DNA of 64,000 nt from contig JAKEFB010000104.1 of assembly GCA_022616275.1 (NCBI GenBank), positions 26,523 to 90,522 of the forward strand, in the 5' to 3' direction. Made by a program: the position numbers and the translations under genes. Below are positions 1 through 64,000 of this stretch, in pieces (position 1 is the stretch's first letter; each line of letters begins with the position of its first letter). The DNA comes from Chloroflexota bacterium (GTDB taxonomy: Bacteria > Chloroflexota > Anaerolineae > Promineifilales > Promineifilaceae). Below the pieces are notes generated by a model. It searched no databases, was not told where the DNA came from, and saw only the letters and a program-made list of their open reading frames with translations.

Positions 1-924
1 CTGGAGGTTCAGGTCTATGCCGTCTGGTTTGCGATGGTGTCGCCCGAATTTTTGCCGGCCGAATTGGACGGCCGGCGCGACGAAAGCCTGTTAAACGACC
101 CCCGGGTCATTCACTTCTGGGACCAGCAGCGCCTGGTCAATGCGTGGTTTGCCGCCAACGTCCCCCTCGAAGGGCCGGAGCGTGCTTCCCTGCGCCGGAC
201 ATACGGTCAACTGGACTGGGGCGTCTACATCTGGGATGCTTACTTCCTCTATGGCCCGGAAGGGGAATGGGCCGGCGTCGCCCAGGCCCCGGCCGGCGCC
301 GGCTACCCCATCATCCAGAACCGGGAGACCATTCGCGCCGCCCTGGCCGCCGGGCTGGAGCCGGCCACTACCACTTCCCCGCCGGCCGCCGGACCGGCCG
401 TCTTTCACATTGTGCCGGCCGATTCTTTTGTCTACTATGGCGTACACGAGACCTTTGCCGGCCGGAAATTCAACTACGCCATCGGCGTAACCAGCAGCAT
501 CACCGGGCAAATCACCTTTGACCCGGCCAATCCCCTGGCCAGCCAGGTCGGCCCCATCACCGTCAACATCAGGGAGTTCCAGAGCGATAACTTCTTGCGA
601 GACGAGCGCATCCAGCAGGCCTTCCTGGAAAGCAACCTTTATCCCCTGGCCATCTTCACCCCCACCGAAATACACGGCCTGCCGGTCAGCTACACACCGG
701 GGGAAACCGTGACCTTTGAAATTGTCGGCGATTTGACGGTCCGCGAGACCATAGCGCCAACTACCTTTACCGTGAGCGCCCGCTTCGAAAACGGCCGGCT
801 CGTTGGCGTGGCCACAGCCCAGGTGCTCATGACCGGCTTTGGTTTTGACCCCCCGGTCGTCGTTGACCTGATTGCCGCCAACAACGAGGTAGACATCACC
901 TTTGAATTCGTAGCCGAACCTTGA
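1..924 (+). CDS. YceI-like domain protein with thioredoxin-like N-terminal part (5' end missing)
   Basis: The frame is open from base 1, so the gene begins upstream of the window; the first ATG at 34 is probably internal. The N-terminal ~100 residues (DPRVIHFWD, then WDAYFLYGP) resemble the end of a thioredoxin-like fold found in bacterial redox proteins. A Pro/Thr-rich linker follows, and residues from about 135 to the end look like a YceI lipocalin-type domain (FAGRKFNYAIG, VNIREFQSDNFLRDERI, YPLAIFTPTEI, VRETIAPTTF). YceI domains bind isoprenoid or other lipids. Joining the two halves in one chain is unusual. The lipid-binding call is by memory of family pattern and the ligand is unknown. 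Confidence 0.6.
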   Translation: MEVQVYAVWFAMVSPEFLPAELDGRRDESLLNDPRVIHFWDQQRLVNAWFAANVPLEGPERASLRRTYGQLDWGVYIWDAYFLYGPEGEWAGVAQAPAGAGYPIIQNRETIRAALAAGLEPATTTSPPAAGPAVFHIVPADSFVYYGVHETFAGRKFNYAIGVTSSITGQITFDPANPLASQVGPITVNIREFQSDNFLRDERIQQAFLESNLYPLAIFTPTEIHGLPVSYTPGETVTFEIVGDLTVRETIAPTTFTVSARFENGRLVGVATAQVLMTGFGFDPPVVVDLIAANNEVDITFEFVAEP

Positions 925-1003
925 GCCGAGCCTGGCGAGGGAAAACAAAACCTCCCGCAGATTTGAAACCTCAGGAATTATATCAGCAAATATGGGCGGC
1001 GGG

Positions 1004-1423
1004 TTACTGGCTAGAAGCCGGCCGTAAGGCGCGATAGGCCAGGAGTAGCAATCCGGCGAAGATGAGCAGGGGGATAGTCTCCTCCAACCAGTGGGCCAGG
1101 GGCGAGCCGGCCAGCCAGTCGTCGTAAGCGTGGTTGAGGGCGTGGAGCAGGCTGGCCACTGCTACCAGGCCGACCAATCCCCGGTGGGCCGCCGGCCGGG
1201 GGGCGGCCAGGAGCAGGCCAACCCCCAGCGGCAGCACGAAAGCGCCCAGGTCGCCCATGTAGTGCCGGTTGTAGGGCGGAAAAGTCCCGATAGTGGCAAA
1301 AAACCACTGCGGAAAAAAGAGCAGGGCCAGCCCAACAGCCAGGTAAAAGAGGCCGGCCACGAATACAGCGACTTGCGTCCAGGCCAGGCGGGCCGGTGCG
1401 GCAGTTGTTCGGACCTCGTTCAT
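1004..1423 (-). CDS. Small integral membrane protein, unknown function
   Basis: A 139-residue protein with four hydrophobic segments (around residues 14-36, 55-75, 82-98 and 115-132), hence an inner-membrane protein. I chose the ATG at 1423 because it overlaps the TGA of the upstream dehydrogenase gene as ATGA, which implies translational coupling; the longer open frame upstream only shadows that gene. Pairing of a small DoxX-like or DUF4345-like membrane protein with an NmrA-type dehydrogenase is common in bacteria. I do not recognise the family with certainty. Confidence 0.65.
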   Translation of the reverse strand: MNEVRTTAAPARLAWTQVAVFVAGLFYLAVGLALLFFPQWFFATIGTFPPYNRHYMGDLGAFVLPLGVGLLLAAPRPAAHRGLVGLVAVASLLHALNHAYDDWLAGSPLAHWLEETIPLLIFAGLLLLAYRALRPASSQ

Positions 1424-2208
1424 TGGCAATGCTCCTTCAGCCACTCCTCCCAGGTGATGCGGCCGGTGCGGTTTTCCGGCACAGTGTTTAGCCCCCGGCG
1501 AAAGCCGTCGGCCACCTCGCCCCGCAGCGGCAGGCGGATCACCCAGCGGCGCATGTGGCGGGCGTCCAACCAGGCCCGGACCAGTTCGCCGGCCGTTTGC
1601 ACGCATGGCCCGCCAATATCCGGCAACCGGCCGGCCGGCCCGGCGTTGATCGCCTCCACCATGCAATCGGCCACCTCCCCGGCGTCAATCAACTGAAATT
1701 GAAAGTCGGTCGGCAGCATAAAAATCGGCGACCAGGCGATACCCCGCAAAAACCGGTCAATCAGCTCGTGGAATTGCGTCGCCCGCAGGACACTCCAGGG
1801 GATATTTCCGGCTTCCAGGACCTTTTCCGCCGCCAGCTTGTGCTGGTAATAGTTGTACGGTATCCGGTCAATGCCGACGATAGAAATATAGAAAAAGTGG
1901 CCAACGCCGGCTTTTTCGCCTGCAGCCAGCAGCCGGCCGGTTCCGTCCACGTCCACCTCTTTCGTCTTCCCGAAGGGGCTACTGGCCGCGTGAATGATCG
2001 TGTCCACCCCGGCCGTCGCCTCGGCCAGCCCTTCGCCCGTCTCCAGGCTGACCTGGGCCCACTCCAGGACCGGGTTCCTATCGGCCGGCGCCACACGGCG
2101 GCTGGTGATGCGCACTGTGTACCCGGCCGCTTGCAGCCGGGGCGTCAGCGCCCGGCCGAGCACTCCCGTCCCCCCGGTGACTAAGACCCTTTTAGCTTGC
2201 CTATCCAT
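1420..2208 (-). CDS. NAD(P)-binding atypical short-chain dehydrogenase (NmrA/SDR-a type)
   Basis: 262 residues. The N-terminal Rossmann motif VTGGTGVLGRAL (about residues 10-21) binds NAD(P). It is followed by ITSRR, suggesting NADP preference, and by the IIHAASSP strand typical of extended or atypical SDRs; YYQHKLAAE supplies a tyrosine-lysine-like motif. Such proteins act as NAD(P)H-dependent oxidoreductases or redox sensors on uncharacterised substrates. It is the first gene of a two-gene unit with the membrane protein downstream (ATGA overlap), and is divergent from the FAH-family gene across an AT-rich 142-bp spacer. Confidence 0.8.
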   Translation of the reverse strand: MDRQAKRVLVTGGTGVLGRALTPRLQAAGYTVRITSRRVAPADRNPVLEWAQVSLETGEGLAEATAGVDTIIHAASSPFGKTKEVDVDGTGRLLAAGEKAGVGHFFYISIVGIDRIPYNYYQHKLAAEKVLEAGNIPWSVLRATQFHELIDRFLRGIAWSPIFMLPTDFQFQLIDAGEVADCMVEAINAGPAGRLPDIGGPCVQTAGELVRAWLDARHMRRWVIRLPLRGEVADGFRRGLNTVPENRTGRITWEEWLKEHCQ

Positions 2209-2240
2209 CGGTTGTCTCTCCTTTAGCAGGTTACAACGAA

Positions 2241-2271
2241 TTTACTCGAATTATCACAAAAATCGTATATA
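2241..2271 (+). promoter_or_regulatory. Weak sigma70-like promoter ahead of the FAH-family gene
   Basis: TTTACT at 2241-2246 and TATATA at 2266-2271 are separated by 19 bp, in an AT-rich spacer that contrasts with the GC-rich surroundings. A start site near 2278 would leave a leader of about 70 nt before the ATG at 2351. The spacing is longer than ideal, so this is tentative. Confidence 0.3.
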
Positions 2272-2350
2272 AAATAAGACGAAGAAGCCGGCCGCTTTGT
2301 GACAAACGGCCACCCGATTCTCCAATCTCCACCAAAGGAAGGCTGTTATT

Positions 2351-3217
2351 ATGAAACTGATTACCTACGAACATGAAGGCCAGATCGGCATTGGCGCAGT
2401 ACGGGACGAGCAGGTAATTTCCCTTTCGGCCGTAGCCCTGGACATGCTGGCTTTCATTGCCACCGGTCCGGCCGGGCTGGCCCAGGCCCACGCCCTTGTA
2501 GATGCGGCCACCGTCACCATCCCTCTGGCCTCGGTCCGGTTGCTGGCCCCCATCCCTGCCCCACGCCGCAATATCATGTGCCTGGGGCTAAATTACGCAG
2601 AGCACGTCGCGGAATCATATACCACCCGCGGCCGCCAGGTCCAGTTGCCCGAAACGCCGGTCATCTTTACCAAGGCCACCACCGCCGTCAACGGCCCTTA
2701 TGCCGGCATCCCGCTCGATCCGGCCGTGACCGGCGAGCTGGACTGGGAGGCGGAACTGGCCCTGGTGATCGGCCAGGTGGGCAAGAATATCAGCCGGGAG
2801 GCGGCCCTGAGCCACGTTTTTGGCTACATGGTTCTCAACGACGTGACCGCCCGCGACCTGCAGACGCGCGGCAAGCAATATTTCAAAGGCAAAAGCCTGG
2901 ACGGTTGCTGTCCAATGGGGCCGTGGATTGTCACGGCCGACGAATTGCCCAACCTGTCCAACCTGCGCGTCACCAGCCGGGTCAACGGCCTGACCAAACA
3001 AGACGGCAACACATCCCAGATGATTTTTGACGTGCCCACCATCATCGCCTATCTGTCCCTGGGAATGACCCTCTTGCCGGGCGACATCATCTCCACTGGT
3101 ACTCCATCCGGCGTCGGCTTTGCCCGCACTCCCCCGGAGTTCCTGCAACCAGGCGACATCGTCGAATGCGAAGTTGAAGGCATCGGAACCATTCGCAACA
3201 AGATCGTCTCTACATGA
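2351..3217 (+). CDS. Fumarylacetoacetate hydrolase (FAH) family protein
   Basis: 288 residues with the two-part layout of the family: a variable N-terminal domain of about 75 residues, then the FAH fold. Visible hallmarks are CLGLNYAEH, PVIFTKATTAVNGP, the metal-binding acidic set around DWEAELALVIG, GYMVLNDVTARDLQ, KSLDGCCPMGPWIVT and the C-terminal ISTGTPSGVGF. Members hydrolyse or decarboxylate beta-keto or hydroxymuconate-type acids with a divalent metal in the cytosol, for example in aromatic or ketonised sugar-acid catabolism. The substrate cannot be told from sequence. The start ATG has AAAGGAA upstream. It is monocistronic and divergent from the dehydrogenase. Confidence 0.9.
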   Translation: MKLITYEHEGQIGIGAVRDEQVISLSAVALDMLAFIATGPAGLAQAHALVDAATVTIPLASVRLLAPIPAPRRNIMCLGLNYAEHVAESYTTRGRQVQLPETPVIFTKATTAVNGPYAGIPLDPAVTGELDWEAELALVIGQVGKNISREAALSHVFGYMVLNDVTARDLQTRGKQYFKGKSLDGCCPMGPWIVTADELPNLSNLRVTSRVNGLTKQDGNTSQMIFDVPTIIAYLSLGMTLLPGDIISTGTPSGVGFARTPPEFLQPGDIVECEVEGIGTIRNKIVST

Positions 3218-3260
3218 GTTGTCCCGAGATGAGCTATAATCCCCAATAGAAATTCAGTCC

Positions 3261-3298
3261 TCAGTCCCTGGTTCAGGCTTCGCCCTGAACACGTCCTC
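3261..3298 (+). repeat. Interspersed 38-bp hairpin repeat, copy 1 of 3
   Basis: Starts TCAGTCCCTGG and ends GAACACGTCCTC, with an internal stem GTTCAGG (3271-3277) and CCTGAAC (3284-3290). Near-identical copies are at 48479-48515 and 59224-59261. This copy is in the leader of the following gene, downstream of a possible TATAAT at 3235-3240. Confidence 0.85.
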
Positions 3299-3320
3299 GT
3301 TACTTTTGAAAGGATTTGCC

Positions 3321-4304
3321 ATGACCAAAAGCGTCAAAACCATCTTTAACGACCTCTTGTTCGGTAAACTACCTACGCTCAGCAAGGAGCCGCCGGGCTC
3401 GGTTCGGCCCGTTACTCCCAAAGTCCTATTGATCATCTTCAACCCCACCATCCCCTCGGCCGGTGGCCGGAAGCTATCGGAGGCGCTCAACTGGAACAAC
3501 ACTGACGAGCTGGTAGCGAAATTCATCGCCGACGTCAAGGACTGCAGTTACGGCTACTGCGTCTACCGTGTCGTCGAGCGGCTGGAGGTGGATAAGTTTC
3601 CGGTCAAGGCCGACGGCTTCACCTATACCGGCGACCAGTTTATCGCCGCCTGGAAGGCCCGCAAAGGGTTCCACGAGCCGGATTGGGTGGACTACGACCG
3701 CATCATGGCCGACTTTAAGCTGGCCGAACGGGTACAGGACGGGAAGATTGACGAGGTCTGGCTCTTTGCCTTTCCCTATGGCGGTTTCTACGAATCCCGC
3801 ATGGTCGGGCCAACCTCCTTCTGGTGTAACGCGCCGCCGCTGGAAGGGTACAATCATGCCGGCCGGCGCTTTATCATCATGGGCTTTAATTATGAGCGGG
3901 GTGTTGGCCAGATGCTGGAGGCCCACGGCCACCGGGCCGAATCCATCATGGACTACGTCTACCGCGAGAAAAAGGGCGAAGCCAACCTCTGGAAGCGTTT
4001 CACCCGCTACGACAAAACCCATCCGGGACAGGCCGAAGTGGGCATCGTCCACTACGCTCCTAACAGCCTCAAAGATTACGATTGGGGCAACAGCAAAAAG
4101 GTGTTGAGCCGTTGCGATACCTGGCTGAACTTCCCCGACCTCAGTGGTCCGGCCCGCGAAGTGGATTCCAGTGACTGGGGCAAAGGTGATACCCGCCTGC
4201 ACCACCTCTGGTGGTTCAAGCGCTTCCCCCACATCAAAGGTGTCACCAACGGCATTTCCAACAACTGGTGGGAGTACGTGACTGATCCGAACCAGGTGGC
4301 TTAA
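3321..4304 (+). CDS. Conserved hypothetical protein, unknown function
   Basis: 327 residues from the ATG at 3321, which has GAAAGGA 6 nt upstream; a TTG at 3306 is in frame but has no such site. The protein is soluble, with no signal peptide or membrane span, and rich in Trp, Tyr and Phe. Distinct stretches are VLLIIFNPTIP, DEVWLFAFPYGGFYESRM, FWCNAPPL, MLEAHGHRAES and HHLWWFKRFPHI. Their density suggests a conserved enzyme-like core, perhaps carbohydrate-active, but I recognise no family and assign no reaction. The gene stands alone between two repeat-bearing spacers. Confidence 0.7.
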   Translation: MTKSVKTIFNDLLFGKLPTLSKEPPGSVRPVTPKVLLIIFNPTIPSAGGRKLSEALNWNNTDELVAKFIADVKDCSYGYCVYRVVERLEVDKFPVKADGFTYTGDQFIAAWKARKGFHEPDWVDYDRIMADFKLAERVQDGKIDEVWLFAFPYGGFYESRMVGPTSFWCNAPPLEGYNHAGRRFIIMGFNYERGVGQMLEAHGHRAESIMDYVYREKKGEANLWKRFTRYDKTHPGQAEVGIVHYAPNSLKDYDWGNSKKVLSRCDTWLNFPDLSGPAREVDSSDWGKGDTRLHHLWWFKRFPHIKGVTNGISNNWWEYVTDPNQVA

Positions 4305-4310
4305 TAAGTG

Positions 4311-4400
4311 TCAGGTGCCAGGTGTCAGGTGTCAGGTAGAACAACCCACATGACACTCGACAGGACTTTGGCAAGGCCAAAGTCTGACACCTGACACACA
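4311..4400. repeat. TGTCAGG-type tandem repeat with a GACTTTGGC palindrome
   Basis: Several TGTCAGGTG units are followed by a perfect inverted repeat with arms GACTTTGGC (4364-4372) and GCCAAAGTC (4376-4384) around AAG, then TGACACCTGACAC in the opposite sense, so the block is itself an inverted array. The palindrome recurs in reverse orientation at 53495-53515. It fills the spacer between convergent genes and could form a transcript-ending hairpin. Confidence 0.75.
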
Positions 4401-4433
4401 ACCACATAACCACACAACTCACAACTACACCAA

Positions 4434-6395
4434 TCACCGGGGAGGCGTATCATCCAGGCCGGCTTTTTGGTAGGCGGCCGCTGCCCTGGCTTCGTCACCT
4501 CCTGCCATTAGAGCATCTCCTAAATACTTGTAATATAAAGGCACGTTTGAGTCAAGAGCAACTGCCTGTTCAAGAATGGCCACGGCTGCTGGCCACTCCC
4601 CATTGCCGGCCAGCAACCGGCCCCAATCAAAGGCAATGCGGGCCTGGAGAGAGACGTCTAGCCCCCTGGCCGGGGCCAGGTAAAAGGCTCGTTCGTAATC
4701 GGCCAGGGCCAGGCGTGTGGCCCCGGCCGCCTGGAACGTCGCCCCACGCCAGTAGTAGACCTCGGCCGCTCCCGGCTCGAGGGCCAGGGCCAGGTTATAC
4801 CAACCCAGGGCCGCCGCTGGGTCGCGGCGATAGGCGGCCAGCGTTCCCTGGTTGTGCAGAAAAGCGACGGCCTGAGGGTCTTGCCGCCAGGTAGCCAGGG
4901 CGGCTGGCGTGTCGCCGCGCACAAAAGTAATCAGCCCAGCCCGCCGCGCGTCCCCGGCAAATTGCCGGGCCGTCAGCCAGGCAGGCGGCGCAACGCCGGC
5001 CAGCCGGACGCGGTCCAGGGCCAGGTTGGCCCGGTTGCGGGCCAGGGCAGGGGTGGGCAGAAGCAGCAGGAAAAGCAGCAGCGGCGCAGCCACCAGCAGA
5101 TCGGTCCAACGGCCGGGCATGACTGGCGCTTTTCCCCTCTCCAGCCGGCCGGCCAGCGCCCCGCCGCCGGCCAACACCAGCCAGACCAGGAGGCCCGGCT
5201 TTTGCCCCAGGGTGATGGTGTCAAAGCAGTTGAAAACGAGATAACCGGCCAGGCTGGCCCCCAAGACGGCCGCCAGCCGCCGGCCACGCGGTTCGGCCAG
5301 CAATCGGCCGGCCCGCCACAAGCCGGCCATTATTACCACCCATAGCCCCACCAGGGCCAGCAGGCCGCCCCAGCCCAGCGTGGCCCCTGTTTGCAGCGCC
5401 AGGTTGTGGGCGTGGGTCAATCTGGAGTTGGGGCTAAACAACTGGTAGACGTAGTTGGCCCGGCTGACAGGATCGAACGCATACAGGCCGGCCCCCACTA
5501 CCGGATAATCGGCCATCATCCGGCCGGCGTTGCCCCAGATTTCTAGCCGGCTGAGCCAGCTTATGGCCTCCACCTGGCCGCCCTTGCTGCCGGCGTCCAG
5601 GCCGGCCAACCATCCGGCCAGCACGTCGGCCGGCAGCCACCACAAAAGCACCAGCGGGATGACCAGCAGCCCGGCGGCCACTAACAAGACCGGCCGCAGC
5701 CGTAGTCGCCCCCACACTCCCCAGGCCAGCCCGGCCACTGCCAGGCTCAAAAACGCTCCCCGTGACTGAGTGATGAGCAAAATGAAGGCCATCAGTAATG
5801 TGGCCATGGTGGCCGGCAGTCGCAGCCATGGCCGTGGTGGGTGGCGCACTGTCGCCAGCGTAAAAGGAAAGAGGAAAACCATCGTGCCGGCCATTTCGTT
5901 AAAGTTGATCAATGCGCCGCTCCACCGGGGCAAACGGTCGGTGACAAAAGTCAGGTCAATCACCTGGCGGCTGGGCAGCGCCAGGGCAAAAAGCCCCAGG
6001 AAGGCTACCGCCGGCCCGGCCGCAGCCAGCAGCCAGACCAGTCGCTCGCCGCCCGCCGGCCGGCGCAACCACGGCTGGGCCTGGTAATAGCCAAACACAC
6101 CGGCCAGGATCACTAACAACTTGGGCAGGCCAAGCTGAGGAAGAGGAGAGACGACAAAGGCAATGACGACGAAAAAAAAGTAAGAGAAGAGGTAGCTATC
6201 CAGGGGCGTGGCTGGTAAAAAAGAGCCGGTCCAGCGCCGCCCGGCCAGCCGTACCAGGAGCAGCAGGGCCAGGCCAACAGCGGCCAACGCCGGGGCAACG
6301 TGGGGAAACAACAGCCAGGGTACAGACAATACCCACAACAGCGTTGCCAGCAGATGAAAGAGGTCGGGAGGGAATGATCGGGCCGGGTGTTCCAC
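4434..6395 (-). CDS. O-antigen ligase-like membrane protein with C-terminal TPR repeats
   Basis: About 653 residues from a GTG at 6395. The frame extends upstream to 6509 but would overlap the reductase gene, so the later start is preferred without a clear ribosome site. The first ~430 residues hold roughly a dozen membrane spans with the Wzy_C/O-antigen ligase core (TQSRGAFLSLAVAGLAWG, then HAHNLALQ in a periplasmic loop). The last ~200 residues are TPR-like helices (EPGAAEVYYWRGATFQAAG, LYYKYLGDALMAGGDEARAA). Such proteins join or polymerise surface polysaccharides in the cytoplasmic membrane. The upstream RmlD-like gene fits a surface-glycan role. The polymer is unknown. Confidence 0.75.
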   Translation of the reverse strand: MEHPARSFPPDLFHLLATLLWVLSVPWLLFPHVAPALAAVGLALLLLVRLAGRRWTGSFLPATPLDSYLFSYFFFVVIAFVVSPLPQLGLPKLLVILAGVFGYYQAQPWLRRPAGGERLVWLLAAAGPAVAFLGLFALALPSRQVIDLTFVTDRLPRWSGALINFNEMAGTMVFLFPFTLATVRHPPRPWLRLPATMATLLMAFILLITQSRGAFLSLAVAGLAWGVWGRLRLRPVLLVAAGLLVIPLVLLWWLPADVLAGWLAGLDAGSKGGQVEAISWLSRLEIWGNAGRMMADYPVVGAGLYAFDPVSRANYVYQLFSPNSRLTHAHNLALQTGATLGWGGLLALVGLWVVIMAGLWRAGRLLAEPRGRRLAAVLGASLAGYLVFNCFDTITLGQKPGLLVWLVLAGGGALAGRLERGKAPVMPGRWTDLLVAAPLLLFLLLLPTPALARNRANLALDRVRLAGVAPPAWLTARQFAGDARRAGLITFVRGDTPAALATWRQDPQAVAFLHNQGTLAAYRRDPAAALGWYNLALALEPGAAEVYYWRGATFQAAGATRLALADYERAFYLAPARGLDVSLQARIAFDWGRLLAGNGEWPAAVAILEQAVALDSNVPLYYKYLGDALMAGGDEARAAAAYQKAGLDDTPPR

Positions 6396-6406
6396 CTTGA
6401 GCTTGT

Positions 6407-7261
6407 CTAGCTGCCATCGCCCGCTTTCAGTACCTCGTCTACACCGGGTAAAGGGGTCGTGAGCAGTTCCTGGGCCTGGCTCACGTCGAGCCGGCAGTCG
6501 AGCGGCCATTCAGGGCCGGAGGGGCCGATGTGCAGCGTCTCCCGCTCGGTCACCCCCCACCAATCGAGCAACTTCAGGCAAAATTCGGCCCTGGTCATGG
6601 CCTGCCGGCCGGCCACGTGCAGGATGCCCTGGGTGTCCAGGCTGGCCAGCTCCAGCAGAGCCTGGCTCAGGCTCTCGGCCGAGACCGGGTTGCGCCACTG
6701 GTTGTCAAACAGCGTCACCGGCCGGCCGGCCCGCAGGCTGGCGACAATCCACTCCGTCGAACGGTCCAGGAGGAGGCGGCTGTAAATGAGCGAGGTGCGG
6801 ACGACGACGTGGTTGGGGTGGCGGCCGGCAATTCGCTCGGCCTCGGCCTTGGCCCGGCCATAGGCGTGCAGGGGACTGGGCGGGTCGCTTTCCTGGTAGG
6901 GGCCGTGGCGGCCGTCAAAGACGACGTCGCTGGAAATGTGAATCAAACGCGCCCCCACTTCCCTGGCGGCGAAGGCTACCAAAGTTGTTCCCTGGAGGAT
7001 CACCTTCTCCATATCCGGAGAGCGGTTGGAACCGGCAGCGTGGATAACCACCTCCGGTTGCCACTCGGCCACCAGTTTGCGGACGTCTGCCCCGGCTCGC
7101 ACGTCCAGGCCCCGGCCGCCCGGTAGCCCCAACGGGTCCTGGCTAAAATAGGTGTAGCAGACCTCGTGCCCGGCCGCCCTGGCGGCCGGGACCAGGTGTT
7201 GCCCCAGGTAACTGCTGCCGCCGGTGATGAACAGGCGCCGGCGTTCAGGCCGGACGTTCAC
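6407..7261 (-). CDS. dTDP-4-dehydrorhamnose reductase-like (RmlD family) SDR
   Basis: 284 residues. The N-terminal ITGGSSYLGQHLV is the nucleotide-binding loop; VVIHAAGSN, LIHISSDVVFDG, the YGRAK active site (YxxxK) and VVRTSLIYS follow the RmlD order. RmlD makes dTDP-L-rhamnose with NADPH, but this protein departs enough (GSN for AYT in the third motif) that another nucleotide-sugar or the related MAT2B-like role is possible. It starts at a GTG that overlaps the rnc TGA as GTGA, so the two are coupled, and is followed closely by the O-antigen ligase-like gene. Confidence 0.75.
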   Translation of the reverse strand: MNVRPERRRLFITGGSSYLGQHLVPAARAAGHEVCYTYFSQDPLGLPGGRGLDVRAGADVRKLVAEWQPEVVIHAAGSNRSPDMEKVILQGTTLVAFAAREVGARLIHISSDVVFDGRHGPYQESDPPSPLHAYGRAKAEAERIAGRHPNHVVVRTSLIYSRLLLDRSTEWIVASLRAGRPVTLFDNQWRNPVSAESLSQALLELASLDTQGILHVAGRQAMTRAEFCLKLLDWWGVTERETLHIGPSGPEWPLDCRLDVSQAQELLTTPLPGVDEVLKAGDGS

Positions 7262-7995
7262 AACTCCTCAGGTAAAAGCAACAGGTCTGGGTCGTCACTG
7301 TCCTCTGTCGTTTCAGCCCGTTCCAGGGCGGCCGTGGCCGCCATCTGGGCCGCGGCCTGCTTACTGCGGCCGTGACCCACACCCCAGGTTTCGTTCTCCA
7401 ACAAAACGGCCACAGTAAAAATTTTGGCGTGGTCCGGCCCTTCGGCCGCCAGAACCTGGTAGCGCGGCGTCACGTTATAACGCGCCTGGGCCCAGATTTG
7501 AAACTCGCTCTTGGCGTCGCGGTGCAGCGAGTCGGCCATGATTTTATCAAGGGCCGGGCCGGCCAGGTTTTGCACCAACGCCTGGACGGGCGGCAACCCC
7601 TGGTCCAGGTACATCGCGCCAATCACCGCCTCGAAGGTGGCGCACAGCGTCGGCACGCGCTCCCGGCCGCCGCTCTCGGCTTCCCCATAGCCCAGTTGCA
7701 GGCAATCGCCGATGCCAAGTTGGCGGGCAAAATCGGCCAGCGTCCTGGCTCGCACCAGTGCAGCCCGCAACATGGTCAGCTCACCTTCCTTCATTTCCGG
7801 AAAACGGTGGTATAGGTAAGCGCCGACGACGAAGTCGAGCACGGCGTCGCCCAGAAATTCCAGCCGCTCGTTGTCCTCCAGCGCCTGTTCCGGGTTCTCG
7901 TTTAAAAACGACCGGTGGGTGAGGGCCCGCGAGAGCAGTGAATAATCCTTAAAGTGGATACCCAGGCGGGTTTCCAGGGCTTCCAGGTCAGCCAT
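7258..7995 (-). CDS. rnc: Ribonuclease III
   Basis: 245 residues from the ATG at 7995, a usual length for the family. The RNase III signature NERLEFLGDAVLDFVVGAYL carries the catalytic Glu and Asp. A second acidic pair is in TFEAVIGAMYLDQG, and the C-terminal ~70 residues are a double-stranded RNA-binding domain (SEFQIWAQARYNVTPRYQ, GHGRSKQAAAQMAATAAL). It cleaves dsRNA in rRNA and mRNA processing in the cytosol. It lies just downstream of fabF on the same strand, the widely conserved fabF-rnc order, and overlaps the next gene by 4 nt. Confidence 0.96.
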   Translation of the reverse strand: MADLEALETRLGIHFKDYSLLSRALTHRSFLNENPEQALEDNERLEFLGDAVLDFVVGAYLYHRFPEMKEGELTMLRAALVRARTLADFARQLGIGDCLQLGYGEAESGGRERVPTLCATFEAVIGAMYLDQGLPPVQALVQNLAGPALDKIMADSLHRDAKSEFQIWAQARYNVTPRYQVLAAEGPDHAKIFTVAVLLENETWGVGHGRSKQAAAQMAATAALERAETTEDSDDPDLLLLPEEL

Positions 7996-8031
7996 CAATC
8001 CAGTACGTGCTGAGTCAGAGAGTATAATCTT

Positions 8032-9273
8032 TTACTCCACAAATTCCTTAAACACCAAAACGGCATTGTGGCCGCCAAAGCCGAAGGCGTTATTCAAGGC
8101 TACCCGAATGCGGCGCGGCCGGGCTTCATTCGGCACGTAATCCAGGTCGCAATCGGGATCAGGCGTTTCGTAGTTAATCGTGGGTGGCGCCATCTGGTCG
8201 CGAATAGCCAGCGTGCAGAAGACGCTTTCAATAGCCCCGGTAGCGCCCATAATGTGCCCGGTCATGGACTTGGTAGAGCTGATAGCCAGGTTATAAGCGT
8301 GTTCGCCCAGGGCGCTCTTGATAGCCATCGTTTCGTACAGGTCATTGAGCGGCGTGGCCGTGCCGTGGGCGCTAATGTAGTCCACATCCTCAGGCCGCAG
8401 GCCGGCGTCGGCCAGGGCCTGGCGGATGGCTCGGGCCGCACCTACGCCGCCCTCGGCCGGGGCGGTGATGTGATAGGCGTCCGTCGTCTGGCCGTAGCCG
8501 ACAATCTCACCCAGGATAGGCGCGCCCCGCGCCCGGGCGTGCTCCAGGCTTTCCAGAACCACCATCCCGGCCCCTTCGCCGACAATCAGGCCATCGCGGT
8601 TCTTGTCGAACGGCTGAGGCGTTCCACTGCTCTTGGACGAGGTGGCTCCGGCGCGCTCAAAGCCACCCACCGCCACCGACGTAATCACCGACTCCGCGCC
8701 ACCGCTCAGCACAGCATCCAGTTCGCCACGCCGGATGGCCCGAAAGGCATGGCCGATGGCGTCGGCGCCGGCCGCGCAGGCAGTGGTAATCGTCGGGCTG
8801 GGGCCGTGGATGCCGTAGTCAATGGCCAGCATTCCCCCGGCCCCATTGGGCATGATCATCGTAATGCCGAAAGGACTCAGCCGGCGTAGCCCTTCCTCGA
8901 TGACGACGTGTTCCTGTTCGACCAGCGTCTGGATGCCGCCAACGCCGGTGCCCAGGTAGATACCAATCCGTTCCCGGTTATCGTCGTTGATCCCCAGGCC
9001 GGACTGGCCCATGGCCTCGTTGGCAGCCACGGTAGCCAGTTGTTGGTAACGGTCACGGCGGCGAGCGTCGCGCTTGCCCAGATATTCAACCGGGTCGAAA
9101 TCTTTCACCTCGCAAACGCCGCCCGAAGCATGCTCGCCTCGCTCGATGAGCGTAAAGTCGCCCAGGCCTGACTTGCCGGCCAGGGCGGCCGCCCAGCTAT
9201 CAGGCACGTTGTGGCCCAGAGGTGTTATCAGGCCGGTGCCGGTAATTACAACGCGATGATGATGGTTATGCAT
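8032..9273 (-). CDS. fabF: Beta-ketoacyl-ACP synthase II
   Basis: 413 residues, typical of FabF. The N-terminal RVVITGTGLITPLG, the nucleophile Cys in TITTACAAGADAIG, and the two active-site histidines in SAHGTATPLND and KSMTGHIMGATGAIES make the Cys-His-His triad. It condenses malonyl-ACP with acyl-ACP in fatty-acid elongation in the cytosol. The ATG at 9273 has GGAGA 8 nt upstream. The usual acpP is not immediately upstream; a small membrane-protein gene is there instead. Confidence 0.97.
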   Translation of the reverse strand: MHNHHHRVVITGTGLITPLGHNVPDSWAAALAGKSGLGDFTLIERGEHASGGVCEVKDFDPVEYLGKRDARRRDRYQQLATVAANEAMGQSGLGINDDNRERIGIYLGTGVGGIQTLVEQEHVVIEEGLRRLSPFGITMIMPNGAGGMLAIDYGIHGPSPTITTACAAGADAIGHAFRAIRRGELDAVLSGGAESVITSVAVGGFERAGATSSKSSGTPQPFDKNRDGLIVGEGAGMVVLESLEHARARGAPILGEIVGYGQTTDAYHITAPAEGGVGAARAIRQALADAGLRPEDVDYISAHGTATPLNDLYETMAIKSALGEHAYNLAISSTKSMTGHIMGATGAIESVFCTLAIRDQMAPPTINYETPDPDCDLDYVPNEARPRRIRVALNNAFGFGGHNAVLVFKEFVE

Positions 9274-9301
9274 ATAACTGTCTCCAATCCTTTGAAGATT
9301 G

Positions 9302-9357
9302 GTAATTAGTAATTGGGTAATTTAGTAATTACCCAATTACCAATTACCCAATTACCC
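9302..9357. repeat. AT-rich AATTGGGTAATT inverted-repeat block
   Basis: Alternating GTAATTGGGTAATT and its complement AATTACCCAATTAC make a long imperfect hairpin. The TAA stop of the following minus-strand gene lies inside it. Related blocks sit at 50323-50357, 54241-54296, 58125-58156 and 63811-63862, always between genes. Confidence 0.7.
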
Positions 9358-9624
9358 GCCCTTATGCTCCGTGGCCGCCTCATCCCCGGCCGGTCTGGGC
9401 TCTGGCCGGGCGCGCCTGGGTGGCTGGGGCCTGGGTTGTATCCCTCCCCTGGGCAGGGGAGGGCCGGGCTTTTGCAATACGACCAGGATAATCATAGAAA
9501 ATAGAAGCACCACTATGACCGCGCCCAGGATGGCAGGCCACCACTTCTGAATATCAAACGTTGTTTGTAGGGGTGGAGCGAAAGCCGCCAGGACCAGGTT
9601 TACCATCGCACTACGGTTGCTCAT
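9352..9624 (-). CDS. Small single-span membrane protein, unknown function
   Basis: 90 residues with one strong transmembrane helix (about residues 28-50, WWPAILGAVIVVLLFSMIIL) and a Pro/Arg-rich tail. AAGGAGG lies 11 nt upstream of the ATG, longer than usual but convincing. The C-terminal stop is contributed by the AT-rich repeat. It may be cotranscribed with fabF. No family recognised. Confidence 0.5.
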   Translation of the reverse strand: MSNRSAMVNLVLAAFAPPLQTTFDIQKWWPAILGAVIVVLLFSMIILVVLQKPGPPLPRGGIQPRPQPPRRARPEPRPAGDEAATEHKGG

Positions 9625-9723
9625 CTTTGCTTCTCTGCCTCCTTAAGGATTGGCGATTTCTTAACTTGAACAATTCAAGGGGAAATACCCCAAGAAAGTG
9701 TTCAATTTATTTAGTGGCCAATC

Positions 9724-10443
9724 CTAATTGTCTGCTTCCGTCGGCCGGTAATGGCCTTCAACCCACGTGCTCTGGTCGTGGCCCACCTCTTTCTTCCACA
9801 CCGGGACAATTTCTTTTAAGCGGTCAATGCCGTAATGAGCCGCCTCAAAAGCGCCATGGTCACGATGGGCGGCGGCGCAGGCCACCAGCGTCGTCAATTC
9901 GCCAATCTCTAGTTTACCCACACGCTGGACGATGGCAATCCCTTTCACCAGCGGCCAACGTTCCCAGACTTCCCAGGCAATCCGGGCCATCTTGGCCTCG
10001 GCCATCTCCTGGTAAGCTTCGTATTCCAGATAAAGCGTTGCCGCCGGCCGGCCCTCCCGCTGTGTTTCGCCGCGCACCGCGCCGGTAAAGGTGACGATGG
10101 CGCCTACGTCGGGTTGGGTCAGGTGGGCGTGAATGGCCCGCAAGTCGGGCTGTTCCGCCGTCACGGCAAAATAAACGGGGTAAGGAAAGTCGTTACCGCC
10201 GCTGACTGGTGGAAATAAGGCCACCTCGTCGCCAGGCCGGATAGGAGTATCCCCTCCGGCAAAAGCCTTATTAACGGCTACCAGGCTGGTGGGCAGAGCC
10301 GCCGCCAGCGAGGGCCAGGCGGCCGCCGTCGCCTGGAGCAACGTTTGCACCGTGGTTGGCTCACGCACCGTTACCTGAATACGGTCCCGGCCGGCGCGAT
10401 CTTTCAAGGTAGCAAATAAACGAATTTCCACTTCCATAGTCAT
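9724..10443 (-). CDS. MoaD-MoaE fusion, molybdopterin synthase
   Basis: 239 residues. Residues 1-83 are MoaD (IRLFATLKDRAG, ending PGDEVALFPPVSGG) and residues ~87-239 are MoaE (DVGAIVTFTGAVRG, LEYEAYQEMAEAKM, IGELTTLVACAAAHR, VPVWKKEV). MoaD normally ends in a free Gly-Gly that is thiocarboxylated to donate sulfur to precursor Z; here Gly82-Gly83 is internal. A similar fusion, MoaX of Mycobacterium tuberculosis, is active after cleavage behind this pair, so processing is likely here too. It follows moaC on the same strand after a 94-bp spacer carrying two hairpins. Confidence 0.92.
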   Translation of the reverse strand: MTMEVEIRLFATLKDRAGRDRIQVTVREPTTVQTLLQATAAAWPSLAAALPTSLVAVNKAFAGGDTPIRPGDEVALFPPVSGGNDFPYPVYFAVTAEQPDLRAIHAHLTQPDVGAIVTFTGAVRGETQREGRPAATLYLEYEAYQEMAEAKMARIAWEVWERWPLVKGIAIVQRVGKLEIGELTTLVACAAAHRDHGAFEAAHYGIDRLKEIVPVWKKEVGHDQSTWVEGHYRPTEADN

Positions 10444-10512
10444 TACTCAGGCCGGTCTCCTGACCACGCCTGGGGTTGTCATTGCTCAGGCCGGTCTCCT
10501 GACCGCGCCTGG
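10442..10512. repeat. Two tandem hairpin units between moaC and the moaD-moaE fusion
   Basis: Two ~33-bp direct copies (10442-10474 and 10480-10512) share CAGGCCGGTCTCCTGACC and GCCTGG. Each folds as CAGGC-GGTC-loop TCCT-GACC-GCCTG. They lie in the leader of the fusion gene on the minus strand, with the ATG at 10443 touching the last unit, so they could act in mRNA processing or in tuning translation. Confidence 0.65.
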
Positions 10513-10537
10513 ATGGGAACGTCTACTTCCATTTAGC

Positions 10538-11017
10538 CTAATCGGCCTCGAACGAACCACTCTGGCCGCCTTCCTTGGCCACCAGGCGAATATCGGTCAG
10601 GCGCATGCCCCGGTCTACCGCCTTGGCCATGTCGTAAATAGTCAGGGCGGCCACGCTGACGGCCGTCAATGCTTCCATTTCCACACCCGTTTTGCCCTGG
10701 ACACGCACCGTGGCCTCAATATCCACCCGCTTTTCGGCCGGGTTGGGAGTGCAGGTCACCGCCACGTGGTTGAGGGCCAGCGGGTGGCACAGCGGGATCA
10801 GGTCACTGGTCCGCTTGGCGGCCATAATACCGGCCAGTTGGGCCACGGCCAGCACGTCCCCTTTTTTCAGGTTTCCTTCTATAATTAACTGCACAGTCTC
10901 AGGTTGCATGATCACCGCGCCCCGGGCGACCGCCACCCGCTGGGTGTCCGGTTTGTGGCCCACGTCTACCATCCGGGCCCGGCCGCTTTCGTCAAGGTGC
11001 GTCAACTGTTTGGTCAT
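10538..11017 (-). CDS. moaC: Cyclic pyranopterin monophosphate synthase
   Basis: 159 residues from the ATG at 11017, matching the family N-terminus ([18 protein letters not shown]); an ATG at 11041 would add eight unrelated residues. Family hallmarks are [52 protein letters not shown] and the C-terminal IRLVAKEGG. With MoaA it turns GTP into cyclic pyranopterin monophosphate, the first stage of molybdenum cofactor synthesis in the cytosol. moaA is not in the window. The gene is divergent from the PIG-L gene, with the two starts only 5 bp apart. Confidence 0.95.
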
Positions 11018-11021
11018 CGTC

Positions 11022-11807
11022 TTGCAATTATACCACGCCATTTATCTTTCACCCCACCTGGACGATGCCGCCCTGTCCTGTGGTGGGCAGATTTACCAGC
11101 AGACGGCTGCCGGCCGTTCCGTCCTGGTGGTGACGTTGATGGCTGGCGACCCACCGGCGGCGGAACTCTCTGCTTTTGCCCGGAGCCTGCACCAGCGCTG
11201 GCAGTTGGCGGCCGATGCGGTGGCAGCGCGGCGAGCGGAAGACGTGGCCGCCTGCCGCCGGCTGGGGGCCGATTTCCTGCACTGGGACGTGCCGGACTGT
11301 GTCTATCGCCGCTACCCGCACCACTATCCGGCCGGTGACCAGCCGCTATACCCGTCGGTGGAAGCTATTTTTGGGCCGCTGCACCCGGCCGAAGCCGGGT
11401 TAGTGGCTGAGCTGGCCCGGCGCCTGGCCAGCTTGCCGGCCTGCGACCGGGTGATCGTCCCGCTGACCGTTGGCCATCACGTGGACCACCAGTTGACCCG
11501 CGCCGCCGCCGAAGCCTGGCCCGCCCACCCGCCGCTGGCCTACTACGAGGAGTATCCCTACGTCCAATACGCCGGCGCTCCGGAGAATGGCCAACAGTGG
11601 TTGCCAGAGGTAATCCCGCTGTCGCCGGCCGATCTCCAGGCCCGCCTTGAGGCTATCGCCTCTTACCAGTCGCAGCTCAACACTTTCTTCAGCAGCCCGG
11701 CCGACCTGGAACAGCAGGTGAGCGACTACGTACAGGCCGTAGGTGGAGAGCGGCTCTGGCACCGACATTTCCCGGAGGTTGCCAACCTTCGGGAGGTGAA
11801 CATATAA
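11022..11807 (+). CDS. PIG-L family deacetylase
   Basis: About 261 residues from a TTG at 11022; the start is uncertain because an open frame runs further upstream across moaC. The N-terminal [16 protein letters not shown] holds the zinc-binding HxDD motif, and [10 protein letters not shown] supplies the distal metal histidines. PIG-L/LmbE enzymes remove N-acetyl from GlcNAc-type sugars or small-molecule conjugates using zinc. The last nine residues ([10 protein letters not shown]) are encoded by a degenerate copy of the CCCGGAGGTT palindrome, so the original C-terminus was probably altered by repeat insertion. Confidence 0.85.
11027..11032 (-). promoter_or_regulatory. Perfect -10 box for moaC; transcript probably leaderless
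   Basis: The minus strand reads TATAAT from 11032 to 11027, ending 9 nt before the moaC ATG at 11017. A start 6-9 nt downstream would put the first transcribed base at or next to the ATG. No good -35 hexamer is visible. Confidence 0.5.
11771..11796. repeat. REP-like palindrome, degenerate copy inside the 3' end of the PIG-L gene
   Basis: CCCGGAGGTT, GCC, AACCTTCGGGAGG form a hairpin with one mismatch against the copies found at 20-37 kb. It is coding and in frame, and contains the TTGCCA that may serve as -35 box for the next gene. Confidence 0.7.
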
Positions 11808-11808
11808 T
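11779..11808 (+). promoter_or_regulatory. Probable promoter of the kinase operon
   Basis: TTGCCA at 11779-11784 and TATAAT at 11803-11808 are 18 bp apart. The predicted start near 11815 leaves a ~38-nt leader carrying GGGGAAGGG ahead of the kinase ATG. The -35 lies in the loop region of the REP-like palindrome. Confidence 0.55.
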
Positions 11809-11852
11809 ATTGTAACCTGGCTGTATGCAGGGGAAGGGCAGAACGTAAACAG

Positions 11853-13829
11853 ATGGGTGCGTTAACCACCAGACAGCTCGTTAGCAAACGGCTCCGGCTT
11901 CCGAAAGGTTCGCAGCGCGAACAACTTCAGCCTGGGACGGTGCTCCAGGGGCGATACCGCATTGTGGGCACGCTAGGGGTTGGTGGCTTCAGCTCTGTCT
12001 ACCAGGCCAGGGACCTCCATTTTCCCAGCGTCACCCGCCTGTGTGCGGTGAAAGAAATGTTGAACCTGGCCCCAGATCCCCAGGTGCGAGATCTGACCAT
12101 CAAGTCCTTTGAGCGGGAAGCCAGCATCCTGGCTACCCTGGACCACCCGGCCGTGCCAGACGTCTACGACTTCTTCACCGAAGGCGAGCGCAGCTACCTG
12201 GTGATGGAGTTTATCCGGGGACAGGACCTGGAAGCCCTTCTGACAGAGACGAAAGAGTTTTTTCCCCAGGAGTCGGTCCTGGACTGGGCTTTGCAGATTT
12301 GCGACGTGCTGGCCTACCTGCACAATCATAAGCCCCAGCCGGTAGTGTTCCGGGACCTGAAACCGTCCAATATTATGCTGGATCCCCACGGCCGCATCCG
12401 GTTGATTGACTTCAACATTGCCAAGGTGTTCCAGGCCGGAGAAAAGGGCACCATGATTGGTACGGAAGGGTACTCACCACCGGAGCAATACCGGGGTGAG
12501 TCTGGGCCGGCCGGAGATGTCTACGCCCTGGGTGCGACCATGCACCACCTTCTTACCCGGCAGGACCCGCGTATGGAGCCGCCCTTCTCCTTTGGCGAAC
12601 GGCCGATTAGCGCCGTTAACCCCGAGGTCCCGCCTTCGTTTGAGGCGATTGTCAACCGTTGCCTGGCCTACGCCGTAAACGACCGCTTCGCCGACGCCAA
12701 CGCCTTGCGCGAAGCCCTGATCATGATTTCCAGGCCAGGAACCGGCAAGCTATCGCTCAACGAGAAAATGCTCCAACGGACAACCGAAGAGGCGCCCATC
12801 CCGGCCATGGGTGTGCCGGCCCCGGGTGCGCCGGCCGCGGTGGCCCCGGCGGCTGTGGCTGGTGATGTTTCCGGGGTTTCGCCTCTGTGGAAGTTCAAGT
12901 GTGAGGACGAGATCCGCTCCACGGCCGCTTTTGCTAACGGGATGGTCTTTGTCGGCGCATACGACAATAACCTCTATGCCGTGAACGCCGAGTCCGGGAA
13001 GTTTGTCTGGAAATATCCCTCGTCTGACGGAATTGCCTCATCGCCTTACGTTTACGCCGACTCGGTCTTTATTGGCTCGGCCGATAATTACCTCTACAGT
13101 CTCCGTCTCTATAACGGGCGCTTAAACTGGCGCTTCCAGACGGGTGGCCCGGTTCACTCGTCGCCCCGGGCCGATTTTGACCACGTCTTTTTCGGTTCAG
13201 ACGATGGCCACCTGTACGCGGTCAATGCGACGAACGGCCGCATAGCCTGGAAAGCCAAAGCGCACGGCACTGTCCGTTCTTCACCCTATATCCAGGGCGA
13301 GCGCGTCTACTTTGGCACCGAGGGTGGGTACGTTTTCTGTGTGGACCTATCCGGCCAGGTCAAGTGGCAGTTCCAGGCCAAGCGTTCGGTTACTTCAACG
13401 CCGACGATGGCCGAAGACATGGTCTTTGTCGGCTCAATGGATGCTACAGTTTACGCCCTGGATGCCAACTCCGGCTGGGCCATCTGGCGTTTCCGGGCAC
13501 GCCGCCCCATCATTTCGTCACCTACCGTCCATAACGGCGTTTTATATATTGGTTCGTCGGACGGAAACGTGTATGCGCTCGAAATTTACTCCGGCCGGCA
13601 GAACTGGGCTTTTGAAGCCGGCGGGCAGGTTAACTCGACGCCGGCCATCTGGCAAGACGCGGTCTATTTTGGCGCTACGGACGGTTTCATTTATAGTGTA
13701 GACATTAAGCGTGGTAAACTGCGTTGGCGGTATAAGACGGGTGGTCTTATCGTGGCCTCCCCCATTGTCGTAGATGGCGTGGTTTACATTGGTTCCTGCG
13801 ACCACCATTTGTACGCCTTACCGGCCTGA
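11853..13829 (+). CDS. Serine/threonine protein kinase with C-terminal PQQ-type beta-propeller
   Basis: 658 residues. The kinase domain (about 33-292) has the glycine loop LGVGGFSSVY, Lys67 in CAVKEM, Glu88, the catalytic loop FRDLKPSN (Asp168) and GTEGYSPPEQY. The magnesium motif is DFN (186-188) instead of DFG and HRD is FRD. An Ala/Pro linker (about 305-342) leads to seven full PQQ-like repeats (VFVGAYDNNLYAVNAESG and similar) plus a half repeat closing on the first strand, an eight-bladed propeller. No signal or membrane span is seen, so the propeller is cytosolic and may bind a ligand or partner. It heads a run with phosphatase, VWA and FHA genes. Confidence 0.93.
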   Translation: MGALTTRQLVSKRLRLPKGSQREQLQPGTVLQGRYRIVGTLGVGGFSSVYQARDLHFPSVTRLCAVKEMLNLAPDPQVRDLTIKSFEREASILATLDHPAVPDVYDFFTEGERSYLVMEFIRGQDLEALLTETKEFFPQESVLDWALQICDVLAYLHNHKPQPVVFRDLKPSNIMLDPHGRIRLIDFNIAKVFQAGEKGTMIGTEGYSPPEQYRGESGPAGDVYALGATMHHLLTRQDPRMEPPFSFGERPISAVNPEVPPSFEAIVNRCLAYAVNDRFADANALREALIMISRPGTGKLSLNEKMLQRTTEEAPIPAMGVPAPGAPAAVAPAAVAGDVSGVSPLWKFKCEDEIRSTAAFANGMVFVGAYDNNLYAVNAESGKFVWKYPSSDGIASSPYVYADSVFIGSADNYLYSLRLYNGRLNWRFQTGGPVHSSPRADFDHVFFGSDDGHLYAVNATNGRIAWKAKAHGTVRSSPYIQGERVYFGTEGGYVFCVDLSGQVKWQFQAKRSVTSTPTMAEDMVFVGSMDATVYALDANSGWAIWRFRARRPIISSPTVHNGVLYIGSSDGNVYALEIYSGRQNWAFEAGGQVNSTPAIWQDAVYFGATDGFIYSVDIKRGKLRWRYKTGGLIVASPIVVDGVVYIGSCDHHLYALPA

Positions 13830-13896
13830 CGGCCTGGCGTTTCAGGTGAACGCCAGGGTTTCAAGAGAGGGCTTGTACCTTGTGGGGATAAAGAAA

Positions 13897-15009
13897 GTGC
13901 GTGACTTGTTAAATAAATTGTTCCCAGGTAACAAAAACGAGGGGCTGGCAGCGGATGAAGCCGAAACCTCGGCTACGGACGCCCCCGAAAGTGCGCAGGA
14001 GGAAAGGATGGAAGAAGCGCGCGAGAAAGTAGGTGGAGATCCAGCCGGCGAGGTACTGGTGACCTTAAACGACCCCGAAGCAACCATACCGACCGGGTTT
14101 CCGGTGAATGACGCTGAGCAAGAAAGCGAAGAGGAAATAGACATTGGCAAGACTATTCCTCTCCGGCCGGTGACCGATGCCATGATTTCGGCCGGGATAC
14201 GCGCCATGCAAGCCGGCCAGCGGGATAGCGACCTGCCTGTCGTTCGGGCCGTACAGCGCTGCAACATTGGTTCGGTGCGGGCCCGCAACGAAGATTCTTC
14301 CTATATGTTTACCACCGAGACAGGTGGCCAGGAGCCAATGATGCCCTTTGGCTTGTTTATTGTCGCCGACGGTATGGGTGGGCATTACGCCGGCCACGAG
14401 GCCAGCAAGAACGTTTCCCGGTTGGTGGCCCGGCAAATCGTGGAAAATATCTACCTGCCAATGCTTTACCCTGGCGCTGCCACGCCCCAAATTCCCATCC
14501 AGGAGGTCATCCTGGGCGCCGTTCAGGCCGCTAACGCGGCGATCCATAGCCCCGACCCGGAAAAGGACAGCGGCACCACGCTGACAACGGCCCTTGTCTT
14601 CGGCCGCCGGCTGCACATTGCCCACGTGGGCGACAGCCGGGCCTACATGCTGGCCGAAGGCGAGTTGAAACTCATCACCACCGACCATTCTTACGTACGC
14701 CGGTTGCAAGAGGCCGGCCAGTTGACTGAAGAAGAAGCTGCTTCACACCCGCACCGCAACATGCTTTACCGGGCGGTCGGCCAGGGCGGCGAGCTGGAGA
14801 TAGATATTTTTACCCAGCCTCTACCCAAGAGCGGCAAGCTTGTCCTGTGCAGCGACGGGTTGTGGGGCCTGGTGCCCGAACCAATGATGCAGGAAGTGTT
14901 GGAAAGCGACATGTCGCTGCAAGAAATGGCCGATGAACTGGTGAATCTGGCCGTCCAGGCCGGTGGCTATGACAACATTACCGCCATTTTAGTGGATTTT
15001 GCCTTATAA
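13897..15009 (+). CDS. PP2C-family protein phosphatase
   Basis: About 370 residues from a GTG at 13897 with GGGGA 8 nt upstream; GTG at 13882 is also possible, and longer frames overlap the kinase. After an acidic, low-complexity N-terminus of about 110 residues comes the PP2C domain: GSVRARNEDSSYMF, ADGMGGHYAGHEAS, SGTTLTTALV, HVGDSRAYM, LVLCSDGLWGLV and GGYDNITAILV, whose aspartates bind two Mn/Mg ions. It removes phosphate from Ser/Thr residues and is the natural antagonist of the kinase 67 bp upstream. Confidence 0.93.
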   Translation: MRDLLNKLFPGNKNEGLAADEAETSATDAPESAQEERMEEAREKVGGDPAGEVLVTLNDPEATIPTGFPVNDAEQESEEEIDIGKTIPLRPVTDAMISAGIRAMQAGQRDSDLPVVRAVQRCNIGSVRARNEDSSYMFTTETGGQEPMMPFGLFIVADGMGGHYAGHEASKNVSRLVARQIVENIYLPMLYPGAATPQIPIQEVILGAVQAANAAIHSPDPEKDSGTTLTTALVFGRRLHIAHVGDSRAYMLAEGELKLITTDHSYVRRLQEAGQLTEEEAASHPHRNMLYRAVGQGGELEIDIFTQPLPKSGKLVLCSDGLWGLVPEPMMQEVLESDMSLQEMADELVNLAVQAGGYDNITAILVDFAL

Positions 15010-15049
15010 TTGTCAACAGGGATATTACTGGTTATTTCGGTAGCTAACC

Positions 15050-16297
15050 ATGGCCGAAGAAATGTTGAAGATCAACGTTCAAGCATCACGTAATTCCATC
15101 GCCGCGTTAGAAGTGGCCCAGTTGCTTTATTTATTGGTAGACATCCGGCCGCCCGGGGAAACCACGGATATGACCGGCCTGCCGTTGAACCTTTGTCTGG
15201 TTATTGACCGTAGCACCTCGATGAACGGGGAGCGGTTAGACAAGGTCAAAGCAGCTTCCGCCTTGATTATAGACAGGCTGGGCGCGAACGACATTATCTC
15301 GGTCGTCGCCTTTAGCGACCGGGCCGACGTGGTTTTACCGGCCAGCCGTGTTCACAATAAGACGACCCTGTTGGCCCATGTTAAAAGTATTATGGCCTCT
15401 GGGGGTACAGAAATTTACCAGGGTTTGCAGGCGGGAATACAGGAGATATACAAAGCCCCCCTGGAGAAGCGCACCAATCAGCTTATCCTGCTTACCGATG
15501 GCCACACCTATGGCGACGCCGAATCATGCCTCTCCCTGGCCCAGCGCACCGCCGGCGAAGGCGTTGAATTTAGCGCCTTTGGCATTGGTTCCGATTGGAA
15601 TGACCACTTTTTAGACCGGCTGGTGGCGCCATCAGGTGGCCAGTCCGCTTACATCGAAACACCTTCCCAGGTGATTGACTACCTGCAACGGCGCATCCAG
15701 GGTATGGGGGCTGTCTATGCCCAGAACCTGCGCCTGGTCCACGATTTTCCGGTGGGCGTGCGGTTGAAATCGGGCTTTAAGGTGGCTCCCTACGCCCAGC
15801 CGCTGGCTATGGAGAGTAATAGTTACAAGTTGGGTTCGCTCGAGGCCCAGTCGCCTTTGTCGGTGCTGTTGGAGTTTAACATTGAGCCGCAGTTGCCCGG
15901 CCGGAAAATTCATTTGCCGTTGAACCTGACCACCGATATACCGTCGCGCCAATTGCGCAACTATGCCCAGGAACACGGCTATGAATTGTCGGTGGTGGTG
16001 GAAGACCCGGTGTTCGATCCGCCGCCGTCGCTGCTGGATGCCGTGCAAGCCTTGAATTTCTACCGGATGAACGAGCAGGTGTGGGAGGATGTGGAGGCGG
16101 GCAACGTGGACCTGGCTACCAAGCGCATGCGCCGGTTGACCACCCGCCTGCTGGAAGCCGGGCATACCAACCTGGCCCAGCAGGCTTACACTGAAACAGA
16201 ACGGCTGGCGACGATGGGATCCCTTTCCCTGGAAGGACGTAAGCGGCTAAAATATGGGACACGGTCTCTAATAACGCAGACGATTAAACTGGATTAG
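15050..16297 (+). CDS. von Willebrand factor A (VWA) domain protein
   Basis: 415 residues, cytosolic. A VWA domain (about 45-225) carries an intact MIDAS metal site: DRSTSMNG (DxSxS), the Thr in SGGTEIYQGL and the Asp in LLTDGHTYGD. The C-terminal ~190 residues form a beta-rich region followed by helices, as in bacterial VWA proteins paired with kinases. VWA/MIDAS domains mediate metal-dependent protein contacts. It sits between the phosphatase and the FHA gene on the same strand with short spacers, implying one operon and a shared signalling complex. Confidence 0.9.
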   Translation: MAEEMLKINVQASRNSIAALEVAQLLYLLVDIRPPGETTDMTGLPLNLCLVIDRSTSMNGERLDKVKAASALIIDRLGANDIISVVAFSDRADVVLPASRVHNKTTLLAHVKSIMASGGTEIYQGLQAGIQEIYKAPLEKRTNQLILLTDGHTYGDAESCLSLAQRTAGEGVEFSAFGIGSDWNDHFLDRLVAPSGGQSAYIETPSQVIDYLQRRIQGMGAVYAQNLRLVHDFPVGVRLKSGFKVAPYAQPLAMESNSYKLGSLEAQSPLSVLLEFNIEPQLPGRKIHLPLNLTTDIPSRQLRNYAQEHGYELSVVVEDPVFDPPPSLLDAVQALNFYRMNEQVWEDVEAGNVDLATKRMRRLTTRLLEAGHTNLAQQAYTETERLATMGSLSLEGRKRLKYGTRSLITQTIKLD

Positions 16298-16299
16298 AT

Positions 16300-16806
16300 A
16301 TGATTCGATGTAGAGAGTGTGGATCCGCCGAGCCCGAGGGGGCCTTATTCTGTAGCGAATGTGGCAACCCTCTCGTCGAATCCAAAAACCAATCCACAGC
16401 CCAGTTACCCTTTTCGGATAACCTGACCGACCCGCTTCCTCCCTCGTTGTTAGGCCAGGATTTGGGAGCAATCACCGACGCCCGCAAGGTGATGTTTGTC
16501 ATCCCCAGCAGCGGCCGCCGGGTAACGCTGGAGTTGCTTGAAGAGATTCGCGTCGGCCGGGCTGATCCGACTAAAAGCGTCATCCCCGAACTGGACCTGA
16601 CCGACGACAAGGGTGCGGAATTCGGCGTTTCCCGCATGCACGCCTCTATTCAGATTTCTAACCGGGGTGTTGTTCTGGTTGACCTGGGCAGCACCAATGG
16701 CACGCTGCTCAACAACTACCGGTTGCCGCCCGACCTGCCCTACCCGCTTCACAACGGCGACGAAATCCGTTTCGGCCGCTTGCTGGTCCACGTCTTTTTC
16801 GAGTAG
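16300..16806 (+). CDS. Zinc-ribbon and FHA domain protein
   Basis: 168 residues. An N-terminal zinc ribbon (CRECGSAEPEGALFCSECG) is followed by a linker and an FHA domain (about 70-168): IRVGRADP, SRMHASIQI, VDLGSTNGTLLNN and GDEIRFGRLLV. The Arg, Ser and Asn that contact phosphothreonine are present. FHA domains read Thr phosphorylation, here presumably set by the upstream kinase. It begins 3 bp after the VWA gene, so they are coupled. Its TAG stop lies within a 29-bp palindromic repeat. Confidence 0.92.
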   Translation: MIRCRECGSAEPEGALFCSECGNPLVESKNQSTAQLPFSDNLTDPLPPSLLGQDLGAITDARKVMFVIPSSGRRVTLELLEEIRVGRADPTKSVIPELDLTDDKGAEFGVSRMHASIQISNRGVVLVDLGSTNGTLLNNYRLPPDLPYPLHNGDEIRFGRLLVHVFFE

Positions 16807-16831
16807 AGATGTTGCAATGCAACGTCTCTAC
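16803..16831. repeat. 29-bp palindrome (GTAGAGATGTTGC arm), copy 1 of 2
   Basis: Arms GTAGAGATGTTGC and GCAACGTCTCTAC around AAT, one mismatch. The second copy at 49551-49579 is perfect. In both places the TAG in the left arm is the stop codon of the upstream gene. Confidence 0.85.
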
Positions 16832-16870
16832 CCTCTCTAACTCTAGCTCTAGCTCTTACTGAAGGTGTCT

Positions 16871-17113
16871 ATGACTGTTTCGGTGATTGTTCACATTGAG
16901 AATGAAGACCCGGTGTTATGCGAGGTAGAAAGACTGCCCGAGCCGACCGACCAGATTATCATTATCAGTAACCCCCGGCGCCGGGATGGCAAGGATATCC
17001 ACTACCTGGAGGACGACGTCACCATGATGATCGTCCCCTGGCACCGCGTTAACTTCGTTCAGGTCATGCCGTCGGCCGCCATCGAAGAGGTGGTTGGCTT
17101 TGTCCGTGAGTAA
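16871..17113 (+). CDS. Small conserved protein of unknown function
   Basis: 80 residues from the ATG at 16871 with GAAGG 5 nt upstream. It is soluble, starts with beta strands ([19 protein letters not shown]) and contains [17 protein letters not shown] and [16 protein letters not shown]. The stop overlaps the response regulator start as TAATG, so the two are translationally coupled and this protein may work with the regulator. No domain recognised. Confidence 0.75.
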
Positions 17114-17853
17114 TGGTTGAAAAAGTCCCCGAGTCCCTCAAACCCAGCGGCCCGCGCCTGGTTCTCGTCGTAGACGACGAGCCCCGGATGATTCGCTTCA
17201 TCCGCATGAACCTGGAGCTGGAAGGCTACCAGGTCATTGAGGCCAGCAACGGCATAGAAACCCTGGACCAGGTGCGCCAGCACCTGCCGGACCTGGTCAT
17301 CATGGACGTAATGATGCCTAAGATGGACGGCTTTGAGACGCTGCGGCTGTTGCGGGAAATTTCGACGGTGCCGGTGATTTTGCTGACGGTCAAGGGTGAC
17401 GAAGAAGACCGGATTCGGGGGCTGGAGCTGGGAGCCGACGACTACGTTACCAAGCCGTTTAGCCCCCGAGAGCTGGCCAGCCGGGTTCACGCCGTTCTGC
17501 GCCGCGCCGACTGGCCGGCGCCCACGCCCCGCACTATTCTGCAAATTGACGACCGCCTGGCGGTAGACTTTAATCGCCACCAGGTCATCGTGGACGGTGA
17601 GCGGATCGATTTGCGGCCGACGGAGTACCGCCTGCTCAACCATCTGATCCAGAATGCCGGCTGGGTAGTGCCCCACGAAACCCTTCTGGCCAAGGTCTGG
17701 GGCTACGAGTACCGGGACGAGACCCATTATCTACGTCTGTACATTAACTACCTGCGCAAGAAGATTGAAAAAGACCCCGCCAACCCCCAATATATCTTAA
17801 CCGAACGAGGCGTCGGTTACCGCTTTGTAGATTTCCAAAACAAAGAAAAGTGA
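17113..17853 (+). CDS. OmpR/PhoB-family response regulator
   Basis: 246 residues. The receiver domain (about 16-130) has the acidic pair in VVDDEP, the phosphoacceptor Asp in [13 protein letters not shown], the Thr of ILLTVKG and the Lys of DYVTKPF. The C-terminal winged helix (about 145-240) has [15 protein letters not shown], the [19 protein letters not shown] recognition helix and GVGYRF. It binds DNA as a phosphorylated dimer. No histidine kinase lies nearby, so it is an orphan; the adjacent Ser/Thr kinase operon may feed into it, which is speculation. Confidence 0.95.
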
Positions 17854-17862
17854 CGGATTGTC

Positions 17863-20127
17863 ATGGTGATGCCTGGGCCTGTTCCGGCCGCTACTCAGGA
17901 GGTTGCCATTGTTAATGGTAGCCCGGAGGAAGAACAGTTTTTTACACTGGTTGACACTTACCTGAGCGCCAGGGACCGGCCGCGCGTGCGTAAAGCGTAC
18001 GATTTTGCTCAGCGGAAACATGGCGACCAACGCCGTAAGTCCGGTGAGCTTTTTTTTACCCATCCCCGGACGGTCGCCTACTACCTGGCCGAATACCGGC
18101 TGGATGCCCCGGCCCTGATGGCTGCCCTGCTGCACGATGTGGCCGAGGATACCCGGGTGTCGGTAGCCGAAATCCGGCGGCGCTTTGGCGCTGAAGTCAG
18201 CCGCCTGGTAGACGGCGTCACCAAGTTGAAAGAAGTCACTTCCCGCAACGGCCGCGGCCGGGAAATGACCACCGAAGAGGTCCGGGATGCCACGCTGCAT
18301 AAGCTGTTTGAGGCTATGACCGCCGACGAGCGGGTCATTATCATCAAGCTCTTTGACCGGCTGCACAACCTGCGCACCATAGACGCCCTGCCGCCGGCCA
18401 AACAACAGCAAAAGGCCCGCGAAACCTTAATGGTCTACGCGCCGCTGGCCAACCGGCTGGGTATCTGGCGCTTGAAAAGCGAGCTGGAGGCGTTGTCGCT
18501 GCGGGCCCTGGATTCGGCCGCCTACCAGGCCATTAAACAGCAGCTTGAGAGCCAGTTTCACAAGCAGCAAGCCGATTATGCTGCCATCACCAGCCAGATC
18601 ATCGAATGCCTGGTCGGCCAGGACGTCGGGGTGGTCAACGTTCTGCCCAACCCGCAGAGCATTTACACCGTTTACCAATCCCTGGCGGCTACTTCCGCTC
18701 CCCCCCGCAATGCCGACAGCACCCTCCGGGTGGTGGTCCTCCTGGAGGACATCCCCTCTTGCTATCTGGCCCTGGGCCTGCTGCACCATTTATGGCGGCC
18801 GGTGCCCGGCAAGTTTGACGACTATATCGCCCTGCCTCGCGATAACCTCTATCGCTCGCTACACACGACCGTCATTCATTCCAGTGGCCAGCCGCTTAAA
18901 ATTCGCTTTCGCACCGTGGCCATGAACGAGGTCTCGGAAATAGGTGTGCTGGCCCGCTGGGTATACGCCTCGGCCCCCCTCTGGTCCCGGGAAATTGACG
19001 ACCGGGTGGAAGCCCTCTTTGCCAACGTCCGCGAGAATATACGGCTGGAGCCGCAGAATGTCAGCGCCGGTGTCAAGGGAGTGGTCGAGGATGTCTTTCG
19101 CAAGCAAATCATGGTCTACACGCCTCGGGGCGACGTAATCGAGCTGCCTCAAGGGGCGACGCCGGTTGATTTCGCCTTTACCATTCACACCGAGGTGGGC
19201 AACCAGTGCCAGATGGCTTATGTCAACGAAAAGCCTTATCCGCTCAACAAGCCGCTGCACGACGGCGACCGGGTGCGTATCGTCAAGTCCGGCTGGGCCC
19301 GGCCGCAACGCACCTGGCTGGACGAAGATCTGGGCTTCCTGACCACCGGCCGGGCGCGCGCCCCGGTGCGCCGCTGGTTCCGCCGCCTGCCCCGCAAGAT
19401 TGCCGTGGCCGAAGGTAAAAAACTGCTTCAGGACGAGCTAAAGATGTTGGGTCTGGAGGAAAAGTCCCCCGATGAAGTTGCCTTGCTGTTTGGTTTTGAT
19501 CAGCCCCAGGGCCTCTATTACGCCTTGGGGCGGGCCGAGCTACTGCCGACCACAGTCGCCACACACGTCCTGGCCGAGGATTGGTACCTGGAGCCGCTGC
19601 GCAACGTCGGCAGCGTCGTCCATACCGAGACAGGCGAAGAGTTTGTCATTACCAATGCCAGCTATCGCCATTTGCGCCTCTGCCGGGCCTGCAACGCCCG
19701 GCCGGGTGACCCTATCGTCGGCTTTCTGCGTAGCGACGGCGGCGTAACCGTCCACCGGGAGGAGTGCTATACCCTCCGGCCGGACCCCCTGGCCGAGCGA
19801 GTCATCAAGCTGGACTGGGGCAAGGAGGGTATCCAGGGGGTACGGGTCGTGACCGTCCAGATTAACGTCTACGACCGGACCGGCCTGCTCTTTGAGATTG
19901 CCGAGCTGTTACGGGACGAAAACATCAACATTGCCGCCATTTACACGCCGCCGGGCCCCGGCGAAGGCAAGCTCCAGGTCGTACTGGACCTGGAGGTAGT
20001 CAGCCCCCGCCAACTGGTCCGCGTCTTGCACCGCGCCCACGCCCTGGTCAACGTCTATTCTGTCTACTGCCTGCCCAAAGAGCGCAGCGGCACAGCCGCC
20101 ATCCCCACCCGCTACTTACCTGAATAG
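17863..20127 (+). CDS. RelA/SpoT homologue: intact (p)ppGpp hydrolase, decayed synthetase
   Basis: 754 residues with the full HD, synthetase, TGS and ACT layout. The hydrolase site is complete: His67, His91-Asp92, Glu95-Asp96 (LLHDVAEDT), and Asp165/Asn169 in KLFDRLHN. The synthetase region (about 255-370) keeps the fold (GKFDDYIALP, SLHTTVI) but departs at catalytic positions. The usual EIQIRT reads KIRFRT (Lys346 for the essential Glu), NGYQSLHT reads NLYRSLHT, and the KxxYSIYxKM segment lacks its lysines. TGS (about 405-465) and ACT (about 675-740) follow. It probably only degrades (p)ppGpp. It begins 9 bp after the response regulator. Confidence 0.9.
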   Translation: MVMPGPVPAATQEVAIVNGSPEEEQFFTLVDTYLSARDRPRVRKAYDFAQRKHGDQRRKSGELFFTHPRTVAYYLAEYRLDAPALMAALLHDVAEDTRVSVAEIRRRFGAEVSRLVDGVTKLKEVTSRNGRGREMTTEEVRDATLHKLFEAMTADERVIIIKLFDRLHNLRTIDALPPAKQQQKARETLMVYAPLANRLGIWRLKSELEALSLRALDSAAYQAIKQQLESQFHKQQADYAAITSQIIECLVGQDVGVVNVLPNPQSIYTVYQSLAATSAPPRNADSTLRVVVLLEDIPSCYLALGLLHHLWRPVPGKFDDYIALPRDNLYRSLHTTVIHSSGQPLKIRFRTVAMNEVSEIGVLARWVYASAPLWSREIDDRVEALFANVRENIRLEPQNVSAGVKGVVEDVFRKQIMVYTPRGDVIELPQGATPVDFAFTIHTEVGNQCQMAYVNEKPYPLNKPLHDGDRVRIVKSGWARPQRTWLDEDLGFLTTGRARAPVRRWFRRLPRKIAVAEGKKLLQDELKMLGLEEKSPDEVALLFGFDQPQGLYYALGRAELLPTTVATHVLAEDWYLEPLRNVGSVVHTETGEEFVITNASYRHLRLCRACNARPGDPIVGFLRSDGGVTVHREECYTLRPDPLAERVIKLDWGKEGIQGVRVVTVQINVYDRTGLLFEIAELLRDENINIAAIYTPPGPGEGKLQVVLDLEVVSPRQLVRVLHRAHALVNVYSVYCLPKERSGTAAIPTRYLPE

Positions 20128-20130
20128 GCT

Positions 20131-20163
20131 AACCTCCCGGAGGTTGGCAACCTCCGGGAGGTT
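20131..20163. repeat. REP-like palindrome pair
   Basis: AACCTCCCGGAGGTT (20131-20145), GGC, AACCTCCGGGAGGTT (20149-20163). Each half is itself a palindrome and the two are inverted to each other, so the block can form one long or two short hairpins. It follows the RSH stop by 3 bp and may end its transcript. Confidence 0.88.
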
Positions 20164-20189
20164 GGCGCTCGCTGTCGTCTTCTGAAAAT

Positions 20190-20217
20190 TTGACACCTTC
20201 CTCGAACCCTGTATAAT
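20190..20217 (+). promoter_or_regulatory. Consensus sigma70 promoter for the glycogen-binding protein gene
   Basis: TTGACA at 20190-20195 and TATAAT at 20212-20217 are separated by 16 bp, the best promoter in the window. The predicted start is near 20224. Confidence 0.85.
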
Positions 20218-20223
20218 TCCCGC

Positions 20224-20328
20224 CTGTTTTGGATTTGCTCCAAAACAAAGATGAATAGGTGGTTGACCCGGCTGCCGCGAGGCAGCCGTTGTGTTGCCGC
20301 AGCAAATTTAAGGAAGGAGTATTTTACC
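20224..20328 (+). promoter_or_regulatory. Structured 5' leader with two hairpins
   Basis: A ~105-nt leader. The first stem is GTTTTGGA and TCCAAAAC around TTTGC; the second is CGGCTGCC and GGCAGCCG closed by a GCGA tetraloop. AAGGAAGGAG at 20310-20319 then precedes the ATG. Two strong stems upstream of an open ribosome site suggest mRNA stabilisation or regulation; no known riboswitch class is recognised. Confidence 0.55.
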
Positions 20329-20634
20329 ATGTTGACGAAGAAGTTTTTGAAGTCCAAGGACGAATGCGAGGTTACCTTCGAATTCGCCGCCGACGCCGCC
20401 GGCAAAGTGGCCCTGGTCTCCGAGGCCACCGGCTGGCAGCCGCTGGAAATGAAGAAGCGCAAGAAGGACGGCGTCTTCTACGCCAAGGTTCGCCTGCCCG
20501 AAAGCCACAAGTTCCAGTACCGCTACCTGTTGGACGGCCAGACCTGGGTCAACGACCCGGCCGCCGACGCCTACGTACCCAACGAGTTCGGTAGCCACAA
20601 CGGCATCGTGGACACCACCCCCACGCTGAACTAA
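20329..20634 (+). CDS. Stand-alone glycogen-binding (CBM48/AMPK-type) domain protein
   Basis: 101 residues consisting almost only of an isoamylase N-terminal/AMPK glycogen-binding-like domain: VTFEFAADAAGKVALVSEATGWQPLEMKK, VFYAKVRLPESHKFQYRYLLDG and WVNDPAADAYVPNEFGSHN. Carbohydrate-contacting aromatics are present. It is too short to be an enzyme and has no signal peptide, so it is presumably cytosolic and attaches to glycogen-like polymer or to a partner. The near-consensus promoter, structured leader, strong ribosome site and following terminator suggest an abundant, independently expressed protein. Confidence 0.82.
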   Translation: MLTKKFLKSKDECEVTFEFAADAAGKVALVSEATGWQPLEMKKRKKDGVFYAKVRLPESHKFQYRYLLDGQTWVNDPAADAYVPNEFGSHNGIVDTTPTLN

Positions 20635-20703
20635 CCCTCAGCGCCGCCTGGGCGGCAACGCCCACCCCCCCACGGCCCCTTTATCCGGCCGGACTTTTTC
20701 ACG

Positions 20704-20736
20704 GCGACCTGGACTCTTTCCAGGTCGCTTTGTTTT
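20704..20736 (+). terminator. Rho-independent terminator
   Basis: Stem GCGACCTGG (20704-20712) with CCAGGTCGC (20720-20728), loop ACTCTTT, followed by TTTGTTTT. It ends the glycogen-binding protein transcript. Confidence 0.9.
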
Positions 20737-20757
20737 AGGAAACTTGAAGCTGTCTCG

Positions 20758-20821
20758 AAATTAATCGCGAATAAATTAAAAATATTCGCGTCATTCGTTC
20801 ATTCGCGCTATTCGCGATTTC
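20758..20821. repeat. ATTCGCG-rich inverted repeat upstream of uvrA
   Basis: Outer arms TTAATCGCGAATA and TATTCGCGATTT enclose further ATTCGCG copies. It resembles AT/CG-alternating intergenic elements; a looser relative lies at 23934-23975 before the ABC exporter. The 297-bp spacer before uvrA otherwise holds only the terminator and a possible promoter. Confidence 0.5.
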
Positions 20822-20931
20822 TGAGTGTAAGTGAAATGGCTGAGGAATTCGTAATCCACTTTATAGCCTGTCGTTGTGAGCTGTGGTAGAATAGACGTTC
20901 TATTACTGGCCGAGAACGGTGAAAGAGGGGT

Positions 20932-23826
20932 ATGTCTCTAGATAAAATTATCGTCCGCGGCGCCCGCGAACATAACCTGAAAAACATCACAGTTGAAATT
21001 CCCCGCGACAGGCTGGTCGTCATTACCGGCCTGTCAGGCTCCGGCAAGTCGTCCCTGGCCTTCGACACCATCTTTGCCGAGGGCCAGCGGCGCTACGTCG
21101 AATCCCTTTCCGCCTACGCCCGGCAATTTTTGGGCCAACTGGAAAAGCCGGATGTAGACCAGATTGAGGGGCTCAGCCCGGCCGTTTCCATTGACCAGAA
21201 AGGAGTCAGCCACAACCCCCGCTCGACCGTGGGCACGGTCACCGAGATTTACGACTACCTCCGCCTGCTCTACGCCCGTGTCGGCACGCCCCACTGCCCC
21301 CTATGCGGCCGGCCGGTCATGCCCCAGTCGGCCGAACAGATCGTCGAGAGCGTCCAGCGCATGACCCCCAACAGCCGCATCCAGGTCCTGGCTCCCCTGA
21401 TCAAAGACCGCAAAGGCCACCACCAGGCCGTCTTTGAGGACGTTCGCAAAGCCGGCTTCGTCCGCGTGCGCGTAGACGGCGAGATTTATCAGGTAGACGA
21501 GGAAATCGAGCTGGACCGCTACAAGAACCACTCCATTGAAGCCGTGGTAGACCGGCTGGTCGTCCGTTACCGGCCGGAAGACGAAAGCGAAGAGGCCAAA
21601 GCTGCCCGCTCCCGCCTGACCGACTCCATTGAAACAGCCTTGCGGCTGGGCGACGGCGTGGTCATTATCAACGACGTCACCGACCCCGACCACACCGTAG
21701 ACCACCTCTACTCGGAACATCTCTTCTGCGCCTACGACGGCACCAGCGTGCCCGACATTGAGCCTCGCACCTTCAGCTTTAACAGCCCCCACGGCGCCTG
21801 TCCCGACTGCCAGGGCTTGGGCACGAAAAAAGTCATTGACCCTGACCTGGTCGCGCCCAACAAAGACCTCAGCCTGCACGAAGGGGCCGTCATTGCCTGG
21901 CCGACAGACGACAAGCAGGGCTATTACTGGCAGTTGCTCAAGGCCACGGCCGACCATTTTGCCATTCCCGCCGATGTACCGCTGCGCAAGCTGAACGATG
22001 CCCAGATGCGCGTCCTTCTCTACGGCAGCGGCCAGGAAGAAATCAAGGTCCGTTACACCAACCGCGAAGGCGACAAGCGCACCTACAAGACCAATTTTGA
22101 AGGCGTCGTTCCCAACCTGGAGCGCCGCTATCGCGAGTCCACCTCCGATTATGTCCGCCTCAAGCTGGAGGAGTTCATGGTCAACCGGCCCTGCCGCACC
22201 TGCGACGGGACCCGCCTCCAGCCGGTCGCCCGCGCCGTGGACGTCGCCGGCCAGACCATTGCCGAGATGACCCGCCGGCCGGTAGCCGACATTCTCGAGT
22301 GGGTCAAATGCCTCCACGACGAACAGATGACCCCGCTGACCAGGCGCCAGCAGCTCATTGCCGCGTCCATCTTAAAAGAGGTCCGGGCGCGCCTGGAATT
22401 CATGATTAACGTCGGCCTCGACTACCTGACGCTCGACCGTTCGGCCGGCTCCTTGAGCGGCGGCGAGGCCCAGCGCATTCGCCTGGCCACCCAGATCGGC
22501 AGCCGGCTGATGGGGGTCCTCTACGTCCTCGACGAGCCTAGCATTGGCCTGCACCAGCGCGACAACGAACGGCTGATCCACACCCTCATGGGTATGCGTG
22601 ACCTTGGCAACACCGTCCTGGTCGTCGAGCACGACGAGGACACCATCCGCCACGCTGACTGGGTCTTGGACCTCGGGCCAGGGGCCGGCCTCAACGGCGG
22701 CTGGGTCGTGGCCGAGGGCACGGTCAAGGACATCACCGCCAACGAAAACTCCTTGACCGGCGATTACCTCAGCGGCCGCAAGCACATCCCCATCCCCAGG
22801 AAGCGGCGCAAAGGGACCGGCCAGACCCTGGTCGTCCGGGGCGCTACCGAAAATAACCTCAAAAACATAGACGTCCGCATCCCGTTGGGCAAATTTGTCT
22901 GCATCACCGGCGTCAGCGGCAGCGGCAAAAGCACCTTCCTGATCGAGATTCTCAGCAAGCGGCTCAACCAGGTCTTTTACAAGTCCAGGGAGCTGCCCGG
23001 GGCTCACCAGGCCATTGAAGGGCTGGAGCACCTCGACAAGGTTATTGAGATTGACCAGAGTCCCATCGGCCGCACCCCCCGCTCCAACCCTGCTACCTAC
23101 ACCAACCTCTTTAACCAGATCCGCGACCTCTTCGCCGGCCTGCCCGACAGCAAGCTGCGCGGCTACAAGTCCGGCCGCTTCAGCTTCAACGTCAAGGGCG
23201 GCCGCTGCGAAGCCTGCGAAGGCCAGGGCCAGAACCGCATTGAAATGCAATTCCTGCCCGACATTTACGTCCCCTGCGACGTCTGCAAGGGCGCCCGCTA
23301 CAACCGCGAGACGCTCCAGGTCACCTATAAGGGGCTAAACATTGCCCAGGTGCTCGACCTGAGCGTCGAGGAGGCCCTGGACTTCTTTGCCAACATCCCC
23401 CCCATCCGCCGCAAGCTGCAAACCCTCCACGACGTCGGCCTCGGCTACGTCCGGCTGGGCCAGCCCGCGCCCACCCTCAGCGGCGGCGAGGCCCAGCGCG
23501 TCAAGCTCAGCCGCGAGCTGTCCAAGATTGCTACCGGCAACACCATTTACATCCTCGATGAACCCTCCGTCGGCCTGCACGCCCACGACGTGGCCCGGCT
23601 GATCCAGGCCCTCAACCGGCTGGTAGACAAAGGCAACACCGTCATCATCATCGAGCACAACATGGACATCATCAAAGTTGCCGACCACCTCATTGACCTG
23701 GGCCCCGAAGGCGGCCAGCGCGGCGGTGAAATCGTCGCCGAAGGCACCCCCGAAGAGGTCGCCGCCGTCCCCCGCTCCTACACCGGCCAGTTCTTACAGC
23801 CCTATCTGAACGGCCGGCGCAGTTAA
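20932..23826 (+). CDS. uvrA: Excinuclease ABC subunit A
   Basis: 964 residues, normal for UvrA. Two ABC ATPase halves are visible: Walker [13 protein letters not shown] and [13 protein letters not shown], signatures [12 protein letters not shown] and [12 protein letters not shown], and Walker [13 protein letters not shown] and [12 protein letters not shown]. Zinc-finger cysteines occur in [13 protein letters not shown] and CEACEGQGQ...CDVCKG. It finds helix-distorting DNA damage and loads UvrB in nucleotide excision repair. The gene is monocistronic. Its TAA stop is the first bases of a REP-like palindrome. Confidence 0.98.
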
Positions 23827-23871
23827 CCTCCCGGAGGTTTAAGCGATGAAATCGCCAACCTCCGGGAGGTT
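23825..23871. repeat. REP-like palindrome pair overlapping the uvrA stop
   Basis: AACCTCCCGGAGGTT (23825-23839) and AACCTCCGGGAGGTT (23857-23871) flank a small stem GCGAT, GAA, ATCGC. The uvrA TAA (23824-23826) shares its AA with the left arm. Confidence 0.9.
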
Positions 23872-24001
23872 GGGTCATTGTGCTATACTTCTACTGTGAA
23901 GCTACCATCTGACGGAGTATTAACTGGACCCATTTTTTCGCGATAACGCAGGCTTCCTGCGTCATTCGCGTTAATTAGATGCAATTTATCTAGGACCACA
24001 T

Positions 24002-25840
24002 GTGTCTATCCCCTTAAAACAATATTGGGAGCTATTAATTGACTACCTCCGGCCGCAGCGCGGCCGCGTCCTGCTCCTGGCCATCCTCCTCTTCAGCAAC
24101 ATTGGCCTGCAACTCGCCAACCCCCAGATCATCCGCCGCTTCCTCGACCTGGCCCTGGCCGGCCGCGGCGCCGGCCAACTGGCGGCCATGGCCCTGCTCT
24201 TCATCGCTGTCGCCCTCGTCCAGCAAATCGCCGCTGTTGCCGCCACCTACCTCGGCGAAAACGTCAGTTGGACCGCCACCAACTGGCTACGCGACGACCT
24301 GGCCCGCCACTGCCTCTACCTCGACATGGCCTTTCATAACGAGCGCACCCCCGGCGAAATGATCGAGCGCATTGACGGCGACGTCAACGCCCTCTCCACC
24401 TTCTTTTCCCAATTTGTCCTCCAAATCCTGGGCAACGGCCTCCTGCTCCTGGGCGTTCTCATTCTCCTCTTCCGCGAAGACGTGTACGCCGGCGCGGCCA
24501 TCACCCTCTTCGTCGTCCTGACCCTGGCCGTCATCAACCGGCTGCGCAACGTTGCCGTGCCCTACTGGCAGCAGTCCCGCGAGGCCAGCGCCCGCATTTT
24601 TGGCTTCCTCGAGGAGCGGCTGGCCGGCACAGAAGACATTCGTGCCAGCGGGGCCAAAGCCTATACCCTGCGCCGCTCCTTCGAGTTGTTGCGCCACTGG
24701 TGGCGCGTCTCCGTCTTCGCCCGCGTTGCCGGCGCCCTGATGATCAACACCGCCTGGACCCTCTTCGCCGTTGGCAACGCCGTCGCCTTCCTCGTCGGGG
24801 CCGGCCTCTACCGCTCCGGCGCCCTGACCCTGGGCAGCGTTTACCTCCTCTTCCACTACACCAACATGCTCGGCCGCCCCATCGAGCGCATTTCCCAGGA
24901 AATGGAACAGTTGCAACAGGCCGGCGCCGGCATCGTCCGCATCCGCGAATTGTTCGCCGTCCGCAGCCGGCTGGTGGAAGCCCCTCCGGCCGCCCTATCT
25001 CAACCTCCCGGAGGTTCAAGCGATGAACATCGTTCCGATGTCCATCGCCGCGATGTCCATCGCCCACCTCCGGGAGGTTCGACTGAAGTCACCTTAGAAA
25101 ACGTTTGCTTTGCCTACCCGGCCGCCGCCACTAACGGCGATTCCCCCGAGTATGTCTTGCAGGACGTCTCCTTCCAACTGGAACCCGGCCGGGTCTTGGG
25201 CCTTCTCGGCCGCACCGGCAGCGGCAAGACCACTCTCACCCGCCTCCTCTTCCGGCTCTACGACCCCACCGGCGGCCGGATCCGCCTCGACGGCCGCGAC
25301 CTGCGCGGCATGGCCACCGCCGAGTTGCGGCAACAGGTCGGCCTGGTCACCCAGAACGTCCAGCTCTTTCACGCCACCGTCCGCGACAACCTGACCTTCT
25401 TCGACCGCGCCATTCCCGACCAGACCATTCTGGATGTCATTCACGAGCTGGGCCTGGCCCGCTGGTACGAATCACTCGAAGAAGGGTTGGACACCGTCCT
25501 GGCCGCCGGGGGTGGGGGAGTATCGGCCGGCGAGGGCCAGTTGCTGGCCTTCACCCGCATCTTCCTCAAAGACCCCGGCCTGGTCATTCTCGACGAAGCC
25601 TCCTCCCGGCTCGACCCGGCTACCGAACAACTGATCGAGCGCGTCGTAGACCGGCTGCTGCAAAACCGCACCGCCATCATCATCGCCCACCGCCTCAACA
25701 CCGTCCAGCGCGCCGACGAAATTCTCATCCTCGAACGCGGCCGCATCCTGGAACACGGCTCCCGCCCCCGCCTGGCCGCCGACCCCAACTCCCGCTTCTA
25801 CCACCTGCTGCAGACCGGCATCGAGGAGCTATTGGTATGA
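24002..25840 (+). CDS. ABC exporter half-transporter, subunit A of a heterodimer
   Basis: 612 residues: six-helix transmembrane domain (about 15-310), then an ATPase domain from about 362. Walker A is GRTGSGKTT and Walker B VILDEASS with the catalytic Glu present. The signature motif is degenerate (SAGEGQ for LSGGQ). The GTG start at 24002 has TAGGA upstream. Residues about 334-360 ([17 protein letters not shown]...) are an in-frame 78-bp REP insertion in the linker between the two domains. The gene overlaps subunit B by ATGA. Substrate unknown; multidrug- or peptide-type exporters look like this. Confidence 0.92.
25002..25079. repeat. REP-like palindrome inserted in frame in the ABC exporter gene
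   Basis: AACCTCCCGGAGGTT (25002-25016) and CACCTCCGGGAGGTT (25065-25079) enclose repeated GCGATG/CATCGC units. Its 78 bp equal 26 codons, so the reading frame survives. It lies at the membrane-domain/ATPase linker, a tolerant position. Confidence 0.88.
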
Positions 25841-27642
25841 CTGACTCCACCGCCGAAACACTCCAACGCCCCCCCCTCTCCACCTGGCGCTACTGGTGGG
25901 AGCTGATTCGCTGCCTGCCCTTCGAGTATATCCGCACGAGCCTGTTGCGTATCCTCATTTTCACCGTCCTCGTCCAGGTCTTTGGTCTGGTCATCCGCTC
26001 CTTCTTTGATTCCCTCACCGGCGACGCCCTCTTTGGCTGGGGTCCCTGGAGCTGGGCCGCGCTGCTGGTAGCCACGGCCGTCGTCCGCAGCCTGGCCATC
26101 CTGGCCGATATGTATGCCTTCTTTGCCTGGAACTTCAGCAGCGCCGCCGTCCTGCGTAAGAACCTCTTTGAGCGCATCCTCGACCGGCCGGGCGCCCAGG
26201 CCGTCCCCGAATCCACCGGCGAGGCCATCAGCCGCTTCCGCGAAGACGCCGAAGACGTCGGCACCTTCACCGCCTGGGCCCTCTTTCCCGTAGCCCTGGC
26301 CCTTTTTGCCGTCATCGCCCTGGTCGTCATGGTCCGCATCAACGCCCGCATCACCGCCCTGGTCTTTCTGCCCCTGGCCGGCGTCGTCGTCCTGGCCAAC
26401 ATGGCCATGTCCCGCATCCAAAAATACCGGGCCGCCAGCCGGGGGGCCACCGGCAACGTCACCGGCTTCATCGGCGAAATGTTCGACGCCGTTCAGGCCA
26501 TTAAAGTCGCCGCCGCCGAAGAGCGCGTCCTGGCCCACTTCCACGAGCTGAACGAGACCCGCCGCAAGTCAGCCCTCAAAGACCGTCTCTTTAACGAGCT
26601 GCTCGGCTCCATCTTCACCAACACCGTCAACCTCGGCACCGGCCTCATTTTGCTCCTGGCCGGGCAGGCCCTGCAGGACGGCTCTTTCACCGTCGGCGAT
26701 TTCTCCCTTTTCGTCTACTACCTCGGCTTCGTTGCCGACCTCACCGCCCAGGTTGGCATGTTTTTTGCCCGCTACAAACAGGCCGGCGTCGCCTTCCAGC
26801 GCATGGACCGGCTGCTGCAAGGCGCGCCGCCTGAGGCCCTGGTCAAAAAGACCCCCATTTACCTGCGCGGCGAATTCCCGGCCGTCCCCTACACGCCCAA
26901 GACCGCCGCGCACCGGCTGGAAAGCCTCGCCGCCGTTAACCTCACCTACCATTATCCCGGCACGACCAACGGTGTCGCCGGCGTCAACCTGTCGCTCAAG
27001 CGTGGCGCCTTCACCGTCGTCACCGGCCGCATCGGCTCCGGCAAGACCACCCTGCTGCGCGTCCTCCTGGGCCTCCTCCCTAAAGACGCCGGCCAGATCT
27101 TCTGGAACGGCGAACTGGTCGCCGACCCGGCCACCTTTTTCGTTCCCCCTCGCGCCGCTTACACCTCCCAGCTCCCCATGCTCTTCAGCGACACCCTCCG
27201 CGACAACATCCTGCTCGGCCTGCCCGAGGACCAGGTAGACCTGCCGGCCGCTATTGCCGCCGCCGTCCTTGAGCAAGACGTCGTCCAACTGGAAAACGGG
27301 CTGGAAACCGTCGTCGGGCCGCGCGGCGTCAAGTTGTCCGGCGGCCAGAAACAGCGCGCCGCCGCCGCCCGCATGTTCGTCCGCGCCCCCGAACTACTCG
27401 TCTTCGACGACCTGTCCAGCGCCCTCGACGTCGAAACCGAGCAAAAATTGTGGTCCCGCCTGCTCGGCCGTTCCCAGGCTGCCCAACAGACCTGCCTGGT
27501 CGTCTCCCACCGCCCCCCCGCTCTCCGCCGCGCCGACCACATCATCGTCCTCAAAGACGGCCGCGTCGAAGACGAAGGAACCCTCGAAGCCCTCCTCGCC
27601 CGCTCCCCCGAAATGCAGCGTCTCTGGCACGGCGAACTCTAA
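25837..27642 (+). CDS. ABC exporter half-transporter, subunit B of a heterodimer
   Basis: 601 residues: membrane domain (about 30-320) and ATPase domain (about 365-601). Walker A is GRIGSGKTT and the signature LSGGQ is canonical, but Walker B reads LVFDDLSS with Asp for the catalytic Glu. This complements subunit A, which has the Glu but a decayed signature, so the pair should form one active and one degenerate ATP site. The start overlaps the upstream stop as ATGA. Its TAA stop runs into a REP-like palindrome. Confidence 0.93.
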
Positions 27643-27692
27643 ACCTCCCGGAGGTTCAAGCGATGGTCGCCATCGCCAACCTCCGGGAGGTT
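27642..27692. repeat. REP-like palindrome pair overlapping the ABC subunit B stop
   Basis: AACCTCCCGGAGGTT (27642-27656) and AACCTCCGGGAGGTT (27678-27692) around a GCGATGG, TCG, CCATCGC stem. The last base of the upstream TAA is the first base of the palindrome. Confidence 0.9.
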
Positions 27693-27705
27693 AAGCACAG
27701 TTCCC

Positions 27706-28551
27706 ATGAACTCCCCTCCCCCGCGCACCATTCTCGCCAATCGTCTACACCGTCGCCCCCCGGCCTGGTGGGACGTGCGCTCCGATTTGCTCCACTTCGC
27801 CCTCATCAACTACGCCCTGCCCAAAAGCCGCCTCGAAAAATATATCCCGGCCGGCCGTTTCCTCATTCCTGAATTCGACGTCAACGGCCAAAAGCTGGCC
27901 CTCATGAGCGCCGTCCCCTTTGTGGACAGCGACTTTCGTTTTGTCCGGCTGGCCCCCTGGCTCAAATTCCGCTTCGGGCAGACCAATTACCGCGTCTACG
28001 TTATTGACCGCCAAACGGGGGAGCACGGCGTCTGGTTCTTTGGCACAACCTTGGGCTCGCGGCTGGTCCACCCGGCCCAATGGTTCTGGCGCATCCCCTG
28101 GCATTACGCCCGCTATCAGGTCAATTTTGACTACGATCAGCTTGGCGGCCGCTACACCCACTTCGCCTATCATACCACCTGCGGCTGGGCTTCGGCCGAA
28201 ATCGAGGTCGAGGACACCGGCCAACCCGTCAGCTTACAGGCTGGTTTCAGTTCCCTGGACGAACAGATCCTCATCCTCACCCACCCGGTCGCCGGTTTTT
28301 ACGACCGCCGCGACGGCCGGCCGGGGTCATATACCGTCTGGCACGAAGAAATAAAGCTGACCCAGGCCCGGCCGCGGCGCCTCTACTTCTCCCTCTACGA
28401 ACGGCTCGGCCTCCTCACCCGCCAGGAAATGCAGCAACCCCACTCCATCTTCCTCTGCCCCCGCATCACCTTCGACGTCCACCTGCCGCCCCAAACCCTC
28501 CCGGAGGTTAGCCCAGACTGGCCTGCTCGTGGTACAATAGAGGTGCAGTGA
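27706..28551 (+). CDS. DUF2071 (YqjF-like) family protein
   Basis: 281 residues. The order YALPKSRLEKYIPAGR, ALMSAVPFVDSDFRF, NYRVYVIDRQTGEHGVWFFGTTLGS, PWHYARYQVNFDYD and the C-terminal PHSIFLCPRITFDVHLPP matches the DUF2071/YqjF group (acetoacetate decarboxylase-like fold), whose biochemical role is not established. No signal or membrane span is seen. The last ~18 residues include LPEVS encoded by a half REP palindrome, so the true C-terminus may have been replaced. Confidence 0.8.
   Translation: MNSPPPRTILANRLHRRPPAWWDVRSDLLHFALINYALPKSRLEKYIPAGRFLIPEFDVNGQKLALMSAVPFVDSDFRFVRLAPWLKFRFGQTNYRVYVIDRQTGEHGVWFFGTTLGSRLVHPAQWFWRIPWHYARYQVNFDYDQLGGRYTHFAYHTTCGWASAEIEVEDTGQPVSLQAGFSSLDEQILILTHPVAGFYDRRDGRPGSYTVWHEEIKLTQARPRRLYFSLYERLGLLTRQEMQQPHSIFLCPRITFDVHLPPQTLPEVSPDWPARGTIEVQ
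28497..28509. repeat. Half REP-like palindrome inside the 3' end of the DUF2071 gene
   Basis: CCTCCCGGAGGTT without a matching inverted partner. It is coding and in frame. Confidence 0.65.
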
Positions 28552-28640
28552 TGACAGGATAATGACCGCGCCACACCAATACGTACTGGATGTCAAACAG
28601 GCTATTTGTTAAATGATCCAACTTGGGGGAATCGAGGGAC

Positions 28641-31481
28641 ATGCCGCTGCCAGATGAAGCGGTCACCCGCCGTGACTTAATTGACCCGGCCCTGGCCAAA
28701 GCCGGTTGGGACGTCAACGACAAGGTCCAGGTGGGGATTGAGATCCCGGTGGACGGTTCCGACCCCCAATTGTGGGCGCAACTGGCCCCCCAACTCCGGG
28801 CTATGCGCGACCCAGGCGGGGGATATACGGCCGACCTGCCCCCGGGCGTTGCCGATTACCTGCTTTACCACGAGACAGGGGAAGTGCTGGCCGTCGTCGA
28901 AGCCAAGAAGCTGGCCGTTGACCCTATCAAAGCCGAAGCCCAGGCCGAGTATTACATCAATGAAATCGGCAGGTGGCCGACCCAGACCTTTCAGCCGTTT
29001 GCCTTTATGACTAACGGCGAGCGCATCCGTTTCTGGGACATCGGCCGGGCCAACCCCCGCGACGTGGCCGGCTTCTTCACCCTGGACGATCTGAAAAACC
29101 TGCTGTACATCCGCGAAAAGCAAAAGCCCCTGGCCACGGCGGCCATCAAGCCGGAGATTGCCGGCCGGCTGTACCAGATTGAGGCCATCCGGGCCGTGCT
29201 CGAACGCTTTGACGTTGCCAAAAAACGGCGGGCTTTGTTAGTGATGGCCACCGGCACCGGCAAGACCCGTGTGGCCATGTCCCTGGCTGACATCTTCATC
29301 CAGACCAACCAGGCCCGCAAGATTCTCTTTGTCGCCGACCGCGACGTCCTGGTCAAGCAGGCCCTGGCCGCCTTCCAGAAGTTCATTCCCGCCGAGCCAG
29401 GCACGCGGATTCACACCCACCACGTCGAAGTGGAAAAGCAACAACGCTTATTTGCCGCCACGTTACAGACCTTGAGTAACTGCTTCCGCCAGTTTTCCCC
29501 GGCTTTCTTCGACCTGATTATCTTCGACGAGTCGCACCGCTCCATCTTTAACAAGTTTGGCGAGATCCTTAATTACTTTGACGCTCGGATGATCGGCCTG
29601 ACGGCTACGCCGGCCAACTTCATAGACCGCAACACCTTTCTGCTCTTTGAGCACCCCGAAGAACGCCCTACCTTCCTCTACACCTACGAAGAAGCCATTC
29701 GGGAAGGCTACCTGGTGGATTACGCCTCCTACCAGGCCCAAACGCGCTTTCAGCATTTCGGCATTAAGTGGCTGGAGCTGGACGAAGCCGCCCGGAACCA
29801 GCTTCTTGAAGAAGGACTTGATCCCGATAGCATCAACTTTGAGGGAACGGATTTGGAGAAGGAGGTCAGCAACAAAGACACCATCCGCAGGCAGTGGGAC
29901 GAGATTCTACAGGTAGCCTATTCCGACCGGTCGGGGCAAAAGATTGGCAAGACCATTGTCTTTGCCATGAGCCAGCAGCACGCCCGGCGCTTGCTTGAGG
30001 TTTTTAAAGAAGAATATCCCCAGTGGCCGGGGCTGGCCCGCGTCATTACCCACGAAACCGAATACAAGGGTAAGCTCATTGAACAGTTCAAAAACGAAGA
30101 CCTTCCCCGCATTGCCATTTCGGTAGATATGCTCGACACCGGCGTGGACGTGCCGGCCGTCGTCAACCTGGTCTTTATGAAGCAGGTCTACTCCTACATT
30201 AAATTGCAGCAGATGCTCGGCCGCGGTACCCGGCCGTTTGACACCGTGCCCGAAGAGCAACATTACCTGCTGCCCAACGGCCAAAAGCACGACTTCAAAA
30301 TCATAGACTTCTGGGACAACGACTTTAACAAAGACCCCCGGCACGTCGAGCCGGCGCCCACCACCCCGGTCCTGGCCACCATCTTCAACACCCGCCTCAA
30401 GCTGCTGGAAGCCTACCTGGACCAGGGAGCCCAGGGCGAGGCCCGCCGGGTAATGGCCGCGCTACGGGAACAAATGGCTTTGATTCCGCTCGATTCCTTT
30501 AGCGTGAAATCAAGGTTGCCGGCCGCCATGAAGGAAGCCTGGCAAGATGATTACTGGCGCTACGTCACCCAACGACAGATTGACGATTTGCGCCTGCACG
30601 TCGCTCCGTTGCTGCGTTTTGCCCCCAGCGGCGACGTCGAGGCGGCCACGTTCACCAGCAAGATAGAAAGGCTGAAGCTACAAATGGCCACCGGCCAGAA
30701 CCCGCGAGCCACCGTACACTCCTTGAGGGAGGACGCCGGCCGCTTGAAGGACGAGGTCTTGACCGCCGAACAGCGGGCCGCCCGTGACTTCATTTTGAGC
30801 GGCGACCTGCTATCCGCCAGCCCCGCCAGGCTCGACGAACTGACCGCCCAACTGGCCGGGCAGATGGGCAAGCGCGCCAAACGCCAGGCCGGCCCCTTGC
30901 TGCTGGATTTGCCCGACGAAATGCTGTCGGGCGGCTACGTCTTCCTCTGGGAGCGCAACCGGCCCATTTACGAGCAGGAATACCGCGACCTCATTGACGC
31001 CCGCCTGGTTGACCTCATTGACCACCCGGTGATTGCTGCCATTGAACGGGGGGAGACGGTCACAGATGCTCAATTGTTGGATTTAGAGCGGGAAATGCGC
31101 CGGCAACTGGGCGGCAACGATCTCGGCCTGAACGAAGAAAAAATCCGCCGCGCCTACAAGGTCGAGGTAGACAGCTTCCTGGCCTTTATGCGCCACCAAT
31201 TCGAGCTGGACGGCCTGCCCAACTACGCCGACATCGTCACCCGCCACTTTGACGAATTTGCCCGCACCCATCACCTCAACGCCACGCAGACCAACTTCTT
31301 GCGCACCATTCGCTCCCAATTCTTGAAGCGGCGCAAACTGCGCCTGGCCGACCTTTACGACGAACCCTTTACCCGCTTTGGCGCCGACGCCGCCGACCGC
31401 CTCTTCACCCCGGACCAGCTCCAGGAAATTATGCTACTGACCCAAACCCTGGTAATCCTCCCGGAGGCTTCCCCAAGTTAG
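28641..31481 (+). CDS. hsdR: Type I restriction enzyme, R (motor/nuclease) subunit
   Basis: 946 residues from the ATG at 28641, preferred over a TTG at 28623 because GGGGGA lies 10 nt upstream. The N-terminal nuclease has the PD-(D/E)xK pattern (DYLLYHETGEVLAVVEAKK). The helicase core has MATGTGKTRVAM (Walker A), DESH, GLTATPANF and the C-terminal helicase LGRGTRPF. The tail resembles EcoEI-type R subunits. It translocates and cuts DNA lacking the host methyl mark. It precedes hsdM, separated by a 153-bp spacer full of REP palindromes; its last residues (LPEASPS) come from the first of these. Confidence 0.95.
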   Translation: MPLPDEAVTRRDLIDPALAKAGWDVNDKVQVGIEIPVDGSDPQLWAQLAPQLRAMRDPGGGYTADLPPGVADYLLYHETGEVLAVVEAKKLAVDPIKAEAQAEYYINEIGRWPTQTFQPFAFMTNGERIRFWDIGRANPRDVAGFFTLDDLKNLLYIREKQKPLATAAIKPEIAGRLYQIEAIRAVLERFDVAKKRRALLVMATGTGKTRVAMSLADIFIQTNQARKILFVADRDVLVKQALAAFQKFIPAEPGTRIHTHHVEVEKQQRLFAATLQTLSNCFRQFSPAFFDLIIFDESHRSIFNKFGEILNYFDARMIGLTATPANFIDRNTFLLFEHPEERPTFLYTYEEAIREGYLVDYASYQAQTRFQHFGIKWLELDEAARNQLLEEGLDPDSINFEGTDLEKEVSNKDTIRRQWDEILQVAYSDRSGQKIGKTIVFAMSQQHARRLLEVFKEEYPQWPGLARVITHETEYKGKLIEQFKNEDLPRIAISVDMLDTGVDVPAVVNLVFMKQVYSYIKLQQMLGRGTRPFDTVPEEQHYLLPNGQKHDFKIIDFWDNDFNKDPRHVEPAPTTPVLATIFNTRLKLLEAYLDQGAQGEARRVMAALREQMALIPLDSFSVKSRLPAAMKEAWQDDYWRYVTQRQIDDLRLHVAPLLRFAPSGDVEAATFTSKIERLKLQMATGQNPRATVHSLREDAGRLKDEVLTAEQRAARDFILSGDLLSASPARLDELTAQLAGQMGKRAKRQAGPLLLDLPDEMLSGGYVFLWERNRPIYEQEYRDLIDARLVDLIDHPVIAAIERGETVTDAQLLDLEREMRRQLGGNDLGLNEEKIRRAYKVEVDSFLAFMRHQFELDGLPNYADIVTRHFDEFARTHHLNATQTNFLRTIRSQFLKRRKLRLADLYDEPFTRFGADAADRLFTPDQLQEIMLLTQTLVILPEASPS

Positions 31482-31610
31482 AGATCCTCCCGGAGGTTCG
31501 AGCGGCGATCCTCCCGGAGGTTCCGAACCTCCGGGAGGATGCCACCAAGCTTAATCCTCCCGGAGGCTTTCCCAGGAGACTATCTCCTCTGAGAGAGCCT
31601 CCGGGAGGAT
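31453..31610. repeat. Cluster of four REP-like palindrome units between hsdR and hsdM
   Basis: TCCTCCCGGAGG occurs at 31456-31467, 31485-31496, 31509-31520 and 31555-31566. The third is in a perfect hairpin ATCCTCCCGGAGGTT/AACCTCCGGGAGGAT (31508-31540); the fourth pairs with AGCCTCCGGGAGGAT (31596-31610) around an AGGAGA/TCTCCT stem. The units are irregular in spacing, and nothing else is seen in this spacer. Confidence 0.9.
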
Positions 31611-31634
31611 GCCCAGGAGAATATTAGGAGAGTA

Positions 31635-33344
31635 ATGCTAACCGACACCAGATTAAAATCACAAGTTGACCGCCTGTGGGACATGTTTTGGACCGGCGGC
31701 CTGACCAACCCCCTCGACGCCATCGAGCAATTTTCCTACCTGCTCTTCTTGAAGCGGCTCGACGACCGCGAAAAACAGCGCCAGGCCCAGGCCACCCGCC
31801 GCGGCCGCCCCTACACCCCCCAGCTCGACGAAGCGCTGCGCTGGGACACCTGGACGCGGCTGCCGGCCGACAAAGCCCTGAAGCACCTCAAAGAAGTCGT
31901 CTTCCCCCGCATGCGCCAGTTGGGCGGCGAAGGCAGCTCCTTTCAGGAGCAGATGCGCACCGCCGAGTGCAAAATCAACAAGCCCAACCTGCTCATTGAA
32001 GCCACCAAGCTCATTGACGCCATGCAAATTGGGCAGCAGCAACAGGACGTCCAGGGCGATTTATACGAATACCTCCTCAGCCACCTCAACACCGCCGGCC
32101 GCAACGGCCAGTTCCGCACCCCTCGCCACATTATCCGCATGATGGTCCAGATGGTGGACCCCCAGCCGCTGGAGCGGATTGGCGATTTGGCCGCCGGCAC
32201 GGCCGGCTTCCTGGTCAACGCCTACCAGCACATCCTCGAACAACACACCTCCCCGGACATCCTGCACTACGACGCCGATGGCTGGCCCCACAACTTGATT
32301 GGCGACCGGTTGAGCGACGCAGAACGGGAACACCTGCACACCCAGGCCTTACGAGGCTACGACAACGATTCCGGCATGACCATGCTGCGCATCGGCTCCA
32401 TGAACCTCATGCTCCACGGCGTCGAAGCGCCCCGCTTTTTCTACGCCGACACCCTTTCCAAAGAGTACGACGAGCCCAACGACTACGAAGTCATTCTCAT
32501 GAACCCGCCCTTTAAGGGCGCGGTGGACAAAGACACCATTCACCCCAACCTGCCCCACGACACCACCAAGTCGGAGCTGCTCTTCTTGCATCGCATTTTG
32601 CGGGCGCTGGACATGGGCGGCCGCTGCGCCGTCATCGTCCCCGACGGCGTCTTGTTCGGCAGCAGCCGGGCCCACGTAGACGTTCGCCGCAAGCTGGTCG
32701 AAGAAAACGGCCTCTGGGGCGTGGTCAGCATGCCCAGCGGGGTGTTCAAACCCTACGCCGGGGTCAGCACCGCCGTCTTGATCTTTGTCAAAGGCGGCAC
32801 AACGGACAATATCTGGTTTTACGACATGGCCCACGACGGCTTCTCCCTCGACGACAAGCGCACCAGGGTGCCTGAGAACGACATCCCCGACCTCCTCGCC
32901 TGCTGGCGCAATCGCCACGACTCAACCTTTGCCGCCGAACGGGCGGCCAGGCTGGCCGCCTTAAAAGCGGAGCTAGAACCGCTACAGGCCCAACGGCGGC
33001 TGCTGGAGAGAGAAATGAACCGGCTGACCTTTGAAGCGGCCATTGCCGCCGACGGTACGGCCGTCGCCGCTAACAGGACTCTGGACGCAGTAAAGGCGGA
33101 AATGGAAGCGCTGCAGATCCGCATAGCCCCGCTGAAAACGCAAATAGACCGGTTAGGACGGCAATTTTGGGTGACAAAGAAGCAGGTGCGGGCCAACAAA
33201 TACGACCTGAGCGCCAGCCGTTACAGGCAGATGGAGCAGGAACCCGTCTTTTACGAAGACCCACGGGTGACAATGGAGAGGTTGCTGACACTTGAGCAGG
33301 TTTTGGCTAACGAAGTGAAACAAATCAGAGAGTTGATTTCGTGA
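31635..33344 (+). CDS. hsdM: Type I restriction-modification, M (methyltransferase) subunit
   Basis: 569 residues. Helical N-terminus (about 1-130), then an N6-adenine methyltransferase core: SAM-binding DLAAGTAGFLVNAYQ (AAGTAG for the usual ACGTGG) and catalytic NPPF in VILMNPPFKGAVD. A long charged coiled-coil stretch (about 435-520) precedes the C-terminal end that contacts HsdS. It methylates adenine for self-marking and, with HsdR and HsdS, restricts foreign DNA. The stop overlaps the hsdS GTG by 4 nt. Confidence 0.95.
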   Translation: MLTDTRLKSQVDRLWDMFWTGGLTNPLDAIEQFSYLLFLKRLDDREKQRQAQATRRGRPYTPQLDEALRWDTWTRLPADKALKHLKEVVFPRMRQLGGEGSSFQEQMRTAECKINKPNLLIEATKLIDAMQIGQQQQDVQGDLYEYLLSHLNTAGRNGQFRTPRHIIRMMVQMVDPQPLERIGDLAAGTAGFLVNAYQHILEQHTSPDILHYDADGWPHNLIGDRLSDAEREHLHTQALRGYDNDSGMTMLRIGSMNLMLHGVEAPRFFYADTLSKEYDEPNDYEVILMNPPFKGAVDKDTIHPNLPHDTTKSELLFLHRILRALDMGGRCAVIVPDGVLFGSSRAHVDVRRKLVEENGLWGVVSMPSGVFKPYAGVSTAVLIFVKGGTTDNIWFYDMAHDGFSLDDKRTRVPENDIPDLLACWRNRHDSTFAAERAARLAALKAELEPLQAQRRLLEREMNRLTFEAAIAADGTAVAANRTLDAVKAEMEALQIRIAPLKTQIDRLGRQFWVTKKQVRANKYDLSASRYRQMEQEPVFYEDPRVTMERLLTLEQVLANEVKQIRELIS

Positions 33345-34444
33345 TAGTCGAGTTTGTAACGTTAGGCTCGCTGTGCGAGTTCACGTATGGGGATGGATTG
33401 CCAGAGGGTGACCGACATGGCGGTACGTTCCCTGTTTACGGCTCCAACGGTATTGTAGGCTGGCATGATAAAGGAATTACACAGGCGCCAGTAATAGTAA
33501 TTGGCCGAAAGGGCTCCATTGGTGAGGTACACTACAGCGACGAACCAAGTTGGCCCATTGATACAACATATTACGTTGACCGCACAAAAGTCCCCTGTGA
33601 CCTGAAATGGCTTTACTACATTTTGCTTGCTCTCGACTTGACTAAGCTCAACAAAGCAGCGGCAGTTCCAGGACTAAACAGAAATGATGCCTACGAAAAA
33701 TTGGTTCCGTTGCCACAATTGGCGGATCAGAAGCGGATTGCGGGGATACTGGCGAGGGCGGACCGGTTGCGCCAGTTGCGCCGCTACGCCCTGCAACTCA
33801 GCGACACCTACCTGCAATCCATCTTCCTCCAAATGTTCGGCGACCCGATGACTAATCCGATGGGGTGGGAGGAATCTACTTTGGGTGATCTGATCATATC
33901 AGCTAAAGACGGCCCTCATGTTAGCCCAAGTTACACTGAATCAGGCATACCATTTCTTTCAACCAGAAACGTAAGACCTGGTGAAATCATTTGGGATGAT
34001 TTGAAATATATCTCACTGAAAGATGCCCAGGTTCAGTGGAAAAAAGTCAAACCTGAAATGGGTGACATCCTATACACCAAAGGCGGAACCACAGGCCTGG
34101 CAAAAGCCATTGATTTTGACATAGAGATAGCTGTTTGGGTCCATATAGCAGTGTTAAAGCTAAAACGTAATCTGGTTGATCCAATCTGGCTTGAAAGTAT
34201 GCTGAATAGCGAGTACTGCTATCGTCAGTCTCAAGAACTAACAAAAGGAATTGTTAATCGTGATTTAGGCTTGAAACGAATGCCTAAAATCAAGATGTAT
34301 CATCCCCCCTTGTACTTACAACAGAAGTTTGCTCAAGCTGTGAAACAGTTTACCCGGCTAGAGGCACAACAGCGCGAAGCGGCCCGGCAAGCAGACCACC
34401 TCTTTGACACCCTCCTCCACCGCGCCTTTAGCGGCGAGCTATGA
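33341..34444 (+). CDS. hsdS: Type I restriction-modification, S (specificity) subunit
   Basis: 367 residues from a GTG overlapping hsdM. Two target-recognition domains are visible (about 1-135 and 175-320), each followed by a conserved helix (ADQKRIAGILARADRLRQLRR and LQQKFAQAVKQFTRLEAQQ). The recognition domains are AT-richer and lack the GGCCGG style of neighbouring genes, while the two helical segments return to host style. That fits exchange of recognition domains by recombination. It defines the DNA sequence bound by the methylase and nuclease complex. Confidence 0.94.
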   Translation: MIVEFVTLGSLCEFTYGDGLPEGDRHGGTFPVYGSNGIVGWHDKGITQAPVIVIGRKGSIGEVHYSDEPSWPIDTTYYVDRTKVPCDLKWLYYILLALDLTKLNKAAAVPGLNRNDAYEKLVPLPQLADQKRIAGILARADRLRQLRRYALQLSDTYLQSIFLQMFGDPMTNPMGWEESTLGDLIISAKDGPHVSPSYTESGIPFLSTRNVRPGEIIWDDLKYISLKDAQVQWKKVKPEMGDILYTKGGTTGLAKAIDFDIEIAVWVHIAVLKLKRNLVDPIWLESMLNSEYCYRQSQELTKGIVNRDLGLKRMPKIKMYHPPLYLQQKFAQAVKQFTRLEAQQREAARQADHLFDTLLHRAFSGEL

Positions 34445-34458
34445 AGCATCAAAGCGAG

Positions 34459-34507
34459 TAATCAATCTCCCAGATTCCAAGAGATTAGAGGGTTGATTAT
34501 TTTTATT
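34459..34507 (+). terminator. Rho-independent terminator after hsdS
   Basis: TAATCAATCTC (34459-34469) can pair with GAGGGTTGATTA (34488-34499) around about 18 nt, with TTTTTATT following. The next gene starts 25 bp later, so it is either separately transcribed or reached by read-through. Confidence 0.6.
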
Positions 34508-34531
34508 GGGTGAACGAACCGAGGTAAGCTA

Positions 34532-36052
34532 ATGTTAGACGCCATTGGAGAATTGCTAGAAAGGCAAGGGCTACTCCTTTGTGTTAAGCGAACAGAAACG
34601 GTGCGCGATGCGCTGGTCAAGATGGTTGACAAAGATTTCAGCCAGCTTCCAATTGTGGACGAAGGCGGCTACCTTACCGGCATCATTTCTGAACAAACGA
34701 TTACCCGCCACTACTACCATTTAAATGACATGGTTTCTCTGCTTGACCTGACTGTTGATCATTGTCAGGAAGAAGCTGTTACCCTCTCGGAGGAAGATAG
34801 CAGCCTCTTTGCCATATTGGAACGCCTGGAAAGTAATTATGCCGTCGTGATTACTTCAGAACGCAAGCCTATAGGCATCGTCACTGACTATGATACGACC
34901 CACTTCTTCAGGGCCTGGTCAGAAGGTCTGATGCGCGTGCAAAGCATTGAACTTACACTCAGAAAATATATTGAGGATGTTTTGACCACCGAGCAGGCCA
35001 TGACGGCCGCTCTCTTACAGGCGTTAGGCGCTGACAAAACAGATCCGTCAAAACCGCGCAAAACTTACGACGACCTGACCTTCTATGAACACATCCAGCT
35101 TATGACTCACGAGAAAGTCTGGCCAAAGTTTGAACCATACCTGACTCCCAAGAAACTGTTTAGCCAACTGATGGAGGCCGTCAATCAAGTACGCAACCAG
35201 CTTGCTCACTTTCGGGGCCGGCTAGATTCGATCCAATACGACGCGCTCAAAAGGTCACAGCGCTGGTTAGCTACACGACCCAAAGTCCCGCAAGCAATGA
35301 AAACCGTCCCACCCTTTGATGTCCCTGTTCCTCCTTCAGCAGCCACAGGGAAGTATGCGCCATTACAAGACTGGCTGGCAGCGCAGGCCAGGCAGATTAC
35401 TCCTGGATATGATATTCAACGCACCTTTAACGACATTCAAGCATTAATAGGCGATCAACTGCCAGATGCAGCACGTGAGCACCGCGCCTGGTGGGCCAAT
35501 GATGCCACTTCTCCCTACCGCCAGTCAATGGCCTGGCTACGCGCGGGCTGGAAGGTTGAAAACGTAGATTTTGCGGCCGAAACCGTTGTCTTCCGGCGCA
35601 CTGACACGGTTCTATACCAGCTCTTTTTTGCCGATTTACTGGAACGGCTTAAAGCAGAGCATCCTGGTATTACCAGGGCCGCCAGAACGTATCCCCAGAA
35701 CTTTTGGAGCTTTGGCGCTGGGCGTTCCGGCTTTTTTTTCACCTGGACATTTACCGAAAATCACTATCTGCGTGTTTCACTCGACATAGCCACTGTTGAT
35801 CACGACACGAACAAGAACGTTTTCGCCTTGCTTCAATCACAAAAGGCAGAGATCGAACGACAGATCGGCGCTGAACTTCAATGGGAGCGACTTGACGAGC
35901 ACCGTTCATCGCGTATTTCTCTGGCTATTAAGGCGCGCATAAACGATTCACCTGAGCGTTTAGAGTTAGCTAAAGAGTGGTGTCTCAACACAACCATTAG
36001 ATTTGTAGACGTATTTCAACCCAAGCTTAAGGAACTGCACTTTGAGCAATGA
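34532..36052 (+). CDS. CBS pair - HEPN-like - DUF7662/DUF4268-like multidomain protein, putative defence effector
   Basis: 506 residues. Two CBS motifs (about 8-65 and 75-130: DFSQLPIVDEGGYLTGIISE, YAVVITSERKPIGIVTDYD) would bind an adenine nucleotide. A helical segment (about 135-250) contains NQVRNQLAHFRG with Arg221-Asn222 and His226, the R-N-x3-H pattern of HEPN RNases. Residues 295-355 (IQALIGDQLPDAAREHRAWWAND...AWLRAGWKV) look like DUF7662, and 360-500 like DUF4268, both from memory. The gene follows the hsdRMS set on the same strand after a terminator-like hairpin. Base composition is AT-richer than the core genome. The domain names are unsearched and the function is inferred. Confidence 0.7.
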   Translation: MLDAIGELLERQGLLLCVKRTETVRDALVKMVDKDFSQLPIVDEGGYLTGIISEQTITRHYYHLNDMVSLLDLTVDHCQEEAVTLSEEDSSLFAILERLESNYAVVITSERKPIGIVTDYDTTHFFRAWSEGLMRVQSIELTLRKYIEDVLTTEQAMTAALLQALGADKTDPSKPRKTYDDLTFYEHIQLMTHEKVWPKFEPYLTPKKLFSQLMEAVNQVRNQLAHFRGRLDSIQYDALKRSQRWLATRPKVPQAMKTVPPFDVPVPPSAATGKYAPLQDWLAAQARQITPGYDIQRTFNDIQALIGDQLPDAAREHRAWWANDATSPYRQSMAWLRAGWKVENVDFAAETVVFRRTDTVLYQLFFADLLERLKAEHPGITRAARTYPQNFWSFGAGRSGFFFTWTFTENHYLRVSLDIATVDHDTNKNVFALLQSQKAEIERQIGAELQWERLDEHRSSRISLAIKARINDSPERLELAKEWCLNTTIRFVDVFQPKLKELHFEQ

Positions 36053-36071
36053 AGGAAGGCCGGTGGAAAAG

Positions 36072-36142
36072 AAAAAGCCCCATCACTGCTACCATGTATC
36101 CTGAGTTGAGACTCAGGACTTCGCAGTGGACAGGGCTTTTCC
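36072..36142. repeat. Long inverted repeat in the spacer after the CBS-HEPN gene
   Basis: Imperfect arms AAAAGCCCCATCACTGC (36073-36089) and GCAGTGGACAGGGCTTTT (36123-36140), with an inner hairpin CCTGAGT, TGAG, ACTCAGG (36100-36117). A T-run on each strand would allow bidirectional termination. The rest of the 305-bp spacer is REP-type sequence. Confidence 0.7.
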
Positions 36143-36175
36143 TTACTGAAGAATAGTATAGCAGATATTGCCCCT

Positions 36176-36331
36176 TGATCCTCTTGAAGGTTCCAGCGAT
36201 GAAATCGCCGATCTTCTGAAAGATGCGGGTGACACACTCTATGAGACTCCGCCACCCTCCCGGAGGTTCGGAACCTCCGGGAGGGTCCACCGACGACCTA
36301 CCCTCCCAAACGTTCCTAACCTTCGGGAGAA
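36176..36331. repeat. REP-like palindromes upstream of the RAYT gene
   Basis: A degenerate unit with GCGATGAAATCGC at about 36176-36223, a perfect hairpin ACCCTCCCGGAGGTT, CGG, AACCTCCGGGAGGGT at 36254-36286, and a decayed unit at about 36299-36331. The middle one is 71 bp from the transposase ATG. Confidence 0.85.
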
Positions 36332-36357
36332 TACACGAACAGTTCAGGCGAAACACC

Positions 36358-36939
36358 ATGCCACGACGCAAGAACCCTTTCACCACCGGCCAGTTCTACC
36401 ACATCTACAACCGTGGCACCGGCCGCGAACGCATTTTCTTTAACGCCGGCAACTACGAATACTGCCTGCGTCTGGTCAAAAAATACTGCGCCAAATACGA
36501 CATTGCCGTGATCGCCTACTGCCTCATGCCCAACCACTACCATTTCTTACTACGTCAAGATGGGGAAGTCCCGGTCACTAAATTCATTGGCGTGCTATTC
36601 AACGCCTATTCCCAGGCCCTCAACAACCAGCAGGAACGAACAGGAACCCTATTTGAAGGGCGGTTCAAAGATGTCCATGTGGATCGAGAGCCTTACCTGC
36701 TTCACCTGTGCCGCTACATCCACGGCAACCCGGTCAAAGCGGGCCTGGTGACAACCCTGGAGGAATGGCCCTACTCCAACTATCATGAGTGGATAAAGGC
36801 CCGGCCGGGGTCGTTGGTAGATCACGAATTTATAGACGCCTACTTCCCCAACCGCCAAGAATACACCACCTTCATCCTGGACTACCTGCACGGCCTGGAC
36901 CAATTACCAGACGGCATCAACGCCTACTTGTTTGTCTAG
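36358..36939 (+). CDS. REP-associated tyrosine transposase (RAYT, Y1/IS200-like HUH nuclease)
   Basis: 193 residues from the ATG at 36358; the frame runs upstream through the repeats but MPRRKNPF is the usual N-terminal style. Family marks are FYHIYNRGTGRERIFF, the HUH-type motif MPNHYHFLL, GTLFEGRFKDVHVD and CRYIHGNPVKAGLV with the likely catalytic Tyr. RAYTs nick single-stranded DNA at REP hairpins and are thought to spread them, without moving like ordinary insertion sequences. CCTCCCGGAGG palindromes flank it on both sides, and matching units are dispersed over 26 kb of this window, so enzyme and substrate are both here. Confidence 0.93.
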   Translation: MPRRKNPFTTGQFYHIYNRGTGRERIFFNAGNYEYCLRLVKKYCAKYDIAVIAYCLMPNHYHFLLRQDGEVPVTKFIGVLFNAYSQALNNQQERTGTLFEGRFKDVHVDREPYLLHLCRYIHGNPVKAGLVTTLEEWPYSNYHEWIKARPGSLVDHEFIDAYFPNRQEYTTFILDYLHGLDQLPDGINAYLFV

Positions 36940-36954
36940 CAGCGCCCCTCCCGT

Positions 36955-36984
36955 ATCCTCCCGGTTCGGAACCTCCGGGAGGAT
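36955..36984. repeat. REP-like palindrome downstream of the RAYT gene
   Basis: ATCCTCCCGG, TTCGG, AACCTCCGGGAGGAT: the left arm has lost AGG relative to other copies. It begins 16 bp after the transposase stop. Confidence 0.82.
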
Positions 36985-37011
36985 GGCGTGCGGGATCTAA
37001 AGGAGGTCATC

Positions 37012-37521
37012 ATGCCCCATCCATTTACAGTCGCCGGCCGCTACCGCAACCGGCGGGGGGCTTACACTGTTCTTGTTATTGACGGCGACCAGATGGCCAT
37101 CCGTTACGGCGATGGCTCTGAGCAGACAGTGCCCATCGCCTCACAAGCCCGCATTTGGCAAAACATCCAGGCCGACGAAGCGCCGCCACTCCGCATTCAC
37201 CGCCCTGACGAATACGACAGCCTGGAAATCCAACCCGTTGTCGAACTGGTGCAAACCGTGCTGGCTACCTTCTCTACCCCTTACCCCACTGACATTATTG
37301 ATCAGATGTGCCTGGCCATTGAGCGCAATCCAGAGTGGTTAGCCCGCTATGATGCGCTTATTGAGCATTTCAGCAGCCGGGGAAAGAACGGCACGAATAC
37401 AGTTAATTCCAGCATTGGTTTCTACACCAAAGAACTGGCCGGAATGGTTACACTCAAAGAGGGGAATCGAGCGAAGAGCCGCCTGATTGGTTCTTATTCA
37501 ACCCTGAGCTATGGGGAGTAA
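37012..37521 (+). CDS. Hypothetical protein, possible small beta-barrel plus helical domain
   Basis: 169 residues from the ATG at 37012 with AAAGGAGG 6 nt upstream. Residues about 1-55 (FTVAGRYRNRRGAYTVLVIDGDQMAIRYGDG) look like a small beta-barrel as in KOW/SH3-type domains. The rest is helical, with the well-defined stretch LARYDALIEHF. No family recognised. It sits between REP palindromes right after the RAYT gene. A nucleic-acid-binding role is possible but unsupported. Confidence 0.6.
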   Translation: MPHPFTVAGRYRNRRGAYTVLVIDGDQMAIRYGDGSEQTVPIASQARIWQNIQADEAPPLRIHRPDEYDSLEIQPVVELVQTVLATFSTPYPTDIIDQMCLAIERNPEWLARYDALIEHFSSRGKNGTNTVNSSIGFYTKELAGMVTLKEGNRAKSRLIGSYSTLSYGE

Positions 37522-37545
37522 GCCTCCCAAGGGTTTCAGTACGCC

Positions 37546-37578
37546 ATCCTCCCGGAGGTTCCCAACCTCCGGGAGGGT
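37546..37578. repeat. REP-like palindrome, last copy in the window
   Basis: ATCCTCCCGGAGGTT, CCC, AACCTCCGGGAGGGT. It lies between the hypothetical gene and osmC; none is seen after this point. Confidence 0.9.
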
Positions 37579-37600
37579 GGTGAACGGAAAGGAGAATCGA

Positions 37601-38020
37601 ATGAAAATTAGCGCTCACGTGCAAAACAGTGAAGGCAACCATCAGGTTACGTTGCGCACCAACGATAACGTTCATTCCATTCACATTCCGCCCAAACCCA
37701 CCGGCTTCGGTTCGAGCGCCAATGGCGGCGAAGTGCTTTTCCTGGCCTTAGCCACCTGCTATGGCAATGACATTTATCGTGAAGCGGCCAGGCGTGGCAT
37801 CAAAGTCGAGCGGGTTGAGGTTGAGGTTAAAGGCGACTTTGGCGCGGAAGGCGAACCGGCACGGAATGTGACCTATCGAGCCAGGGTAGTCGCCCAAGCC
37901 AGCGAAGCGGAGCTTCGAGAGTTGATGAACTACACTGACCAGGTCGCGGAGATTCAGAACACGTTGCGAGTTGGGACGCCTGTTAAATTAACTCAAATTG
38001 AATTACAAACAGTTATTTGA
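37601..38020 (+). CDS. OsmC-family peroxiredoxin-like protein
   Basis: 139 residues from the ATG at 37601 with AAAGGAG upstream. The OsmC order is seen: a beta-rich N-terminus, then GSSANGGEVLFLALATCYGNDIYREAARRGI with the usual catalytic Cys after LATC, and the paired strands VEVEVKGDF and VTYRARVVA. OsmC/Ohr proteins reduce organic peroxides with a Cys pair. The second Cys is not evident (E for C in the later helix), so this may be one of the non-peroxidase members. Its 3' end is duplicated at 44045-44195. Confidence 0.82.
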   Translation: MKISAHVQNSEGNHQVTLRTNDNVHSIHIPPKPTGFGSSANGGEVLFLALATCYGNDIYREAARRGIKVERVEVEVKGDFGAEGEPARNVTYRARVVAQASEAELRELMNYTDQVAEIQNTLRVGTPVKLTQIELQTVI

Positions 38021-38051
38021 CGGCCGGCTCATCTCTACAGTATCATGAAAC
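37901..38051 (+). repeat. Direct repeat A: 3' end of osmC and downstream bases
   Basis: 151 bp aligned without gaps to 44045-44195; by eye I count about nine mismatches. It covers the last ~40 codons and 31 bp after the stop. Together the two copies bracket about 6 kb. Confidence 0.88.
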
Positions 38052-38136
38052 AATAACTCTCAGATCCTTTGGAAGCTGGGCGCGAGGCTGTCATTACTCA
38101 TGCCTCCGTTTTTTGACGTTTTGGAGGTCCGGCCTG

Positions 38137-38406
38137 ATGGCGACAGTAAACACCCAAAAAATCACAGTAACCTTGCCCAAACCGCTACTAGAGCGCCTGG
38201 ATGCCCTCATACCTACCCACCAACGCAGCGACTTTATCGTCCAGGCTGTACGAGAGCAGCTTGCCATTCTGGAGCAAGCCCAGGCAGTAGATGAAGCTGC
38301 GGGCGCCTGGAGCGATGAAGCGTATCCAGAACTAAGTGACAACACTGCTATTGAGACCTGGCTGGCAAAGCTGCGATCCGGCTGGCAACGGCAAGAGGCG
38401 GGCTGA
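38137..38406 (+). CDS. Ribbon-helix-helix antitoxin-like protein (orphaned)
   Basis: 89 residues from the ATG at 38137. The N-terminal KITVTLPKPLLERLDALIPTHQRSDFIVQAVREQL is a ribbon-helix-helix DNA-binding domain; the acidic tail (WSDEAYPELSDNTAIETWL) is the usual toxin-binding part. Such proteins repress their own operon and neutralise a VapC RNase. The expected toxin starts 31 bp downstream but is broken, so the antitoxin is orphaned. Confidence 0.82.
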   Translation: MATVNTQKITVTLPKPLLERLDALIPTHQRSDFIVQAVREQLAILEQAQAVDEAAGAWSDEAYPELSDNTAIETWLAKLRSGWQRQEAG

Positions 38407-38437
38407 GCTTCAATAAAGACGGTCATAAACAAGGGCG

Positions 38438-38599
38438 ATGGCTCGTTATCTGTTAGATACAGGTATTGTCATCCGCCATTACCCGGCATACGGTTGCATC
38501 CCATCAATTTCTCATGAACGAAAAACACGCGTGCGCTCACCCCGTTTTGCTACCGAACCGGCCGTGTCTGGCACGGGGCAAAATAGCCTCACCAAATAG
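38438..38599 (+). pseudogene. Truncated VapC-like toxin remnant
   Basis: The first 14 residues, MARYLLDTGIVIRH, are the classic PIN-domain start with the first catalytic Asp. After that the translation becomes unrelated, Pro/Thr-rich sequence and stops after 53 codons. The remaining catalytic acids are absent, so no RNase can be made. The break marks the left junction of the foreign operon that follows. Confidence 0.75.
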
Positions 38600-38625
38600 C
38601 CCCCTGCTGCCCCGTGCCAGACACG
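38564..38625. repeat. Perfect 17-bp inverted repeat at the island junction
   Basis: GTGTCTGGCACGGGGCA (38564-38580) and TGCCCCGTGCCAGACAC (38609-38625) around a 28-nt loop. It lies just past the vapC break and downstream of the minus-strand serine hydrolase, so it may be an element end or a terminator. Confidence 0.8.
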
Positions 38626-38697
38626 ACTTGCGCCACCTCAACAACCTGCTGCCCCCGCCCCTTTTCGCCTGACACCTGACACCTGCATACTTGCCCC

Positions 38698-39840
38698 TTA
38701 CCCCTCGCAGAGTACGTTATCAATCAGTTCTAAGGCTGCCTCGTCCTGCGCCTGATTCGCTACGGGGTCGGCGCGCCAGCTAGAAACTGAGAGCACCACA
38801 CCACGGCTACCGTCCTCGTTGAACCCCTCTAAGCTCAGGTATCCGGGAACCGCACCACCGTGGCGCCAGTAGCCACCACCGCACGACAGCGGACTCCAAC
38901 CGAGCCCCAGGCCGTAACGGCCGCCCTCTGTGGGAACGGTGTCTTGCATCTCCGCCAATTGCTCCGGCGCCAGCAGCTCGCCACCAAGCAGCGCGCTGAA
39001 AAAGCGAGACACGTCCTTGGGCGTACTGATGATGGCCCCGCCTGCGTCGCCTGCGCTCGGGTCGAGCAGGGTAGCGTCAACGAGTGGGCCACCTTGAGCG
39101 AACTGGTAGTAACCCCTGGCGTGCGGGTCGGGCATTTGCGGGCCGTTGCCCACCGTGGTCTGCTCCAGGCCGAGCGGCTCGATAATCCGGTCGCGGATCT
39201 CTTCGGCCCAGGGGTTGCCGGTCACCGCTTCGATGATCATCCCGATGAGTACATAGTTAGTGTTAGAGTAGCTCCGGGCGGTTCCCGGTTCAAAGATCGG
39301 AGGGTGATGCATGGCAATGGCGACCAGTTCCTCGGGCTCGTAGTGATCGAACCGGCGCTCCTCGAAGATCTCGAGGGCGTTGAATGGATTCCACTCCTCG
39401 TCCAGGTTGTAGTCGTAGATACCGCTCGTGTGCCGGAGGAGATCGCGGATCGTGATCGCGCTGCCGTCGTGCCCCCCGCCGCTCACCACGCCGGGTAGAT
39501 GCTGCGCCACAGTATCATCGAGCGACAGACTGCCTTCGCCGACCAGTTGAAGAACGACTGTCGCTACGAACGTCTTGGTGGTACTGGCGATGCGGTAGTG
39601 TCCGTTCTCGGGCACTGGTTCACGACTCTGGATGTCGGCGACACCGCTGACAGCGACGAAAACCTCGCCGCCCAGAGTCACTCTGGCCTGCGCGCCGACG
39701 GCGCCCCTGTCGCGAATAGCATCCACGTCCCGTTGCAAGTCGTCCTGGTCATATCCGCCACTCTCTGAGCAGGCCGCTGCGATAGTCAATACAACCGCGG
39801 CGACCAGTGCGGCAACCAGTCTGGCACTCCTTCTGCTCAT
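38698..39840 (-). CDS. Lipoprotein serine hydrolase, class C beta-lactamase/DD-peptidase family
   Basis: 380 residues from the ATG at 39840. A signal peptide with lipobox (TIAAAC, Cys about residue 24) predicts an exported lipoprotein. Active-site motifs are STTK (SxxK nucleophile), YSNTNY (YxN) and the C-terminal RHGG in place of KTG. DLLRHTSGI and ISTPKDVSRF are standard for the family. Members act as DD-peptidases, esterases or amide hydrolases; this need not give drug resistance. It is the last gene of the PadR-led operon, 13 bp after the FtsX gene. Codon style is unlike the flanks. Confidence 0.88.
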   Translation of the reverse strand: MSRRSARLVAALVAAVVLTIAAACSESGGYDQDDLQRDVDAIRDRGAVGAQARVTLGGEVFVAVSGVADIQSREPVPENGHYRIASTTKTFVATVVLQLVGEGSLSLDDTVAQHLPGVVSGGGHDGSAITIRDLLRHTSGIYDYNLDEEWNPFNALEIFEERRFDHYEPEELVAIAMHHPPIFEPGTARSYSNTNYVLIGMIIEAVTGNPWAEEIRDRIIEPLGLEQTTVGNGPQMPDPHARGYYQFAQGGPLVDATLLDPSAGDAGGAIISTPKDVSRFFSALLGGELLAPEQLAEMQDTVPTEGGRYGLGLGWSPLSCGGGYWRHGGAVPGYLSLEGFNEDGSRGVVLSVSSWRADPVANQAQDEAALELIDNVLCEG

Positions 39841-39853
39841 AAGGGTTTGTCCT

Positions 39854-42334
39854 TCATTCGATCGGTGGTCGGGCCAGGGTGGACGGCTGGCGACCACCCA
39901 GCAGCCAACCAGCGATGGTGGCAAGCAGGGGAACGCCGATGGCGACGATGGACAACTGGCGGACAGGCACCCCAGCCAGCGTGTCGAGTTCGCTGGCGAA
40001 GCTCGCGGCCAGCCCCAGGTATGCCCCGGCCGTACCTAGCATGACGCCGAGAACGGCCAGCCCGCCGGCAGTAGCGGCGGTGATCGTGCGGCGGATCGAG
40101 CCAGTAGCCCCGGCTGCGGTGAGGGTACGCAGATCCCCGGCTGCTTCGCTGCGGATCAGACCGACAGCCATGGCCAGGATGCTGAGGGCAATGACCCCCC
40201 CGGCCATCATCGCCCCTGAGCGCAGCGAACGCAGCGTGGCGAGGTTCACCCCGTCTCTGGCCTCGACCATCAGGCTGGCGCTTGCGGCCACATCACGCGC
40301 CGCCGCGAGTTGCCCGCTGGTCACAGGCCGGGCGGCTACGACAAGCCAACCAGCATGCGCCGCTTCCCAGCCTCGCCGGCGCAGCGCGTCAAGGGTGATC
40401 AACGAGGTTGGAGCCGACGAGTAAGCGGGAACATCGAGCCTCTCGACGCTCGTGACGAGTTCTTCCTCGATCCCCCGCCGGAAGCCAATCTCACCCATAC
40501 GCACGGTGAGGACATCGATATCCGGGTCAATGGTGTCAGGGTCAATCCCGTAAAGTCTGAGCAATTCCGGCGTAGCGACGAAAAGCGGGCCGGGATTTGC
40601 CGTGAGTGCGCCATCACCCACCTGGACGGCGTGGCGCCATGTATTCCCACGTGCGCCGGGGTTCGCAGCCTCGTTTGGATCCACGGCCATTTGCAAGGCG
40701 ATCACCACGGGCTCGTCCAGCGGGCCGGCGAGCTGTTCGACCTGGACTTGAAGACGCTCGACCTCGGCCGGCGTGCGTACGGTGACAAGCTCCCGTATGC
40801 GGCTGCCCTCCTGGGTGATCAAGAGTTGCCTGTCAGACAGGTTGCCGAGTTCGGCACTCTGCTCGTCTCTAGCCACGATGATGATAACGGCCACTGCCAT
40901 TCCCAGCGCGAGGCTGATAGCCGCCAGAGCCGCGGCCGAGCGGGCTGGATAGCGGGTCAGATCCCGCAACGCCAACCGCACCCCGACCGGCAGCCCTCCA
41001 GCGGCCGCCGCCAGCGTCCAGATCGCCAGCGGGCTGAAGAGGAGTATTCCGAAGCTCGTCGCCACTGTGCCCACGCCGATGAGCAGCATGTTGATCCAGC
41101 CAGCGGCAGCAGCGTCAGCGATGGCGAGGCAGATGAGACCGCTTGCCAGGATCAGGCCGCCTCGCCTGGCCACGGGACGCACCGGCTGGGGCCGGGTAGG
41201 CCGGCCGGATAGGGCGACGACAACCGGCAGACGCGCCACGGCTCGGGCTGGCCACCATGCAGCCGTAGTGGCCGACACAATCGCAAGCAGCATGCCTGCC
41301 CCAATTAGCCACCATGGCAACACATCAAATCGGTTAATACGAGCCCCTACCACCGCGGTTTCCAGGTACGGCACAAGCGCGATCCAACCTAGCAGGCCGA
41401 GGGCCGCCCCAATCACAGCCGCGACGACGCCAACGATGGCGCCATTAGCCAGCATCACCAGCCGGAGTTGCTTCTCGGTGGCCCCGATCGCCGCGAGCAT
41501 GCCGAGCTGGCGCTGGCGGCGCTGAGCGATGACGATGAAACCGGCGGCGGCGACGAGGGAAACCAGCACCATGGCCACGGCGGCGACGCCGAGCGCAGCC
41601 CCGGCCGCGATCACCTGCACGTTGGCCGGGCCCTCAATCATTTCGTGGCTCACCATCCCCTCGTCGGGCCATGAGAACGAAAGAAACTGCTCAAGGCTCC
41701 CGCGGACCAGGATCGTCACGGTCGTGGGTGGGCTGGCGTGGGCCGGGGCTACCAGGACGAACTTGTCCCGCAGGTCACTGGGATTCTCTACCAGGCCGAC
41801 CACCATCCGCTCGCTGTTGGCGAGGGCGAACCGGGAGTTGAGCCCGAGATTGAAGGTCTCCGCCACCGCATCGGTCACGGCGACCTCGCCGGCGCCTGTC
41901 GGATAGCGGCCCTCCCGCAGCGCCAGCATCGGGCCGCTATAGGCGCCCTGCGGGTCTTGCGCTCGGAGTTCAACGATTTCGGCAGTGCCGGGAACCGGCA
42001 CGTACCGGCGGCCGATCACGTCAACGGTACCATACCACGCCTCGAGCGTGGCAATATTAGCTGCCAGCAGTTGGGGATCGGACCCGTCGTGGACGAACGC
42101 CTGGTTGGCTGCGCCGAATTCCCCGGGTGAATTCCCGAGAGGAGCCAGGGTATACGCGGCCGAGGTGACGGCAATGGCCGCCGCGGCGGCAACCGTAAGC
42201 AGTGCCAGTACCAGCGCCTGCTGGCGCCACTCACGGCGAAACAGCCGCCACGCCCAACGAATCACCGCCCGGCGAGCGGGAAGACCACCATCATCTCTCA
42301 CCATTCGAAATGGAATAAGTCGTGCTCGGCTCAT
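39854..42334 (-). CDS. FtsX-like ABC transporter permease
   Basis: 826 residues. An N-terminal helix, a large extracytoplasmic region (about 50-230), then two FtsX-type permease blocks: VAMVLVSLVAAAGFIVIAQRRQRQLGMLAAIGATEKQL near 260, and a second near 690 (LRTLTAAGATGSIRRTITAA). MacB/LolCE-type permeases work mechanically from the periplasm or outer face, not as channels. The start overlaps the ATPase stop (ATGA). The style, actinobacterial-looking and with few GGCCGG strings, suggests transfer. Confidence 0.88.
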   Translation of the reverse strand: MSRARLIPFRMVRDDGGLPARRAVIRWAWRLFRREWRQQALVLALLTVAAAAAIAVTSAAYTLAPLGNSPGEFGAANQAFVHDGSDPQLLAANIATLEAWYGTVDVIGRRYVPVPGTAEIVELRAQDPQGAYSGPMLALREGRYPTGAGEVAVTDAVAETFNLGLNSRFALANSERMVVGLVENPSDLRDKFVLVAPAHASPPTTVTILVRGSLEQFLSFSWPDEGMVSHEMIEGPANVQVIAAGAALGVAAVAMVLVSLVAAAGFIVIAQRRQRQLGMLAAIGATEKQLRLVMLANGAIVGVVAAVIGAALGLLGWIALVPYLETAVVGARINRFDVLPWWLIGAGMLLAIVSATTAAWWPARAVARLPVVVALSGRPTRPQPVRPVARRGGLILASGLICLAIADAAAAGWINMLLIGVGTVATSFGILLFSPLAIWTLAAAAGGLPVGVRLALRDLTRYPARSAAALAAISLALGMAVAVIIIVARDEQSAELGNLSDRQLLITQEGSRIRELVTVRTPAEVERLQVQVEQLAGPLDEPVVIALQMAVDPNEAANPGARGNTWRHAVQVGDGALTANPGPLFVATPELLRLYGIDPDTIDPDIDVLTVRMGEIGFRRGIEEELVTSVERLDVPAYSSAPTSLITLDALRRRGWEAAHAGWLVVAARPVTSGQLAAARDVAASASLMVEARDGVNLATLRSLRSGAMMAGGVIALSILAMAVGLIRSEAAGDLRTLTAAGATGSIRRTITAATAGGLAVLGVMLGTAGAYLGLAASFASELDTLAGVPVRQLSIVAIGVPLLATIAGWLLGGRQPSTLARPPIE

Positions 42335-43050
42335 GGGATAGCACCAGAGTAAGTAGCCTCGAGACTTGAAGGTGAAGTTTGATCGACCACACGCCCGTCT
42401 CGTAGGAACACCACCCGGTCAGCCCACGACGCCAGTTGCGCATTATGGGTCACCACAACGCCGGCAACTCCCCGCTGGCAGGCGGCACGCAACCGGCGCA
42501 TCACCACCTCGCTGTTCACTGAATCCAGGGCGCCGGTTGGCTCGTCGGCAAGCAGTAAATATCGGTCACCAACCACGGCTCGCGCAATTGCTGCCCGTTG
42601 TCGCTCGCCGCCCGACAGTTCATCAGGATAATGGGCAGCCCGATCGGCAATGCCCAGTTCTTCGAGCGCCGCCATCCCGGCCGCACGCGCAGCCCTGACG
42701 CCAACCCCATCTAACTCCAGGGGCAGTGCCACATTCTCTACCGCAGTCAGCCCTGCGAGCAGGTTGAAATCCTGGAACACGTACCCAATGGACCGGCAGC
42801 GCAGCCGCGCCCGGTCATCGCGCGACATGCTGAATAAATCCGATCCCCCAACGAGCACTTCCCCACTGGTTGGGTCTTCGAGGCTTCCGGCAATCGTCAA
42901 CAGCGTGCTCTTACCCGAGCCGCTCGGCCCCATGATCGCCACCAGTTCGCCGTGCTCGACCGACAGGTCAACCTGCCAGAGCGCACGCACCTCGGTCGGG
43001 CCTTCGCCATAGACTTTCGATACCTGGTGGAGTTCGAGCGCTGCGGTCAT
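42331..43050 (-). CDS. ABC transporter ATP-binding protein (MacB/LolD type)
   Basis: 239 residues from the ATG at 43050; the longer frame overlaps padR. Walker A GPSGSGKST, Q-loop VFQDFNLL, signature LSGGERQRAAIA, Walker B LLADEPTGALD and His in VVVTHNAQ are all canonical. It powers the FtsX permease encoded next and is coupled to padR upstream and to the permease downstream by ATGA overlaps. Confidence 0.94.
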   Translation of the reverse strand: MTAALELHQVSKVYGEGPTEVRALWQVDLSVEHGELVAIMGPSGSGKSTLLTIAGSLEDPTSGEVLVGGSDLFSMSRDDRARLRCRSIGYVFQDFNLLAGLTAVENVALPLELDGVGVRAARAAGMAALEELGIADRAAHYPDELSGGERQRAAIARAVVGDRYLLLADEPTGALDSVNSEVVMRRLRAACQRGVAGVVVTHNAQLASWADRVVFLRDGRVVDQTSPSSLEATYSGAIP

Positions 43051-43604
43051 GGCTGCACCTCCACGATGTGACCCATGTCGGCACCGGTGGGCGGAAACTG
43101 CTTCAGGCGGATGTCGGCTGCGTCGAGCCACCGTATGGTCCCCTCGAGCCGGAAAAGCTGGGCATCAACGATGAGTGCGAGGGCCACGTCGTGCTCGGTT
43201 GCTTCCGCTTTTAGATGGGTGTATCGCTGCATCATCTCAACCACGTACCGGCGGTGGATTTGCAAAAGCTCATGTACATCAATACTGGGCACTCTCAATG
43301 CCACCAACACTTTGATGACCAGTTCATCCCGTGGTGGAGGTTCTAACTCCGGCGGGGTCCGGAGCCATTCGGTAAGTTCACCGCGGCCGGCTGGCGTGAT
43401 CCTGTAACCCTTCTGGGAACCCTTGGCCTCTTCATCGTCATATTCGATCAGTCCATCCCGTTCGAGACGCTGGAGGGTGGAGTACACCTGTCCAACGTTG
43501 AGAGGCCACACCTTCCCCGTTCTCGATTCAAACTCTTGCTGTAGCTGCAAACCAAACTTCGGGCGTTCGCTCAGTAGGGCCAACATAGCATGCTGAACAC
43601 TCAT
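43047..43604 (-). CDS. PadR-family transcriptional regulator
   Basis: 185 residues. The N-terminal winged helix (MLALLSERPKFGLQLQQEFESRTG, VYSTLQRLERDGLIEYDD, KGYRITPAGRGELTEWL) is typical PadR; the C-terminal helical half (about 100-175) is the dimer arm of the longer PadR subfamily. PadR proteins repress exporter operons and are released by drugs or metabolites. It leads the operon padR-ATPase-permease-serine hydrolase, and three operator-like repeats lie 22 bp upstream of its start, so autoregulation is likely. Confidence 0.93.
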   Translation of the reverse strand: MSVQHAMLALLSERPKFGLQLQQEFESRTGKVWPLNVGQVYSTLQRLERDGLIEYDDEEAKGSQKGYRITPAGRGELTEWLRTPPELEPPPRDELVIKVLVALRVPSIDVHELLQIHRRYVVEMMQRYTHLKAEATEHDVALALIVDAQLFRLEGTIRWLDAADIRLKQFPPTGADMGHIVEVQP

Positions 43605-43625
43605 AAAAAACCTCTCAATCGCAAA

Positions 43626-43661
43626 TATACTCGGTATTATACTTAGTATTATACTCAGTAT
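43626..43661 (-). promoter_or_regulatory. Three tandem 12-bp operator-like repeats upstream of padR
   Basis: TATACTCGGTAT (43626-43637), TATACTTAGTAT (43638-43649) and TATACTCAGTAT (43650-43661) lie head to tail. Each contains the dyad ATACT/AGTAT and TATACT-like strings that could double as -10 boxes on the minus strand, so bound PadR would block the promoter. Confidence 0.72.
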
Positions 43662-43679
43662 ACTATTTATTGTCTAGAG

Positions 43680-44040
43680 CGTGTCTCACAGGAATGGTTA
43701 CACTCACCTGTTGCCCCCGCCCCCATAATGCCACCTCAAACCCGCCTTGCCCCCCACAATGCGCAGGGTACTATTACCTTTTTATATTTATGCGCACCTT
43801 GCGCATCTTGCTCATCTTCTTTCCCTCAGCTCTCATTTCTCTCCCTCTCTTCTCTCCCCCTCTCCCCCTCATCCCTCACCCCCATCCCTCCTCCCTCAGT
43901 CTTCCCTCCTCCTCCCTCTTCATCACTCATCACCCATTACTCATCACTCATCACTACTATCCATTCCACTTTCTTTCTTCAACCAACACTTCAACCATCA
44001 ACAGAACTATCGGCCACCTCAATCAATGACAAATCTATCA
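43680..44040 (+). other. Gene-free, pyrimidine-rich low-complexity segment
   Basis: The plus strand from 43830 to 44003 has, by my count, a single G (43899) and is made of CTCCCT- and CATCACT-type runs. Open frames across it are Pro/Ser/His/Leu-only and not believable as genes. It lies at the right edge of the acquired operon, between padR and the osmC fragment. Confidence 0.8.
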
Positions 44041-44044
44041 GGCG

Positions 44045-44195
44045 AGCGAAGCGGAGATTCGAGAGTTGATGAACTACACTGACCAGGTCGCAGAGATTCA
44101 GAACACGTTGCGGGTTGAGACGCCGGTTACATTAAGTCAAATTGAGTTACAAACAGTTATTTGACGGCCGGCTCACCTCTACAGTATCATGAAAC
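44045..44195 (+). pseudogene. osmC 3'-end fragment (direct repeat B)
   Basis: Matches 37901-38051 over 151 bp without gaps. The translated tail (SEAEIRELMNYTDQVAEIQNT...) has no start or catalytic Cys, so it is a remnant. Most differences from the intact gene are silent or conservative, pointing to a diverged second copy, not a very recent duplication. Confidence 0.87.
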
Positions 44196-44296
44196 CAATG
44201 CAACCCTTCCCGTGAACAAAAAACGTGACGCCATGCTGCGCGAATCTGCGTGAATCCGCGTGAATCTGCGTCCCATTTTTACAGGAGCATTGACAG

Positions 44297-44515
44297 ATGG
44301 AACAAAAACCAACCCAACCGAATAAACTAAAACTAACCTGGCGCTTCGTCATAAGCGTGGCTGTTGGCGCAGCGATTGGCATCATCGCCTTGGGCATACT
44401 CACCAATCTCCTCGGACTCGAAATCCCTGGGCCGGCCATTGGCGGAGCTGTCGGCGCGGTCGTTGGCTTAATTATCGGCCAACGGATGAGGCCCGGCGCC
44501 GACAAACAGCCATAA
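44297..44515 (+). CDS. Small two-span membrane protein, unknown function
   Basis: 72 residues: a charged N-terminus, then two hydrophobic glycine-rich helices (about 17-38 and 45-63, FVISVAVGAAIGIIALGIL and AIGGAVGAVVGLIIG). ACAGGAG lies ~9 nt upstream of the ATG. The gene ends 1 bp before the nitroreductase ATG, so they may be cotranscribed. The spacer upstream has three GAATC(T/C)GCGT tandem units. Confidence 0.65.
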   Translation: MEQKPTQPNKLKLTWRFVISVAVGAAIGIIALGILTNLLGLEIPGPAIGGAVGAVVGLIIGQRMRPGADKQP

Positions 44516-44516
44516 T

Positions 44517-45005
44517 ATGGAACTACTAGAAGCCATTCGGACCAAACGGGCCGTCCGGAACTTTACCGGCCAGCCCGTGCCGGAGTCCATCATCCACCAA
44601 ATCTTGCACGCCGGCCGCCGCGCCCAGAGCAGCAAAAACAGCCAGCCCTGGCACTTTATTGTCGTTCGCCAACCGGAGACACTCAAACAACTGTCAACCT
44701 GCGGCCGCTACGCCGGCCATCTGGCCGGCGCAGCCTTCGCCGTGGCCATTATCTCCTCCGAACAGTGGGCCTTTGACATCGGGCAGGCGGCTGCCTACCT
44801 GCAACTGGCCGCCTGGTCCTTGGGCGTCAGCTCCTGCCTGGCCTCCCTGTCGGAACCCGAAAAGGCCAAAGCCATTTTAGGTGTCCCCCCGGACAAACAG
44901 TTTCACATCGTCCTCTCCTTTGGCTATGCCGCCGGACCGCCATCCCGCCCCAAAGCAACCGGCCGTCGCCCATTAGAAGACGTCGTGCGCTGGGAACATT
45001 GGTAA
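44517..45005 (+). CDS. Nitroreductase family protein
   Basis: 162 residues, on the short side for the family. FMN-binding features are IRTKRAVRNFTGQPVPE, ILHAGRRAQSSKNSQPWHFIVV, the central AAYLQLAAWSLGVSSCLA and the C-terminal IVLSFGYA. Such flavoproteins reduce nitro, quinone or similar groups with NAD(P)H as dimers in the cytosol. It is followed after 6 bp by the AhpD-like gene, so the two redox enzymes probably share a transcript. Confidence 0.9.
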   Translation: MELLEAIRTKRAVRNFTGQPVPESIIHQILHAGRRAQSSKNSQPWHFIVVRQPETLKQLSTCGRYAGHLAGAAFAVAIISSEQWAFDIGQAAAYLQLAAWSLGVSSCLASLSEPEKAKAILGVPPDKQFHIVLSFGYAAGPPSRPKATGRRPLEDVVRWEHW

Positions 45006-45011
45006 CACCCT

Positions 45012-45566
45012 ATGGCCTGGATCAAAGTCATCCACGAAGCCGAAGCCACCGGCCGCCTCAAAGAACTCTACGATCACTACACCGAGCCCTGGGGCGGCGT
45101 AGACAACATCCTCAAAATCCACAGCCTCAACGCCAACTCCCTCAAGGCCCACTACGACCTCTACGCCCACCTCATGCGCGGCCGCTCCGCTTTAAGCCGC
45201 GTCCAGCGCGAAATGATTGCCGTCGTCGCCTCGGCCGCCAACCACTGCCACTACTGAATCCAGCACCACGGGGCCGGGCTGCTCCGCCTCACCAACGACC
45301 AGACCCTGGTCCACCAGCTCCAGACCGGCTGGTCCCAGGCCGCCCTCAGCGCCGCCGACCGGGCCATGCTAACCTACGTCGAAAAACTCACTCTCCGGCC
45401 GTGGGACATGGTCCAGGCCGACGTCGTCGCCCTGCGCGCCGCCGGCTTCGGCGACGCCACCATCCTCGACATCAACCAGGTCACCGCCTACTACGCCTTC
45501 GTCAACCGCCTGGCCGATGGGCTGGGCGTAGAGTTAGAATCTTTTTGGGAGGAAGAGAAAGAGTAG
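45012..45566 (+). CDS. AhpD-like peroxidase-related protein, probable selenoprotein (in-frame UGA)
   Basis: One continuous frame of 184 codons if UGA at 45255-45257 is read as selenocysteine. Codons 1-81 give the peroxidase-related AhpD/CMD N-terminus (EPWGGVDNILKIHSLN, REMIAVVASAANHCHY). After the UGA the homology continues in the same frame (IQHHGAGLLRL, LTYVEKLTLRPWDM, ILDINQVTAYYAFVNRLADGLGVE). UGA stands exactly where this family has the second Cys of the CHYC redox pair, giving Cys79-His-Tyr-Sec82. A stem-loop follows at the expected distance. The alternative is a nonsense mutation or base error. Confidence 0.8.
45270..45290 (+). promoter_or_regulatory. Candidate bacterial SECIS stem-loop
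   Basis: Starting 12 nt after the UGA: G45270-C45290, G-U, G-C, G-C, C-G, a C/C mismatch, then G-C and G-U pairs, with apical GCTGC (45278-45282). A G opens the loop about 20 nt from the UGA, within the range known for bacterial SECIS elements. The pairing was done by hand. Confidence 0.45.
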
Positions 45567-45584
45567 CCAGCCCACCACTAAACT

Positions 45585-45983
45585 TTATTTCAGGATGCTA
45601 AATCCCTGTTCTGTAAAATGCTGGTCAAAGGCAAAAACCGCGCTGATACTACGCCGCCGGCACACCTCAAAACTGACGCAGTCTACCAGGCTCAAGTGGC
45701 GACGATTTGCCGTGAGAAGCGCGACGACTCCAGCCTGATGTGAGGATTCGTCTATCCATTCAATACTCAAGAGCTGGACAACGCTGTCGTGGAAATCTCT
45801 AACGGCTGCCATACCAAGGCGACTTTGAATAAGCGCGAAAGATTCTAATAGAACATAGCTCGTACAAATCAGTTTGGCCCCGTCATACAATAATTGCTCC
45901 CACCGCTTTGTAGCAGCAACATTATTCCTGTCGTTCTTGTCTAGTAGCGCCAAAAAGGCTGATGTGTCAACGAATACTCTCAC
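45585..45983 (-). CDS. VapC-like PIN-domain toxin
   Basis: 132 residues from a GTG at 45983 that overlaps the antitoxin TGA as GTGA. PIN acidic residues are present: FVDTSAFLALLD, the Glu in VLLESFAL, and the C-terminal LVDCVSFEV and FAFDQHF. VapC toxins are Mg-dependent RNases, often cutting tRNA or rRNA, held inactive by the antitoxin. It is convergent with the selenoprotein candidate. Confidence 0.9.
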   Translation of the reverse strand: MRVFVDTSAFLALLDKNDRNNVAATKRWEQLLYDGAKLICTSYVLLESFALIQSRLGMAAVRDFHDSVVQLLSIEWIDESSHQAGVVALLTANRRHLSLVDCVSFEVCRRRSISAVFAFDQHFTEQGFSILK

Positions 45984-46237
45984 TCGTTCCAATCCGCATA
46001 GGTCTCGGCCAGATACTTATCATGGTTAACGCTCAGATCCGTTACGTTAGAAGAATATTTTCCAGCAATTGCCAGCGCCTTCTGGCGCTTTTCATCCAAG
46101 GTTGGCTCATTTATTGATTGAATAAACCCATCAACGCTCTGCCGGATCAATTCAGCTATTGATACGCCTTGCTCCAGGGCTATCCGTTTTAAGATTTGAG
46201 ACTGCTCTTCTGTCAGTTGTACTTGCGTTCTTACCAT
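45980..46237 (-). CDS. Ribbon-helix-helix antitoxin (VapB-like)
   Basis: 85 residues from the ATG at 46237 with GGAGGG 6 nt upstream. VRTQVQLTEEQSQILKRIALEQGVSIAELIRQSVDGFI is a ribbon-helix-helix DNA-binding domain; the C-terminal tail (YLAETYADWNE) contacts the toxin. It binds its own promoter. The upstream AT-rich stretch with ATGATTAC and TACATGAT (46261-46285) is a likely operator. Confidence 0.88.
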   Translation of the reverse strand: MVRTQVQLTEEQSQILKRIALEQGVSIAELIRQSVDGFIQSINEPTLDEKRQKALAIAGKYSSNVTDLSVNHDKYLAETYADWNE

Positions 46238-46336
46238 TTTATCCCTCCATCCAGATAACATGATTACAAAATTGTATACATGATAGCATATTTACCCTAT
46301 ATACACAAAACGTGTTTCAACACATTTTTCAGATTA

Positions 46337-46358
46337 GCCTACGAATGAATTCGTAGGC
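46337..46358. repeat. Short perfect hairpin GCCTACGAA/TTCGTAGGC
   Basis: A 9-bp stem with TGAA loop between the antitoxin operator and the dnaK terminator. It could be a second-strand terminator or a small repeat; no other copy seen here. Confidence 0.5.
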
Positions 46359-46370
46359 AACCAAAATAAA

Positions 46371-46400
46371 ACAGGGCCTCGCGGTAAAGCGAGGCCCTGT
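46371..46400 (-). terminator. Rho-independent terminator of dnaK
   Basis: A 12-bp GC-rich stem ACAGGGCCTCGC/GCGAGGCCCTGT with loop GGTAAA; on the minus strand it is followed by TTTTATTTT. Confidence 0.9.
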
Positions 46401-46471
46401 TTGCTTTGTGCTCTCTCTGTGCTCTCTGTGTCTACTCAGTGAACTCTGTGTTCCCCTGAGTAAATACTGGG

Positions 46472-48355
46472 TTAAGCCGCTTCGTACTCGCCCTCAACCA
46501 CGTCTTCGCCCTCACCCTCGGCCGCTCGCCCGTCACCCGGCTGCTGGCCGCCCTGGTAAGCCGCCTGGCCAATGGCCATGCTCGCCTGCTGCACTTCCTG
46601 CGCCAGTTGCCGGATGCGCTCCGTGTTTTCACCTTTCATCGCTTCCTTCAGGTCGGCAATCTTTCGTTCCACCTCCTGGCGCAGCTCGGCCGGCGCCTGG
46701 CCATCCACGTTGCTCAGGCTCTTCTCCGTCTGGTAAACTACCTGGTCGGCCACGTTGCGGGCCTCAATCAGCTCGCGCCGGCGCTGGTCTTCATAGGCGT
46801 GCCGTTCCGCTTCCTTGACCATCCGCTCCACGTCCTTGTCGGTCAGGTTGGTCGTCGCCGTAATCGTGATCTTCTGGCTCTTGTTCGTCGCCTTGTCGGT
46901 CGCACTCACGTTCAGAATGCCGTTGGCGTCAATGTCAAAAGTCACCTCGATCTGCGGCACGCCGCGCGGGGCCGGGGGAATACCTTCCAACCGGAAGACG
47001 CCCAGCGTCGTGTTGTCGCCGGCAATCGGCCGCTCGCCCTGCAGAACGTGAATATCTACCGCCGTCTGGCCATCCTCGGCCGTGCTGAAGATCTCCGACT
47101 TGCGCGTTGGGATCGTCGTGTTGCGTGGAATCAGCGTCGTCATCACCCCGCCCAACGTCTCCAGGCCCAGGCTCAACGGCGTCACGTCCAGCAACAGCAC
47201 GTCGCTCACGTCGCCGGCCAGCACACCCGCCTGCAGCGCTGCGCCGATAGCCACCACCTCGTCCGGGTTCACGCTCTTGTTCGGCTCTTTGTTCGTCAGC
47301 TTGCGGACCAATTCCTGGACCATCGGCATACGGGTCGCGCCGCCCACCAGGACCACCGTTTCCAGGTCGCCGCTCTTAATGCTGGCATCTTTCAACGCCT
47401 GGGTCACCGGCCCCTTCAGCCGGGCGACCAGGTCTTCCGTCAACTGCTCAAACTTGGCCCGCGTCAGCGTCATTTGCAGGTGCTTCGGGCCGCTGGCGTC
47501 GGCCGTAATATAAGGCAGATTGATCTCCGTCTGCATCGTGCTCGACAGCTCCACCTTGGCCTTTTCGGCCGCCTCGCGCACCCGTTGCAGCGCCTGGCGG
47601 TCCTGGCTCAGGTCAATACCCTGGTCGGCCCGGAACTCCCTGACGATCCAGTCGCTAATCGCCTTGTCCCAGTCGTCGCCACCCAGGTGAGTATCGCCGG
47701 CCGTGGCCTTCACTTCCACCAGCCCCTCACTCACCTCCAGGATAGAGACGTCGAACGTCCCACCACCCAGGTCAAAGACCAGGATGGTCTCATCTTCCTC
47801 TTTGTCCAGGCCATAAGCCAGGGCGGCCGCCGTCGGCTCGTTGATGATCCGCAGCACTTCCAGCCCGGCAATCCGGCCGGCGTCCTTCGTCGCCTGGCGC
47901 TGGCTGTCGTTAAAGTAAGCCGGCACGGTGATAACCGCTTGCGTCACCGGCTCGCCCAGGTAATCCTCGGCGTCTTTCTTCAGCTTGGCCAGGACCATCG
48001 CCGAAATCTCCTGCGGCGTATAGCTTTTACCGGCGTAGGGAATATTGATCCGCACGTCACCCTGCGGGCCCCGCTCGATCCGGTACGGCACGCGGGCCAC
48101 TTCCGACTGGGTTTCCGGGTCGTCGTAACGGCGGCCGATAAAGCGCTTCACCGAAAAGACGGTGTTCTCCGGGTTAATCGTCGCCTGGCGCTTGGCTGCC
48201 TGGCCTACCAACCGCTCGCCGTTCTTATTAAAGGCGACCACAGAAGGGGCCAGCCGGCCGCCTTCGGCTGTGGTGATAACCGTTGGTTCCCCACCTTCCA
48301 TCACGGCCACAACCGAGTTGGTTGTGCCCAGGTCAATACCTACAATCTTGCTCAT
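46472..48355 (-). CDS. dnaK: Chaperone DnaK (Hsp70)
   Basis: 627 residues, standard length. ATPase domain: [52 protein letters not shown] and [11 protein letters not shown]. Substrate domain: [26 protein letters not shown] and [16 protein letters not shown]. The lid ends in an acidic [15 protein letters not shown] tail. It binds and releases unfolded peptides using ATP with DnaJ and GrpE. Neither partner gene is adjacent, so it is transcribed alone; no CIRCE element (TTAGCACTC) is seen upstream. Confidence 0.98.
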
Positions 48356-48478
48356 TTTTATTCACTCTCCTTAATCCCTCTGGTTTTATCCTCATAAGTT
48401 AGCCAGAAAACGTAAAAATCTCGTTGGCGGCACATTTGCGTTTTATTAGCGACCAGCTATTATCCACTCGTACACTCA

Positions 48479-48515
48479 CAGTCCCTGGTTCAGGCTTCGC
48501 CCTGAACACGTCCTC
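48479..48515 (+). repeat. Interspersed hairpin repeat, copy 2 of 3
   Basis: Same unit as 3261-3298, with GTTCAGG/CCTGAAC stem. It sits 17 bp upstream of the hydroxyproline dehydratase ATG. Confidence 0.85.
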
Positions 48516-48531
48516 ATCCCTCAGCACTGTT

Positions 48532-49554
48532 ATGACCTGGACTCCCCCCAAAGACTGGCTCCGCATCACCACCATTGACGCCCACACGGCCGGCGAGCCG
48601 TTGCGAGTGATTACCGCTGGCTTTCCGCCCCTGCCCGGCGACACCATCCTGGCCAAACGGCGCCACGCCCGCGTATACTTCGACCACCTGCGCACGGCCC
48701 TGATGTGGGAGCCGCGCGGCCACGCCGACATGTACGGCTGCCTGGTTACCGAGCCAGTGACCCCCGACGGCACGCTGGGCGTGCTCTTCCTGCACAACGA
48801 AGGTTTCAGCACTATGTGCGGCCACGGCGTCATTGGCCTGGCCAAAGTCGCCCTGGACACCGGCCTGGTGGAGATAGCCGGCGATCAGCCCGTCATCAGA
48901 ATGGACACCCCGGCCGGCCGGGTGACCGCCTTTGCCCGCCGGGAGGGCGGCCGGGTCGTCGAAGTCTCTTTCCACAACGTCCCCTCCTTCGTCTACGCCC
49001 TGGACCAGGAAGTGACCGTGCCTGGCGTCGGCCGGCTGCGCTACGACGTCGCTTTTGGCGGCGCCTTTTACGCCTTCTGCCGGGCGGAGGATCTGGGCGT
49101 CTCCCTGGCGCCGGCCGATTTCGGCCGCTTGATTGAACTGGGGATGCGCCTCAAACGGGCCGTTATGGATAGCCTGTCTATCAGCCACCCCTTTGAGGAA
49201 GACCTGGGCTTCCTCTACGGGACAATTATTGTCGGCCCCGCCCACCAGCCCGGCCACCACAGCCGCAACGTCTGTATCTTTGCCGACGGCGAGGTAGACC
49301 GCTGCCCCACAGGCACAGGCGTCAGCGCCCGCGCCGCCCTTCACCATGCCCGGGGTGAGCTGGCGGTTGGCCAGCCGTTCGTCGTCGAAAGCATCCTGGA
49401 CACCTGCTTCACCGGAGAGGTCGTGGAAGTCACCCGCTTTGGCGATTACCCGGCCGTCATCCCCCAGGTGACAGGCACAGCCCACATCACCGGCCGGAAC
49501 GAGTGGCTGCTTGATCCGGCCGATCCCCTGCGCCACGGCTTCCTCCTGCGGTAG
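48532..49554 (+). CDS. trans-3-hydroxy-L-proline dehydratase (proline racemase superfamily)
   Basis: 340 residues from the ATG at 48532. Superfamily marks are IDAHTAGEPLRV, GHADMYGC and NEGFSTMCGHG with catalytic Cys96. At the second active-site position, proline racemases and hydroxyproline epimerases have Cys, but here it is Thr260 (DRCPTGTG). Cys-to-Thr is the known hallmark of trans-3-hydroxyproline dehydratases, which lose water to give pyrroline-2-carboxylate. The ornithine-cyclodeaminase-type gene at 58.2 kb could reduce that product to proline. Its TAG stop lies in a 29-bp palindrome. Confidence 0.87.
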   Translation: MTWTPPKDWLRITTIDAHTAGEPLRVITAGFPPLPGDTILAKRRHARVYFDHLRTALMWEPRGHADMYGCLVTEPVTPDGTLGVLFLHNEGFSTMCGHGVIGLAKVALDTGLVEIAGDQPVIRMDTPAGRVTAFARREGGRVVEVSFHNVPSFVYALDQEVTVPGVGRLRYDVAFGGAFYAFCRAEDLGVSLAPADFGRLIELGMRLKRAVMDSLSISHPFEEDLGFLYGTIIVGPAHQPGHHSRNVCIFADGEVDRCPTGTGVSARAALHHARGELAVGQPFVVESILDTCFTGEVVEVTRFGDYPAVIPQVTGTAHITGRNEWLLDPADPLRHGFLLR

Positions 49555-49579
49555 AGACGTTGCAATGCAACGTCTCTAC
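49551..49579. repeat. 29-bp perfect palindrome (GTAGAGACGTTGC arm), copy 2 of 2
   Basis: Arms GTAGAGACGTTGC and GCAACGTCTCTAC around AAT. The TAG of the left arm is the dehydratase stop codon, exactly as at 16803. Confidence 0.88.
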
Positions 49580-49586
49580 TCCTGTG

Positions 49587-49614
49587 TTGACAAAGCCCTC
49601 TACTCTGCTAGAAT
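49587..49614 (+). promoter_or_regulatory. Strong sigma70 promoter of the superoxide dismutase gene
   Basis: TTGACA (49587-49592), 16 bp, TAGAAT (49609-49614). The ~88-nt leader has a hairpin ATCACCT, GAAA, AGGTGAT (49643-49660) before the AAAGGAG ribosome site. Confidence 0.75.
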
Positions 49615-49709
49615 GGAAATGTTCAGCTTAATGTAGTAAACGATCACCTGAAAAGGTGATTTGGTTGATGGATTGTTATTGATGAGCCCTCGCTGAAAAA
49701 GGAGTAACA

Positions 49710-50321
49710 ATGCCTTTCGAATTACCTCCCTTACCCTATTCCGAAGATGCTCTTGAGCCTTACATTGATGCCCGAACGATGAGCATCCATCACGACAAGC
49801 ACCACGCTGCCTATACCAACAACCTTAACAAGGCGTTGGAAGGCCAGGCTGACTTGCAGTCTAAAAGCATCGAAGAACTCTTGGGGAATTTAAATAACGT
49901 TCCCGAGAGCATCCGCACCACCGTACGCAACAACGGCGGCGGTTACGCCAACCATAACCTGTTTTGGAAGATCATGGGTCCCAACGCCGGCGGCGAGCCG
50001 ACAGGCGATCTGGCCCAGGCCATTAACGCCGCCTTCGGCAGCTTTGCTGCCTTCAAGGACACCTTCGGTAAGGCAGCCACCATCCGCTTTGGCTCCGGTT
50101 GGGCCTGGCTCTACGTAGATGGCAGCGGCCAACTGGCCGTTACCTCTACGCCCAACCAGGACACCCCCCTCATGGAGGGCAACACCCCTATCCTGGGGCT
50201 GGATGTGTGGGAGCATGCTTATTACCTGCTTTACCAGAACCGGCGGCCCGATTACGTCGAAGCGTGGTGGAACGTGGTCAACTGGGATGCAGTGGCCGAT
50301 AATTACACCAGGGCCAGGTAA
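49710..50321 (+). CDS. Superoxide dismutase, Fe/Mn family
   Basis: 203 residues, usual size. Metal ligands: His in [11 protein letters not shown], His in [11 protein letters not shown], and Asp and His in [20 protein letters not shown] and GSGWAWLYV are family motifs. MGPNAGG is more common in the Mn form, but metal cannot be settled by eye. It converts superoxide to peroxide and oxygen in the cytosol; no signal peptide is seen. It has its own promoter and leader hairpin. Confidence 0.97.
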
Positions 50322-50399
50322 GGTAATTGCGTAATTGGCAATTACCCAATTACCTGAATACCAAATTATTTCTTTTCAGGCGATAAAAGGAGAAGCTTC

Positions 50400-50816
50400 A
50401 TGACCCATATTGTCACCAGATTATGCCTGCGCGACACAGCCTGTATAGACGTATGCCCAGTAGAATGTATGGTCCTGGGCTTTCCGGAAGAGGAGTGGCC
50501 CTGGCTGTACATTGACCCGGATACGTGTATTGATTGTGGCGCGTGCGTGCCTGAGTGTCCCTATGAGGCCATCTTCCCGGAAGAGGAAGTCCCCTTCGAC
50601 TACCAGGCCCGGTCGGGCCAGTGGGTTGTCAATACCAAGGCGCTACTACCTGATGGCCAACCCTTTGAGGGCGAGGTTGAAGGCCACCATGTAAAAGTGC
50701 TCAACGCCAAGCAGTTGAAGGGTGGCGAAACCCTTGACCTGACTGAAGACATCCCGCCAAATTACGAGTTCTATAGCGTTGGCCCCGGCTACGAAGCCCT
50801 GAAGATGAAGCCCTAA
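50400..50816 (+). CDS. Ferredoxin with two iron-sulfur cluster motifs
   Basis: 138 residues. An N-terminal part with CLRDTACIDVCPVEC and CIDCGACVPECPYEA provides seven to eight cysteines, as in 7Fe/8Fe bacterial ferredoxins, with the usual DTACIDVCPVEC variant of the first cluster. The C-terminal ~70 residues are an extension with no cysteines. It is a cytosolic electron carrier. A ribosome site AAGGAG precedes the ATG and a long terminator hairpin follows. Confidence 0.93.
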   Translation: MTHIVTRLCLRDTACIDVCPVECMVLGFPEEEWPWLYIDPDTCIDCGACVPECPYEAIFPEEEVPFDYQARSGQWVVNTKALLPDGQPFEGEVEGHHVKVLNAKQLKGGETLDLTEDIPPNYEFYSVGPGYEALKMKP

Positions 50817-50884
50817 ACCGGGTACCTTTTGTCATTGGTGGGGTGGCCGGGCCATGGTTGGCGCCAGCCATCCCTGGAAAGACC

Positions 50885-50952
50885 GAATTGGTTGGCGACA
50901 CCCTATTAGAGCGCACGACTTACTGAGGGTGCCGCTAACCAATTCTTTTTTT
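50885..50952 (+). terminator. Long-stem rho-independent terminator after the ferredoxin gene
   Basis: A nearly perfect 20-bp stem, GAATTGGTTGGCGACACCCT (50885-50904) with 50926-50945 (one mismatch and one G-U), followed by seven Ts. It ends 36 bp before the next ATG, so it could also act as an attenuator for that gene. Confidence 0.88.
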
Positions 50953-50987
50953 CGTCGGAAGGTATGTGAAGGGAGACACGAAGACAA

Positions 50988-52421
50988 ATGGCTGATTACC
51001 GCGTTGAGAAAGATTCTCTTGGCGAAGTAAAGGTTCCTGCCGACGCTTACTGGGGGGCGCAGACCCAACGAGCCATTGACAACTTCCCTATCAGTGGCTT
51101 GAAACAATACCCGGCCTTTATCTGGGCTATGGCCATGATCAAGCGCGCCGCGGCCGAAGTGAATTCGAGCCTGGGCCTTTTTAAAGATAAACAGGTAGCG
51201 GACAAGAGTATCTCCGGTGAAGCGATTGCCCAGGCTATCATGGTCGCGGCCGACGAAGTAATTGAGGGACGCTCGAACGATCAATTCCTGGTAGACCCCA
51301 TCCAGGCCGGCGCGGGTACCAGCCACAATATGAACGTCAATGAGGTGATTGCCAACCGGGCCAACGAGCACCTGGGCTATCCCCTGGATGCGCCGCAAAA
51401 GCCGGTGAACCCCAACGACCACGTCAATATGGCCCAATCTACCAACGACACCATTCCCACGGCCATTCGCCTGGGCTGCCTGTGGCGGCTGGACGAGCTG
51501 TTGCAGAGTCTGGACACCCTGGTCGAGGCGTTACAGCAGAAGGCGGCCGAGTTTGACGACGTAATTAAAAGCGGGCGCACACACCTGCAAGACGCCGTTC
51601 CGGTGCGGCTGGGCCAGGAATTTGGCGCTTACGCCCGGGCCATTCAGCGAGACCGGGAGAAAATTGCCGAGTCCGCCAACGGCCTGCGCCGCCTGGGAAT
51701 TGGCGGCACAGCCACCGGCACAGGACTAAACGCCCACCCGGAATACCACGGCCGGATGGTGGCTACCCTCAGCCGCCTGACTGGTCTGCACTTGCTGGAA
51801 TCAGACAACCTCTTTGAGTCCATGCAGAGCATGGCCGACCCAGTCCATTTCAGTGGCGCGCTGCGCACCCTGGCCCAGGACCTGATCCGCATTGCCAACG
51901 ATTTCCGCCTGCTCTCTTCCGGCCCCAGCACCGGGCTGGACGAGATTCGCCTGCCGGCCGTCCAGCCCGGCTCTTCTATTATGCCGGGTAAGGTCAACCC
52001 TGTCCTGGCCGAAATGCTCAATATGGCTATGTTTCAGGTGGTTGGCAACGATTTGACGGTGCTGCTGGCCGGCCAGGCGGGCCAGCTTGAGCTGAACGTG
52101 ATGATGCCCATCATTGGTTACAACCTGTTTCAGAGCATGGACATCATCATTAACGCCGTACACGCCTTCGCCGAGAAGTGCGTTCGGGGAGTCTTGGCCA
52201 ACCGCGAAAAGGCCGAGGGTTGGCTGGCTAAGAATGCTATCCTGGTGACGGCTCTCAACCCGGTCATTGGCTACGCCAAAGGAGCGGAGGTCGTCAAGGA
52301 AGCCATGCGCACCAACCGGCCGGTGCGAGACGTTGTCGTTGAAAAAGGATACTTGAGTGCGGAAGAAGCGGATAGACTGTTGAATGTTCGCGCCCTGACA
52401 GAGGGCGGTATTCAAGGATAA
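50988..52421 (+). CDS. Class II fumarase/aspartase family lyase
   Basis: 477 residues. The superfamily signature GSSIMPGKVNP, TGSGTATG-like GIGGTATGTGLNAHPEY and SGRTHLQDAVP are clear. The N-terminus (ADAYWGAQTQRAIDNFPISG) and LVTALNPVIGY read like fumarase C. QSTNDTIPTAIRL (fumarases usually have SSND) and GQLELNVMMP read like aspartate ammonia-lyase. So it either hydrates fumarate in the TCA cycle or splits aspartate to fumarate and ammonia. I leave the symbol open. A tetrameric cytosolic enzyme is expected. Confidence 0.85.
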   Translation: MADYRVEKDSLGEVKVPADAYWGAQTQRAIDNFPISGLKQYPAFIWAMAMIKRAAAEVNSSLGLFKDKQVADKSISGEAIAQAIMVAADEVIEGRSNDQFLVDPIQAGAGTSHNMNVNEVIANRANEHLGYPLDAPQKPVNPNDHVNMAQSTNDTIPTAIRLGCLWRLDELLQSLDTLVEALQQKAAEFDDVIKSGRTHLQDAVPVRLGQEFGAYARAIQRDREKIAESANGLRRLGIGGTATGTGLNAHPEYHGRMVATLSRLTGLHLLESDNLFESMQSMADPVHFSGALRTLAQDLIRIANDFRLLSSGPSTGLDEIRLPAVQPGSSIMPGKVNPVLAEMLNMAMFQVVGNDLTVLLAGQAGQLELNVMMPIIGYNLFQSMDIIINAVHAFAEKCVRGVLANREKAEGWLAKNAILVTALNPVIGYAKGAEVVKEAMRTNRPVRDVVVEKGYLSAEEADRLLNVRALTEGGIQG

Positions 52422-52450
52422 CAACATAGTTTCAATATAAAGGAGATCCT

Positions 52451-52867
52451 ATGAAACGCTTAACTCTTTTAACCCTTTTACTTGTGGCGGCTTTACTGTT
52501 GGCCGCCTGTGGCGGTGGCGGCGACGGCGGTAACGGTGGCGCCGAGGCCGTTTCGCTAACTTTCGAAGGCAACGATTCACTGCAGTTTAACCCGGCGACG
52601 GCCTCAGCGGCCGCCGGGGCGGAAGTGACCGTCACCCTAAATAACAGCGGTGCCCTCGAACATAGCTGGGTCCTGGTCCCCGACACGGCCGACGTCGTCA
52701 CAGTGACCGAAGCCGACGCCGTGGCCGGTGCTACAACTGGTGTGGTGGCCGGTGGCCAGAGCGGTACGGTAACCTTTACCGCGCCGGCCGCCGGGACGTA
52801 CAAATATGTTTGTGCCGTCCCAGGCCACGCCGCCGGTGGTATGGTCGGCACCCTGACCGTCCAGTAA
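52451..52867 (+). CDS. Cupredoxin-domain lipoprotein
   Basis: 138 residues. Signal peptide with lipobox (LLLAAC, Cys19), then a Gly-rich spacer and a blue-copper domain. The likely copper ligands are His in LEHSWVL, Cys and His in YVCAVPGH and Met in GGMVGTL, the plastocyanin/sulfocyanin order. It would be anchored outside the cytoplasmic membrane and carry single electrons, plausibly to a terminal oxidase not in the window. AAAGGAG lies upstream of the ATG and a strong terminator follows. Confidence 0.92.
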   Translation: MKRLTLLTLLLVAALLLAACGGGGDGGNGGAEAVSLTFEGNDSLQFNPATASAAAGAEVTVTLNNSGALEHSWVLVPDTADVVTVTEADAVAGATTGVVAGGQSGTVTFTAPAAGTYKYVCAVPGHAAGGMVGTLTVQ

Positions 52868-52943
52868 TAGTGTGGAGATTGGAGATTAGAGATTGGCCCA
52901 ATCTCCAATCTCCAATTAACCAATCTCTAATCTCCAAAATGAA

Positions 52944-52970
52944 GGGCTACGGCAAAACGTAGCCCTTTTT
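52944..52970 (+). terminator. Rho-independent terminator of the cupredoxin gene
   Basis: GGGCTACG (52944-52951), GCAAAA, CGTAGCCC (52958-52965), then TTTTT. It is preceded by an inverted block of GGAGATTGG/CCAATCTCC units (52873-52936). Confidence 0.92.
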
Positions 52971-52986
52971 GCTGTCCTCACGCCTT

Positions 52987-53385
52987 ATGTTGCAGTTGAG
53001 CCGGTTGGTGTACCAGGCCTTACTGGAGCATTTGCAGGCCGTTTATCCCCTGGAAGGCTGCGGTTTCATGGCCGGCCGGGATGGCGTGGTCTATCGTCTT
53101 TACCCTGTTGCCAACCGCCTGACCAGCGCGCGGGCCTATGAGATGGAGCCGCAAGAGCAGGTGGCGGCTCTCCTGGATATGGAAGCGAGTGGCTGGGATC
53201 TGTTGGCTATTTACCACTCCCATCCCCAGGGGCCAGAACTCCCCTCGCCCACGGACGTGGCCCAGGCCCATTACCCCGAGGCTATCCAGGTGATCGTTTC
53301 CCTGCAAGACCTGGACCGGCCGGTGGTCCGGGGCTTCACCATCGTCGAGGGTCAGGTCGGCGAGGCCCTGCTGCAGGTGGTGTAA
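52987..53385 (+). CDS. JAMM/MPN-domain metalloprotease-like protein
   Basis: 132 residues from the ATG at 52987, with the complete JAMM zinc motif: Glu in PLEGCGFMAG and HSHP...SPTDV (HxH-x10-D). Bacterial stand-alone members (Mec+/CysM-linked type) remove C-terminal residues from ubiquitin-like sulfur carriers such as MoaD or CysO relatives. No such carrier is adjacent, but the MoaD-MoaE fusion at 9.7 kb needs release of its MoaD part, so a link is conceivable and untested. Cytosolic. Confidence 0.9.
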   Translation: MLQLSRLVYQALLEHLQAVYPLEGCGFMAGRDGVVYRLYPVANRLTSARAYEMEPQEQVAALLDMEASGWDLLAIYHSHPQGPELPSPTDVAQAHYPEAIQVIVSLQDLDRPVVRGFTIVEGQVGEALLQVV

Positions 53386-53447
53386 CTATCGAAGCCGGGA
53401 CGGGTTTTATAGAGTGTCGCCGGTTATGTGTCACGTTTCAAGTGTCA

Positions 53448-53515
53448 GACTTTGGCAGCCAAAGTCCTGTCACGTGGTTTGCTGCACTTGATAGGACTTT
53501 GGCCTTGCCAAAGTC
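53448..53515. repeat. GACTTTGGC palindromes and TGACACCTGG repeats
   Basis: GACTTTGGC, A, GCCAAAGTC (53448-53466) and GACTTTGGC, CTT, GCCAAAGTC (53495-53515), the latter the exact reverse complement of the 4364-4384 copy. TGACACCTGGTAC units follow to 53550. They fill the spacer before plsY. Confidence 0.78.
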
Positions 53516-53567
53516 TGACACCTGGTACTTGACACCTGGTACCTGACACCTTATTTGTGGAACGCCT

Positions 53568-54245
53568 ATGGTAAACGCTATATACCTGTTTCTCTCCGCT
53601 TTCATCGGCTACGTATTAGGGGCTGTCCCGGCCGGCTTTTTGCTGGTCAAGGTGACGAAGAAGGTGGATTTGCGGACCGTTGGCAGCGGCCGGACGGGCG
53701 GCACGAACTCTTTTCGCGCGGCCGGGCTGCCGGTGGGCATCCTGACCGCTGTCACCGATGTGCTGAAAGCCGCCTGCGCGGTCTGGGCCATCCGGGCATT
53801 GTTGGGCGAGCGCCTGCCGACCAGTTGGCTGCCCTGGGCGGAGGTAATCACCGGCATTTTTAGTGTAATCGGGCACAACTGGTCCGTTTTCCTGGGCTGG
53901 CGGGGCGGAGCCGGGACCGGGCCAAACGTCGGTTGGGCAGCGGCCATCTGGTGGCCAATCGTGCCGGCGGCCATCGTCATCGTCCTGGCTATCCTGCTGC
54001 TGGTGGGCATTGCCTCGCTGGCCTCGTTGTCCATGGCCGTTATTATTCCTATTTCCTTTGCGGTGCTGTACCTGGCTGGGGTAGGGGGCTACGATCACAC
54101 CCTGGCCTACCTGGTCGGTGGTCTCATCTCGGCCGCCGTCGTCACCTGGGCCCTGCGCCCGAACATCAAGCGGCTGCTCGAGGGGAAAGAGCGCCTGGTC
54201 GGCCCCCGGGCCAGGGCGAAGGGGAGTAATTCAGTCATCAAGTAA
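53568..54245 (+). CDS. plsY: Glycerol-3-phosphate acyltransferase PlsY-like
   Basis: 225 residues with about five membrane spans. The PlsY motifs are modified but recognisable: SGRTGGTNSFR (usual SGNxGATN), GHNWSVFLGWRGGAGTG (usual GHxFPxFLxFKGGKG). The enzyme moves an acyl group from acyl-phosphate to glycerol-3-phosphate at the cytoplasmic membrane, the first step of phospholipid synthesis. The Trp-Arg for Phe-Lys and Ala for Lys changes in motif 2 make this a divergent copy, so another PlsY may exist elsewhere. Confidence 0.85.
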   Translation: MVNAIYLFLSAFIGYVLGAVPAGFLLVKVTKKVDLRTVGSGRTGGTNSFRAAGLPVGILTAVTDVLKAACAVWAIRALLGERLPTSWLPWAEVITGIFSVIGHNWSVFLGWRGGAGTGPNVGWAAAIWWPIVPAAIVIVLAILLLVGIASLASLSMAVIIPISFAVLYLAGVGGYDHTLAYLVGGLISAAVVTWALRPNIKRLLEGKERLVGPRARAKGSNSVIK

Positions 54246-54297
54246 TTGGCCCTCAAGTACCAACTACCCAATTATCTAATTACCCAATTACCCCTGC

Positions 54298-56691
54298 TTA
54301 CCCCCCTTTCGTCAGCAACTCATACCGCATAAACCCCATCGCATCTATGACTACGTTTTGAACGGTAGGCAGGGAGACGGCGACGCGCGGTTCCTGGGTC
54401 AGGTCGAGGGTCGGGAACTCCTGGGCCCACAGGCTCTGGATCTGGCGATAAAGCTCCAGACGAGCCGTCTCGTTTGTCTCGGCCAGCGCCCTTTCTAGCA
54501 GCTCGGTCATGGCCTCGCTTTCGTAATTGGAGCAGACGCGGTCGGTACTGGTAATGAAATATTCCAGCCAGCTTAAACCGTCCAGGGAGCCGGGCGGCTG
54601 GCCGCTGGATGGCCAGCCCAACAGGTAGGCCGGGTAGTTGCAGGTCAGGCTCTGCGGCCGGAAAACGTCCCAGGGCGCGCCTTGCAGGGTGACTTCAATC
54701 AGGCCGGTCTCTTCCAGTTGCGCCGCCAGCGCCTGGGCGTACGCTTCTTCCAACGGCGTATACCGGCCGTCGTTGACGTACCAGAGGGTCATAGCCAGTT
54801 TTTGGGCCTCGGTATAGCCGGCCGCGGTGAGCAGTGCGCGGGCCTGGTCCAGGTTGCGGGCCGGTTCGGTGTCCACGTGGCCGAGCGTATCGTTGGGCAC
54901 CGGGCTGAACAGCGGCCGGCGCGTGCCTTCAAAGACCTGACTGGCCAGCGCCTCCCGGTCCACGGCATAGGCGATGGCCTGGCGCAGCCGTTCGTTGTCC
55001 CAGGGTGGCTCGCTCTGCTCAAAGACCAGGTAGCTCTTGAATACCGACGGCCCCTCCCAGTACACGAAGCCCGGCGTGTCGCGCAGCGCCAGCCGGTCGC
55101 CGAGAGGCAACCCGGTCCAGGCCATGTCAATGGCGTTGTTTTCCAAGGAACGGCGCATCCGGCCGGCATCCTCGTAAAAGCGGACCTGGATATTTTCAAA
55201 GGCGGGGGCCGTTCCTGGCCAGGAGGGGTTGGCCTTCAGCCGGACCTGGATGCCAGGCTCCCACTGGATAATCCGGTAAGGGCCCAGGCCGCTACAACTG
55301 CTGGTCGGATCAAAGTTAGCCGGGTCGCAGGCCGAACTGAGAATGAAAAAGGGCGGGGTGGCCAGCAGGTAGAGAAAATCGGCCGTTGGCGCGCCGAGTA
55401 CAAACTTAACCGTCAGCGGGTCTATGATCTGAACGGCATCGTCGTCGGCAAAGTGGTTATCGTCGGCGTCTTTGAGGATGCTGTTAATGGTAAAATTGCC
55501 CAGCCCGGCCGCCCGGTCCATGGAGAATTTTACGTCCTCGGCCGTCAGTTCGCTGTCGTCGGGGAAGGTGAGTCCCGGCCGCAAGGCAAAGGTGTATTCC
55601 AGCTTGTCCTCCGATATCTCGGGGAAATCTGTCGCCAGCAGCGGGACCAGGTTGTTGCTGGCGTCAACCGTGAGCAGGCCGCTCATCGTGTTGACGTGAA
55701 TCTCCCAACTGACCTGGTCAGGCGTCGGGCTGGCCGGGTCCAGGCTGGCCGGCAGGCCGGCCACGCCAATGACCAACTCGTTGGCCGGTGTCCCAACCAG
55801 CGACTCGCCGGCGTTGATCGTCTCCTGGGGAATCAGCCAGGCCCGCGCCAGCCGCTCGACGGTCCCGTCGGCCGCGGCCTGGCCAATGGCCTCGTTCAGC
55901 AGGTTGAGCAGCGGCTCGTTGTCGGCCGCTACAGCAATGCCGTAAGCCTGGCGGCTGATCCAGGCTTCCTGGCCGGCACCGCCGGCAATTTTTAGTTGTT
56001 GCGGATAAGTGGTGGTGAAATGCCCGGCGTCGTCGCTGTCAATGATCACCCCTTCCACTTCGCCGTCAATCAACGCCTGGAGCGCGGCCGGGGTCGTCTC
56101 GTACAGTCGCAGGTCCGGCTCGGCCAGGCCCACTGTTTCGTGAGCCGTCTGCTCGCCATAGGTGTATTGTTGCACGCCGATGGGAATGCCCGGCTGGATG
56201 TCGCTGTAGCTTTGTAGCACCCTTTCGTTGGCCCGGACGACCAGCACCTGGCCAACTTCCAGGTAAGGGATGGTGTAGGCCAGCCCGGCCGGCGGCGTCT
56301 CGGGGATGAGCAGCGCCGACATGGCCGCGTCAAACTCGCCGCTGGCGACACTGTCCAGCAGCCCGCTAAAGCTGGTGACGACAAACTCATAGTCGAAACC
56401 AGTCGCCGCCGCCAGGTCGGCCATAATGTCGGCCTCAAAGCCGACGACGTTGCCAAACTCGTCTATACCGGCAAAGTCCTCGAATCGAGATGGGGCGTCA
56501 ATGACGACGGTGATAAAGCTCAAACTCCGGGCCGGCCGGGTCGCCCCGCTCTCGGCCGTGGGGGTGGGCGCGCCGGCCGTGGCGGTGGGCGTAGCCGCCG
56601 TAGGCGCTTCCGGCTCGTCCTCGCTACAACCGGCCGCCAGTATCAGTAACAACAGTAATACTTTCCAAAAGCGATGGTTTACAAGCTTCAT
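54298..56691 (-). CDS. Fused substrate-binding lipoprotein: SBP family 3 plus SBP family 5
   Basis: 797 residues. A signal peptide with lipobox (LILAAGC, Cys about residue 22) and a Thr/Pro linker are followed by a family 3 amino-acid-type binding domain (about 55-305: GFEADIMADLAAATGFDYEF, GEFDAAMSALLI). A complete family 5 oligopeptide-type domain follows (about 320-797: LDPASPTPDQVSWEIHVNTM, YTFALRPGLTFPDDSELTAEDVKFS, AIAYAVDREALA). Each is normally a separate protein of different ABC systems. No permease gene is adjacent. Its start lies 1 bp after a small upstream frame's stop. Confidence 0.9.
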   Translation of the reverse strand: MKLVNHRFWKVLLLLLILAAGCSEDEPEAPTAATPTATAGAPTPTAESGATRPARSLSFITVVIDAPSRFEDFAGIDEFGNVVGFEADIMADLAAATGFDYEFVVTSFSGLLDSVASGEFDAAMSALLIPETPPAGLAYTIPYLEVGQVLVVRANERVLQSYSDIQPGIPIGVQQYTYGEQTAHETVGLAEPDLRLYETTPAALQALIDGEVEGVIIDSDDAGHFTTTYPQQLKIAGGAGQEAWISRQAYGIAVAADNEPLLNLLNEAIGQAAADGTVERLARAWLIPQETINAGESLVGTPANELVIGVAGLPASLDPASPTPDQVSWEIHVNTMSGLLTVDASNNLVPLLATDFPEISEDKLEYTFALRPGLTFPDDSELTAEDVKFSMDRAAGLGNFTINSILKDADDNHFADDDAVQIIDPLTVKFVLGAPTADFLYLLATPPFFILSSACDPANFDPTSSCSGLGPYRIIQWEPGIQVRLKANPSWPGTAPAFENIQVRFYEDAGRMRRSLENNAIDMAWTGLPLGDRLALRDTPGFVYWEGPSVFKSYLVFEQSEPPWDNERLRQAIAYAVDREALASQVFEGTRRPLFSPVPNDTLGHVDTEPARNLDQARALLTAAGYTEAQKLAMTLWYVNDGRYTPLEEAYAQALAAQLEETGLIEVTLQGAPWDVFRPQSLTCNYPAYLLGWPSSGQPPGSLDGLSWLEYFITSTDRVCSNYESEAMTELLERALAETNETARLELYRQIQSLWAQEFPTLDLTQEPRVAVSLPTVQNVVIDAMGFMRYELLTKGG

Positions 56692-56692
56692 G

Positions 56693-56800
56693 TTAACATT
56701 CTATAACATAGACGTGACTGCCTTCTGGTAATTCTGTTGTGGGGGTAATGTGAATGCGCCCCTGGCGCACCACTCCCTGGTAAGTTTGCACATTAGTCAT
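56693..56800 (-). CDS. Short antitoxin-like peptide upstream of the SBP fusion
   Basis: A 35-codon frame (ATG at 56800, GAGG 9 nt upstream) encoding MTNVQTYQGVVRQGRI and ending PEGSHVYVIEC. The pattern, a short strand, GRI, then a TELPEGSHVYV segment, resembles AF2212/DUF2281-type small antitoxins. The frame is open further upstream on this strand, so a longer or truncated form is possible. It ends 1 bp before the next ATG, so it may be coupled to it. The rest of the 271-bp spacer shows nothing else. Confidence 0.4.
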   Translation of the reverse strand: MTNVQTYQGVVRQGRIHITPTTELPEGSHVYVIEC

Positions 56801-56962
56801 TTCACATTCCTCGCCAAAAGCGATCATTAATACTGCTCGCAGGAAATTATAGCGAGTCACCAGGGCTTGCCAACCAGGGCTACTGCGCTTAAAGATACCA
56901 AGAATGCCTTCCTGTAGCCCTACATCCCCCTCTCTTCCCTGCTCTCTCGCTCCTCTATATTT

Positions 56963-58123
56963 CTAAATGACGTTGTACTCCCGGATCAGCCGCCCTTCGG
57001 CAAAGCGTTGCAGGTCGAGGCTGGAAATATCCAGCGTGGTCGCCCGGCCGTCCAGGATCATCTCGCTCACCAGCAGGCCGGCCACCGGGCCGTGCATGAA
57101 GCCGTGGCCGGAAAAGCCGGTTACTACATAGTAGCCGGCCAGGCCAGGGACCGGGCCGATAATGGGATGGGCGTCAGGCGTGACCTCGTAGAGGCCGGCC
57201 CAGTGGGCCACCAGGCCGGCGCGGGCCAGCAGCGGCAGCCGCTCAATGGCCGCCTCCATGTGGACCAGTTCCCACTCCTCGTCCACCCGCTCGTCAAAAC
57301 CCGGCTTCTCCTGCGGGTTGGACATCCCGGTCAGCAACCCCTTACCCTCGCGGTGGAAATAGAGGCTCCGGGCAAAGTCAATGACAAAGGGGAAGTCCGA
57401 GGGAATCTCGGGCAGCGGGGTCGTAGTCAGCATCTGGCGGCGGATGGGCTGGACCGGCAAATGTACGCCGGCCAGCTCACTGGCTGCGGCCGCCCAGGGG
57501 CCGGCGGCATTGACGACCACCTCACACGATAGGCGGCCCTGCGGCGTTTGCACGGCCGTTATTCGTTCGCCACTGACTTCAATACCGGTGACGGGCGTGT
57601 CGCTCAGCAGGCGCACCCCCAGCCGCCGGGCGGCGCTGGCGTAGCCGGCCACCACCCCGTTGGGATCGGCCAGGCCGTCCCGGCTGTGAAACGTCCCGGC
57701 CAGCACGTCATCGGCCGCCAGCAGAGGCACGCGCCGCCGCACCTCGTCGCCACTTAACCATTCCGTGTGTACCCCCAGCCGGTGCTGGAGGGCCACGTTG
57801 CTGCGGAACTTCGCCACGTCGGCCTCGTTGGTCAGCAGGAACAGGTAGCCGCAGCGGCGCAGGTCAATGGCCTGGCCAGTCTCGTCCTCGAAACGGTCCA
57901 GCATCGGCAGGCTGATTTGCGACAGGCGAATGTTAATTTCGGTGCTGAACTGGTAACGGATGCCGCCGGCGCACTTGCCGGTTGCCCCCTGGCCGAAAAA
58001 CGATTCTCGCTCCAGCAGGACGACGTCGGTACAGCCGCGCCTGGCCAGATGGTAAGCCACGCTGGCCCCCATAACGCCACCGCCGATGATGGCAACTTGA
58101 GTGGAAGATGGTAGGTCAGTCAT
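56963..58123 (-). CDS. FAD-dependent amine/imino-acid oxidoreductase (DAO family)
   Basis: 386 residues. N-terminal VAIIGGGVMGASVAYHLARRG (GxGxxG, FAD), GQGATGKCAGGIRYQF, VVNAAGPWAA and the C-terminal TPDAHPIIGPVPGLAGYYVVTGFSGHGFMHGP match sarcosine oxidase beta/proline dehydrogenase beta-type enzymes. They oxidise secondary amines such as sarcosine, glycine betaine derivatives or (hydroxy)proline. The gene lies directly downstream of the ornithine-cyclodeaminase homologue and the Liv transporter on the same strand, fitting amino-acid catabolism; the substrate is not fixed by sequence. Confidence 0.9.
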   Translation of the reverse strand: MTDLPSSTQVAIIGGGVMGASVAYHLARRGCTDVVLLERESFFGQGATGKCAGGIRYQFSTEINIRLSQISLPMLDRFEDETGQAIDLRRCGYLFLLTNEADVAKFRSNVALQHRLGVHTEWLSGDEVRRRVPLLAADDVLAGTFHSRDGLADPNGVVAGYASAARRLGVRLLSDTPVTGIEVSGERITAVQTPQGRLSCEVVVNAAGPWAAAASELAGVHLPVQPIRRQMLTTTPLPEIPSDFPFVIDFARSLYFHREGKGLLTGMSNPQEKPGFDERVDEEWELVHMEAAIERLPLLARAGLVAHWAGLYEVTPDAHPIIGPVPGLAGYYVVTGFSGHGFMHGPVAGLLVSEMILDGRATTLDISSLDLQRFAEGRLIREYNVI

Positions 58124-58153
58124 GGGGTAATTGGGTAATTGAGTAATTGGTAA

Positions 58154-59143
58154 TTAGAGTTCGACCAGCGTTCCCAGGTTCCTGGCGATGGCATTTTGCA
58201 GGGCAATGCGGCCGGCTACGGCGTCCTGGACGGCGATACCGACCGACTTGAAGAACGTCACCTGCTCCGGGCTGGTCCGGCCGGCTTTTTGCCCGCCGGC
58301 AATCTCGCCCAGCTCGGCATAGACGTGTGCTTCCGTGAGGTCGCCGGCCTGGATAGGGATGACCAGGTCGCCGGCCTCAGCCCACATCGCCTCGCGCGAG
58401 TCCACCACTACCAGGGCGCGACGCACTGTTTCGGTGTCCACCTCGCGCTTGTTGGTCTGGAAAGTGCCTACGGCGTTTACGTGGGCGCCCGGTTTCAGGT
58501 CACGGCCGTCAAAGACCGGCGTGCCGGCCGACGTGGCCGTACAGACGATGTCGGCCTCAACCACGGCTGCCTGCGGGGCGCTGGCCACAGTCACGTCCTC
58601 GGGAATCGGGCCGTAACTGGCCATCTCCCGGGCGAACGCTTCGGCGTGTTCCCGGTTAGGGCTGTAAACACGGACGGACCGGATCGGCCGGACGGTGCAG
58701 ACAGCTTCCAACTGCGTCCGGGCCTGGACGCCGCTGCCAAAAATGGCGACTACGCTGGCGTCGGCGCGGGCCAGCAAATCGGTGGCCGCCCCCGAAGCCG
58801 CGCCGGTGCGAATGGCCGTCACCGCGCCGCCGTCCATCAGGGCCAGCGGCCGGCCCGTTTCCGGGTCCAGGATCAGGACCACGCCGTGAATGGCTGGCCG
58901 GTGCTGTTTAACGTTTTCCGGAAAAACAGAGACGATTTTGACGGCCAGGTCGCCGGTCTCGGCCAGATAAGCCGGCATAACCAGGGAAATACCCCGGTGG
59001 GCCGACACGTCAATGTAGCTGCGCGCTGGCGCCGTTGCCCGCCCGGTCGAAAGTTGGGTAAAAGCCAGCTTCATCCCGGCAATAGCCTCGGCCATCGGCA
59101 AAGCCCGGACCACGTCAGCGGCGGATAAAATTCTCAGTTCCAT
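58154..59143 (-). CDS. Ornithine cyclodeaminase/mu-crystallin family reductase
   Basis: About 329 residues from the ATG at 59143; an in-frame TTG at 59155 is the alternative. Family marks: GGISLVMPAYL-like HRGISLVMPAY, AIRTGAASGAATDLLAR, the NAD-binding loop IFGSGVQARTQLEA and GAHVNAVGTFQTNKREVD. Relatives either deaminate ornithine to proline or reduce pyrroline-2-carboxylate/ketimines. With a trans-3-hydroxyproline dehydratase in the same window, the pyrroline-2-carboxylate reductase role is attractive but inferred. Confidence 0.9.
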   Translation of the reverse strand: MELRILSAADVVRALPMAEAIAGMKLAFTQLSTGRATAPARSYIDVSAHRGISLVMPAYLAETGDLAVKIVSVFPENVKQHRPAIHGVVLILDPETGRPLALMDGGAVTAIRTGAASGAATDLLARADASVVAIFGSGVQARTQLEAVCTVRPIRSVRVYSPNREHAEAFAREMASYGPIPEDVTVASAPQAAVVEADIVCTATSAGTPVFDGRDLKPGAHVNAVGTFQTNKREVDTETVRRALVVVDSREAMWAEAGDLVIPIQAGDLTEAHVYAELGEIAGGQKAGRTSPEQVTFFKSVGIAVQDAVAGRIALQNAIARNLGTLVEL

Positions 59144-59223
59144 CGAAGGGGGCAAGGGGCAGGTCTGCGAGTTTGCAAGTCTGCGAGTTTGCGAGTCACT
59201 TGCCTACTCGCAGGCTCGCTCAC

Positions 59224-59261
59224 TCAGTCCCTGGTTCAGGCTTCGCCCTGAACACGTCCTC
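59224..59261 (+). repeat. Interspersed hairpin repeat, copy 3 of 3
   Basis: Same 38-bp unit as 3261-3298. Here it lies between livF and the cyclodeaminase gene, both on the minus strand, so its orientation relative to the genes is reversed compared with the other two. Confidence 0.85.
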
Positions 59262-59277
59262 ATTACTCATTACTTTC

Positions 59278-60015
59278 TTATGTCTCCCCCAGATAGGCTT
59301 TTCGCATCATCTCATTGTGGCGCAGGTTGTCGGCCGTATCGTCCAGCACCACCCGGCCGGTCTGGATGACGTAGCCGTAGTCGGCAATAGACAGGGCCAT
59401 GTTGGCGTTCTGCTCGACGACAAAGATGGTTGTGCCTTCCTGGTTAATGCGCTGGATAATTTCAAAGCTCTGCTCCACCAGGATGGGGGCCAGGCCCATT
59501 GACGGTTCGTCCATGAGCAACACCTTCGGCCGGGCCATCAACGCCCGGCCCACGGCCACCATTTGCTGCTCGCCGCCGCTCAGCGTGCCGGCCCGCTGAT
59601 TCAACCGCTCCTTAACGCGCGGAAACAGGCGAAAGACATTTTCCATGTCCGCCTCAATGCCCTCCCGGTCCGTACGCAGGTAAGCGCCCATATCCAGGTT
59701 TTCACGCACGGTCATGCGCTGGAAGAGGCGGCGGTTCTCCGGCACCATCGAAATGCCTTTCTGGACAACAGCCTTGGTCGGCTGTCCGTTCATCCGCTCC
59801 CCGTCCAGAAATACGTCGCCGTCTGTTGGTTTCACGTAGCCCAGGATGGTTTTCAGTGTCGTCGTCTTGCCGCTGGCGTTCCCACCCAGCAGGCAGACAA
59901 TCTCCCCTGAATAAATTTCCATGTTGACGTCTTTGAGCACGGCAATGGGGCCATAATGGGTATAGACGTGGCGCAACTCCAGGACTGGCTGGCCGTCTTT
60001 ACGATGCTGCTTCAT
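59278..60015 (-). CDS. livF: Branched-chain amino acid ABC transporter, ATP-binding protein LivF
   Basis: 245 residues from the ATG at 60015, overlapping the livG end by 17 nt. Walker A GGNASGKTT, QKGISMVPENRRLFQRMTVRENLDMGAY, signature LSGGEQQMVAVGRALM, Walker B LLMDEPSMGLAP and EQNANMALSIADYGYV are LivF-typical. With LivG it drives import through LivH-LivM. Confidence 0.95.
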   Translation of the reverse strand: MKQHRKDGQPVLELRHVYTHYGPIAVLKDVNMEIYSGEIVCLLGGNASGKTTTLKTILGYVKPTDGDVFLDGERMNGQPTKAVVQKGISMVPENRRLFQRMTVRENLDMGAYLRTDREGIEADMENVFRLFPRVKERLNQRAGTLSGGEQQMVAVGRALMARPKVLLMDEPSMGLAPILVEQSFEIIQRINQEGTTIFVVEQNANMALSIADYGYVIQTGRVVLDDTADNLRHNEMMRKAYLGET

Positions 60016-60805
60016 GTTCCTTCGCCCCTTTGCGGCCCAAATATGCTTCCAGTACCCGCTCGTTCTGGGCAACTTCGCTGTAGCTGCCCTCGGCTATCTT
60101 TTGCCCATAGTCGAGGACGACCACCCGGTCAGAGACGCCTTTGACCACCTGCATGTCGTGCTCGATGACGATCAGGGTGTAGCCCTTCTCGTCCCGCAGG
60201 CGGCTGATCAATCCTGTTAGCTCCAGTGTTTCTCGAGGGTTCATGCCGGCCGTCGGCTCGTCCAATAGAAGCAGCCGGGCATCCGTAGCCATAGCCCGGG
60301 CAATCTCCAGGCGCCGCCGGTTGGCGTAAGACAGGACGCGGGCCGGCTGGTTAAGCCGGTAGCCAACCAGACGACTACCAAAGAAGGCCAGGACTTCTTC
60401 GGCCTTTTTACGTGTTTCTATCTCTTCCGCGCGCACCCTGGGCAGGTTTAACAAAATGGTCAGTACGTTGGCGCTGGTCCGGCAATGCTGGCCGCACATC
60501 ACGTTTTCCAGAATGGTCAGGTCGCGGAAAAGGCGGACGTTCTGGAAGGTACGAGCGATTCCCCGCTTGGTAATCTGGTCCGGGGTTAAGCCGACCACAC
60601 TCTGCCCTTCAAACAGGATTTCACCGCTGTCCGGCGGATAGAAGCCACTGATCAGGTTAAAGAAAGTGGTCTTGCCGGCGCCGTTCGGGCCGATGACGCT
60701 GACAATCTCGCCCTCGTCCACGTGGAAGTCGAGGTGGTTGATGGCCTGCAGGCCGCCAAAATTCTTGGCCAGTCCCTTGATTTCGAGTAACGTCACGCTA
60801 CTCAT
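59999..60805 (-). CDS. livG: Branched-chain amino acid ABC transporter, ATP-binding protein LivG
   Basis: 268 residues from the ATG at 60805; an ATG at 60826 inside a CTCATTGCTC repeat is less likely. Walker A GPNGAGKTTFFN, GIARTFQNVRLFRDLTILENVM, signature-region LSYANRRRLEIARAMA (as usual for LivG, replacing LSGGQ), Walker B LLLDEPTAGMNP and VIEHDMQVVKGVSDRVVVLDYG. It pairs with LivF. Confidence 0.95.
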   Translation of the reverse strand: MSSVTLLEIKGLAKNFGGLQAINHLDFHVDEGEIVSVIGPNGAGKTTFFNLISGFYPPDSGEILFEGQSVVGLTPDQITKRGIARTFQNVRLFRDLTILENVMCGQHCRTSANVLTILLNLPRVRAEEIETRKKAEEVLAFFGSRLVGYRLNQPARVLSYANRRRLEIARAMATDARLLLLDEPTAGMNPRETLELTGLISRLRDEKGYTLIVIEHDMQVVKGVSDRVVVLDYGQKIAEGSYSEVAQNERVLEAYLGRKGAKEHEAAS

Positions 60806-60822
60806 TGCTCGTCGCTCATCGC

Positions 60823-62652
60823 TCATTGCTCACTGCTTTGTACTTTCTGTTCACCACCTGTCGTTTGGGCTTTCAACCAGGCATCCTGGCTGCCTTCTTC
60901 GTCGGTCAAAACGTGGGCAATACGCCGGTTGGGGATAAGGCCCTCCGGCCGGTAGAGCATCATGATCATTAAAACAACGCCGTAGACGAGAAACTTGTAC
61001 TCGTCAAATTCGCGCAGCAGCTCCGGCATACCGACGATCAGGAAGGCCCCGGCGACCATACCCGGAATGCTGCCGAGACCGCCAATAATGACGATAATCA
61101 ACACCTGGATAGATTTCTCGATGCTGAAGCTGTGGGGGAAGACGGAGCGAATGTAAGTGGCGAAGAGCGCGCCGGCAAAGCTGGCCAGGATAGCCCCGGT
61201 GATGAAAGCCATCAGCTTGGTGGTAACAATGTTGATACCCATGACTTCGGCCACACGCTCGTCTTCGCGGAGGGCCATCCAGGCCCGGCCGACGCGGGAA
61301 CTTTGTAGCCGCCACAGGGCGTACACGCTCAAGAGGACAAGAGCCAGGACAGGGTAAAAAACTTCCGGTGGATCAGCGAGTTGAAACGGACCAATGGCAA
61401 TGCTAGGAATACGAATGATACCCTGGGCAGCGCCGAGCACAGGCTTGAACCAGTCGGACTGGATAATCAGCCGGGCAATCTCGCCGAAACCCAGAGTCAC
61501 GATAGCCAGGTAATCGCCGCGCATGCGGATAACCGGCGTACCGACGATAATACCGGCGATGGTGGCCATGACCATACCTACGAGCAGGGCGGCCCAGAAG
61601 CTGACCTGAGGACAAAAACTACCTGCCACGCAGGCCGGAGTTTGAGGAGAGGTGAGTACAGCCGTGGTGTAAGCGCCAACGGCGAAAAAGGCTACATACC
61701 CCAGGTCTAGCATCCCGGCGTAACCCAGGACGATGTTTAATCCCAGGGCCATAATGGCAAAGATACCGACCAAGTCCAGGACAGAGCTAAGGAAGGGGCC
61801 AATGGCAAAGGGCGAGAGCAGGATCAAAGCGGCCAGGGCGATGTAGCCGGCGATAGCCAGTCTCCGGCGCTCTTCGGCCGGCAGGCTGTTGATTCTCGCG
61901 TGAATTTGATTACCCCGTTGATTGACGTACCAGGCAATGGCAAAAGCCAGGACGGTCACAATAACCGCTCCGACCGGTGTAAGACCACCGCCACTCCTAA
62001 ACAGAATTTGGGCCACGGGCCGCAGGCTAAGTCCAATACGCTGGCCAGTCGCGGTCAAAATTTGGGTAATAACGTCGCTCAGGATGCCAAAGCCTAACAC
62101 CCAGGTCAGGGTCCGGGAGACAGGCCGGCTCCATTGCTGCGGGACCAGGTGCAGTGCCCCGCCCAGGGCGCCCAGAGCCGCAAAAATGACCACCAGCAAG
62201 GAAAGCCCCACGCCCAGGCCCTGGCCGAGGCTCACCAAATCGTACATTGCCGGCGACACGTTGATGAGGATGGCCCGCAGGCGCTCCTGGTTAAAGAGAC
62301 TCAAGAGTACGACGAGCAGGACTGTCACCAACCCGGCCGCCGCGCCGGCCACCAGGCCGGCCACGACGTTACGGGAATCAATCTCGGCCGGCGGCTGGCC
62401 TTCAATCGGCTTGGGGGGACGGGCTGCCAGGTAGCTGGTGACGAGCGGGATGAAGAGCAGGAGCATGTATCCCATCGTCAAGACGGGATAAATGATGTGC
62501 CGCCCGGCAAACGTGGTCACCATACCGGTAATAGAGACAAACACGGCCGCCAGACCGCCCAGGGCGCCAATTTCGGCCGCCCGGCGCAGCGCTATTTCCG
62601 GGGGCTTCATCAGCAGAACACCGACTTCCCGTTGACCAGCTATCTCGCTCAT
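60823..62652 (-). CDS. livM: Branched-chain amino acid ABC transporter permease LivM, with long N-terminal extension
   Basis: 609 residues. The C-terminal ~330 residues are LivM (ALGLNIVLGYAGMLDLGYVAFFAVGAYT, RMRGDYLAIVTLGFGEIARLI, VGRAWMALREDERVAEVMGIN, YRPEGLIP). The first ~270 residues add about six further hydrophobic segments not present in the 320-430-residue enzymes of proteobacteria. It forms the membrane channel with LivH. The stop of livH overlaps its start region (62652). Confidence 0.94.
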   Translation of the reverse strand: MSEIAGQREVGVLLMKPPEIALRRAAEIGALGGLAAVFVSITGMVTTFAGRHIIYPVLTMGYMLLLFIPLVTSYLAARPPKPIEGQPPAEIDSRNVVAGLVAGAAAGLVTVLLVVLLSLFNQERLRAILINVSPAMYDLVSLGQGLGVGLSLLVVIFAALGALGGALHLVPQQWSRPVSRTLTWVLGFGILSDVITQILTATGQRIGLSLRPVAQILFRSGGGLTPVGAVIVTVLAFAIAWYVNQRGNQIHARINSLPAEERRRLAIAGYIALAALILLSPFAIGPFLSSVLDLVGIFAIMALGLNIVLGYAGMLDLGYVAFFAVGAYTTAVLTSPQTPACVAGSFCPQVSFWAALLVGMVMATIAGIIVGTPVIRMRGDYLAIVTLGFGEIARLIIQSDWFKPVLGAAQGIIRIPSIAIGPFQLADPPEVFYPVLALVLLSVYALWRLQSSRVGRAWMALREDERVAEVMGINIVTTKLMAFITGAILASFAGALFATYIRSVFPHSFSIEKSIQVLIIVIIGGLGSIPGMVAGAFLIVGMPELLREFDEYKFLVYGVVLMIMMLYRPEGLIPNRRIAHVLTDEEGSQDAWLKAQTTGGEQKVQSSEQ

Positions 62653-63728
62653 CAGGCTCTTTCCTCTGACAGGCGCTCGCCTAGCAAGCCCCTCGGCCGG
62701 AAAAGGAGCACCAGGATCAAGACGATAAAAGCCACCATGTCCTTCAATTGGTGGGGGGAGGAAACCCCCAGGCCGCCCAGGATTACCGGACCGTAGGACT
62801 CGACCACGCCCAAGACCAGACCACCCAACATGGCGCCAGGGATATTGCCGATACCGCCCAGAACGGCCGAGGTAAAGGCTTTGATGCCCGGCAGGAAGCC
62901 GGATAGGAAATAGACCTGGGTAAAATGAAGGGCGTAGAGCAGCCCGGCCGCGCCGGCCATTGCCCCACCCACCACGAAAGTAATGACGATGACCCGGTCC
63001 ACGTCAATGCCCATCAGGGCGGCAATTTCCTTGTCCTCGGCCACGGCCCGAATGGAACGGCCGGTCTTGGTCTTTTCTACGAACAGGTAAAGGCCGACCA
63101 TAATGACCAGGGCGGCAATAATCACTAGTATTTGTGTGCCAAAGAGGCGCAGACCAAAGACGGTCACCGTTTGTTGCAACAGCCCGGATCGGGGATAAGA
63201 TTTGAAGGCTGCCCCAAAGAGGCCACGGAAAGCGTACTGGATAAAGAAAGAAGCGCCAATGGAGGTAATGAGCGGCTGCAAACGTGGCGCGCCACGCAGC
63301 GGTCGGTAGGCCACCCGTTCCAGGATGACGGCGATGACGACCGAAGAGAACATTGCCATCAGTAGGGCAATCAACAAGGCGATCAGTGGGTTGGCGTTCC
63401 AGAAACCGGAGCGATTCATGGCTTCGGCGGCGAAGTAGCTTATCATTGCCCCGGCCATAAATACCTCGCCGTGGGCAAAGTTGATGAAGCCGAGAATACC
63501 GTAGACCATCGTGTATCCCAGGGCAATGAGGGCGTAAATCCCCCCTTGGGCAATCCCGAATAAAAAGAAATTAATCCATTGATTGCTGGTGTAACCGCCC
63601 TCTGCCGGAGATAAAACCAGGGTGTTGCCGATCCCGGTGACGACAATGACGATGACGGCAATGGCAATAATCCAGGTCAGGATCCGGCCGGTTGAAATTC
63701 TTCGACTGCCAGGCAAGGCGTGAACCAT
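62652..63728 (-). CDS. livH: Branched-chain amino acid ABC transporter permease LivH
   Basis: 358 residues with about eight to nine membrane spans. LivH motifs: ALIALGYTMVYGILGFINFAHGEVFMAGA, PLRGAPRLQPLITSIGASFFIQ, KTKTGRSIRAVAEDKEIAALMGIDVDRVI and AFTSAVLGGIGNIPGAMLGGLVLG. It begins with an ATG at 63728, follows the binding-protein gene, and leads the livHMGF run. Confidence 0.96.
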   Translation of the reverse strand: MVHALPGSRRISTGRILTWIIAIAVIVIVVTGIGNTLVLSPAEGGYTSNQWINFFLFGIAQGGIYALIALGYTMVYGILGFINFAHGEVFMAGAMISYFAAEAMNRSGFWNANPLIALLIALLMAMFSSVVIAVILERVAYRPLRGAPRLQPLITSIGASFFIQYAFRGLFGAAFKSYPRSGLLQQTVTVFGLRLFGTQILVIIAALVIMVGLYLFVEKTKTGRSIRAVAEDKEIAALMGIDVDRVIVITFVVGGAMAGAAGLLYALHFTQVYFLSGFLPGIKAFTSAVLGGIGNIPGAMLGGLVLGVVESYGPVILGGLGVSSPHQLKDMVAFIVLILVLLFRPRGLLGERLSEERA

Positions 63729-63810
63729 ATTGTTATCCCGGTCAATTAGGGATGAGCGATGAGATAGCCTTACCGACTATCTCATCGCTCATCTGTGAGT
63801 CGCTTCGTAA

Positions 63811-63862
63811 TCAGGTAAGTGGTAATTAAGTAATTACCACTTACCTGATTACCTGATTACCT
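63811..63862. repeat. AATTACC-type inverted repeat between livK and livH
   Basis: GTAAGTGGTAATTAAGTAATTACCACTTAC forms a perfect-looking hairpin followed by CTGATTACCTGATTACC tandem units. A nearby GAGATAG/CTATCTC pair (63758-63785) adds a second stem. These might lower expression of the permease genes relative to the binding protein. Confidence 0.6.
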
Positions 63863-63863
63863 T

Positions 63864-64000
63864 CTACGGCTCGAAGGTATAGACCACGTTGGCCTTGAGG
63901 CCGGTGATGCCGGCCGCCGGGTCGTCCAGCCGCACCACCTCAATCCGCGGGTCGGCGCAGTCGCCAAACTCGTCACAGGTCAGCGTCCCCGTCAACCCCG
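63864..64000 (-). CDS. Branched-chain amino acid ABC transporter substrate-binding protein, C-terminal end
   Basis: The last 45 codons of a minus-strand gene that continues beyond the window, ending GITGLKANVVYTFEP then TAG. LTCDEFGDCADPRIEVVRL matches the C-terminal region of Liv-type binding proteins with an added Cys pair, and position before livH supports livK. The rest is outside the window. Confidence 0.75.
   Translation of the reverse strand, partial: GLTGTLTCDEFGDCADPRIEVVRLDDPAAGITGLKANVVYTFEP

Follow-up and report, generated by a model that had tools for sequence, protein, structure and literature searches.

The window, a stretch of 64,000 nucleotides from a Chloroflexota bacterium, harbors a gene whose reading frame contains a stop codon near its middle, raising the question of whether this codon ends the protein or specifies a selenocysteine (Sec) residue. 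The gene is located on the plus strand at 45012..45566, and its translation confirmed the frame described in the original prediction, with 184 codons, a closing TAG stop and one in-frame TGA at codon 82 (45255..45257, plus strand). The translated context of this codon, N-H-C-H-Y-*-I-Q-H-H, places it at the second position of a C-H-Y-U motif. There it replaces the second cysteine of a C-H-Y-C pair, as had been proposed and as both the translation and an alignment of homologues bear out, while the codon for Cys79, the first position of the CxxU pair, is found at 45246..45248 on the same strand. Judged by sequence comparison, the UGA of codon 82 very probably encodes Sec and 45012-45566 represents a genuine selenoprotein gene. 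Annotation that reads TGA only as a stop would truncate this gene at codon 81, with the loss of half of the redox pair.

When the TGA is translated as Sec, the protein product matches the TIGR01926 model at 149.7 bits (cut-off: 81.8 bits), with residues 2-173 aligned to positions 1-173 of the 178 in the model, and the Pfam CMD domain (PF02627) at 45 bits (cut-off: 23). The former match covers almost the entire model and exceeds its curated cut-off, and by this profile comparison the protein is a member of the TIGR01926 peroxidase-related/AhpD-like family. The match extends on both sides of codon 82, in agreement with the earlier observation that family sequence continues after the TGA.

Homologues were collected at three levels. 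A near-relative survey covered 60 genomes, namely the host and 59 relatives, with a match in 29 of these, and included close orthologues sharing 65-79% identity in fourteen relatives. Matches were furthermore present in 168 of the 400 genomes in a survey of the phylum, where TGA and cysteine forms are mixed. In a collection of named loci, searched with patterns placed outside the TGA, 311 loci encode a relative, of which the best 80 were kept. These represent 80 distinct genes and include all fourteen close orthologues, and the counts for the two sets therefore constitute one body of evidence; as the top-scoring loci they are also biased towards the near clade.

The gene immediately upstream, located on the plus strand at 44517..45005 and ending 6 nt before the ATG, encodes a nitroreductase-family protein (PF00881; 78.2 bits), as the original prediction had stated, and is possibly co-transcribed with the selenoprotein gene. 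The two may form a functional pair, in which, for example, a flavin reductase feeds electrons to its neighbor, and the shared strand and short intergenic distance are consistent with this. A PF00881 gene (70-86 bits) is likewise located upstream on the same strand in four of the 80 named loci (L085, L089, L103 and L151), and in L151 the two genes are separated by 120 nt that contain no open reading frame of at least 90 codons. However, these four nitroreductases score 112-125 against that of the window, as compared with its self-score of 846, and are thus of another sort. They are located 1.8 kb away with other reading frames between in L085 and L089, which correspond to the close orthologues L022 and L025, and 0.5 kb away in L103. 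No comparable nitroreductase match is found in the other 76 named loci (next best score: 60); 74 of the 80 loci hold at least 1.9 kb of upstream sequence. Similarly, no nitroreductase match scoring above 53 is present within about 1.5 kb of any of the fourteen close orthologues, those of L022 and L025 lying beyond this distance. A nitroreductase partnership is possible, though weakly supported, and we consider it unlikely.

No conserved neighborhood could be recognized across the 81 loci compared (the 80 named loci and the window), where the largest flanking cluster comprises ten loci and the sole cluster containing the window is that of an ABC ATPase. Several further features can be observed around the gene. 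A direct repeat of 157 nt (37895-38051 and 44039-44195; 93% identical; start-to-start distance: 6144 nt) may be the mark of an insertion, and its first copy forms the tail of an OsmC-like reading frame (37511-38020). Between the two copies, a serine hydrolase resembling class C β-lactamases is encoded on the minus strand (38698-39924), for which none of the 25 families shown exceeds its cut-off, along with minus-strand reading frames (39854-43604) which by eye resemble an ABC permease, an ABC ATPase and a PadR-like regulator. Just downstream of the gene, two overlapping minus-strand reading frames (45585-45992 and 45980-46261) resemble, also by eye, a PIN-domain toxin and its antitoxin of the VapBC type.

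The TGA could reflect a nonsense mutation, a pseudogene or a sequencing error in an AhpD-like gene of the cysteine type, as it differs by one base from TGC or TGT, and these codons do occur at the same column in more distant homologues. Among the 109 loci L054-L162, a range that includes the gene of the window itself (L054) and duplicates of L121 (L055) and L116 (L056), 95 carry TGA and fourteen carry TGC or TGT. Furthermore, one genome of the same family (G015) retains only a 55-residue match containing one TGA and one TAA in frame. Against such an event stand the TGA at the codon 82 column in all 80 of the best named homologues, including the fourteen close orthologues, each of which contains exactly one TGA, the retention of family sequence in the frame beyond it and the presence of Sec-decoding genes in the assembly. 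The shared TGA refutes mutation or error for the clade, and we consider either very improbable for the gene of the window. The alignment of homologues that the original prediction had proposed as a check shows a TGA that is constant in the near clade, with TGC or TGT in more distant homologues. The search for stop codons elsewhere in the frames of relatives, which would have spoken against the prediction, gave a divided result: none of the fourteen close orthologues contains another in-frame stop, while a second stop is found in G015 and in the more distant relatives L059, L060 and L151. That of L151, one of the best 80, is a TGA within the aligned stretch. In the phylum survey the match in L059 contains two TGA codons and that in L060 one TGA and one TAG, with one TGA in the aligned open stretch of each; the extra stops in these two loci may stem from decay, from an error in the frame, or from another codon with a special reading.

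In a quick tree built from 69 rows (Sec: 52; Cys: 17), among them 28 of the 80 named loci, the Sec/Cys label requires two changes, as compared with a mean of 15.4 in shuffles, although many of the inner forks are weak and one Cys row, L065, is set off by a long branch. The record titles of the best 80 loci name Chloroflexi, Acidobacteria, Marinimicrobia, KSB1, Calditrichia, Planctomycetota, SAR324, Gemmatimonadales and a Deltaproteobacterium, although metagenome bins may be mislabelled. A search of plasmids returned 387 records, all below 60% identity (best match: H1, unannotated). A separate TIGR01926-like group (L036-L039, L061 and L063), sharing 42-48% identity with the window protein where identity is given, also carries one TGA at the same column, in a C-x-Y-U motif followed by an insert. 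We raise tentatively, as a possibility that we hold to be rather improbable, that the clade is an essentially Sec-only branch of TIGR01926 in which cysteine is unable to replace Sec, and this branch may extend over the genomes titled Chloroflexi, Acidobacteria, Marinimicrobia, KSB1, Calditrichia and Planctomycetota. If so, this would suggest a substrate or reaction dependent on selenium chemistry, unlike the situation in ordinary AhpD. A clade with TGA in 80/80 of the best named homologues furthermore offers a fair test of the benefit of Sec to an AhpD-type enzyme.

The sel genes that the original prediction had suggested searching for are all present in the host assembly (8.53 Mb; 309 contigs; 98.25% complete). 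A tRNA-Sec is located on contig C210 (70.2 bits) and was identified by ARAGORN as SeC with the anticodon TCA, while selA is found on C261 (569 bits; cut-off: 268) and selB (334 bits; cut-off: 242) and selD (366 bits; cut-off: 125) are both on C60. All four are on contigs other than that of the window (C308), in an assembly with 5.5% contamination. The selD gene (L016; G000:C60:33807-34742) contains an in-frame TGA of its own, in S-C-A-G-*, and the selenophosphate synthetase is therefore likely a selenoprotein itself. Six other tRNA-Sec matches, one of them over the cut-off, were rejected as ordinary tRNAs (Ser, Ser, Leu, Tyr, Arg and Gly). A second AhpD-like gene of the same genome (L051; G000:C281, about 20045-20449, minus strand) also carries one in-frame TGA, in C-K-Y-*, and scores 82.3 bits against TIGR01926 over a 130-residue stretch (cut-off: 81.8).

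Co-occurrence with selA was discarded as a test, since selA is found in 52 of the 60 near-relative genomes (over the cut-off in 51), with or without the gene. Two genomes that contain the TGA gene, G021 and G027, show no selA. Both encode a selB over the cut-off, and G021 has a tRNA-Sec (71.9 bits), whereas in G027 (1270 contigs; 85% complete) no tRNA-Sec exceeds the cut-off and the best two matches are tRNA-Ser. We take the missing sel genes of these two genomes to be draft gaps.

A G-headed stem-loop about 20 nt downstream of the TGA had been proposed as a bacterial SECIS element. A predicted hairpin within the coding sequence (45269..45286, plus strand) begins 11 nt after the TGA and comprises a 6-bp stem, CGGGGC/GCTCCG, and the loop CGGGCT (45275-45280), in which the GG at 45276-45277 corresponds to bases 22-23 when the U of the UGA is counted as 1. 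Across 78 distinct stretches, G22 is conserved in 78, G23 in 76, C25 in 74 and U26 in 78; in the fdhF SECIS of Escherichia coli, the key bases of the loop occupy these same positions. The 78 stretches were derived from 97 loci (the gene of the window, L020-L033, L055, L056 and the 80 named loci) by removal of repeats and of one containing an N, and come from related sequences, such that they are not independent. Bases 22-27 form codons 89-90 (Gly-Leu), and part of the loop conservation is therefore driven by the protein. Nevertheless, the Leu90 codon is CTN in 76 of 80, while TTR makes up 29% of the leucine codons in these genes.

In a better test, each stretch was compared with synonymous recodings of itself, for which the gene in question supplied the codons. 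In all 78 distinct stretches, the hairpin around bases 22-23 surpasses the mean of these recodings in stability (mean z: -2.19), with p<0.05 in 41, and that of the window itself has a predicted energy of -9.2 kcal/mol (z: -2.17; p: 0.060). Among 15 Cys homologues, a chosen set from which L066 and L068 are among those left out, z ranges from -2.03 to +1.24 and is negative in eight (mean: about -0.3). The best stems fall into four registers, with 40, 9, 19 and 10 sequences. That of the window (19 sequences) shows changes on both sides at pairs 15-32, 18-29, 19-28 and 20-27 and a single mismatch at 15-32 and another at 16-31, a count that is biased towards pairing because sequences were sorted by their own best hairpin. 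Folding of single sequences was rejected as proof of a SECIS, as four stretches of this region of the window were not more stable than their dinucleotide shuffles (z: +1.05, +0.52, +0.09 and +1.55). The proposed stem-loop thus stands as a conserved hairpin with GG at bases 22-23, while its folding as a single sequence is unremarkable, and the predicted SECIS is supported by comparison between species and not by the window sequence alone. The recoding results support codon-level selection for a hairpin after the TGA.

The UGA could also be read without Sec machinery, as tryptophan or cysteine through a changed code, or by leaky read-through, given that the frame is open across the TGA and the presence of selenium in the protein is deduced from sequence. 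The full set of Sec genes in the assembly, with a tRNA-Sec of anticodon TCA, and a hairpin signal after the TGA that exceeds that in the Cys homologues argue against decoding of this kind, which we regard as scarcely probable. Decoding of codon 82 as Sec would instead involve SelB and tRNA-Sec, aided by the downstream SECIS hairpin within the gene.

The protein so produced would have the AhpD fold and act as an AhpD-type selenol oxidoreductase. In an AlphaFold2 model built from 29 sequences, the secondary structure consists of helices throughout (mean pLDDT: 94.0; pTM: 0.88), with helices 63-76 and 80-94 flanking the CxxU motif. By spacing, Glu67 (45210..45212, plus strand) and His86 (45267..45269, plus strand) are equivalent to the relay residues of AhpD-like proteins described in PMC3141380, giving the relay Glu67-Cys79-Tyr81-Sec82-His86, whose Glu, Cys, Tyr and His residues are conserved in every one of the best 80 of the 311 named loci. 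The relays given in that paper are Glu36-Cys48-Tyr50-Cys51-His55 for PA0269 (2O4D), a Glu-Cys-Tyr-Cys-His arrangement with spacing identical to that of the window protein, and Glu118-Cys130-His132-Cys133-His137 for Mycobacterium tuberculosis AhpD, where the spacing is also equal and Cys133 occupies the position of Sec82. By homology we infer a peroxidase role and everything else beyond Sec insertion: Sec82 would serve as the attacking selenolate, assisted by Glu67, Tyr81 and His86, Cys79 would resolve it as a selenenyl sulfide, and the protein may reduce a peroxide or a disulfide partner.

A search of the literature, mostly of non-subscription papers, yielded no paper on the gene of the window, nor any biochemical study of a family member containing Sec. 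For the phylum of the window, a 2006 survey (PMC1794560) counts three selenoproteins in three families. The original prediction had noted that AhpD-like selenoproteins are known from other bacteria, and the published surveys agree. A table row in a 2026 review (PMC13188914) reads 'AhpD-like protein, TIGR01926, CxxU, 1, MCB9421940.1', and the review credits this selenoprotein to a 2005 Sargasso Sea study (PMC1088965). The latter describes 27 AhpD-like CxxU sequences, with predicted SECIS elements in a figure, and in its account of them uses the name COG2128 rather than TIGR01926. A 2008 ocean survey (PMC2398784) reports AhpD-like 1 (COG2128; 299) and AhpD-like 2 (pfam02627; 70), both with CxxU. 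Since these sources already list AhpD-like CxxU selenoproteins, the gene of the window adds a new member to an established family, and of the 'new AhpD-like selenoprotein' originally proposed it is the member, not the family, that is new.

Comparison with these systems places the predicted selenoprotein among several related forms. The solved AhpD-like proteins of the cysteine type (3C1L, 6K40, 2PFX, 2OYO and 2PRR) are homologous by sequence (best e-value: 2.9e-31), and these, as well as PA0269, have cysteine at the position where the window protein would have Sec. The NF041238 AhpD_rel_CFYUT (seleno)protein shares a related AhpD domain with CxxU, but its model spans 357 positions as compared with the 184 residues of the window protein, and membership was rejected at 54.8 bits (cut-off: 175). 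AhpD-like 1 and 2 of PMC2398784 are CxxU selenoproteins of the AhpD/CMD superfamily, like the product of the window gene, and are classed there by COG and Pfam. The closest correspondence is with the TIGR01926 CxxU family listed in PMC13188914, which shares the same model, a CxxU motif with Sec at the second position, a single Sec and a SECIS just 3′ of it, and from which, as far as its listing and that of its example MCB9421940.1 describe it, the window gene shows no difference in kind. The selenoprotein of the window is ordinary in kind, and useful as a clean case in which gene, predicted SECIS and decoding genes are found together.
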